Positions 1 to 32,932 of a stretch of DNA of 32,932 nucleotides are shown piece after piece. The translations under genes were made by a program, and so were the position numbers. Origin of the DNA: Acetofilamentum sp. (GTDB lineage: Bacteria > Bacteroidota > Bacteroidia > Bacteroidales > DYOH01). Below the pieces are notes generated by a model. The model made no database searches and was not told the origin of the DNA. It was given only the letters and a program-made list of their open reading frames with translations. The stretch covers positions 1-32,932 of the forward strand of contig DYOH01000002.1 in NCBI GenBank assembly GCA_020720625.1, read 5' to 3'. Positions within the stretch are counted from its first letter, which is position 1. Every line of letters starts with the position of its first letter.

Positions 1-123
1 TATCCTATGAATAAAGAAATTGCGATATTTGCCGAAATTCTTATTCAAACCTATATTCTGGAAGAATTAAACGTAAAAGGTTTCTTAAACATAGAAAATG
101 CAAAAAATTGGCTGCTCAAATAA
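1..123 (+). CDS. C-terminal tail of an unrecognised protein (5' end outside window)
   Basis: An open frame enters from the left edge and gives about 40 residues before the TAA at 121-123, ending in KNWLLK. The visible part is mixed hydrophobic and charged and probably helical (IAIFAEILIQTYILEEL). No motif is recognisable and no family is assigned. It lies on the same strand and 100 bases upstream of a flippase-like gene, so the two could be co-transcribed. A weak 6-bp hairpin (130-135 with 142-147) lies between them. The reading frame is the only evidence that it is a gene. Confidence 0.55.
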   Translation, partial: YPMNKEIAIFAEILIQTYILEELNVKGFLNIENAKNWLLK

Positions 124-223
124 AAAGCCATTCTGATTAAACAGAATAGTTTACTCATAAAAAAACTTCCACCACAAAAAGAATTTTTGGTTAATTTAGC
201 GCCCAAGCCTGAAAAAAAAAATT

Positions 224-1657
224 GTGCGCAAAAAATTTCTCCTAAATATTGCCTTATTAATTAGTTTAAACATGCTAATAAAACCATTCTGGGTATTAGG
301 AATAGACAGAAGCGTTCAGAATTTAGCAGGCACAATTCAATACGGTAACTATATTAGCTTATTTAACTTATCGCTACTTTTCCATTTTCTATTGGATTTA
401 GGATTATCCACTTATAACAACCGCCAGGTTACACTTAATTTTTCAATCATTAGAAAATCTATTCGCTACATAATCGCCATAAAATCAGTTCTTGCAGTTA
501 TCTATTTTGGGTTAACCTCTTTGTTGGCGGCATATTTAAGCTATAGGTACAACGACATTTTCATGCTATCCTTTTTTATGCTCAATCAGATACTCATTTC
601 ATACATTTTCTTTCAGCGTTCAAATATCAGCGCCATTCACTTATTTAAAACGGATGCTGTTTTTTCTGTTCTCGACAAACTGATTATGATTGTTTTATCT
701 TCGCTATTAATTTGGGGGCATTTTATTGAATTTCAACTAAAATACTTCGTTTATACGCAGACTATTGCCTATGCAATTAGTGCAATTATCATAAGTATTG
801 TAGTCTACTCAAAATCAAAACCCAAAGAAACATCCGTGTATAAATCAGAAACCAAGGGCCTCATCAAAAATAGCCTTCCTTATGCATTTATGGTGCTGCT
901 CATGACTATTTATATGCGCCTGGATATTCTATTGCTCACTCATTTACTGCCCAATGGAGAAATGTATGCCGGAATTTATGCCCAAAGTTACAGAATTTTA
1001 GAAGCGGCATCAATGTTTTCTATTCTTTTTGCCCACTGGCTTTTGCCCATTTTTACCAGATTGCTAAGCGATTCTAAAAATTTAAATTCCATTATTAATC
1101 TAAGCTTCTTTGTTTTGCTCATTTTTTCAACCATTATAACCTTTGGCGTTTTTTTTTATCACCAGGAAATTATGCATCGATTATACCAGAACCAGACCAA
1201 TGAATCGGCCCAAATATTATCGCTACTCATATTTAGCTTTATTCCCATTTCTATCAATTATATTTTTGGTACCTTGCTCACTGCCGGAGGTAAAATGAAA
1301 ATATTGCTGCTCGTTTCCTTTTTTGGAGTTCTTATTAGCATTGCTTCAAACATTATTTTAATACGCAGATTACAAGGTTTGGGAACTGCCTTGGCTGCAA
1401 ATATTCTATATTATACCATCGCTTTTTTTCAAATTTATTTTTCAATAAAAACTTTCCATATTAAGCTAAATACAAAAAAGGTGAAAAGATATTTTATTTT
1501 CTTATTGTTAATCATCTTTCTTGGAATCATATTAAAAAGTAGTCCTCTGGTTTGGATAATAAATTTTTGTATATTTGTAATGCTGGGAATACTACTGGCA
1601 ATGGCACTAAATATTTTCAGTATAAAAAATATCGTATTATTAATTAAAGAGAAATAA
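224..1657 (+). CDS. polysaccharide flippase-like membrane protein (MOP superfamily, Wzx type)
   Basis: A 477-residue, strongly hydrophobic protein with about 12-14 predicted membrane helices spread over its whole length, separated by short basic loops (for example KSKPKETSVYKSETKG near residues 196-211). Length, helix pattern and the central stretch MTIYMRLDILLLTHLLP resemble the oligosaccharide flippase (Wzx/RfbX, PF01943/PF13440) families, which move lipid-linked sugars across the inner membrane. The start is a GTG at 224; no in-frame ATG fits better. The next gene begins 11 bases after the stop, so they are probably one operon. No glycosyltransferase is visible nearby, so the substrate is unknown and only the superfamily can be claimed. 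A MATE or MurJ-like exporter is less likely. Confidence 0.72.
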   Translation: MRKKFLLNIALLISLNMLIKPFWVLGIDRSVQNLAGTIQYGNYISLFNLSLLFHFLLDLGLSTYNNRQVTLNFSIIRKSIRYIIAIKSVLAVIYFGLTSLLAAYLSYRYNDIFMLSFFMLNQILISYIFFQRSNISAIHLFKTDAVFSVLDKLIMIVLSSLLIWGHFIEFQLKYFVYTQTIAYAISAIIISIVVYSKSKPKETSVYKSETKGLIKNSLPYAFMVLLMTIYMRLDILLLTHLLPNGEMYAGIYAQSYRILEAASMFSILFAHWLLPIFTRLLSDSKNLNSIINLSFFVLLIFSTIITFGVFFYHQEIMHRLYQNQTNESAQILSLLIFSFIPISINYIFGTLLTAGGKMKILLLVSFFGVLISIASNIILIRRLQGLGTALAANILYYTIAFFQIYFSIKTFHIKLNTKKVKRYFIFLLLIIFLGIILKSSPLVWIINFCIFVMLGILLAMALNIFSIKNIVLLIKEK

Positions 1658-1668
1658 ATCAATAGATT

Positions 1669-2361
1669 ATGAGAGAGAGACTAGAACAAATAAGCCTCGA
1701 AGGATACTACTATAACGGAAGTTATTACATAAAGAGAGGTTTCGAACTTTTTGGCAAAAATGCCGGAAATTCCATCATTATTGCCATTTTATATTTTGTT
1801 ATTTCGGGTGCCGCCGGCATTATTCCATTGGCCGGAATTCTTATTAGTTACCCACTTACTGCCGGTTTTATGATTGTGGCCAGAGAGCTCGACAAGCACG
1901 GCACCTTTGAAATCAATCATTTTTTCGAAGGGTTTAATAATTTTGGAAATCTGCTTGTTGGCTCGCTCCTTATGATGGTTTTTATCCTATTAGGTTTTCT
2001 AGCCTTAATTATTCCAGGTATTTACCTTGCTGTTTCTTTGGTTTTTGTGCTTCCTATTTTGGCTTTGTCGGACTTAAAACCCATGGAAGCCATAAAATTA
2101 AGTAGAAAAATTATTGACAAGCAATGGTTTATGTTCTTCTTTCTTGGCTTATTTATCATTTTTCTTAATGTGGTGGGAGCTATATTCTTGCTTGTTGGCT
2201 TACTTGTAACGGTGCCAGTTTCTTACTATATTCTTTATGCTGCATTTGCCGATATTGTTGAAGGAAAAGAAGAAAAACCGGAAGAAAAAATACCGGCTGA
2301 TCCGAAAATAGATTATGATATTGACCAATATTTTAAAGATTTAGACTCTGGAAAGGTGTAA
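1669..2361 (+). CDS. small integral membrane protein, function unknown
   Basis: A 230-residue protein with a soluble N-terminal stretch of about 35 residues (YYYNGSYYIKRGFELFGKN), five or six membrane helices, and an acidic, proline-containing soluble tail (EGKEEKPEEKIPADPK). The pattern IIPGIYLAVSLVF, then LPILAL and EAIKLSRK, is typical of poorly characterised multi-pass families similar to DUF975 or the glycerophosphodiesterase membrane domain. The start ATG at 1669 follows the flippase stop by 11 bases, suggesting co-transcription. Function cannot be inferred. Confidence is high that it is a real membrane protein and low for any family name. Confidence 0.65.
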   Translation: MRERLEQISLEGYYYNGSYYIKRGFELFGKNAGNSIIIAILYFVISGAAGIIPLAGILISYPLTAGFMIVARELDKHGTFEINHFFEGFNNFGNLLVGSLLMMVFILLGFLALIIPGIYLAVSLVFVLPILALSDLKPMEAIKLSRKIIDKQWFMFFFLGLFIIFLNVVGAIFLLVGLLVTVPVSYYILYAAFADIVEGKEEKPEEKIPADPKIDYDIDQYFKDLDSGKV

Positions 2362-2415
2362 GGTGAGAAGCTTATTAATTGCCCGCTAAATGAATATTAA
2401 TAAAGGTATTGCTTA

Positions 2416-2472
2416 TTAAAGAATCAGGAAGTATATAACGATTACTTTAACTCACTTTTCCTGATTCTTTAA
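2416..2472. terminator. 15-bp perfect inverted repeat after the membrane-protein operon
   Basis: Bases 2416-2430 (TTAAAGAATCAGGAA) are the exact reverse complement of 2458-2472, with 27 bases between them. It lies 55 bases after the last stop of the plus-strand operon and may end its transcript. There is no long T-run after the stem and the loop is large, so a protein-binding site or RNA-processing structure is also possible. The rest of the 2362-2679 gap shows nothing gene-like apart from the terminator of the opposing gene. Confidence 0.5.
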
Positions 2473-2645
2473 AGCAAAATCTGCATTAAAACATCTCAAA
2501 TCAGAACGATTTACAGGAACCCGAGATTAAATAGGCTATGGCTGAGCAAATAATTGAGGCACAAACTGCATGATTAAGCTGTATGCCAAATTTCAGGCTT
2601 TGTCACAAATTTTTAAAACGAGAAAAATAGCCTGATAAATTTCCA

Positions 2646-2681
2646 AAATCTTTTAATATGGGTGAACTCCATAAAAGATTT
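2646..2681 (-). terminator. probable terminator of the tocopherol-cyclase-like gene
   Basis: Bases 2646-2654 (AAATCTTTT) pair with 2673-2681, and an inner ATGG/CCAT stem lies inside, separated from the outer stem by a three-base bulge. On the minus strand the hairpin overlaps the stop codon and is followed by TTTT, as expected for intrinsic termination. Confidence 0.5.
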
Positions 2682-3796
2682 ATTTTAAAAGACCTTGCAA
2701 TTTATTGAAATCTCCCACCATTTCTAAACCGGTAATATTTGTGCTGTTTTGGAAAAGAATATTACCCTTTTTATCCAACATAGAAATCAATAGTGTGGCA
2801 TCAATACTCTCAGCAATCCGCCTGTCCATATCTCCTTCAACAGGAGCTTTGAGCATTCCGGTATTATTTGAAATAGCCTTAATCATGAAAGCATTTTTTC
2901 TATTTTCAATTTTTATATCGGCGCTATTATTGCCCGAAACTTCGAGATATAGTTTTGTAGAGCGATAAGTTGAAAAATGATGAATGAGTCCATCATGATA
3001 AAAAAAGCCTAAAAACCCGTTAAATGACTTGCCTATCCAAGGTATATCGGCAATAGAGAGCATAAAGGATGCATTCGGATTTGAAAAATTATTGCTTTGT
3101 ATCCAAATCCAGGACGAAGGCATACTAGTGCCCCAATCCTTTTCAATATAGCCTTTGCCATTCTCAAAGGCAAATATTTTGTTATCTACAATTATTTTAC
3201 CTTTTAGATTATGTGTAAGGCTTACAACCCCATGGTAACATTCCATAAAAGGTAAGAAACGATACCAGCCCATTATTCCGGGGTTTAATAATCTGCCCGA
3301 AGAATAATCGACAAGATTAAACATTTCTACCCTCCCTTTCACAATAGAATTAGAGTCCTTTAAATCAAGAATAATCAAATTGTCGGAAAAATAATTTTCA
3401 CCAATTTTTATCTCAAATTGCGATTTCGAAAAAGAAAAATTGCTCAATCGGAAAAGAATAATAACTGCTTTGGGCAGTAATTCCATTAATGACCTGTATA
3501 AAAGCATGTTGCTCCTTGCCGTCGCTCGATAAAGATATTCCAGGAATTACACTAAGTATAGCACTTCCATCTTCTGCCACCATTTTAAAATACCAGCCTT
3601 CAAAGTATTTCTGTTTCTTTTTATTTCCCTGAAAAATAATTGTATTTCCCATTTTTTTGAGATTATAAAAGGGCAAATACTTCTGATGTGTAAAATTTAT
3701 TTCGTTTTGTAACTCTTGCGCTAGCAAACCGCTAAATGAGAAAAATAAGCAGAGCAATACTATAAAACCAAAAATCCTTTTCTTTTTTACAGCCAT
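2680..3796 (-). pseudogene. secreted tocopherol-cyclase-like protein, broken by a single-base frameshift
   Basis: Two overlapping minus-strand frames join into one protein of about 371 residues. The N-terminal part (from 3796) has a clear signal peptide (KKKRIFGFIVLLCLFFSFS ... LLAQ), then the family signature FEGWYFKMV and VIPGISLS. The C-terminal part (to 2680) carries GYIEKDWGTSMPSSWIWIQ and GFLGFFYHDGL. These match the tocopherol cyclase family (PF14249), whose plant members close the chromanol ring; bacterial members have unknown substrates. Continuity is restored (...PIEQF|SFSKSQFEIK...) by removing one base from the A5 run at 3435-3439 or the nearby A5 at 3429-3433 on the plus strand. 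The tail also has an internal ATG at 3507, but it would lack the conserved N-terminal half. The break may be a real mutation or a homopolymer sequencing error. No partner genes of quinone or tocopherol synthesis are nearby. Confidence 0.75.
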
Positions 3797-4018
3797 AGTT
3801 TAATCTAATATATAATCTTTTATAAGGCAGCCTGGTGCATCTTGTTGGCAATTTTCAACAGTGTTTGTTTTTTTTTCACAAACAAGTTTGCATCCACAAA
3901 AAACTATTCCATGCAATATTATGCCATATTCCGAATAATTACTTATACCATACAAAAGAGTAAAAAACACTTGAATTGCTAAAGCTATAAAAAATTACGG
4001 CATCATCAACTTTTCACA

Positions 4019-4558
4019 TCAATATCCTTCTTCCAGTACTTTTTTCATATTATCAAGGCCTTCCTGTATTTGTTGACCAAGAACGCTTTTCATTCCGGCA
4101 ATCAACAAATTGGCTGGAACCCCCATTCTTCCTTTAAAGCCCCAAACAACGGTGGTTTGCGTATCAGAAAGTGCTCTGGTTTCCATAAAAGCCGTGCTTA
4201 CTGCTTCATAAGGCTCCTTAAAACGAATCTCATACTCCACTCTTTCGCCCTCCACAATAGCTTTAATTTCCTGTTCGCCTTTGCCAACATCCTCCATTTT
4301 ACTTTCCCAAGTAGAAACATATCCTACAGAACCGTCTATTCCACTATTTCCGGTTTGTACAAGAGGATCCACTTTCATCCAATAACTGTATTCGTTTTGG
4401 TTTTCGAGATATTTAATATACTGAAAGACAACAATTTTTGGCTTCTCCACCACAATTTCTCTCTCTACAGTATACTCTTTGGGCATAAATGCTGCCACAA
4501 GAAAAACCAAAGCTACCAAAACGCCAAGCGAAATTCCTACAATTCTTAATGCTTTCAT
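4019..4558 (-). CDS. membrane-anchored SRPBCC (START-like/polyketide cyclase) domain protein
   Basis: A 179-residue protein. Residues 7-26 form one hydrophobic segment (GISLGVLVALVFLVAAFMP), which anchors it or acts as an uncleaved signal. The rest is a SRPBCC fold: YTVEREIVVEKPKIVVFQYI at the start, a central GSVGYVSTWES ... GKGEQEIKAI, and a C-terminal long helix (AGMKSVLGQQIQEGLDNM). This matches the polyketide_cyc2/SRPBCC family, which binds hydrophobic ligands in a cavity; no catalytic residues are expected. It is divergent from the MBL-fold gene at 4690, and a TACATTTG element lies upstream at 4618-4611. The biological role is unknown. Confidence 0.8.
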   Translation of the reverse strand: MKALRIVGISLGVLVALVFLVAAFMPKEYTVEREIVVEKPKIVVFQYIKYLENQNEYSYWMKVDPLVQTGNSGIDGSVGYVSTWESKMEDVGKGEQEIKAIVEGERVEYEIRFKEPYEAVSTAFMETRALSDTQTTVVWGFKGRMGVPANLLIAGMKSVLGQQIQEGLDNMKKVLEEGY

Positions 4559-4610
4559 ATCTGCTAATTTATTATTTACTTGTTTATTAATTTCCTCATT
4601 TATTTTTCCA

Positions 4611-4618
4611 CAAATGTA
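4611..4618 (-). promoter_or_regulatory. Bacteroidota-type -7 element upstream of the SRPBCC gene
   Basis: The minus strand reads TACATTTG, a full match to TAnnTTTG, 53 bases before the SRPBCC start codon. No TTTG was found at the expected distance upstream, so support comes from the -7 box alone. Confidence 0.4.
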
Positions 4619-4689
4619 ATCATTTTACAAAAAAATACTTTTCGTTTGTTTAAAAATTCATAAATTTACAAATATCTAAACAAATAAAT

Positions 4690-5676
4690 ATGTACTACGT
4701 TTTGTTTTTCATTCTAATGTTGCTAATTTTTATAGGAATAAAAGTGCAACAATTATCTAAAGGCAAAGAGAATGCCGAAAAATTGTATTTAAACACCAAA
4801 ATTGCAAAAATTACCAATTGGGGAAGTGTAAAAAAGCTAAAAATTCTGCCAGTGGTTGATTCAAAATCCACATCGCCAGAGTTTAAGACCGAGAATGGCG
4901 TTTCCATGCTTATCGAAGCGGACAACAAAAAAATACTAATGGACTTTGGCTTCAACCGCAAAAAAGAACACCCTTCGCCCCTGCTCCACAATTTGGCAAA
5001 ATTAAAGCTAGATTTTAATGACATCGATGCCATATTTATTTCTCATGCCCATCTGGATCATTTAGGTGGTATGAAAGAGCAGCAAAATAAGGAATTTAGC
5101 ATTTCGGCAGAAAAAACCGAAACCAAAAAAATTCCTGTTTTTAGCCCCACAAATCTAATTCCATCGGCCAAAAACCCTCAGCTTAGTGAAGTAAAAAACA
5201 CATCTTTGCCACAGATTCTATTTCCCGGAATTGCAAGTATTGGCACTATTCCCCGCTTTTTATTTCTCATGGGCTTTGTAGAAGAGCAAGCTTTGGCAAT
5301 AAATGTTGAAAACAAAGGTATTGTATTACTTGTTGGTTGCGGACATCAAAAAACTGAAAGGATAATAGAACGCACTAAAGCGCTTTTCGATGAACCCATT
5401 TTCGGTATTATTGGCGGTTTGCATTTTCCTTTACTTAAAAAAAACAATTTTTCGCTATTTGGTTTATTGCAATATATTGTTGGAAGCGACTCTCCACCTT
5501 GGAAAGGACTTTCGGAGAGTGATTTAAACTCGGCCATTGAAGTAATAAAAAAAGAAAAACTTAAATTTATTTCCTTGTCACCACACGACAGTTCAGAATA
5601 CAGCATTCACAAATTCAGAGATAGCTTTACAAATCTGTATCACGAATATAAGGTTGGCAGTGAATTAGTTATTTAA
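4690..5676 (+). CDS. membrane-anchored MBL-fold metallo-hydrolase (COG1237-like)
   Basis: A 328-residue protein. Residues 1-20 form a membrane helix (MYYVLFFILMLLIFIGIKV). The metal-binding signature HAHLDHLGG begins at residue 119 (H119, H121, D123, H124), preceded by GVSMLIEADNKKILMDFGF. A later GCGHQ (H219) and FGIIGGLHFPL resemble the COG1237 branch, which includes the archaeal RFA-P (dihydropterin/methanopterin) synthase-like proteins of uncharacterised bacterial function. The family normally binds two zinc or iron ions. The membrane anchor is a less usual addition. The gene diverges from the SRPBCC gene, with 131 bases between the starts. The substrate is unknown; the fold assignment is secure. 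Confidence 0.82.
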   Translation: MYYVLFFILMLLIFIGIKVQQLSKGKENAEKLYLNTKIAKITNWGSVKKLKILPVVDSKSTSPEFKTENGVSMLIEADNKKILMDFGFNRKKEHPSPLLHNLAKLKLDFNDIDAIFISHAHLDHLGGMKEQQNKEFSISAEKTETKKIPVFSPTNLIPSAKNPQLSEVKNTSLPQILFPGIASIGTIPRFLFLMGFVEEQALAINVENKGIVLLVGCGHQKTERIIERTKALFDEPIFGIIGGLHFPLLKKNNFSLFGLLQYIVGSDSPPWKGLSESDLNSAIEVIKKEKLKFISLSPHDSSEYSIHKFRDSFTNLYHEYKVGSELVI

Positions 5677-5692
5677 TTCATCGAAAAATGGG

Positions 5693-5724
5693 TTTGCGAA
5701 CTAAAAAAAAAGAAACTACCTTAG
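5693..5724 (+). promoter_or_regulatory. possible pepT promoter
   Basis: TTTG (5693-5696) followed after 20 bases by TACCTTAG (5717-5724), one mismatch from TAnnTTTG. It sits just before the pepT start, giving a very short leader. The mismatch makes it tentative. Confidence 0.3.
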
Positions 5725-5740
5725 TGTTCAAAAAAAAATT

Positions 5741-6967
5741 ATGGATAGTTTACTTGAACGCTTTTTAAGATATGTGCGCGTGGATACAGAGTCGGATGCG
5801 AATTCCGAAACATGCCCATCAACAGCCAAACAATTCGATTTAGCCAATTTGCTTTATAACGAATTGCTCGAAATGGGTCTGAAAAAAGTATCGCTCGACG
5901 AAAACGGCTATTTGATGGCAACATTGCCTTCTAATTCGACAAAAAAAATTAGTCCAATCGGCTTTATTGCCCACATGGATACCTCGCCCGATATGAGCGG
6001 GAAAGACGTAAAACCACAAATAATAGAACATTATGCCGGTGGAGATATTGTTTTAAACAAGGAACAAAACATCGTGCTTAGCCCCCTTGACTTTCCGGAG
6101 TTAAATAAATACATTGGCCAAAAATTAATCACTACCGATGGTACCACACTTCTGGGAGCAGACGACAAAGCCGGCGTAGCAGAGATTATTACTGCCATAG
6201 AATATTTACTTAATCACCCTGATATTGAACATGGCGACATAAGAATAGGTTTTACGCCCGATGAAGAAATTGGCCGTGGTGCCGACAAATTTGACGTAAA
6301 AAAATTCGATGCCGAATTTGCGTTTACACTCGATGGAGGAGAAATAGGCGAACTGGAATTCGAGAATTTTAACGCAGCATTTGCCAAACTAAGCTTCAAG
6401 GGAAGAAACGTTCACCCTGGAACAGCTAAAAACCAGATGCGCAATTCTATGCATATTGCTATGGAAATGAATAAGATGCTTCCGCAGGCCGAACGCCCCG
6501 AACATACCGAAAAATACGAAGGTTTTTTCCACCTCGTAGGTATGACCGGCGAAGTAGAAGAAAGCACTCTTTCATACATTATTCGCGACCACGACCGTCG
6601 GAAATTTGAACAAAAGAAACAGTTAATTCAAGAAATAACACAGTTTTTGAACAAAAAGTACGGTCAGAATACCGTAGAATTGCAACTCAAAGACCAATAC
6701 TACAACATGCGCGAAAAAATTGAGCCGGTAATGCATATAATCGAACTTGCCGAAAAAGCATTTATCAATGCCGGAGTTAAACCCAACATTAAGGCTATCA
6801 GAGGTGGAACCGACGGAGCAAGACTTAGTTTTATGGGTTTGCCAACACCCAATATTTTTGCCGGAGGACATAATTTTCACGGACGGTTTGAATTTGTTCC
6901 TTACGAATCGATGAAAAAAGCCGCCGAAGTGATTATTGAAATTGTAAAACTACACGCTAAATCTTAA
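5741..6967 (+). CDS. pepT: peptidase T (tripeptide aminopeptidase)
   Basis: 408 residues, the same length as E. coli PepT. All landmarks of this M20B zinc aminopeptidase are visible: AHMDTSPD with H78 and D80, [12 protein letters not shown] with the bridging D141, TPDEEIGRG with E175/E176, [13 protein letters not shown] with D198, and the late histidine in [33 protein letters not shown] is the typical substrate-binding segment. The enzyme removes the N-terminal residue from tripeptides in the cytoplasm. The gene appears to stand alone, with 64 bases to the gene before it and a tRNA after it. The start ATG at 5741 gives the canonical N-terminus ([13 protein letters not shown]). Confidence 0.96.
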
Positions 6968-6996
6968 AATTGTTTGCAAAAGCAATCGATAAATTT

Positions 6997-7025
6997 TTTG
7001 CTGTATAAAAAAGTTTCTATATTTG
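6997..7025 (+). promoter_or_regulatory. promoter of the tRNA-Cys gene
   Basis: TTTG at 6997-7000 and TATATTTG at 7018-7025 are separated by 17 bases. Both boxes match the Bacteroidota primary-sigma consensus (TTTG / TAnnTTTG), and the tRNA begins 25 bases after the -7 box. This is among the clearest promoters in the window. Confidence 0.65.
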
Positions 7026-7050
7026 TAGCCCGAAAAGGCTACAAACAAAT

Positions 7051-7121
7051 GGTCGGTTAGCCGAGTGGTTAGGCAACGGTCTGCAAAACCGTCTACAGCG
7101 GTTCGAATCCGCTACCGACCT
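7051..7121 (+). tRNA. tRNA-Cys (GCA anticodon)
   Basis: The cloverleaf can be folded by eye. The acceptor stem is GGTCGGT (7051-7057) with ACCGACC (7114-7120). The anticodon stem is ACGGT (7076-7080) with ACCGT (7088-7092), enclosing the loop CTGCAAA with GCA at 7083-7085. A T-arm holds the GTTCGAATC loop. The discriminator base is T (U73), as expected for tRNA-Cys. The 3' CCA is not encoded and must be added after transcription. Confidence 0.96.
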
Positions 7122-7136
7122 CAATATAAGTATATT

Positions 7137-7170
7137 AAAAGGTAAATTTTGAAAAAAGTTTACCTTTTTA
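7137..7170 (+). terminator. terminator after tRNA-Cys
   Basis: AAAAGGTAAA (7137-7146) pairs perfectly with TTTACCTTTT (7159-7168) around a 12-base loop, with the T-run forming the right arm. It begins 16 bases after the tRNA. Confidence 0.75.
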
Positions 7171-7315
7171 TACTTCACAACACCAACTAAATCAGTTATT
7201 TACACAAAAGTCATCACAATTCCCTTTCCGATTCAAAAAAGAGAAAATAATAGGCTTTTTTTTTAAAATGTTCGACTATTGTTTAACTTTTGCTTTTATT
7301 CTTTCACCATCAATC

Positions 7316-7738
7316 TCAAAAATATTGCAATTTTATTAAAATATCAGCATTGTTTTTATCAAAAATAAAATCAAAATCCGAAAATTTTGGTTTTAAGGGC
7401 TTATTCAAGCGATAATTAGAAAATCCAACACCCTCAGTCGGAAAAATTTTGAATTTATAGGTCATATTGCCTGAATTATCTTCATCATCTAATACTGTTA
7501 TTGCGTAATTTCCCTGAACAACAGGAATTTTTGCCAACAAAAATCCGGCAACAACATCACCTTTTGCAAATACAAAGGAGCGATAGGGCTTCTCTTGGTC
7601 AAATTGCTTCTGATTCTGAAATACGCCAATCCGAAGCACCCCTTTTGAACTACGAATGCCATGTACTTGCAGAAAAAGCTGCTGTGCAGTGAGACTGCTG
7701 GTTATCAGACTAAATATCAGGATGACAATAATTTTCAT
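7316..7738 (-). CDS. secreted DUF2141 domain protein
   Basis: 140 residues: a signal peptide (MKIIVILIFSLITSSLTAQ), then a single DUF2141 domain. Family marks are VHGIRSSKGVLRIGVFQNQ near the start, the GNYAITVLDDEDNSGNM block, and FPTEGVGFSNYRL in place of the usual P-x-EGYGFSNN. The role is unknown; family members are small extracytoplasmic beta-proteins common in Bacteroidota. It lies 9 bases downstream of the LolA-like gene on the same strand, so it is part of the same operon. The promoter that served this operon may have been removed by the damage upstream. Confidence 0.85.
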   Translation of the reverse strand: MKIIVILIFSLITSSLTAQQLFLQVHGIRSSKGVLRIGVFQNQKQFDQEKPYRSFVFAKGDVVAGFLLAKIPVVQGNYAITVLDDEDNSGNMTYKFKIFPTEGVGFSNYRLNKPLKPKFSDFDFIFDKNNADILIKLQYF

Positions 7739-7747
7739 GAGATAAAT

Positions 7748-8518
7748 TTATTTTTCGAGCATTACAGGCGAAAATACATTCTCCGTTAGTTCCGAACCTA
7801 TCAGAAACTTATTTATCTGCATAACTGATTTTCGGCCATTTTGCAGGTTCTCCGCTGTCATGGAGAACGCAAAATATTTACCGTTTGATTGAAGCCTGTA
7901 ATCGCCAATAGATTGAATTTTAAATAACTCATTATCAAAATCATAAAATTCAATCTTGTGTGCCAAATAATTTCTCTGACTAATCCAACTTATTTTGCGA
8001 TAAAAGCCATTTTCGTCCTGAACATTCTCATCTTTACATAGTGCCTCAATTTTCCAACAAAGCTCACCCTGATAGTTTTCTGACCCAATCAATTTGTATG
8101 CAAAATCAGAAATATTCGGAAAGCTCATATCGGCATTGGTAAATTCGGAACCCATAAAGCTCTTTCCTTTTTCGCTACACACAATGCGTCGTGTTTTGCC
8201 AATCGCAGACATATAAATCCACATATCATCGTTTTTCTCTTTGTAATCAAATATCAGCATGCTTGTGCCCTTTACATCGGCCGGCGAAATAAACTTAATC
8301 AGGGTTTTATTTATCCCGTTAAATTCTTTGGTAGCAGTGCTAACTGTGCGGGTTCTCTGGTTACCCTTATTATCATAAATCCTAAGCATCACGATCATTT
8401 CCATAGCATCGAACTTAACTTTTGCATTAGACTTTTCGATGATGTCGAGTGCATTTTGCGTTTTAGCAGGCTGAAATGCGAAAAAAAGCACAAAGATAAA
8501 AGCAACTCTTTTTATCAT
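7748..8518 (-). CDS. outer-membrane lipoprotein-sorting (LolA-like, COG2834) protein
   Basis: 256 residues with a signal peptide (IKRVAFIFVLFFAFQPAKTQ) and the COG2834 pattern: TKEFNGINKTLIKFISPADV, KGTSMLIFDYKEKNDDMW, the MGSEFTNADMSFP segment, and a C-terminal LTENVFSP. These periplasmic proteins have a LolA-like fold for hydrophobic cargo and are nearly always encoded beside an RND/MMPL transporter, which is thought to share their cargo. Here the start codon overlaps the stop of a transporter remnant (ATGA, 8518-8515), so the native order was transporter, this gene, DUF2141. With the transporter mostly missing, the gene may be an orphan that is still open. Confidence 0.85.
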   Translation of the reverse strand: MIKRVAFIFVLFFAFQPAKTQNALDIIEKSNAKVKFDAMEMIVMLRIYDNKGNQRTRTVSTATKEFNGINKTLIKFISPADVKGTSMLIFDYKEKNDDMWIYMSAIGKTRRIVCSEKGKSFMGSEFTNADMSFPNISDFAYKLIGSENYQGELCWKIEALCKDENVQDENGFYRKISWISQRNYLAHKIEFYDFDNELFKIQSIGDYRLQSNGKYFAFSMTAENLQNGRKSVMQINKFLIGSELTENVFSPVMLEK

Positions 8519-8643
8519 GACGATTTGATATTTTTTGTTAAAAAATTGGGTTGTATTAGCAGACTAATTGCAGGCATTAGAATCAATCCGGCTATCAGAC
8601 ATAAAATGATTAACAACGTGGTGAAACTACACAATTTAGCTGC
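8515..8643 (-). pseudogene. C-terminal remnant of an RND/MMPL-family transporter
   Basis: An open frame of 42 codons without a start ends in a TGA (8517-8515) that overlaps the ATG of the LolA-like gene. It reads LCSFTTLLIILCLIAGLIL, then MPAISLLIQPNF, which is the form of the last membrane helix and tail of RND (MMPL/HAE3-like) transporters. The frame closes at a TAA at 8646-8644, inside sequence belonging to the truncated AraC-type regulator. The rest of the transporter, normally about 800 residues, is absent, so this is a deletion remnant or an assembly join. Confidence 0.65.
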
Positions 8644-9433
8644 TTAATTTCCATCTTCCGCTCCAACGAAAGCAAGGATTGTTTGTAGCGGAAATTTTTA
8701 TCCGCAAAAACTTTCTGGTCGTCTGCCACTCTACTACCAAAAATATCGTCTTGCTTTATTCCGTAGAATCCAATGGCAAAAGTAAGAAACAAACTAGCAA
8801 AATAATTGTAAAAAGTAACCGACTCGAGATTACTGGTAATAAATCCCCAAAAACCCCATAAAGTAACGGAAATTATGTAAATTAAGTAAGCCGCAATAAG
8901 AAACAAAAGCCAGGAAATTTTGTGGTTTTCGAGAATGTTGGAAAAAATATTCTGCAAATTTATTCTGTGTCTATGCACAACAAGAATGCTCATCAAATTG
9001 TATGAAATAAGGGAAACAATTAATAATGATACATACAAAATCCTAAGCCACAGTTGATTGTCGATATTAAAAAAAGACTTAGCACTTAAATCAATAGGCC
9101 AAATCCATTTGGCAACCTCGAGCAATAAATAAGGTAATAAATGAAATAATTGAGGCCATTTTAGTCTGAAACTTGTATTTGTTAATGAAACGGCATATAG
9201 AAAAAGTGCCGGATTGTATAAAAAAATGATGAAGGAATAATGCTAAAATCATTAGAAAAGGCTCTTATTCCCATATTTGCATAGTCTATGCTAAACAAAA
9301 AAAGCCAGGCAGCCAACAATCGGTCGGAAACGCTTGGTTTCTTTTTCGAAACCATTAAAACGGCAGCAAAAAGCGACATTGAAAAGCCTGCCCAAATAAT
9401 TTTCTCCATTTTACAAAAATAATAAATAGCCAT
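8610..9433 (-). pseudogene. membrane-anchored AraC-type regulator, frameshifted and lacking its HTH domain
   Basis: Two minus-strand frames form one N-terminal half of a Bacteroidota AraC-type regulator with several membrane helices. The first (from 9433, more likely from the ATG at 9409, MEKIIWAGFSMS) reads through KKPSVSDRLLAAWLFLFS and is lost after SSFF. One additional T in the T7 run (A7 at 9220-9226 on the plus strand) restores LYNPALFLYAVSLTNTSF and HLLPYLLLEVAKW, continuous with the second frame. The latter runs through further helices to FAIGFYGIKQDDIF and FRYKQSLLSLERK, the usual linker before the AraC helix-turn-helix. There the homology stops: the protein ends a few residues later (NCVVSPRC), where transporter-derived sequence begins. 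No DNA-binding domain remains. Confidence 0.68.
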
Positions 9434-9451
9434 ATTTTAATGCCCATTTAA

Positions 9452-9459
9452 CAAATATA
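9452..9459 (-). promoter_or_regulatory. possible promoter of the AraC-type pseudogene
   Basis: The minus strand reads TATATTTG, a full TAnnTTTG match, 43 bases upstream of the favoured ATG at 9409. The nearest TTTG is 24 bases upstream, longer than usual. Confidence 0.35.
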
Positions 9460-9573
9460 TATTTTGTATGCTTCATGATTAAACAAAACAAAAGAAGATT
9501 TATAGAGATAAATCAACAAATTCTAGCTTTTTTTTATATATTTACCTGATACTAAAAACTGGATTCATAGAGT

Positions 9574-11559
9574 ATGGAGATGCAAAGAAATATCTTAATC
9601 ATTGATGACACGCAAAGCATGTTGCTCCTCTTGAAATTTATGCTGGAAACAACAGGAGAATTTCAAGTTTTTACAGCAGCAAGCGGAAAAGATGGTTTAA
9701 GGCTAATTGAACAAATAAAGCCTGATTTAATTTTATTAGATATTGCAATGCCCGGTTTTAGTGGTTTTGATGTTTGTAAAAACCTTTCAGAGAATAAAGA
9801 AACCAAAGATATTCCAATTATATTTCTTTCGGCATTTACAGATACCTTTCAGAAAATTAAGGCCTTTGAGTTAGGTGGAGTTGACTACATAACCAAACCT
9901 TTTAATGAGGAAGAATTAATTGCTAGAATAAACATCCAGCTTAAAATTGCCAATCTGAACAAACAATTACGCAAATCAAACGAACATTTAGAAGAAAGAG
10001 TAAAACAAAGGACTACCGCTCTTGAGAATGAAATTGCATATAGAAAAGAAACAGAGGAAAAACTGCTTCAAAACCGCAATATGTTGGAACAAATTGCCGA
10101 CAATTCTTCTGCTTTTATTGCGCTTTTAAACACAAAATTAGAGTATATATTTATTAGCAAGGAATACGAGGTTTTTTTTCGTTTACAAAAAGAAAAGCTC
10201 ATTGGCAAAAAAATTAATCAAATTCTTTCTGAAGAATATCTTTCTAAAGCGATGCCTTTTTTAAAAAAAGCCTTGCAAGGCGAAAAAACCAAATTCAGCT
10301 ATTTTGTATTAAATAGTCTGAACGAAAGAAAAGAAGTAAACACCATTTACACACCCTATATTCAAAACAATGAAGTTACAGGAATAATCGTATTGGCCAT
10401 AGACATTACCGAAATAAAAAAAACAGAAGCACTTCTGATAAAAACTCAAAATGAACTAAAAGAAATAAATAACCAGCTGGAAAACAAAATAATAGAAAGA
10501 ACCAAGGAACTTGTTTTAAAAAATGATGAATTATATCAAAGCAAAAATTTGTTTAAATATTTTGTAAATCACTCGGTAAGTTGGGAAATTTTTTGCGACA
10601 AACAAGGAAATCCACTATACTGCACACCAGCATTCGAAAAAATTACCGGCTACAAAATGGAGCAATACTTGCAAGGAATCATCAAAATAAAGGATTTCGT
10701 GATTGATGCAGATAAAGAAAAATATATCCAATATAGCAAGAAAGCCATAAAAGGAGATAATTTTGAAAATCTGGAGTTTCGGATTCTCACAGCAAATAAG
10801 CAAACGAAATACCTATCGAAATCTGTTTTTCAGGTTTACAACCAAAAAAATGAAAGAATAGGATTTAGGGCCGGCCTAATTGATATTAGCAAACAAAAAG
10901 AGGAAAAAGCAGCCAGAATTGCTGCTGAGAATAAGATTTTTAATGCCATTATAGAATCTGAGGAAAAAGAAAGAGCCCACTTTGCCAAAGAACTGCACGA
11001 TGGCATAGGACCTATTCTATCTACTATTAAAATGTTTGCAGAATGGCTTAAAAGACCCGACCTGAAAACACCCAAAGACGAAATTTATAAAAAAATGGAA
11101 TACAGTATAGAAGAAGCCGTTTCTACAGTAAAAGAAATAAGCAATAATCTAAGTCCGCATATTCTGGCCAATTTTGGGCTCGTTTTTGCGCTTAAATCTT
11201 TTATCGAAAAAACCCAAGCTTTAAACAGCCTGGTAATTCATTTTATTACCAATATCAAACAGCGTTTTAGCAACGAAATAGAAATTACCATTTATAGGGC
11301 TTTGCTCGAATGCATCAACAATAGCATAAAACATGCTCAAGCAAAAAACATTAGCATTTCTTTGCAATTAACTAGCGATAAAATAGAAGCTAAATTCTCC
11401 GACGACGGAATTGGTTTCGACTACGATTATGTTATTCAACAACAAAAAGGATTGGGATTATTCAATATTCAAAACCGAATACATACTCTTGGCGGAAATT
11501 TTAAGATACAAAGCGTTATTCATCAAGGTGTTAATATTTGGTTTGAACTATATATTTAA
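9574..11559 (+). CDS. soluble sensor histidine kinase: receiver-PAS-PAS-HisKA_3-HATPase
   Basis: 661 residues with no membrane helix. Residues 5-122 are a receiver domain with acidic D11/D12, phospho-acceptor D56 (DLILLDIAMP), S86 and K108 (YITKPF). A coiled coil (about 123-170) leads to a PAS domain (171-285), a second coiled coil (286-325) and another PAS domain (326-440). The kinase core is of the DesK/NarX type: KERAHFAKELHDGIG with H475, then the HATPase with N-box LLECINNSIKHAQ, G1 FSDDGIGFDYD and G2 GLGLFNIQNR. It should phosphorylate the LuxR-type regulator that starts 13 bases after its stop. The N-terminal receiver implies that it takes a phosphoryl group from another histidine kinase. 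Which one is not shown; the CheA encoded downstream is a candidate. Confidence 0.9.
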   Translation: MEMQRNILIIDDTQSMLLLLKFMLETTGEFQVFTAASGKDGLRLIEQIKPDLILLDIAMPGFSGFDVCKNLSENKETKDIPIIFLSAFTDTFQKIKAFELGGVDYITKPFNEEELIARINIQLKIANLNKQLRKSNEHLEERVKQRTTALENEIAYRKETEEKLLQNRNMLEQIADNSSAFIALLNTKLEYIFISKEYEVFFRLQKEKLIGKKINQILSEEYLSKAMPFLKKALQGEKTKFSYFVLNSLNERKEVNTIYTPYIQNNEVTGIIVLAIDITEIKKTEALLIKTQNELKEINNQLENKIIERTKELVLKNDELYQSKNLFKYFVNHSVSWEIFCDKQGNPLYCTPAFEKITGYKMEQYLQGIIKIKDFVIDADKEKYIQYSKKAIKGDNFENLEFRILTANKQTKYLSKSVFQVYNQKNERIGFRAGLIDISKQKEEKAARIAAENKIFNAIIESEEKERAHFAKELHDGIGPILSTIKMFAEWLKRPDLKTPKDEIYKKMEYSIEEAVSTVKEISNNLSPHILANFGLVFALKSFIEKTQALNSLVIHFITNIKQRFSNEIEITIYRALLECINNSIKHAQAKNISISLQLTSDKIEAKFSDDGIGFDYDYVIQQQKGLGLFNIQNRIHTLGGNFKIQSVIHQGVNIWFELYI

Positions 11560-11572
11560 ACAAATTATCAAA

Positions 11573-12223
11573 ATGAAAAAACCTACAATTATAATTGTCG
11601 ACGACCACGATATCTTCAGAGATGGGTTAAAATCGCTGATTAGCAGCGAAGAACTGGCTGTTATTCAAGGTGAAGCAGCCAATGGAAAAGAATTTCTCAA
11701 ACTTCTGCAAATGCATAATCCGGATGTTGTTTTAATGGATATAGATATGCCCGAAATGAATGGAATTGATGCCACGCGGGAAGCGCTTAAAATAATTCCA
11801 AATTTAAAAATATTGGCGCTAACAATGTTTGGCGACGAATCGTATTATTACAAAATGATTGATGCCGGTGCCAAAGGCTTTTTACTTAAAACTTCCGGTA
11901 TCTCCGAACTCGAAAAGGCTATACAGGCAATTAACGAAGGAGATAGCTTCTTTTCTAACGAAATTCTACTCAATATTATCAATCGAATTTCGAGAAAAGA
12001 ACCAGAAAATCAGGAAAACGACGCTCAACTAACAAAAAGGGAGATTGAAATTTTAAAACTTATTTGCAATGGATACACCAACGAAAAAATGGCCGAAGAA
12101 TTGCATATTAGCCCACAAACAGTAAAAGGACACAGAAGTAAACTGCTCGAAAAAACCAAGAGCAACAATACGGCAAGTATGGTTATTTATGCAATAAAAA
12201 ATAATATCTTTACCATAGAATAA
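11573..12223 (+). CDS. NarL/LuxR-family response regulator
   Basis: 216 residues starting at the ATG at 11573. The frame is open for 54 codons further upstream, but those lie within the kinase gene and add nonsense residues before KKPTIIIVDDHD. The receiver has D10/D11, phospho-acceptor D56 (DVVLMDIDMP), T84 and K106. The C-terminal LuxR-type HTH spans about 151-216 (LTKREIEILKLICNGYTNEK, then MAEELHISPQTVKGHRSKLL). It is a DNA-binding transcription factor, paired with the upstream kinase by position and type (HisKA_3 kinases pair with NarL-type regulators). Two hairpins follow, so the pair forms its own transcription unit. Targets are unknown. Confidence 0.92.
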   Translation: MKKPTIIIVDDHDIFRDGLKSLISSEELAVIQGEAANGKEFLKLLQMHNPDVVLMDIDMPEMNGIDATREALKIIPNLKILALTMFGDESYYYKMIDAGAKGFLLKTSGISELEKAIQAINEGDSFFSNEILLNIINRISRKEPENQENDAQLTKREIEILKLICNGYTNEKMAEELHISPQTVKGHRSKLLEKTKSNNTASMVIYAIKNNIFTIE

Positions 12224-12252
12224 TCTCAGGAAATCTAAAATAAAGCCTATCC

Positions 12253-12288
12253 AAAGCCACATATTTTTATAAATGAATGTGGCTTTTT
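12253..12288 (+). terminator. terminator of the kinase-regulator operon
   Basis: AAAGCCACAT (12253-12262) pairs with ATGTGGCTTT (12277-12286), and the right arm runs into a T5 tract (12284-12288). It begins 29 bases after the regulator stop. Confidence 0.75.
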
Positions 12289-12328
12289 GGTGTAAAAAAC
12301 ATAACCCAAAAGGGTTGTTTTTAACACC
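12289..12328. terminator. second hairpin between regulator and cheA
   Basis: GGTGT (12289-12293) pairs with ACACC (12324-12328), AAAAAC (12295-12300) with GTTTTT (12317-12322), and AACCC (12303-12307) with GGGTT (12312-12316) around an AAAA loop. It directly follows the first terminator and may act as a back-up terminator or as part of the cheA leader region. The rest of the 12224-12591 gap holds a TAnnTTTG box and a 36-codon open frame, listed separately. Confidence 0.45.
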
Positions 12329-12409
12329 ACACAAAAGTTGCAAAAAAAACAGTACTATTATTGCACTAAAACACTACTTTCTAATCTTTTACATCATTTC
12401 AATTTGAAA

Positions 12410-12417
12410 TACATTTG
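12410..12417 (+). promoter_or_regulatory. probable promoter of the cheA operon
   Basis: TACATTTG is a full match to the Bacteroidota -7 consensus. It lies after two terminator-like hairpins and 174 bases before the cheA ATG. The -33 region is only T-rich (TTTTA). Transcription from here would include the small open frame at 12432-12542. Confidence 0.45.
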
Positions 12418-12431
12418 TATTGGATGTTTTA

Positions 12432-12542
12432 ATGAAAGGCAATGGTGCCGGAAAGCAATTTCAACGCTATTTGTACCCGCAATACAATTATGGCCAACCG
12501 GTACCTTTTTCCCCTAATGAACTACTTTTTTCCTATTCATAA
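12432..12542 (+). CDS. possible 36-residue leader ORF upstream of cheA
   Basis: An ATG-to-TAA frame of 36 codons begins 14 bases after the TACATTTG box and ends 49 bases before cheA. The peptide is polar and aromatic (KQFQRYLYPQYNYGQPVPFS) with no signal peptide or membrane helix. No family is recognised. An open frame of this length is expected by chance, so only its position between promoter and operon makes it worth listing. Confidence 0.2.
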   Translation: MKGNGAGKQFQRYLYPQYNYGQPVPFSPNELLFSYS

Positions 12543-12591
12543 AACATCACCCTACTGAAAAAATAAAATTTCGAACCATAATACACATATA

Positions 12592-14631
12592 ATGGATGAA
12601 ATGACATTTATGCAATTTCGTGACCGATTTATAAACGAAGCGCGACAATTGCTGGTAAATCTGGAAAACAGTCTGCTTGAGCTTGAACATCAGCCCAATA
12701 ATAAAGAAATGATTGAAAATGTATTTAGGGTGATGCACACGCTTAAAGGCATTAGCGGCATGTACGGCTTCGATATTATAGGCGATTTTACGCACAATTT
12801 CGAAAGTATCTACCAATTAGTTCGCGATGATAAGACTGTGCTTACTAACGAAATTTTTAATCTCACTTTTCAATCTGTCGATCATATAAATAATTTACTC
12901 AACGATCCTGGTTTAGAAAACGAAGAAAACAAAAATATACATCTAGCCCTCAATGAACAAGTAAAAAACACCATTCGAAATTTAGGTATTCAAAAAGAAC
13001 CAGAGAAAAAAGAAAAAAAAAATACGGATCCTACAGACAAATGTAAATCATTAAAAACATGGTATATACAGATACAGGTTATCAAACAATTCGATTTAAG
13101 AAGCATCAATATCGTAAACCTGTTTTTCGATTTAACGCAAATAGGTAAATACCATGTTGTAAAAGGCGAACCCGATGCAGTTACGCTGAATAACGATGGC
13201 GATTTATGGCGTATTTTTTTGGCTACCGACGCTAACATCGAAGAAATTGAAGATATTTTTCTGTTTATTCTCGACGAATGCAAAATAATAAAACTTGCCG
13301 ACGAAGATTTACTTTCAGGCAATATTCTATTATCAAATTCTGATAATCCAGTATCTCTTTTAAACGAAAACACAATTCTGGAACTTATAGAAAATCAGAA
13401 AATAAGCTCCCAAAACAAAACAAAACAGCAACAAATGAAAGTGGAAGTCGCAGAAAATAATAAAAAATTAATCAATTCTAGAATATCAGTTCATGCAGAA
13501 AAACTAGATACCTTAATGTTCTTGGTTAGCGAACTTGTAACTACAAAATCGGAACTGCAACTTTCTCTCAAAAGCCAAAACATAGCTAAAATAGCTAAAG
13601 TTGCCGAAAAAATAGATAAACTATCTAAACAATTTAGAGATAATGCACTTGATATAAGACTTGTTCCAATAAGCGATTTAATTATCAGATTTAAACGATT
13701 AGTAAGAGATTTATCGCAATCTCTCGATAAAAAAATTGATTTCGTGATTGAAGGTGGAGATACAGAACTGGATAAAAGTATTATTGACAGTATTTCGGAG
13801 CCTCTGATGCATATTATCAGAAATTGCATCGACCATGGCATTGAAACTCCCGAAATGAGAATAAAAAGTCATAAACCGGAAACCGGAATCATAAAATTTA
13901 CTTCTTACCAGGAAGGCAGTTCAATTATTATCGCTGTAGAAGACGACGGGAAAGGTATTGATGCCAATGTGGTTATGCAAAAAGCCATTGAAAAAGGTTT
14001 TATTTCCAGCGATGCAAAACTTAGCGAAAAAGAAATCTATAATCTAATTTTCCTGCCTGGATTATCTACTGCTGAGAGTCTTACGCAAGTATCGGGAAGA
14101 GGCGTAGGAATGGATATTGTAAAAAAGAAATTGGCCGAACTCGGAGCACAAATTGATATTAGTAGTGATATCGGCGTTGGTACAAAATTCACTATTAAAC
14201 TGCATCAAACTATTGCCATTCTGGATACTCTCCTCTTTAGATCAGACGATATGCATTTGCTTATTCCGCTTTCGGACGTAGAAGAATGTAATCTGATAAA
14301 CAAAAATACACTCGAAGCCCATAAAGCTACAGGCACTGTGCCATACAACTACAAATTGATTCCATATATCGATATTTATAAACTATACAACCTGAAAACC
14401 CCTGATACCGAAAGACTAAAATTAATTATTCTGAACAAACAAGACAGCAGATTTGCTATTGCTGCCGATGTGATTATTGGTGAGCACCAGGCTGTTTTAA
14501 AATCCATTGGGAAACAATTAAAAAAACAAGACAATATTTCGGCAGCGAGTATAATGGGCGACGGAAACCTCGCCTTCTTGCTCGATCTTAATTCCTTACA
14601 AAAAATTAATTACGAAACGCAAACTTTTTAA
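12592..14631 (+). CDS. cheA: chemotaxis-type histidine kinase CheA
   Basis: 679 residues with the classical CheA order. The P1/Hpt domain (about 1-130) has phospho-acceptor H49 in VMHTLKGISGMYGF. A P2-like segment (about 155-245) could bind a receiver partner. The P3 dimerisation helices (about 295-365) contain VSELVTTKSELQLS. The P4 ATPase has N-box HIIRNCIDHGIE (N411), G1 VEDDGKGID and G2 SGRGVGMDIV. The P5 CheW-like domain extends from about 540 to the end. No C-terminal receiver is fused. Phosphoryl flow would start at H49 when the receptor-CheW array activates the kinase. The mcp gene begins 11 bases after the stop and cheW follows, so the three form an operon. No cheY, cheB or cheR is present in the window. 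Confidence 0.96.
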   Translation: MDEMTFMQFRDRFINEARQLLVNLENSLLELEHQPNNKEMIENVFRVMHTLKGISGMYGFDIIGDFTHNFESIYQLVRDDKTVLTNEIFNLTFQSVDHINNLLNDPGLENEENKNIHLALNEQVKNTIRNLGIQKEPEKKEKKNTDPTDKCKSLKTWYIQIQVIKQFDLRSINIVNLFFDLTQIGKYHVVKGEPDAVTLNNDGDLWRIFLATDANIEEIEDIFLFILDECKIIKLADEDLLSGNILLSNSDNPVSLLNENTILELIENQKISSQNKTKQQQMKVEVAENNKKLINSRISVHAEKLDTLMFLVSELVTTKSELQLSLKSQNIAKIAKVAEKIDKLSKQFRDNALDIRLVPISDLIIRFKRLVRDLSQSLDKKIDFVIEGGDTELDKSIIDSISEPLMHIIRNCIDHGIETPEMRIKSHKPETGIIKFTSYQEGSSIIIAVEDDGKGIDANVVMQKAIEKGFISSDAKLSEKEIYNLIFLPGLSTAESLTQVSGRGVGMDIVKKKLAELGAQIDISSDIGVGTKFTIKLHQTIAILDTLLFRSDDMHLLIPLSDVEECNLINKNTLEAHKATGTVPYNYKLIPYIDIYKLYNLKTPDTERLKLIILNKQDSRFAIAADVIIGEHQAVLKSIGKQLKKQDNISAASIMGDGNLAFLLDLNSLQKINYETQTF

Positions 14632-14642
14632 TATGAATTACT

Positions 14643-16556
14643 ATGAACAACTTTAAAATCAGATCAAAACTTTTGGCTAGTTTTCTGCTCATTGTAGCAT
14701 TAACCGCATTTTTAGGTTATTTATCGATTACAAATATAACTAAAATTGATAATACTGATATTGAGCTTTATGAAACAAAACTTGTTCCAATGGAATATGT
14801 AACACAAACAGCTACCTTATTTCAAAGACTAAGGGTAAACTATCGCGATATGATTTTTGCTAAAACCGAGGACGAAGTAGAACACTACTATAACCAAATT
14901 GGCGAATTAGACAAAGAGATGGATGCTGCTATTGCAAATTACTCCAAAACCGCCTTTACCGAAGAAAACAAAAAATTGGTAAAAGAAATTATCAAAAGCA
15001 AAAAAGTAGTGATGGCCTATATGCCCCAATTGAAAAAAATCTCACTACAAAACAATGATTCTTTGGCAATTGTTTTTATAAACGGTGATATGCACTCTAA
15101 AGCTAACGAAATGAGAGATTTACTCAACGAATTTGTTGAATATAACGTATCTCATGGGAAAATTTTGACCGATGCAAATACTGTGCTTACAAAAAGCGTT
15201 AACAACATTCTTCTTATCGCAATTTTTTCTATTGTTTTAATATCCATAATATTAGCCTTTAGTATTGCCACCAATATACAAAACATTATTAAATCGGTTA
15301 TAAAACAAACCAGCGAATTGGTAGATGCTACTATTGGCGGCAGACTAGCCACAAGAGCGCGCCCCGAAGACACAAACGAGGAATTTAGAGAAATTGTAAT
15401 TGGCATTAACAAAACACTCGACGCAGTTATTAACCCGCTTAATGTTGCCGCCGAATACGTGGACAAAATATCCAAAGGAAACATTCCTCCTATAATAACT
15501 GATTCGTACAACGGAGATTTCAACGATATAAAAAACAATTTAAATCTATTAATTACATCTACCAACGATATTACAGAGAAAGCTAAAAAAATATCTCAGG
15601 GTGATTTAACTGTTCAGCTAAAAAAACGCTCTGAGAACGACGAATTAATCTCGGCACTTTCTGATATGATAGACAAACTTATTGATGTAATAACCAATAT
15701 AATAGGTGGAGCCAACAACATTGCAATCGCCAGCTCGGAAATGAGTTCGGCCTCGCAGCAAATCTCTGAAGGAACATCAGAACAAGCATCTTCGGTAGAA
15801 GAAGTTACATCGTCGGTTGAAGAAATGAACGCCAATATTATTCAAAACACTGACAATGCCGTACAAACTGAAAAAATTGCACTCAAATCATCGTCAGATA
15901 TTGAAGAAGCTAATAGCGCAGTGGATATTACTGTAAAAGCGATGATTGAGATTGCAGAAAAATTAGTAATTATCAACGAAATTGCAGAAAAAACGGACAT
16001 ACTCGCTATTAATGCCGCCATTGAAGCAGCTCGCGCCGGCGAACATGGAAAAGGATTTGCGGTGGTTGCCGCAGAAGTTCGTAAATTGGCAGAAAATAGC
16101 CAAATTGCTGCCAAAGAAATTAGCGAAGTAACCAAAAAAAGTGTGGATATTTCTAAAAATGCAGGTGTACTACTTTCTAAAGTGGTTCCTGATATTCAGA
16201 GAACTACCGGATTAGTGCAAGAAATTGCCGCTGCCAGCCGCGTACAAAATTTGGGTGCTAACCAAATAAGTAACGCCATGTCTCAGCTCAACAACGTGGT
16301 GCAACAAAATGCCGCTAGTGCAGAAGAATTATCAAGCAATGCAGAAGAATTAGCAGCTCAGGCCGAAGTACTTAAAGACTTAGTTACCTTCTTTAAACTT
16401 AACGAAAACGCTTTAAAAAAAGCCAAAGTTTTAAACAAACAAATTTCGTTTACTCACCAGCCTGCAGCTAAACATAAAGTAGCTGCAAATAAGCCAACAT
16501 CAAACATTAAAATAAATATGGATGATGATATGGACAAAGATTTCACTAAATTTTAA
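14643..16556 (+). CDS. methyl-accepting chemotaxis protein (transmembrane receptor)
   Basis: 637 residues. TM1 is at about 7-29 ([18 protein letters not shown]). A helical periplasmic sensor of about 150 residues resembles the 4HB_MCP family. TM2 is at about 186-212 ([20 protein letters not shown]), followed by HAMP and HAMP-like segments and a long cytoplasmic coiled coil. The conserved hairpin tip is near 449-490 ([20 protein letters not shown], then [16 protein letters not shown]). It should bind CheA and CheW at the membrane. The C-terminus ends in an acidic [12 protein letters not shown] and lacks an E. coli-type NWETF tether for CheR. An ATG at 14634 leads to an early stop, so 14643 is the start. 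The ligand is unknown. Confidence 0.94.
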
Positions 16557-16567
16557 ATTGAAAACTC

Positions 16568-17059
16568 ATGGTAAATTTTAATGAAATAAAAACATATCTT
16601 TCGTTTATTATTGATAACGAGTATTTTGCAGTAAATGTAAGCAAAGTACTAGAAGTACTTCAATCTCAGAAGATTACAAGAGTACCCAATGTTTCAAACG
16701 ATATTAAAGGTGTGATCAATTTTAGAGGTGAGATTATTCCTGTTTTCGAAATGAGAACAAGATTTGGCTTGCCGGATAGAGCGCTAGATGACAAATACGT
16801 AATTATTGTACTCGAAATTACCTCAAAAAATACCAAATCTGTTATTGGTGCCATAGCCAATAGAGTGAAGGATGTAATTACAATTGAAAATAATGATATT
16901 ATGGCTGTTCCAAAAATGAACACAAAAATTAACGTTGACCTAATTACCGGAATTATCAAACTAAAAGATGATTTTATAATGATGCTTGATGTAGACAAAA
17001 TGTTCTCTGAGCAAGAACTCGAAGTACTAAGCCAAATGGTTTCTGAAAAACAGCAATAA
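16568..17059 (+). CDS. cheW: chemotaxis coupling protein CheW
   Basis: 163 residues forming a single CheW domain: KTYLSFIIDNEYFAVNVSKV, VLEVLQSQKITRVPNV, then KGVINFRGEIIPVFEMRTRF, and later GAIANRVKDVITI and FIMMLDVDKMF. It links the receptor to CheA in the array. It starts 11 bases after the mcp stop and is the last gene of the operon; a strong terminator follows. Confidence 0.95.
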   Translation: MVNFNEIKTYLSFIIDNEYFAVNVSKVLEVLQSQKITRVPNVSNDIKGVINFRGEIIPVFEMRTRFGLPDRALDDKYVIIVLEITSKNTKSVIGAIANRVKDVITIENNDIMAVPKMNTKINVDLITGIIKLKDDFIMMLDVDKMFSEQELEVLSQMVSEKQQ

Positions 17060-17090
17060 CAAGCATTGGTAGAGGGGGGAACTACTACCC

Positions 17091-17130
17091 CAACTCCGGC
17101 TATGCGCAAGCATACCGGAGTTGATTTTCT
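17091..17130 (+). terminator. terminator of the cheA-mcp-cheW operon
   Basis: CAACTCCGG (17091-17099) pairs with CCGGAGTTG (17115-17123), and TATGC (17101-17105) with GCATA (17110-17114), around a GCAA tetraloop with one bulged C. A TTTT tract follows at 17125-17128. A TATCTTTG element further on (17163-17170) has no convincing downstream gene. Confidence 0.85.
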
Positions 17131-17279
17131 ATATATCTAAGTAAATATTTATACCGAATACCTATCTTTGCCTGTCCCAAGTAATCGTAATTGTAAATAG
17201 CTAAGCAGTCTATATTATTTTTAGTTTTTTCTATCTGATTTAAAGTGATTTAGCCTAACTTACCAAAACCACAATTTAA

Positions 17280-17735
17280 TTAGAAAAAACGCCCATCCAA
17301 CGCTTCAATAATGATGTTATGGTCTTCTTCGTCGTGCAAGCCTGATACTGTAATTGTAGCCACCATGCCTGCTCCACTAACAAAAATGGGTATTGAACCT
17401 CCCTTGGCTAAATAATCTTTTCCATCTAAACCAAAAGTACTCTCCAATGCCATATTTCCTTGTATTAAATCATGTTTCACACTTAAAGAACTTTCTTCGA
17501 ACTGCTTAGCTACATTTGCTTTTCGTCTGAGCCAATTATGCTTATCTACAGGCAAATAATCATCAATAAATAAAAATATAGTTTGGTTTAATCTGGCTAT
17601 TTCTAAAGCAATTTGCTGATTTCGCTGCCTGGCTAAATCAATAATGGCCAGCCCCATGTCCATAGCTAATTTGTTCGAAAAATTATTCAACTCTATTTTT
17701 CTGATTATTTTTTTATCTAAATCTAAACTTTTCAT
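17280..17735 (-). CDS. UPF0303 / HbpS-like (DUF336) protein
   Basis: 151 residues matching the COG4702/PF03928 fold. Marks are the helical opening (LAMDMGLAIIDLARQRNQQI), FIDDYLPVDKHNWLRRKANV, an ESTFGLDGKDYLAKGGSIPI segment and the closing VATITVSGLHDEEDH. Related domains (HbpS, GlcG, YBR137W-like) bind haem or act as small assembly factors; no enzymatic role is shown here. There is no signal peptide, so it is probably cytoplasmic. It stands alone between the chemosensory operon and the restriction system, on the opposite strand to both the preceding and the following gene. Confidence 0.82.
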   Translation of the reverse strand: MKSLDLDKKIIRKIELNNFSNKLAMDMGLAIIDLARQRNQQIALEIARLNQTIFLFIDDYLPVDKHNWLRRKANVAKQFEESSLSVKHDLIQGNMALESTFGLDGKDYLAKGGSIPIFVSGAGMVATITVSGLHDEEDHNIIIEALDGRFF

Positions 17736-17914
17736 TTTTTATGATTATCAATATTTCACAGTTGAAAAAACGACTCATCAATATTGGATTTCATAGAATT
17801 TAGAAGTCTACTAATCAAACCTTTAATAATATGCTATTCCTTATTGAATGAGTAAATTTAACAAAATTTAAAATTTTGCAAATAAATTCTCCAGAAAAAA
17901 TATTTAGAACTTGT

Positions 17915-17945
17915 TTTGGCAAACAGAAACTTTATAATATTTTTG
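17915..17945 (+). promoter_or_regulatory. promoter of the methyltransferase gene
   Basis: TTTG (17915-17918), 19 bases, then TATTTTTG (17938-17945): both boxes and the spacing match the Bacteroidota consensus. The start codon is 25 bases after the -7 box. The short leader is a natural place for autoregulation by the HTH of the methyltransferase itself. Confidence 0.6.
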
Positions 17946-17970
17946 TAACCATTGTGTAAGGTTAAACAAT

Positions 17971-19215
17971 ATGGTTATAAAAGAATATTTCTCATTGTCG
18001 GAAGCATCAGAATTAATCGGTAAAAGTAAGGAAACTCTAAGACGGTGGGACAGAGACGGTAAATTATCAGCAGTTCGTGAGCCAATAAGCAATTATCGTG
18101 TTTATTCAAAACAACAAGTTTTAGAATTGTTTTCAGACTTTATACCAGAAAACAACGGTGAAACTGTAACTAATTACGTTGAAGCAGATAAGGAATATAT
18201 GGTTTTAGAATTATTTGCAGGCGCAGGAGGTTTAGCTGTAGGACTTGAAAAATCAGGATTAAAATGTGCAGCATTAAACGAGATTGATAAATGGGCATGT
18301 AATACACTACGGAAAAATCGTCCAAATTGGAAAGTTCTCGAAGGTGATATAAAAGACTTTGATTTTTCGGAATATCATAATAAAATTGATGTGGTTACAG
18401 GCGGTTTTCCCTGCCAAGCATTTAGTTACGCCGGAAAAAAATTAGGCTTTGCGGATGCCAGGGGTACTTTGTTTTATGAATTTGCAAGAGTTGTAAAAGA
18501 AGTAAATCCACCAATTTGTGTTGGAGAAAATGTTCGTGGACTTTTAAGCCACGAAAACGGAAAAACGTTACAAGGAATGATTTCTGTTTTAGATGAAATT
18601 GGATATAATATAGTTCCTATTCAAGTATTGAAAGCTATAAATTTTAAAGTTCCACAAAAACGTGAACGTCTTATACTTGTAGGTATAAGAAAAGATATTG
18701 ATATTAAATTTGAATATCCAAAACCTTATAAAAAAATCTATAATTTAGAATCTGCATTAAAAAAAGGCGAATTATTCGATTGTGACGTACCAGAATCAAT
18801 CGGTGCAAAATATCCTAAAAGTAAAATTGAAGTTTTAGATTTAGTGCCCCCTAAAGGTTATTGGCGTGATTTGCCATTGGATATACAGAAAAAATTTATG
18901 GGTGGAAGTTTTTATCTTGGGGGTGGAAAAACAGGTATTGCAAGACGAATTGGTTGGGACGAACCTTGTCTTACATTAACTTGCAGTCCGGCACAAAAGC
19001 AAACAGAACGATGTCATCCAGATGAGACAAGGCCATTCACGGTTCGAGAGTATGCCAGAATACAAACATTTCCTGATGACTGGGAATTTGATGGTTCTAT
19101 TGCACAACAATACAAACAAATAGGAAATGCTGTTCCAGTTAATCTTGGTACCGAAGTTGGTTACTCGCTAGTAAATTTTTTAAATAAATACTATAAATCA
19201 TTAAATCCCAAATAA
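17971..19215 (+). CDS. DNA (cytosine-5) methyltransferase with N-terminal MerR-like HTH (type II R-M)
   Basis: 414 residues. Residues 6-52 are a MerR-like helix-turn-helix (SLSEASELIGKSKETLRRWD, NYRVYSKQQVLELF). The C5-methyltransferase core follows in the normal order: motif I LELFAGAGGLAVGLEKSG (from about 79), motif IV GGFPCQAFS with catalytic C148, motif VI ENVRG, motif VIII QKRERLILVG, a target-recognition region (about 255-340), motif IX REYARIQTFPDDW and motif X QIGNAVPVNLG. It transfers a methyl group from SAM to cytosine and protects the host from the convergent Eco47II-like nuclease, so GGNCC is the probable target (inferred from the partner). The HTH may let the enzyme repress its own gene, in place of a separate control protein. 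The 3' end overlaps that of the nuclease gene by 25 bases. Confidence 0.93.
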   Translation: MVIKEYFSLSEASELIGKSKETLRRWDRDGKLSAVREPISNYRVYSKQQVLELFSDFIPENNGETVTNYVEADKEYMVLELFAGAGGLAVGLEKSGLKCAALNEIDKWACNTLRKNRPNWKVLEGDIKDFDFSEYHNKIDVVTGGFPCQAFSYAGKKLGFADARGTLFYEFARVVKEVNPPICVGENVRGLLSHENGKTLQGMISVLDEIGYNIVPIQVLKAINFKVPQKRERLILVGIRKDIDIKFEYPKPYKKIYNLESALKKGELFDCDVPESIGAKYPKSKIEVLDLVPPKGYWRDLPLDIQKKFMGGSFYLGGGKTGIARRIGWDEPCLTLTCSPAQKQTERCHPDETRPFTVREYARIQTFPDDWEFDGSIAQQYKQIGNAVPVNLGTEVGYSLVNFLNKYYKSLNPK

Positions 19216-19955
19216 TAATTGTAATTCTCGAAAGTTATTTGATTCAGAATACTTCGTTTGGATGTTTTTGTCTCATTTTTTATTTCTTCTAAAGCTGAAT
19301 TTTGATCCGTAGATTCATCTTGTTCAATATTTCTTAGGAAATCATTTATTGCATTTGGTAAGGCTTTGTATAATTGGAACAAAGCATCATCCATACCTGT
19401 TAATAGTGCATAGAATTGGTCGCCCGAAATTTTATAAACTCTACTATGGCTATATTCTTTTCCATTTATTTCACCGCTCCAAAGTTCGTAAAAACTGCTT
19501 TTTGCTAGAATCTGCACCCAGTAGCATTTTGCTTTTTTGTAAGAATCTGCATATCGGGCAAGTTTTTGAAAAAGTGCTTCGGAAGAACTGCTATTCATTG
19601 TATTATGTTTATTCTTTATATCTGCAAATAATGTATCGTCTGTTGCTTTTATATCAAAACCACTCAGAACTCCAACTTCGTAACCCGGAATTCCGCCCAA
19701 AACTTGCTCATGAAATGTTCCGATGGAATTATTTATTGATTTGTCGATTTGCCTCAGAATTTCAGCTTGAATTAAACTCTCTTCATTGATATTATTAAAA
19801 TTTGAATCAAATGTTAGTTTAATGGTATCTACTTTGTTGCTATAAAAATTCTTTTTCGAAACGTTGCTTTTTGCCTTTAAGTATGATTTATAAAGATTTG
19901 CAATACATTTTAGTAAATGATCATCCGAAATATAACTTACATACCTGTTTTCCAT
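19191..19955 (-). CDS. type II restriction endonuclease, Eco47II/Sau96I-like
   Basis: 254 residues resembling the RE_Eco47II family (PF09553), whose members cut GGNCC. Supporting segments are INNSIGTFHEQVLGGIPGYE, GFDIKATDDTLFADIKNKHN (a plausible PD-(D/E)XK active site with D101 and D112-x-K114), KCYWVQILAK and the SGDQFYALLTGMDDALFQLY block, which follows the family pattern closely. It is convergent with the methyltransferase, overlapping by 25 bases at the stops. This arrangement is common in R-M pairs, and the overlap may give antisense control. The frame is intact, so the system is probably active. The specificity is inferred by family and needs testing. Confidence 0.82.
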   Translation of the reverse strand: MENRYVSYISDDHLLKCIANLYKSYLKAKSNVSKKNFYSNKVDTIKLTFDSNFNNINEESLIQAEILRQIDKSINNSIGTFHEQVLGGIPGYEVGVLSGFDIKATDDTLFADIKNKHNTMNSSSSEALFQKLARYADSYKKAKCYWVQILAKSSFYELWSGEINGKEYSHSRVYKISGDQFYALLTGMDDALFQLYKALPNAINDFLRNIEQDESTDQNSALEEIKNETKTSKRSILNQITFENYNYYLGFNDL

Positions 19956-20082
19956 CTTAATGTATCATTAGAATAATTACATATATATCAATTATTGCGA
20001 AAGTACCATCAGGAACAAAAATATCATTTACCCTTATTATAAGTTCTAAAACCAAACTTCCATTTTTCAATTGAATTTTTTA

Positions 20083-21069
20083 TTATTCAAACGGATACAC
20101 GAATTGATTATCCTTGCGAATTCTATCCATTAGTTGAATATGTTTCAAACTGATTTGCGGGGAAACCACATCACTTTGGGTAATACCTCCAAGAAGCAGC
20201 TGCGAAAAATGCTCAGCTTCGAAATTATATCCCCAAGTGCTGCGCTTATCTTCAAATACTAGTCTCTCGCTATCGGTTTCCAAAATAGCTTTCTTGGCTT
20301 TCCAGAATTCCGGCAAAATAATTCGCCCCTTTGAACCATAAATAATTCCATCGTTTTCCATCTGATAAGCAATGGAACTACTCAACAAGGCAAAAACATT
20401 ATTTTCGAAACCCAGCATCACCATATTGTGCTCATCTACTCCTGTCTCACCAATATGTAATGTACTTATATCTCTATTTAGCTCTGCACCAGCAAAATAC
20501 ATGGCAAAAATGATTGGATAAATGCCCACATCGAGCAATGCACCACCGGCAAGATTGGGATTATAGATTCTTTCATGGGGCAAAAAAGGAGCCTTAAACC
20601 CGAAATCAGCATTAATTTGCTCAATATATCCAATATATCCGGCATCTATCCACTCCTTGGCTTTTTTAAACGCCGGCAAAAAATAACTCCAAAGCGCCTC
20701 CATAAAAAGAAGCCCTTTTTCTGAAGCTAACTTTTGTAGTAAGATCAACTCTTTTGCGTTTACAGTTACCGGTTTCTCGCACAATACCGCTTTCCCGTTT
20801 TCCAGGCACAATCGGGAATGTTCAAAATGAAAATTATGGGCTGTAGCCACATAAACAGCATCAAACTCATTAGATTTTGCAAAAGTTTCATAATCCAAAA
20901 ATATTTGCTCTATTTGATATTTGTTTGATAATCGTATTGCCTTATCGGGGTTTGACGATACAATGGCCACAATTTCTGCAGTTTGAACTTGCGTTAAATC
21001 GCTAATAAACTTCTCCGCAATCTTACCTGCGCCTAAAATTCCCCATCTTATTTTTTTTTTCATATTCAA
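20083..21069 (-). CDS. Gfo/Idh/MocA-family NAD(P)-dependent oxidoreductase
   Basis: 328 residues. The N-terminal Rossmann fold starts with IRWGILGAGKIAEKFISDL, followed by VATAHNFHFEHS and the family signature VLCEKPVTVNAKE. The C-terminal alpha/beta domain contains GGALLDVGIYPI. This pattern is closest to the dihydrodiol dehydrogenase/glucose-fructose oxidoreductase-like branch, which acts on sugars or cyclic diols. It lies 42 bases downstream of an SDR-type reductase on the same strand, suggesting a two-gene operon for reduction of a sugar- or ketone-like compound. The substrate is not identifiable. Confidence 0.88.
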   Translation of the reverse strand: MNMKKKIRWGILGAGKIAEKFISDLTQVQTAEIVAIVSSNPDKAIRLSNKYQIEQIFLDYETFAKSNEFDAVYVATAHNFHFEHSRLCLENGKAVLCEKPVTVNAKELILLQKLASEKGLLFMEALWSYFLPAFKKAKEWIDAGYIGYIEQINADFGFKAPFLPHERIYNPNLAGGALLDVGIYPIIFAMYFAGAELNRDISTLHIGETGVDEHNMVMLGFENNVFALLSSSIAYQMENDGIIYGSKGRIILPEFWKAKKAILETDSERLVFEDKRSTWGYNFEAEHFSQLLLGGITQSDVVSPQISLKHIQLMDRIRKDNQFVYPFE

Positions 21070-21111
21070 CCGTTTGTTTTCAAATTAAAGAAAAAAATAA
21101 ATGCCCAACAT

Positions 21112-22167
21112 TTATTTCCCTTTTACAGAAATCAGTTGATCATTTATAAGCTGTTGGAAATGGTCTACGAGTGTTTCGTTTATGGGGCGGTATTTTATTT
21201 TAAGATTTTTTTTGCTCTTTGAATTATTGAAATACATTGGTACACCCATATTGTTTTTTACAAACTTAGCTGTAACGCCCTGCAGTGGACCAAAAATATA
21301 AAGCAACCAATTGGGCAGCGTTCTGCGTGGAAATTTATATTCACCATCGAATTTATCGCTCAAGATATGGCAAAAATCAATAACCGCTATGGTATCAGCC
21401 ACCAGGATATGACGTTCCTGTACTTTAATTTTTGCAGCCTGATAATGAGCTTCGGCAACATCGCGCACATCAACAACTCCAAAAAATAAATCGGGAACAC
21501 CAATAGAAAATGTACCATCAACCAGCTTGATAAGGAATCCAATGCTCGTAGAATCGTTGCGAGAAGTAAGCGATGGCCCCATTATAAATCCAGGGTTAAT
21601 CACAGACATTGTCCATCGGTTTTGGGCTTTCTCCATTTCCCATGCGGTTTTTTCGGCCAGGGTTTTGGAATATGGGTAAGGATTATGTTTCACCGAACTT
21701 GTGATGTTCCAGTATTCTTCGGTAAAAATATTGTTTTCGGTGTTTTTTACATCCTTGGCATCGCCGTAAATGGCCGCTACACTTGATGTAAGCACTACAC
21801 GTTTCACACTTTCTGTCTGATTTACAGTATTTAACACGTTTTTTGTGCCATTTACAGCCGGATTTATTAGCTCGTTTAAGGGGTCTTTGATATGATCGAT
21901 AAAAAATGGCGATGCCGTATGAATTACAATTTCGCACCCCTGCATTGCTTCTGCAAAAGAATTTTCTTCCAGCAAATCGGCTTGAAAAAGTTTTAAGCGT
22001 TTTTCATTTTCTATACTAAGTTTTTTTAAATGCACTATTTTGCTCTCATCATCCAAATTTCGAACGCTTGTGTGTACAGTATATCCGTCTTCCAAAAATT
22101 TTTTCACTATCCACGAAGCAAGATATCCACTACCACCAGTAATTAATACAGGTATTTCCTTGTTCAT
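21112..22167 (-). CDS. extended SDR NAD(P)-dependent reductase (dihydroflavonol-4-reductase-like)
   Basis: 351 residues. The cofactor motif is VLITGGSGYLASWIVKKFL, followed by a basic residue after beta-2 (TVHTSVRNLDDESK) that favours NADPH. IHTASPFF, VKRVVLTSSVAAIYGD and the catalytic YPYSK (Y-x-x-x-K) are all present, as is the DFR-like NPGFIMGPSL. Such enzymes reduce ketones or aldehydes of varied metabolites. No biosynthetic cluster surrounds it, so no substrate is proposed. It is probably the first gene of a two-gene operon with the Gfo/Idh/MocA oxidoreductase. Confidence 0.9.
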   Translation of the reverse strand: MNKEIPVLITGGSGYLASWIVKKFLEDGYTVHTSVRNLDDESKIVHLKKLSIENEKRLKLFQADLLEENSFAEAMQGCEIVIHTASPFFIDHIKDPLNELINPAVNGTKNVLNTVNQTESVKRVVLTSSVAAIYGDAKDVKNTENNIFTEEYWNITSSVKHNPYPYSKTLAEKTAWEMEKAQNRWTMSVINPGFIMGPSLTSRNDSTSIGFLIKLVDGTFSIGVPDLFFGVVDVRDVAEAHYQAAKIKVQERHILVADTIAVIDFCHILSDKFDGEYKFPRRTLPNWLLYIFGPLQGVTAKFVKNNMGVPMYFNNSKSKKNLKIKYRPINETLVDHFQQLINDQLISVKGK

Positions 22168-22289
22168 AGTTTATGCTTTTATGACAAAGAAAGCTTAATG
22201 ACAGGTTTATTTAGGTTAATGTGCTGCTAAATTTTTGTTAATCGAAAAATATTGTTTTATTTCATGGCAAAATTAAGCATACAGGCTAA

Positions 22290-22922
22290 ATGAAATCAAA
22301 ATTCGACTTGCAAATCTGGAATCGAAAAGAACATTATTTATTTTTTAAGGAGTTTTCTGAACCTTTTTGGGGTCTAACGTTCGAATTAGATGTAAGCAAA
22401 TTATACCAAAGGGCAAAAACCGAAAATGTATCTTATTTCACACTCTCGCTGCATCGTATTATGTTGGCCATTAACAAAACAGATGCATTTAAACTACGAA
22501 TAGAAAATGATGAACTTTTTCTATACAATACTATTCATGTCTCGGCAACCATTGGGCGTGCCGATCATAGTTTTGGCTTTTCTTTTATTGAATTTAATGA
22601 CGATTTCGCCCATTTTCAGGCAAATGCAACGAAAGAATTTGAACGTATTTTTCAAACACCCGGATTGGCCATGACCCAAAATACCGAAAGGGTAGATACC
22701 ATTCATTTTTCGGCAATTCCGTGGATTCCGATTACCGCATTAAGCCACGCCCGACATTTTGAAATGGCCGATAGCGTTCCTAAAATATCTACCGGAAAAA
22801 TTATTTCCGATAATAGTAAACTGAAGCAAAGTATCTCTGTTCATTCGCATCATGCACTTGCAGATGGTTACGATGCCGGTTTACTTTACCAAAACCTGCA
22901 ATTATTATTTAATATGGACTAG
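22290..22922 (+). CDS. chloramphenicol acetyltransferase-fold acyltransferase (CatA-like)
   Basis: 210 residues, close to the 210-220 of the family. It opens with the CAT signature region (FDLQIWNRKEHYLFFKEFSE), has NVSYFTLSLHRIMLAINK near 45, and ends with the catalytic block SVHSHHALADGYDAG, in which H188 is the general base and D192 its structural partner (HHxxxDG). It can be expected to transfer acetyl from acetyl-CoA to a hydroxyl group. Chloramphenicol resistance should not be assumed: many chromosomal Bacteroidota members have unknown substrates. The stop overlaps the 3' end of the convergent MORN gene by 14 bases. Confidence 0.87.
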   Translation: MKSKFDLQIWNRKEHYLFFKEFSEPFWGLTFELDVSKLYQRAKTENVSYFTLSLHRIMLAINKTDAFKLRIENDELFLYNTIHVSATIGRADHSFGFSFIEFNDDFAHFQANATKEFERIFQTPGLAMTQNTERVDTIHFSAIPWIPITALSHARHFEMADSVPKISTGKIISDNSKLKQSISVHSHHALADGYDAGLLYQNLQLLFNMD

Positions 22923-24651
22923 TTTTGCTGGCTCTTTTATCAACGAGTACTTTTATTTTTTTCCCATCCTGGTAAACTGCTTCATATACTATTTGGCCAG
23001 TAGCATCGTACAGCGTGCTTTTGCCTTCGAGCTTTCCATTTTTGTACCTATATATTGATTCAATTTTTCGGTTCACGCCCCAAACAATCCATTCGCCATC
23101 TTGCTTTCCTTCGCGATAAAATTCTTGCCTAATTTTCTGACCAAAATCATCATAATAAATCCAAATACCCGATTTTTCACCATCTGCGTATACCCCGGAA
23201 ATTAATAAAATACCATCTTCATTGTAAACCTCTCTAATTCCATGATATATGCCATTCTTAAAGCTTTCTTTCAGTTCCATCCGGCCGTTTTCTTTGTAAT
23301 ATGTGCAAACACCATTTTTCACTCCCCTATCAAAATTAATTTGATATTTTTTCTGCCCGTTTTCGTACCATTCCAACCAAGTACTATCTTGCACACCATT
23401 ATCAAAATATCCTTTCATTTTTGTTTTCCCGTTTTCGAACCACATGGTCCAGAGGCCTTGCTCGGAGCCTGATTTATAAATACCCTGGTAATATAACTGA
23501 GCATTTTCGTAATACACAGACCAAGTGCTGTCTTTTAAATCGTCGAGGTAATATCCTTTTTTCCAAATTACATTATTAGCATACCACCAAGTCCACAAAC
23601 CATTCATCTTGCCTTTGCAGTAAAAACCTTCGTTGCCTTTTGCTCCGTCTGTTCTCCAATAAGTCCAAATACTGTCTTGAATGTCGTTTTTAAAATAACC
23701 TTCCATATCGATTCCACCCGATTCGTAAAACCACTTTGCATTTCCATTTTTCAGCCCATCCGAAAAATTAATCTCAGCTTTTGGATTTCCGTTTTCGAAC
23801 CACATCTGATGAAAGCCTTCTTTTTTGTTATTCAAATACTTACCTTTAGTTTGTAAAGTACCGTCTTCGTACCAAAAGCTCCAGTCGCCATTCTTTTGTC
23901 CATTTTGAGTAAAGCCATACATTTCTATATTTCCATTCTGATACCAACTGCTATTTTCACCGCTTTGATAATTAATCAGACTCTTTTTGCTCCCATCGGC
24001 GTAAAAGGATTTCCATAATCCTGTCTGTAAACCCTTTTGATAAGAACCTGTCTCTTTTAAAACACCTCCCTGATAATATTCGCTCCACACCGAATCTTTT
24101 AATCCGTTTCTATAAAAACCCGAGATTTGTAGTGTATTATCGGGAAAATATGTTTTATACTCCCCTATCCCATTCTCTATCAATAATTTACCGAACGCAT
24201 CTCTAAAAACCCAAAGTAAGATTGAGTCTGGTGTTATATATATTTCTTGTTTAACCAAAGCACTATCTTCGGAAAAATATGACCAAGTGCTATCTCTATA
24301 ATCCTTATTGTAAAATCCATTGAGTTTAATACTTCCAGAAGGATAATATTCATTAAATAACCCATGCTGCACATCTAATTTAAACTCTCCTACTTGTTTA
24401 ATTTTTCCATCGGAGTGATAATAAATTATTTTGCCATTTACTTTTCCAAGAAAATAATCAATTTGTTGCTCAATTTTTCCGTTTTTATTATAAAATTGCC
24501 AGGTTCCGGATTCTAGCCCATTAGTTTTCTGTCCCTTCAGCTTTAAATTTCCATTCGTCCATGTTTCTGTCACATTTTGGGTATTCTGAGCAAAAGCGTT
24601 AAAAACCAATGACAAGACAATAAAAAAAATGAGTCCAACTTTACGATACAT
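22909..24651 (-). CDS. secreted MORN-repeat (YwqK-like) protein
   Basis: 580 residues from the ATG at 24651, which opens a clean signal peptide (MYRKVGLIFFIVLSLVFNAF then AQ). The frame is open 16 codons further upstream, but that start would hide the signal. The mature protein is almost wholly made of about two dozen repeats of 20-25 residues with the form GxWxxWYxNGxxKxxGxYxNG (for example GLWTMWFENGKTKMKGYFDN). This is the MORN_2 / 'toxin-antitoxin YwqK antitoxin' family of databases. That database name is not evidence of a toxin-antitoxin role. Such repeats form beta-hairpin sheets; a surface or periplasmic binding role is likely but unproven. No T9SS domain is visible. Confidence 0.85.
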   Translation of the reverse strand: MYRKVGLIFFIVLSLVFNAFAQNTQNVTETWTNGNLKLKGQKTNGLESGTWQFYNKNGKIEQQIDYFLGKVNGKIIYYHSDGKIKQVGEFKLDVQHGLFNEYYPSGSIKLNGFYNKDYRDSTWSYFSEDSALVKQEIYITPDSILLWVFRDAFGKLLIENGIGEYKTYFPDNTLQISGFYRNGLKDSVWSEYYQGGVLKETGSYQKGLQTGLWKSFYADGSKKSLINYQSGENSSWYQNGNIEMYGFTQNGQKNGDWSFWYEDGTLQTKGKYLNNKKEGFHQMWFENGNPKAEINFSDGLKNGNAKWFYESGGIDMEGYFKNDIQDSIWTYWRTDGAKGNEGFYCKGKMNGLWTWWYANNVIWKKGYYLDDLKDSTWSVYYENAQLYYQGIYKSGSEQGLWTMWFENGKTKMKGYFDNGVQDSTWLEWYENGQKKYQINFDRGVKNGVCTYYKENGRMELKESFKNGIYHGIREVYNEDGILLISGVYADGEKSGIWIYYDDFGQKIRQEFYREGKQDGEWIVWGVNRKIESIYRYKNGKLEGKSTLYDATGQIVYEAVYQDGKKIKVLVDKRASKTSPY

Positions 24652-24695
24652 ATTCCATATTTTTTTTGAAAACGAAATTTTAAGTAGCTTATTAT

Positions 24696-24733
24696 ACAAA
24701 AAAAGGCTTTTCCTAAATACAAAGAAAAGCCTT
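24696..24733 (-). terminator. terminator of the universal stress protein gene
   Basis: AAGGCTTTTC (24703-24712) pairs perfectly with GAAAAGCCTT (24724-24733) around an 11-base loop. On the minus strand a T7 run follows the stem, 24 bases after the UspA stop. Confidence 0.85.
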
Positions 24734-24756
24734 ATAACTTATGAAAAAATAAAAAT

Positions 24757-25578
24757 TTAATTGAATGAACCCGCCTTAGACAAATCTTGTCTGGGATTTA
24801 TGCACATAACCGGCAATCCAAGTTCATTGGCAATAATTTTTTGCTCATCAGCACCTAATACGTAGTCCTGAAAACTGATATTCTTAGTTGTCATAATCAT
24901 AATCAGGCTATTAGGTAATTTCTCGGCAAAATCGATTGTAAAATCCACAAAACTGCCCTTATCTTCAAAAAGCTTAATATCATAGTTAATTCCATGATCA
25001 GCAAAGTAATTCTTTGCAAATAGAAGGTTCTGATTTATTTTCTTCAAAATAAGCTTATCAGTTTCGCTGGGAAGGAGTACAAAAATTTTTGCCCCAAATA
25101 ATCTGTGCAGGTAGTTTGCCCAAACCAATTTTTGCTTATTCTCGTTTCTAAAATCAATAGGAAAAACCAGATTTTCAATTGGATCATCTTTCGGAGCTTC
25201 TTGCACCACCACCACTGGCGATTCGCATCCAACAATCACTTTAAGCGCCCAGCTACCGGTAAACTTTTGCATTCCTTTAATTCCGTGGGTTCCCATAACA
25301 ATAAGCGATGCAGCCATTTCATTGCCAATTTCGGTAATTGCGCTAAAAATGTTGCCTTCTTTTATCAAAACTTCCGGGGTAATTCCGTACTTCTCTTGCG
25401 TTTCGTTTACAACAATTTTAAGTTTTTCGGAAACTTCCAATTCTTCTTTTTCCTTCTTTATAATATGCAACAGGCTGATACCTGTATTTAAAAGCTTTGC
25501 AAATTTAATTGCATGCTGAAGGGCGTAACCCGCTACTTGCGAGAAATCCCATGGTACGAGAATATTTTCCTTTGTCAT
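24757..25578 (-). CDS. universal stress protein, two UspA domains
   Basis: 273 residues. The first UspA domain (about 1-145) is complete: ILVPWDFSQVAGYALQHAIK, then EVLIKEGNIFSAITEIGNEM and ASLIVMGTHGIKGMQKFTGS, ending with CESPVVVVQ. The glycine-rich loop is GTHGIKGMQ, near the G-2x-G-9x-G(S/T) ATP-binding pattern. The second domain (about 150-273) is more divergent (NLVFPIDFRNENKQKLVWAN; DYVLGADEQKIIANELGLPV). Tandem Usp proteins are common in Bacteroidota and respond to stress or energy limitation; the precise role is unknown. It has its own -7 box and terminator, so it is a single-gene unit. Confidence 0.9.
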   Translation of the reverse strand: MTKENILVPWDFSQVAGYALQHAIKFAKLLNTGISLLHIIKKEKEELEVSEKLKIVVNETQEKYGITPEVLIKEGNIFSAITEIGNEMAASLIVMGTHGIKGMQKFTGSWALKVIVGCESPVVVVQEAPKDDPIENLVFPIDFRNENKQKLVWANYLHRLFGAKIFVLLPSETDKLILKKINQNLLFAKNYFADHGINYDIKLFEDKGSFVDFTIDFAEKLPNSLIMIMTTKNISFQDYVLGADEQKIIANELGLPVMCINPRQDLSKAGSFN

Positions 25579-25603
25579 AGTTTCATTAATTATTGACTTT
25601 TAA

Positions 25604-25611
25604 CAAATTTA
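25604..25611 (-). promoter_or_regulatory. -7 element upstream of the universal stress protein gene
   Basis: The minus strand reads TAAATTTG, a full TAnnTTTG match, 25 bases before the start codon. No clear TTTG lies upstream. Confidence 0.4.
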
Positions 25612-25768
25612 ATTAATTATAAATGAAATAAAAAGAATTTTAGATATTTTTTTTTATTATAAAACATAATGCCCAGATTAAAAAAATATTGGCGAATAGG
25701 TTTTTTAATTATAAATTCGTAAGCGAAATGAGTTAAAGACTTACTATCTATAACTAAAAATTAAAGAT

Positions 25769-26788
25769 ATGAATAAAATTGATTGGAAGAATCTTTCATT
25801 TGGTTATCAAAAAACCAACTATAATGTAAGATGTCACTTCAAAAACAGCAAATGGGGCGAATTAGAAATTTGTTCTTCGGAGACAATTGATATTCACATG
25901 GCCGCTACCGGTTTGCATTATGGCCAAGAAGCATTTGAAGGTTTAAAAGCCTTTAAAGGCCCCGATGAAAAAGTTCGTCTTTTTAGATGGCAAGATAACG
26001 CTCAGAGAATGATAAATAGTGCGAGAGGCGTTTTAATGGCCGAAGTTCCTAAAGAATTATTTTTCGAAGCAGTAAAGAAAGCTATTCAACTTAATGCCGA
26101 ATTTGTTCCGCCTTATGAATCAGGAGCTTCGCTTTATATTAGACCTCTTCTTTTTGGTTCTGGACCCCGAATTGGAGTAAAACCTGCCGACGAATACATG
26201 TTCGTAGTTTTTGTAACTCCGGTTGGACCTTATTTTAAAGAAGGTTTTAAACCCGTTTCTATGCTTATTACCAGAGAATACGACAGAGCTGCTCCACTGG
26301 GCACAGGAAAATTCAAAGTTGGTGGAAACTATGCCGCTAGCTTAAAATCTATGCAAAAAGCGCACGAAGGAGGCTACGCAAATGTACTATATCTGGATGC
26401 CCGCGAAAAAAAATATATAGACGAATGCGGACCTGCTAATTTTTTTGCCATTAAAGATAACTCCTACATTACACCTAAATCCGAATCTATTTTACCTTCA
26501 ATTACCAATAAATCGCTTATGCAGCTGGCCAAAGATATTGGAATGGAAGTGCAGGAAAGAAAAGTGGCTGTTGAAGAACTCGCAAATTTCGAGGAGGTGG
26601 GTGCATGCGGAACTGCTGCTGTTATTAGCCCTATAAATAAAATTGTTGACGAAGATATTGATATTGTGTATTCTTTTGGAGGTGATGAACCTGGTAAAAT
26701 ATCTTCTCTTTTATACCATAAATTGCAAGGTATTCAATACGGTACTGTAGAAGATATTCATGGATGGACTACCATTATTGATTTATAG
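25769..26788 (+). CDS. ilvE: branched-chain amino acid aminotransferase
   Basis: 339 residues, a class-IV PLP aminotransferase of the longer BCAT type. Marks are HYGQEAFEGLKAFKGPDEK, LYIRPLLFGSGPRIGV, the PLP lysine K183 in FKVGGNYAASLKSM, YLDAREKKYIDECGPANFFA and GTAAVISPI. It transfers the amino group between glutamate and the keto acids of leucine, isoleucine or valine (EC 2.6.1.42). No other branched-chain genes flank it; it is monocistronic with its own terminator. Upstream, TTGG-N19-TAAATTCG at 25689-25719 is a possible degenerate promoter. Confidence 0.95.
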   Translation: MNKIDWKNLSFGYQKTNYNVRCHFKNSKWGELEICSSETIDIHMAATGLHYGQEAFEGLKAFKGPDEKVRLFRWQDNAQRMINSARGVLMAEVPKELFFEAVKKAIQLNAEFVPPYESGASLYIRPLLFGSGPRIGVKPADEYMFVVFVTPVGPYFKEGFKPVSMLITREYDRAAPLGTGKFKVGGNYAASLKSMQKAHEGGYANVLYLDAREKKYIDECGPANFFAIKDNSYITPKSESILPSITNKSLMQLAKDIGMEVQERKVAVEELANFEEVGACGTAAVISPINKIVDEDIDIVYSFGGDEPGKISSLLYHKLQGIQYGTVEDIHGWTTIIDL

Positions 26789-26810
26789 AATAGATTAATC
26801 TTTTTTTTAG

Positions 26811-26850
26811 ATAAACCTGCAGATTTTCATATCACAGGTTTATTTTTTTA
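26811..26850 (+). terminator. terminator of ilvE
   Basis: ATAAACCTG (26811-26819) pairs perfectly with CAGGTTTAT (26835-26843), followed by a T7 tract (26843-26849), 23 bases after the stop. Confidence 0.85.
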
Positions 26851-26942
26851 CCTTTATAGATGTTTTTTTGCTTTTTAAATTTTGCTGTCGGTTAGTATCT
26901 AATTATTTTATTATAAGTTAATTACAATTCATTTATTCGCTT

Positions 26943-27587
26943 ATGAACATAAAAGATCTTAGTCATTGCCTCCAAAATGGAATGCCAGTATTTCCGGGTA
27001 CTGATAGCCCTTCTTTTGTTGAAAAATTTTCTTTAGCGCAAAATGGGTTCAATGAAATGGAATTAAAATTGCTTACACATACCGGAACACATCTGGATTG
27101 CCCTGCTCACATGATTTCTTCTGAGATTACAACTGACACAGCCAATCTTTCTAGTTTTTATGGTAGTGCGTTTGTGGCTGATTTCAGTAATAAAAAATTA
27201 GGTGAGCAAATTTCAAAAGAGGATCTTTTAATATATTCCAAGGCTTTAAAAAAACAAAAAATTATTCTCATCTATACTGGTTTTGATAAATATTGGGGTA
27301 CAGCTGATTATTTTTTACCGTTTCCAACGCTTAACATTGATGCCATACAATTTTTGATAGAAAACAACATTAAATTAATTGGGCTTGATGTAATCTCAAT
27401 CGACAGTATTGATGCCCAAATATATAAAAACCACTATTTAGCGCTTGAAAATAACATTATCATTGTAGAAAATCTTTGTAATCTTGATAAATTAATCGAC
27501 AAAAAATTCAATTTTGCTGCATTTCCATTAAAAATAAAAAATGGCGATGGATCACCTGTGCGAGCCGTTGCTATCTTTAACGAATAA
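26943..27587 (+). CDS. cyclase-family (kynurenine formamidase-like) metal-dependent hydrolase
   Basis: 214 residues of the PF04199 cyclase family. The metal signature is H46-TGT-H50-LD-CPA-H56 (HTGTHLDCPAHM). MPVFPGTDSP at the N-terminus and LIGLDVISID near the C-terminal half are typical. Family members are zinc/manganese hydrolases such as KynB, which opens N-formylkynurenine, and various cyclic amidases. No other kynurenine gene is visible, so the substrate is uncertain. It starts an operon: the next gene begins 11 bases later. Confidence 0.85.
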   Translation: MNIKDLSHCLQNGMPVFPGTDSPSFVEKFSLAQNGFNEMELKLLTHTGTHLDCPAHMISSEITTDTANLSSFYGSAFVADFSNKKLGEQISKEDLLIYSKALKKQKIILIYTGFDKYWGTADYFLPFPTLNIDAIQFLIENNIKLIGLDVISIDSIDAQIYKNHYLALENNIIIVENLCNLDKLIDKKFNFAAFPLKIKNGDGSPVRAVAIFNE

Positions 27588-27598
27588 TTCGGTTATCT

Positions 27599-28360
27599 AT
27601 GAATACCCTTAACGGCAAAATTATTGCCCACAGAGGCGAATCATTTCTAGCGCCCGAAAACACTTTGGCATCAGTATATTTAGCTTGGAAGCTTGGAGAT
27701 TCATCTGTTGAAGTTGATGTACAACTTACTAAAGATAATGAAATAATTGTTATTCACGACAATAATACCAAAAGAACTGCTAATCAATACAATATAGTTA
27801 AATCTCGGACCTTATCGGAATTAAAAAAACTCGATGTTGGTTCATTCAAATCCGAAGGATACAAAAATGAAAAAATTCCAACCCTAAATGAAGTATTAAA
27901 TACTATTCCCCCTAAAAAAAAACTCATTATTGAAATTAAAAGCGACAATAAAATCATTTCAGTTTTGCAAAATCAGCTCAAAGAATCGAATCTGCAAAAC
28001 AATCAAATTGAAATCATTTCTTTTAATTTTGATACAATTTGTTTAGCTAAAAAAGAAATGCCACACTATAAAGCCCTTTGGTTACTAGATTTGGACTATT
28101 ATTGGTACACAAGCATCTTCGCACCAAATAGTTTAAAAATAATTCAAAAACTAAATCAAAACAATCTCGATGGAATTGATGTCTGGGCAGGAAAATTCGC
28201 CAACGAAAAATTTTTAAAAACATTTAAAGATAAAAATTTTCTATTTTATCTTTGGACTATTGATGAGCCCTCCGTGGCAAAAAAATATTTGGAATGGGGG
28301 GCCGATGCAGTTACTACGAATAGGGCAAATTGGCTAGAAAATCAAATTCAGCTTATATAA
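27599..28360 (+). CDS. glycerophosphodiester phosphodiesterase
   Basis: 253 residues of the GDPD TIM-barrel family (EC 3.1.4.46). The active site segments are IIAHRGESFLAPENTLASVY (H11, E22-N region), SVEVDVQLTKDNEIIVIHDN with the metal-binding E-x-D and the second histidine, and LIIEIKSDNK. The closing YLEWGADAVTTNRANWL is also typical. It hydrolyses glycerophosphodiesters to glycerol-3-phosphate and an alcohol. No signal peptide is visible, so it is probably cytoplasmic, like UgpQ. It is 11 bases after the cyclase gene and a single base before the alpha/beta hydrolase. Confidence 0.93.
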   Translation: MNTLNGKIIAHRGESFLAPENTLASVYLAWKLGDSSVEVDVQLTKDNEIIVIHDNNTKRTANQYNIVKSRTLSELKKLDVGSFKSEGYKNEKIPTLNEVLNTIPPKKKLIIEIKSDNKIISVLQNQLKESNLQNNQIEIISFNFDTICLAKKEMPHYKALWLLDLDYYWYTSIFAPNSLKIIQKLNQNNLDGIDVWAGKFANEKFLKTFKDKNFLFYLWTIDEPSVAKKYLEWGADAVTTNRANWLENQIQLI

Positions 28361-28361
28361 T

Positions 28362-29351
28362 ATGAGCAAAGTTATTATTGGTATACATGGACTTGGAAAC
28401 AAACCACCGCATAAATTGCTCGAAAACTGGTGGAGAATTTCAATGGAAGAAGGGCTTAGGCTTGTTGGTTCTAAGCATAAACTTCCACATTTCGAATTGG
28501 TTTATTGGGCGGATATCTTATATACCAAACCCTTATCTCCACTTGAAAATATGAACAGCGAGTTTTATCTTGACGAACCTTATACACCTGCGCCCAAAAA
28601 ATTCAAATTCGATAAAAAGAAGTATCGTTTAAAGCTGGTTGATTATGTTCGAAAAGTAGCTAATTATCTGCTTTTAGGAGAAAACTACCATCTAAAATAT
28701 TCCTTTCTTGCTGACAAAATCCTTGAAACTTATTTCAGAGAACTCCAGATTTATTATACCGAAGATTGTGAAAATAAAGCAAATATTGATTGTATTGCCA
28801 AACAAATGATTATTGCTCGCCTAGTTGATGCTCTTGACAAATATAAAAACGATGATATCTTTCTAATTTCCCACTCTATGGGAACCATTATTGCTTATGA
28901 CGTTTTAAGTTTTTATTCAACTGATATTCCTATAAATACTTTAATCACTATTGGCTCACCGCTTGGCAACCCACTTGTAATAAGTAAAATAGCAGACGCA
29001 TCTCAAAAAAAATTTGGTACTATTGAATTACAAACTCCCGATACGGTAACTAAATTTTGGTATAATTTTTCAGATATATCGGATAGTATTGCCTTTGAGT
29101 ATATTCTGGCTGATAATTTTAAGCCCAATTCGGCACAAGTGGAAGTAAAGGATAAATTGGTAGTTAATAATTATGTGATGAATGGTGTTTCAAATCCGCA
29201 TAAGTCGTTTGGATATCTTCGTATTTCTGATTTAGCAGAGGCATTAGTTTGGTTTATCGAAGACACTGAACCAAATTTGATTAAAAAAACATTCAGAAAA
29301 GTAAAGAAAACAATTATCAAAGTGGCCAGAAGAATTGGTCTGAAAGAATAA
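28362..29351 (+). CDS. alpha/beta-hydrolase (lipase/esterase-like) with basic C-terminal helix
   Basis: 329 residues. It begins with the strand and oxyanion region VIIGIHGLGNKPPHKLLENW. The nucleophile elbow is SHSMGT with S172 (residue before it is His, as in GHSMG). ITIGSPLGNPLV follows, where the acid residue region would lie, and NPHKSF near the end may provide the catalytic histidine. The last 25 residues (KKTFRKVKKTIIKVARRIG) look like a basic amphipathic helix that could hold the enzyme on a membrane. With the GDPD one base upstream, a role in lipid breakdown is plausible but not shown. No signal peptide is visible. Confidence 0.78.
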   Translation: MSKVIIGIHGLGNKPPHKLLENWWRISMEEGLRLVGSKHKLPHFELVYWADILYTKPLSPLENMNSEFYLDEPYTPAPKKFKFDKKKYRLKLVDYVRKVANYLLLGENYHLKYSFLADKILETYFRELQIYYTEDCENKANIDCIAKQMIIARLVDALDKYKNDDIFLISHSMGTIIAYDVLSFYSTDIPINTLITIGSPLGNPLVISKIADASQKKFGTIELQTPDTVTKFWYNFSDISDSIAFEYILADNFKPNSAQVEVKDKLVVNNYVMNGVSNPHKSFGYLRISDLAEALVWFIEDTEPNLIKKTFRKVKKTIIKVARRIGLKE

Positions 29352-29380
29352 AAAAAAACTGCCAAATGGCAGTTTTTTTT
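29351..29380. terminator. bidirectional terminator between convergent genes
   Basis: A8 and ACTGCC (29351-29363) pair with GGCAGT and T8 (29368-29380), with an AAAT loop. The symmetrical A-run and T-run let it serve both the hydrolase operon and the PKD gene that ends at 29443 on the other strand. Confidence 0.8.
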
Positions 29381-29442
29381 ATACAAATTTATTTGAGAAC
29401 CAAGAGCCATGCTCAAAATCAGATGACCCTTAATAAAATATT

Positions 29443-32400
29443 CTATCTGTTAATAAACACGCGAGTTCCGGCATTGCCATATTGAGATTTAAGCTCCAAA
29501 TAATATACTCCGGGCTTTAAATCGGATGTATTAAGCTCAGTCTCATGTGTACCTGCTGATTTTAAGCCCTGTGCCCATACCTGTATTGTTTGTCCGAGCA
29601 TATTATACAGCACTACATCTATTTCCGCATTTCTTAAGCTGGAATATTGAATCTTTACAAAATCACTCGCCGGATTCGGATAAACAGAAATTTCACCATT
29701 TAACCAAACCAAATGGTCTATAGATGATGTTCCAACCTTGATATTCTTACAAGCTGTTGCTGATCTTCCACTTACCGGATCCTCAATAGTTAAGCAAACT
29801 TCATAAGTTCCAGGCTCCGGATAATAATATGTTGGACGCAATGTGGTTTCATTCTCAGCATAACCCCGTTTTTGCTTTTCACCAAATTTCCATTTTGCTT
29901 TTGGCGCATCACCTTTTCCGGTTCCAAACATATCCACTGGATAGCCAGATGGTTTTGTTGTAAATTCATCTTCCTGATATGAAAAATTAGCTACAAAAGC
30001 TGTATCGCTAATATTTCCAACGGAAATAATCTCTACCTGACGATTTTCGCAACCCTTGGCATTAGAAATGATAAAATCAACCAAATAATTTCCGGCAATT
30101 TCATAGGTATGAACAGGGTTTTGCTCTTTACTCGTATTTTCATCACCGAAAGACCAATTCCAAGTTGTTGCATTTCCTATAGAATTATCACCAAAATTTA
30201 CAGTCAAACCATCAATACTATAAGCCATTCTGGCCTCACAGCCATCGCCTATAATTACATTTTTACATGTAATATTGCTTATATCGTTATCATTGGTTAC
30301 TGTTAAACAAACGTAGTACTGACCAGCATTCACATATTGATGTGTTGGGCTGGCCTCTGTCGAAACTGCTTCTCCTTCACCAAAATTCCATATGTATGAT
30401 AATCCACTACCACTTGAATTATCGGTAAATTTAACCTCGTTGGTATTTACATTTGCCTGATAATAGAAATCAGCTTCGCAGTCTATTCCTTCGCTGCCAA
30501 CCAGAATTGTCTTACTGAAATTGGATGCACAATTTAATGATTTATTAAATGTTACCAAATTCACATAATAATAACCATCATTGGCATAAGAATGTATTGG
30601 ATTAGCTTCACTTGAAGCTGATCCATCTCCAAACATCCATGCAAAGCTAGTTACATCACCAAGCACTTTAGACTTAAACTCTACAGAGCCATCTTGCTGA
30701 TTGATAAAATATTCAAATTGTGCATCGCAGTTTACTGTACCTACCTGAATATAAGCCTCTGCGTAATCTGAACATAAGCCTGCATCATCAGTTACAGATA
30801 AAAAGACAGGATATAAGCCTGATTTTTCGTATTGATGAACTGGAGATGCTTCACTAGAATAGGTGCCATCACCAAAACTCCAATAATACAAATCTGAGCT
30901 GCCTTCGGATAAATTTGTAAATGAAACATCCAAATTATTTGCATCTACCGAATAATCAAATTTAGCAAGGCATTCTACCGAGCCAATTAGTATGAACTTA
31001 TACTTCGTATCCTGACAACCTTTTAGTGTGTCTTTTACAGCAAATGATACCAGATAATATCCCGCTTCATCAAAAACATGAGAAGGTGATTCATTATAGG
31101 ATGTTGTTCCATCATCAAACTGCCAATACCATGAATTTGAATTTCCGAAACTTAAGTTAGAAAAATTCACAGCACCTGTGCTTTGATCATAGTAATAAGA
31201 AAAATCTGCTGCCAGATTACAGCTAATCTCCCCAATCTGTATTTGCTTAGTAACAAAATTTGATTTTCCGCTAAATTCGTCCAGTACTCGCAGTGTAACA
31301 TTATATAATCCAGGTTTTTGATAAGTCTTAGTAAAATTTTGTCCAATATGGAATGAGCCATCACCAAACACCCAATACCAGTTTGTTACATTACCAACTG
31401 ATGCATCCAGAAAATCGATGGTTAAATTTGTATTATCAACCACATAGTTGAATTCAGCCTTAATCTCATTGATTCCTATCTGAATATCCTGACATACCCT
31501 GCTCTGACATCCGGAAAGTGTATTAAATACGGTTAAGCAAATTGTATATAAGCCATCTTTTGAGTATACATGTTCAGTCTCATATTCATTACTAAACTGA
31601 TTATCTCCAAAACTCCAAAAATATGCATTTATATCTCCTTCTGAAATATTTAGTAAACTAACTGTTCTAATATCAGATACAACAAATGCCTCGAAATTCG
31701 CCAAACAAGGAATTGTTCCAACTTTAATCTCTTTTACTTCCTCATCAAAGCAATTATTTACAGGATCATAACTTGTTAAACTTACCTGGTAAACTCCTGG
31801 CTTTGCATAAGAATAGACCGGACTTTGAAGACCAGAAGTATTTCCGTCTCCAAAATTCCAGTTCCAGACCATTGGTGTTCCTGTGGATAAATCGCTAAAA
31901 GTTACAGTTAAACCATCAATCTCATAACTAAAATCAGAAATACACAATACATCTCCAACCTCAACCGTAAGTTCAACTTTATCCTGACAGTTCGTAATAG
32001 TATCCTTTACATTAAATACTACATCGTATAATCCGGATTTTGAATAAGTATATACCGGATTTTGTAAGCTGCTTGACTTGCCATCACCGAAAGTCCAATA
32101 ATACTTCAAAGATGTGCCCATAGCACTGCCACTAAAACTTACCTCATTCTGATCTACTACATATTCTACAGAAGCATTTATTGCATTTGATGTAATAATC
32201 ACCGTATCAGCACTTGTACATTGGCCATTTGTTGTTTCCCAAACAAAGAAGTTATTACCATAGTTTAGCCCCTCAACTATAGAGTTTGGATTATTATTTT
32301 CGAGTACTATTGCTTCTCCTAAGGATACCCATGTTCCTGATTCACCTATCTGTAGTGCAGCATTAAGACTTGCAAAAAACTTACAAACCGCAAAATCGGC

Positions 32401-32932
32401 TCCCGCATTGGCTGTGATTGGTGTATGATTTACAACTACTTCGTCGCTCGCAGTGCAATTGCCCGTGCTTACTGTCCATAAGTATGTATTTACACCTGCC
32501 GAAATAGAACTTACAGAGGTTATATTCGAATTTGGACTTGCAAATACTCCTGTTCCATTTAATATACTCCAAGCGCCTACTCCTAAAGATGGTGTAACTG
32601 CGGCTAATGCTGCAGTTGGCTCGCAAACATTTTGGTCGGCACCCGCATTGGCTACTACATTTTCGTAGACTATTTTAACCGTATCTTTAGCACTGCATGT
32701 TCCGTTATTTACTGTCCATACAAGCTCATTTATGCCTTCGCCTAAAGTGTTTATCGGGCTATTATACATCGTTGCATCGGCGATTACACCGCTGCCTGTG
32801 ATAAATGACCACATACCGGTTTCGCCGGCTTGAGGAATATTGGCACTCAACATAGATTCAGGAGTACATACGGTGGTATCGGCTCCCGCATTGGCTGTGA
32901 TTGGTGTATGATTTACAACTACTTCGTCGCTC
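29443..32932 (-). CDS. large secreted PKD-repeat protein with T9SS C-terminal sorting domain (N-terminus outside window)
   Basis: The frame is open from the right edge to the stop at 29443, giving 1162 residues; the ATG at 32853 is internal. The N-proximal part (about 1-240) holds about 80-residue units of the SprB-like/adhesin type: NAGADQNVC, GVGAWSILNGTGVF, VNTYLWTVSTGNCTASDEV. Ten PKD domains follow, each about 80 residues with WxFGDGxxS ... PxHxYxxxGxY (for example YYWSFGDGTYSSEASPVHQY). The last 80 residues are a Por/T9SS type A sorting domain (SVYPNPASDFVKIQYS, DVVLYNMLGQTI, DLKPGVYYLELKS). The protein is therefore exported by SecYEG, then the type IX system, and probably attached to the cell surface or released. 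The likely role is adhesion, gliding or polysaccharide binding; its enzymatic N-terminus, if any, is not visible. Confidence 0.93.
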   Translation of the reverse strand, partial: SDEVVVNHTPITANAGADTTVCTPESMLSANIPQAGETGMWSFITGSGVIADATMYNSPINTLGEGINELVWTVNNGTCSAKDTVKIVYENVVANAGADQNVCEPTAALAAVTPSLGVGAWSILNGTGVFASPNSNITSVSSISAGVNTYLWTVSTGNCTASDEVVVNHTPITANAGADFAVCKFFASLNAALQIGESGTWVSLGEAIVLENNNPNSIVEGLNYGNNFFVWETTNGQCTSADTVIITSNAINASVEYVVDQNEVSFSGSAMGTSLKYYWTFGDGKSSSLQNPVYTYSKSGLYDVVFNVKDTITNCQDKVELTVEVGDVLCISDFSYEIDGLTVTFSDLSTGTPMVWNWNFGDGNTSGLQSPVYSYAKPGVYQVSLTSYDPVNNCFDEEVKEIKVGTIPCLANFEAFVVSDIRTVSLLNISEGDINAYFWSFGDNQFSNEYETEHVYSKDGLYTICLTVFNTLSGCQSRVCQDIQIGINEIKAEFNYVVDNTNLTIDFLDASVGNVTNWYWVFGDGSFHIGQNFTKTYQKPGLYNVTLRVLDEFSGKSNFVTKQIQIGEISCNLAADFSYYYDQSTGAVNFSNLSFGNSNSWYWQFDDGTTSYNESPSHVFDEAGYYLVSFAVKDTLKGCQDTKYKFILIGSVECLAKFDYSVDANNLDVSFTNLSEGSSDLYYWSFGDGTYSSEASPVHQYEKSGLYPVFLSVTDDAGLCSDYAEAYIQVGTVNCDAQFEYFINQQDGSVEFKSKVLGDVTSFAWMFGDGSASSEANPIHSYANDGYYYVNLVTFNKSLNCASNFSKTILVGSEGIDCEADFYYQANVNTNEVKFTDNSSGSGLSYIWNFGEGEAVSTEASPTHQYVNAGQYYVCLTVTNDNDISNITCKNVIIGDGCEARMAYSIDGLTVNFGDNSIGNATTWNWSFGDENTSKEQNPVHTYEIAGNYLVDFIISNAKGCENRQVEIISVGNISDTAFVANFSYQEDEFTTKPSGYPVDMFGTGKGDAPKAKWKFGEKQKRGYAENETTLRPTYYYPEPGTYEVCLTIEDPVSGRSATACKNIKVGTSSIDHLVWLNGEISVYPNPASDFVKIQYSSLRNAEIDVVLYNMLGQTIQVWAQGLKSAGTHETELNTSDLKPGVYYLELKSQYGNAGTRVFINR
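32395..32449. repeat. exact 55-bp direct repeat, copy 1 (copy 2 at 32878-32932)
   Basis: Bases 32395-32449 are identical to 32878-32932, offset by 483 bases (161 codons). Both code for the segment SDEVVVNHTPITANAGAD. The second copy is cut by the window end, so the identity may be longer. This indicates recent tandem duplication of two adhesin units, or a repeat at which the sequence was ended. Confidence 0.92.
32878..32932. repeat. exact 55-bp direct repeat, copy 2 (touches window end)
   Basis: Identical in all 55 positions to 32395-32449, in the same frame of the PKD protein gene. The match runs to the last base of the window, so its true length is unknown. Confidence 0.92.

Follow-up and report, generated by a model that had tools for sequence, protein, structure and literature searches.

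A conserved envelope-transport operon reduced to its ends in Acetofilamentum sp., very probably by a deletion of about 4 kb

On the minus strand of the window (the whole stretch of 32,932 nucleotides from Acetofilamentum sp. analyzed here), the remains of a membrane AraC-type regulator run directly into the last residues of an RND/MMPL transporter, which are followed by intact LolA-like and DUF2141 genes (Table 1). Comparison with related loci sets out a conserved Bacteroidota envelope-transport operon composed of regulator, outer-membrane barrel, RND transporter, LolA-like gene, and often DUF2141. The region is very probably the wreck of such an operon, produced by a deletion of about 4 kb, and as a single case it looks like ordinary operon decay by deletion. 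A literature search found no description of this operon in Bacteroidota, and the papers listed in a search for DUF2141 or RND were not relevant.

Table 1. Features of the remnant in the window
Feature	Position	Strand	Support
Intact DUF2141 gene (PF09912)	7316..7738	-	Pfam E 4.9e-20; 72 bits, cut-off 24.4
Intact LolA-like gene (LolA_like, PF17131)	7748..8518	-	Pfam E 6.1e-49; 166.6 bits, cut-off 30
C-terminal tail of RND/MMPL transporter, 42-codon frame	8515..8643	-	26.0 bits, E 2.6e-7
Junction zone, where regulator homology ends and RND homology starts	8604..8643	-	Alignments from both sides
Second piece of regulator, membrane part, ending before the HTH	8610..9242	-	Profile positions 66-268 of 380, E 4.6e-37
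T7 run on the coding strand (A7 on the plus strand), site of the regulator frame change	9220..9226	-	Sequence and alignment of relatives
N-terminal piece of membrane AraC-family regulator, first frame	9182..9433	-	Profile positions 6-81 of 380, E 2.6e-14

The intact state of the operon is known from 31 distinct loci that carry a related LolA-like gene and that were read with profiles. These are seven of the eight named loci and all 27 genomes, other than the window's own, from a search of 393 genomes of the larger order. Three of the latter loci (L099, L100, and L102) duplicate named ones (L050, L051, and L053) with the same scores, and each pair was counted once, as were the two contigs of one genome (L036 and L037, G040). 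The eighth named locus, L056 from Pseudodesulfovibrio, is a distant relative (31% identical) and was left out. The usual order is regulator, outer-membrane barrel, RND transporter, and LolA-like gene, with DUF2141 in about half of the loci. Thirty of the 31 have an RND gene of full length, the contig of the exception (L098) stopping before the gene does. A complete barrel is present in 28; L036 and L098 reach contig ends here, and L116 shows a match split in two. Upstream, 22 loci have a regulator of this family with its HTH complete; contig ends cut it off in L050, L036/L037, and L098. No regulator of the family was found in the stretch read at the six others (L054, L094, L109, L113, L115, and L116); L113 and L115 show no more than a weak HTH match (23-24 bits) immediately upstream. 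In 10 of the 31 loci DUF2141 comes after the LolA-like gene, and in five it is placed between barrel and RND gene. The cassette is not equally tight everywhere, since in L101, L104, L105, L106, and L111 the regulator lies about 1.5-2.6 kb from the barrel. When both of these genes are complete, an intergenic gap usually precedes the barrel.

Two of these loci illustrate the arrangement. In a Prolixibacteraceae MAG (L049), regulator, barrel, RND, and LolA-like genes follow each other in this order and then comes DUF2141, whereas in Labilibacter sediminis (L055) the first four genes are in the same order and no DUF2141 match was found in the stretch read. Their LolA-like proteins are, respectively, 49% and 47% identical to the one of the window. 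Relative to both operons, the window lacks the HTH, the barrel, and a full RND gene, and what remains is in the same order. The original prediction had expected relatives to show regulator, RND transporter, LolA-like gene, and DUF2141; the order of the first three is as expected, but the barrel between regulator and transporter had been missed, and DUF2141 varies in position and presence. In one locus the barrel gene itself is perhaps interrupted: its match in L116:2963-4237 (G060, contig C25) is split into profile positions 17-349 and 373-477, with RND and LolA-like genes intact. In two other relatives, RND pump and LolA-like protein are fused in an open frame of ~1026-1029 residues (L034:1959-5039, minus strand, in G009, and L105 in G126).

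Judged from alignments, the two minus-strand frames upstream of the junction are pieces of one membrane AraC-type regulator. They match a single profile of 380 positions, built from seven complete relatives, and meet at the T7 run, where a frameshift had been predicted; the coding signal shifts frame at 9232/9230, beside this run. Over 43-44 residues, the first piece gives tblastn matches of 56% with L037 and 50% with L051. The N-terminal membrane part typical of this subgroup of regulators is thus present, in two pieces. Similarity to the relatives ends at ~8640, short of the DNA-binding domain, and the HTH profile has no significant match among the 941 ORFs of the window (best E 1.6), in agreement with the predicted loss of this domain. 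The C-terminal HTH_18/HTH_AraC domain expected of AraC-family membrane regulators is therefore absent from the window; HTH_18 is found in the two relatives' regulators that were scanned (E 5.7e-15 and 1.3e-14), which identifies the missing part by Pfam. The invariant residues retained number 10 of 13 and 3 of 6 in the two pieces, too few positions for a judgment, the fractions in the relatives themselves being 0.43-1.0. Because it is frameshifted as well as deprived of its HTH, the regulator is very likely dead. The frame change at the T7 run is a second lesion, separate from the deletion, and need not belong to it. It could be a sequencing error, because both supported frame changes of the window lie in T-rich runs.

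On the other side of the junction, the 42-codon frame is the only significant match in the 941 ORFs to a profile made from the transporter tails of 10 relatives. The next ORF reaches 8.2 bits (E 0.09), and none of 2000 shuffles scores above 14.3. Against the full RND profile, the frame aligns with positions 729-759 of 771 (21.0 bits, E 3.8e-6). The frame had been described as the last ~40 residues of an RND transporter; it is indeed an RND tail, but the homology covers only the last ~26-31 residues, the first ten or so falling in the junction zone. As predicted, the TGA of the tail overlaps the ATG of the LolA-like gene (ATGA, 8518-8515). The conserved C-terminal tail thus adjoins the LolA-like gene, which is also the neighbor of the full RND gene in the relatives, and the two MMPL domains expected of an RND/MMPL transporter of about 750-780 residues are missing from the window. 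In the last membrane helix, the tail has a gap of three residues relative to 19 of 19 aligned relatives, which may reflect further decay or the breakpoint itself.

The extent of the loss can be measured against L049, in which 3767 is the last position matched by the regulator and 7802 the first matched by the tail. Some 4.0 kb are absent, including the HTH, the entire barrel gene, and about 94% of the transporter. The barrel profile has no significant match in the window (best E 0.026). The predicted deletion of the HTH and of nearly all the transporter is thus borne out by the comparison, but the loss of the barrel had been overlooked. The missing pieces do not seem to have been relocated in the genome, since its assembly (98.51% complete, with 0.24% contamination), when searched, yielded no likely copy of the HTH, barrel, or RND parts. 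The best RND match there is 27% identical to the relatives' pump and the sole barrel match 25%, both on contig C18, and the HTH matches are 28-33% in four other frames. Contig C18 (L057) holds a separate set of RND, LolA-like, and barrel genes. This set is preceded by an ORF that, by eye, is TetR-like.

The two genes downstream of the junction were predicted to be open and devoid of their transporter, and this holds: both frames are intact and the pump is reduced to its tail. The LolA-like protein is 37-55% identical to relatives at the same operon position. Of 42 residues that do not vary among 10 relatives, it retains 37, and the DUF2141 protein retains 15 of 17 that do not vary among seven; the fractions in the relatives themselves are 0.82-1.0 and 0.77-1.0. 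By this measure neither gene appears to show clear decay. Since conserved residues are kept about as in relatives, either the loss is recent or both genes are still working. A synonymous-codon score was tried as a test of decay and discarded, as it failed to separate intact from broken genes. A point for annotators is that, in this window, the LolA-like and DUF2141 genes stand as orphans.

The following scenario would account for these data. The ancestral locus would have had the order membrane AraC regulator, outer-membrane barrel, RND/MMPL pump, LolA-like periplasmic carrier, and DUF2141. A deletion of ~4 kb would then have removed the region from the HTH of the regulator, through the barrel, to about profile position 728 of 771 in the pump, joining the regulator remnant to the pump tail at about 8604-8643. 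This reading is favored because the regulator profile stops at 268 of 380 and the RND profile starts at 729 of 771, and because relatives have the same order and none of the 31 has the junction of the window. The loss would have happened as one event. Yet because the closest LolA-like relative among the 393 genomes is only 55% identical, the breakpoint, any microhomology, and a single event are not demonstrable, and the exact breakpoint within the junction zone is not resolvable from the alignments. We considered a repeat-mediated deletion and rejected it: repeats in 7000-9600 are short and do not convincingly bracket the junction (the longest direct pair is 20 nt, 85%), and the lost end is not inspectable. 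Because a gap usually separates regulator from barrel in relatives, the promoter of the structural genes probably sat in the deleted stretch. The LolA-like gene would also no longer be translationally coupled to the pump, and expression of the surviving genes would have been lost. The pair would thus stand without pump, barrel, upstream translational coupling, and probably promoter, and the two genes would be either recent leftovers or dependent on read-through plus a foreign pump.

A real operon that is intact in the cell, with ~4 kb skipped or misjoined in assembly, e.g., in a mixed-strain sample, is an improbable alternative. The assembly is in 143 pieces, and the contig of the window (C10) is a scaffold, as indicated by a run of 100 N outside the window. 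The second frame change in a T-rich run nearby (~3411-3457) shows that local sequence errors are possible. However, the sequences on either side of the junction are parts of a single operon and keep its order and orientation, an outcome that would be rare for a random chimera. The junction itself contains no run of N, and no likely copy of the missing parts turned up on another contig when the assembly was searched. Nor do frame changes seem rampant, as only two were confirmed in ~90 kb of C10, both in the window. A scan of this ~90 kb for frame switches in the coding signal flagged the regulator; the other affected gene, a tocopherol-cyclase-like one, fell just outside the gap limit of the scan and came to light through the ORF list and homology. 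Two further candidates outside the window correspond to the 100-N gap and to a normal gene boundary, and several weaker ones, in rows of the scan that lack a start close by, are not part of this count. In any case, a loss of 4 kb could not be explained as a sequencing error in a T run.

If the junction is real, the shortened locus might itself be functional, with an HTH-less sensor fragment and an orphan LolA-like and DUF2141 pair served by another pump, e.g., the RND of C18. This is unlikely. It would fit the intact pair, whose conserved residues are within the range of relatives, and the genome does have possible substitute partners: the C18 set and, on contig C107, another LolA-like gene beside ORFs that by eye resemble ABC-transporter parts. 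On the other hand, the regulator has a frameshift and no HTH, the C18 pump is distant from those of the relatives and has a LolA-like gene of its own, and the gap before the barrel that in relatives presumably carries the promoter is deleted here. That the pair alone remains functional with another RND pump, such as the one of the C18 set, after losing its own pump, barrel, and regulator is likewise doubtful; if true, the LolA-like carriers of such systems would be interchangeable parts. A natural short form, in which some relatives have an HTH-less regulator and no pump, is very improbable. The distant L056 has a LolA-like gene with a partial barrel match and no RND match within its 9.2 kb, but no remnant of a membrane regulator is joined to an RND tail there, and the absence of the window's arrangement from all 31 loci contradicts this reading. 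A regulator naturally ending at this point, together with a 42-residue frame lacking RND similarity, had been named in the original prediction as evidence that would tell against it; none of the 31 loci has the junction of the window, and the frame does have RND similarity. Hence, deletion and decay of a once complete operon remains the preferred reading.

The intact operon resembles in kind the AmeABCD system of Castellaniella defragrans, which includes an outer-membrane DUF1302 protein, a periplasmic protein of the LolA superfamily (DUF1329), and an HAE3-type RND pump, and whose deletion lowers monoterpene tolerance (PMC6394551). Similarly, the relatives have an MMPL pump and a weakly DUF1302-like barrel, the two that were scanned scoring below the DUF1302 cut-off, and the LolA-like protein of the window also matches DUF1329 (E 3.3e-7). 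By analogy, the relatives' pump would take a hydrophobic substrate across the inner membrane, the LolA-like protein would carry it over the periplasm, and the barrel would pass it through the outer membrane; the operon is probably a transport system for a greasy substance in the cell envelope. There are also differences from this system: its host is a betaproteobacterium, its ameABC genes lie upstream of ameD, an order that differs from the one of the relatives, and no counterpart of AmeC was identified here. The window has no DUF1302 barrel and, because both pump and barrel are absent, it is not filed as an AmeABCD member. Another point of comparison is TOL_3187 of Thalassolituus oleivorans, reported to have MMPL and LolA-like domains in one protein (PMC6304351). 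The fused open frames of L034 and L105 are alike in this respect, whereas in the window pump and LolA-like protein were encoded by separate genes, of which the pump has left only its tail.

The undeleted operon has not been seen in the genus. In the congener G001 (assembly 78% complete), polyketide-cyclase-like, metallo-beta-lactamase-like, M20 peptidase, and tRNA-Cys genes lie upstream in the same order, a different ORF follows the tRNA-Cys, and there is no operon at the site; the best LolA-like match in this genome is 29%. In G002, other genes follow the peptidase, and a tRNA did not turn up within the 12 kb examined. The operon was therefore either acquired here or lost there. The site beside the tRNA-Cys (7051-7122, plus strand; L080) varies within the genus. 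Insertion of a mobile element beside this tRNA was considered and set aside: the window contains no second copy of the tRNA 3' end, allowing up to three mismatches, and hence no attachment-site repeat.

Other features of the contig lie further from the junction. The tocopherol-cyclase-like gene (2680-3796, minus strand) is broken in two where the frame changes at ~3411-3457, in sequence rich in T, and is a single frame of 385 residues in G002. The 100 N of C10 (33586-33685, or L059:687-786) are flanked by near-identical repeats that belong to the gene of a large repetitive protein. CheA, a methyl-accepting chemotaxis protein, and CheW are encoded consecutively at 12592-17059 (plus strand), with a response-regulator/PAS histidine kinase (9574-11559) and a LuxR-type regulator upstream of this row. 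Finally, the C-5 cytosine DNA methylase encoded at 17971-19215 (plus strand) carries an in-frame MerR-type HTH at its N terminus.

Follow-up and report, generated by a model that had tools for sequence, protein, structure and literature searches.

The stretch of DNA analysed here (the window) comprises 32,932 nucleotides, positions 1-32,932 of the forward strand of contig DYOH01000002.1 from Acetofilamentum sp. (GCA_020720625.1). The genome to which it belongs (labelled G000, with C33, C59, C66, C68 and C81 among its contigs) is 3.80 Mb in size and 98.5% complete, and the chemosensory (che) or HisKA_3/NarL loci with which the window was compared are denoted by L and a number. Five intact genes were identified by ORF calling and Pfam, which bears out the layout proposed in a first-pass annotation: a REC-PAS-PAS-HisKA_3 sensor kinase, a NarL-type response regulator, cheA, mcp and cheW. 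These genes and the features within and after them lie on the forward strand. The kinase (9574..11559) comprises a receiver at residues 7-120 (D56), two PAS domains, a HisKA_3 domain at residues 466-529 (H475) and a HATPase domain. Its N-terminal receiver (9592..9933) is of the VDYITKPF type, and falls outside the group of CheA-adjacent CheY proteins in a receiver tree built on few alignment columns. The regulator (11573..12223; 216 aa) starts at the first Met at 11573, not at the TTG at 11411, and combines a receiver (D56) with a GerE/LuxR DNA-binding domain in which the TVKGHR motif is intact in alignment.

Kinase and regulator are separated by 13 bp and followed by a hairpin with a T run (12253..12290; about -14.5 kcal/mol). 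After a spacer of 368 bp between the regulator and cheA comes a second unit, with internal spacers of 11 bp, consisting of cheA (12592..14631; P1/Hpt with H49, P2, P3, P4 and P5, from Pfam, alignment, AlphaFold2 and trees), the chemoreceptor gene mcp (14643..16556; 4HB sensor, HAMP and MCP signalling domains) and the gene for the coupling protein CheW (16568..17059). This unit ends in a strong hairpin and T run (17092..17127), part of a -27.6 fold, and the separate terminators described in the first-pass annotation are thus present, the strong one after cheW. A promoter scan of the window gave matches no more numerous than in shuffled sequences. The phospho-acceptor and catalytic residues checked are all kept (D56 and H475 of the kinase, D56 of the regulator, and H49 with the N, G1 and G2 boxes of CheA), the kinase D56 and CheA H49 having been named earlier. 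The window therefore holds an adjacent HisKA_3-NarL two-component pair with intact catalytic residues, and a chemosensory core in which a CheA with Hpt histidine, dimerisation, HATPase and CheW domains shares an operon with an MCP and CheW.

The P2 domain of CheA, at about residues 150-240 (13039..13311), was missed by Pfam. Its AlphaFold2 model is ferredoxin-like (residues 155-236), and Foldseek ranks the CheA P2-CheY complex 1u0s first among PDB structures (E 0.0012), which is supportive only as the fold is a common one; there is also a weak profile match of the region to the same 1u0s chain. Because a second look with VIA-align ties the domain with other ferredoxin-like folds (Z 7.1), the assignment to P2 is based on where it lies in CheA, on 1u0s coming first in Foldseek and on the profile match. 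The normal role of P2 is the docking of a receiver, so the modelled domain indicates that the window CheA probably retains a receiver partner.

CheY, CheB and CheR are all absent from the window, where no cheY lies beside cheA and no cheR and cheB accompany it. The earlier description of an array without these proteins therefore holds for the window and fails for the genome, which encodes a full che operon on contig C81 (STAS-cheY-cheA-cheW-mcp-cheW-cheR-HisKA-cheD-cheB), a second cheY-cheA pair on C33, a cheR-cheR-cheB set on C66, an orphan cheW on C59, and 19 MCP-signal matches in total. The window receptor ends in DFTKF (16539..16553), which resembles the CheR/CheB tether pentapeptide, with aromatic residues at positions 2 and 5 (PMC7390727). 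Among eight MCP C-termini read in this genome, tether-like tails occur in two, those of the window receptor (KDFTKF) and the C81 receptor (NEFEKF), and such a tail is also found on most receptors at related loci. Since the window tail is tether-like in the same way as that of the C81 receptor, the CheR and CheB encoded on C81 are likely to adapt the window receptor in trans.

CheA proteins and their gene neighbourhoods were gathered from 43 genomes (this one and its relatives) by CheA similarity alone, and further CheA proteins were added by searching 393 genomes of the order with a profile, a search in which a clear score gap was seen and up to three candidates per genome were scored. In the CheA tree for this order the window protein lies inside a 37-member clade, here called W (SH-aLRT 98), apart from 46 canonical che loci. 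Within the sample clade W was seen only in the order Bacteroidales, and none of about 390 genomes searched phylum-wide yielded a clade-W CheA outside the order (best two candidates per genome scored). A stand-alone cheY lies directly upstream of cheA at 4 of 37 clade-W loci, as against 49 of 61 others. The C81 operon has the same CheA/MCP/CheW core and receptor tail as the window, but it includes cheY, cheR, cheD and cheB, and its CheA belongs to another clade, beside which the HisKA_3/NarL pair was never found (0/46).

HisKA_3 kinases are rare in these bacteria, with two matches in G000 and 81 across 16 genomes. Nevertheless, in the 16 genomes counted, one lies within four genes of cheA at 14 of 29 clade-W loci, where 0.29 would be expected from the HisKA_3 counts. 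Many of the relatives are fragmented metagenome-assembled genomes, with some loci cut at contig ends. Set against the canonical loci, the frequency is 14/35 for clade W versus 0/46 (p 1e-6, Fisher), a figure that ignores relatedness among loci which are not independent of one another, and that leaves out two clade-W loci found through NarL. Those two linked loci (L318 and L323) emerged from a sampling of HisKA_3/NarL pairs based on NarL similarity, and at L306, L307 and L313 such pairs adjoin MCP or CheW genes. The pair is upstream of cheA in the window and at L070, L074, L081, L254, L264 and L265, downstream at L073 and L075, and on the other strand at L132, L266 and L268. HisKA_3 linkage changed state at least ten times inside clade W which, together with the differing arrangements, indicates that it has been kept or regained through rearrangement. 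Conserved adjacency, proposed in the first-pass annotation as a check on its reading, thus recurs in many families of the order, and on these comparative grounds the array and the HisKA_3/NarL pair are probably functionally linked in clade W. The genome has just one further HisKA_3/NarL pair (L322:4416-7370, on C68), which is flanked by two stand-alone receivers, with no che genes nearby.

Every linked locus has a NarL-type receiver, which also occurs at L255, L267 and L065, where there is no kinase near. At L065 and L318 it lacks the GerE domain and lies directly upstream of cheA, in the usual place of cheY. In a sister group of CheA proteins (L091, L101, L110, L114, L118, L271 and L272) the gene between the HisKA_3 kinase and cheA encodes a fusion of two receivers, one NarL-type and the other CheY-type; the CheY half groups with CheA-adjacent CheY proteins in the receiver tree, which has few columns. 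NarL-receiver/CheY fusions were found in 11 of 393 genomes. At L134 (7274-8035) a receiver-receiver fusion has no HisKA_3 nearby; its NarL half has neither acidic pocket nor Pfam signal and its CheY half is intact. The joint loss of the kinase and of the NarL half suggests that, in fusions of this type, HisKA_3 feeds the NarL half and CheA feeds the CheY half.

The NarL proteins beside cheA do not form a clade of their own in the receiver tree, being intermixed with unlinked NarL proteins of the same genomes. They do differ in the recognition helix of GerE, which lacks the consensus at L073, L074, L075, L081 and L265 (with no Pfam GerE match at L081 and L265). Such degeneration affects 5 of 18 cheA-adjacent NarL proteins, versus 0 of 17 sampled away from cheA (p 0.03, ignoring relatedness, in a comparison picked after seeing the data). 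As the window helix is intact and those of some relatives are degenerate, the window regulator is likely to act by binding DNA, which is less likely for the regulators at these five loci.

The kinase receivers are more variable. They are found on the HisKA_3 kinases of ten loci (the window, L070, L073, L081, L132, L254, L264, L265, L268 and L323), with a degenerate domain at L268, and are missing from the kinases at L074, L075, L266, L318 and L258, the last a short kinase. In the receiver tree, again with few columns, they fall into two unrelated groups, neither of which includes the CheY encoded beside cheA; the idea that they are displaced CheY proteins was rejected for this lack of grouping.

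This variability bears on how CheA might reach the regulator. The first-pass annotation pictured the array as wired to gene expression via the neighbouring HisKA_3/NarL pair, the link being phosphorylation of the kinase receiver by CheA. Conserved adjacency upholds the broad idea and not that route. CheA would phosphorylate D56 of the N-terminal receiver and so tune the kinase and, through it, NarL~P, a mechanism proven in Rhodospirillum centenum, where CheA3 phosphorylates the receiver of the kinase CheS3 (PMC3868531). As in the CheA3-CheS3-CheY3 system, a che cluster is accompanied in the window by a kinase with an N-terminal receiver, which is intact, and a receiver is borne by the HisKA_3 kinases of the ten loci listed above; in R. 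centenum CheA regulates this second kinase (PMC3868531). However, CheA3 is a hybrid of CheA and a receiver, and CheS3 signals onward to CheY3, which stands alone, whereas the window has a CheA without receiver, a predicted output through a NarL regulator, and a kinase receiver that is not conserved, being absent at five linked loci, degenerate at another, and of two unrelated types that are not CheY-like. Moreover, loci with the fusion retain the kinase receiver even though CheA there has a CheY-domain partner. We regard a route through the kinase receiver as possible but unlikely, and do not prefer it. Convergence of array and kinase on the NarL-type regulator is preferred because the kinase receiver varies or is lost in relatives and the NarL-type receiver is not.

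An alternative that we find equally doubtful is that the array signals via the CheY of C81 or C33, and that the HisKA_3/NarL pair either controls how the array is expressed or responds to the same stimulus, with no phosphoryl exchange between them. The two CheY genes adjoin other cheA genes in this genome, the window and C81 receptors have the same kind of tail, so that components are probably shared, and the window genes form separate transcription units, all of which fit such an arrangement. It leaves unexplained, however, why receivers of these same two modules are fused, why some GerE domains are degenerate, and why GerE-less NarL-type receivers occupy the usual place of cheY at L065 and L318. 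That the neighbourhood reflects chance or shared descent only is very improbable, for although the separate terminators make linkage in the window by itself a matter of proximity, the excess of observed over expected linkages, the rearranged gene orders, the fusions and the recurrence in many families all speak against it.

We propose instead that the five genes of the window form one system, in which the array and the HisKA_3 kinase converge on the NarL-type regulator, a reading that we prefer to its rivals and judge about as likely as not to be right. The receptor-CheW-CheA array and the PAS-containing kinase would be two sensory inputs. The kinase would phosphorylate NarL, as in known pairs, and CheA would raise or lower the level of NarL~P; its most likely point of action would be the NarL-type receiver, and the kinase receiver might provide another. 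The regulator would then control transcription, and CheR and CheB of the main che operon would adapt the receptor in trans. The recurrence of the pairing in many relatives, well beyond chance, suggests that the array in these Bacteroidales controls genes rather than movement.

Several observations weigh against convergence on the regulator. The window genes are in two units with separate terminators and a gap of 368 bp, and linkage is confined to about half of the loci in clade W. The natural target of CheA in the fusions is the CheY half, so CheA need not act on NarL receivers, and the two cheA-adjacent CheY proteins of this genome could serve the window CheA in trans. Where the DNA-binding domain is degenerate (L073, L074, L075, L081 and L265) the output may not be transcription.

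A precedent for two kinases acting on one regulator is found in Myxococcus xanthus, in which CrdA~P is under the joint control of CrdS and CheA3 (PMC3510030). In the Che3/CrdSA system, as proposed here, a chemosensory CheA works together with a histidine kinase on a single DNA-binding response regulator (PMC3510030). CrdA is a sigma-54 activator of the NtrC type and CrdS a HisKA-family kinase, however, whereas the window regulator is REC-GerE by Pfam, of the NarL type, and its kinase is a HisKA_3 protein. The window system also differs from Che3 in coming from Bacteroidales and in having a P2-bearing CheA, the action of which on NarL is inferred only. Both M. xanthus and R. centenum offer proven cases of CheA input into a two-component pair, and the comparative evidence fits the M. 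xanthus pattern better than that of R. centenum. NarX/NarL-like pairs likewise consist of a HisKA_3 kinase adjoining a NarL-family regulator, but are distinct from the system described here in its recurrent association with a chemoreceptor array, its receiver fusions and its GerE-less forms.

More tentatively, and with somewhat less confidence than we attach to the five-gene system, there may be a chemosensory class confined to Bacteroidales, in which an array with a P2-bearing CheA and a HisKA_3 kinase come together at a single NarL-type receiver. Its output end would have evolved from DNA binding, through degenerate or lost GerE domains, to the NarL-receiver/CheY fusion as a two-input receiver adaptor. 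The outputs of most non-motility chemosensory systems are unknown, and hardly any paper in the literature searched covers Bacteroidales; no CheA-NarL or CheA-HisKA_3 system of this order was found in that search, many subscription papers being out of reach. The recurrent association of an array with a kinase-regulator module names a likely output protein, and the receiver fusions are a way of joining two kinase pathways at the level of the receiver.

Some related loci hold further genes. A minimal CheR of about 201 aa, which consists of the methylase domain alone, adjoins clade-W cheA at L255 (6243-7462), L256, L257, L264 and L267, and is followed by a small gene at all of these except L264. 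At L255, L256 and L267 the small gene reads as a metallo-beta-lactamase-fold protein, the one at L255 weakly matching the ODP (oxygen-binding diiron protein) family; it is possible that this protein is a soluble sensor for the array. Elsewhere in the genome, the cheA-cheY pair of C33 (L029:4024-7976) is without array genes, as are those at L080 and L093. Pairs of this type lie tail to tail with a DUF6272 (SiaB-like) gene and two SiaC genes, a SpoIIE-type phosphatase being encoded close by, and their CheA is perhaps tied to a partner-switch pathway.

Within the window, an HbpS-like haem protein gene (17280-17735, minus strand) lies directly past the cheW terminator. At 17971-19955, the gene for a C5-cytosine methylase that has a MerR-type HTH at its N-terminus is convergent with that for an Eco47II-type restriction enzyme, the ends of the two genes overlapping by 25 bp.
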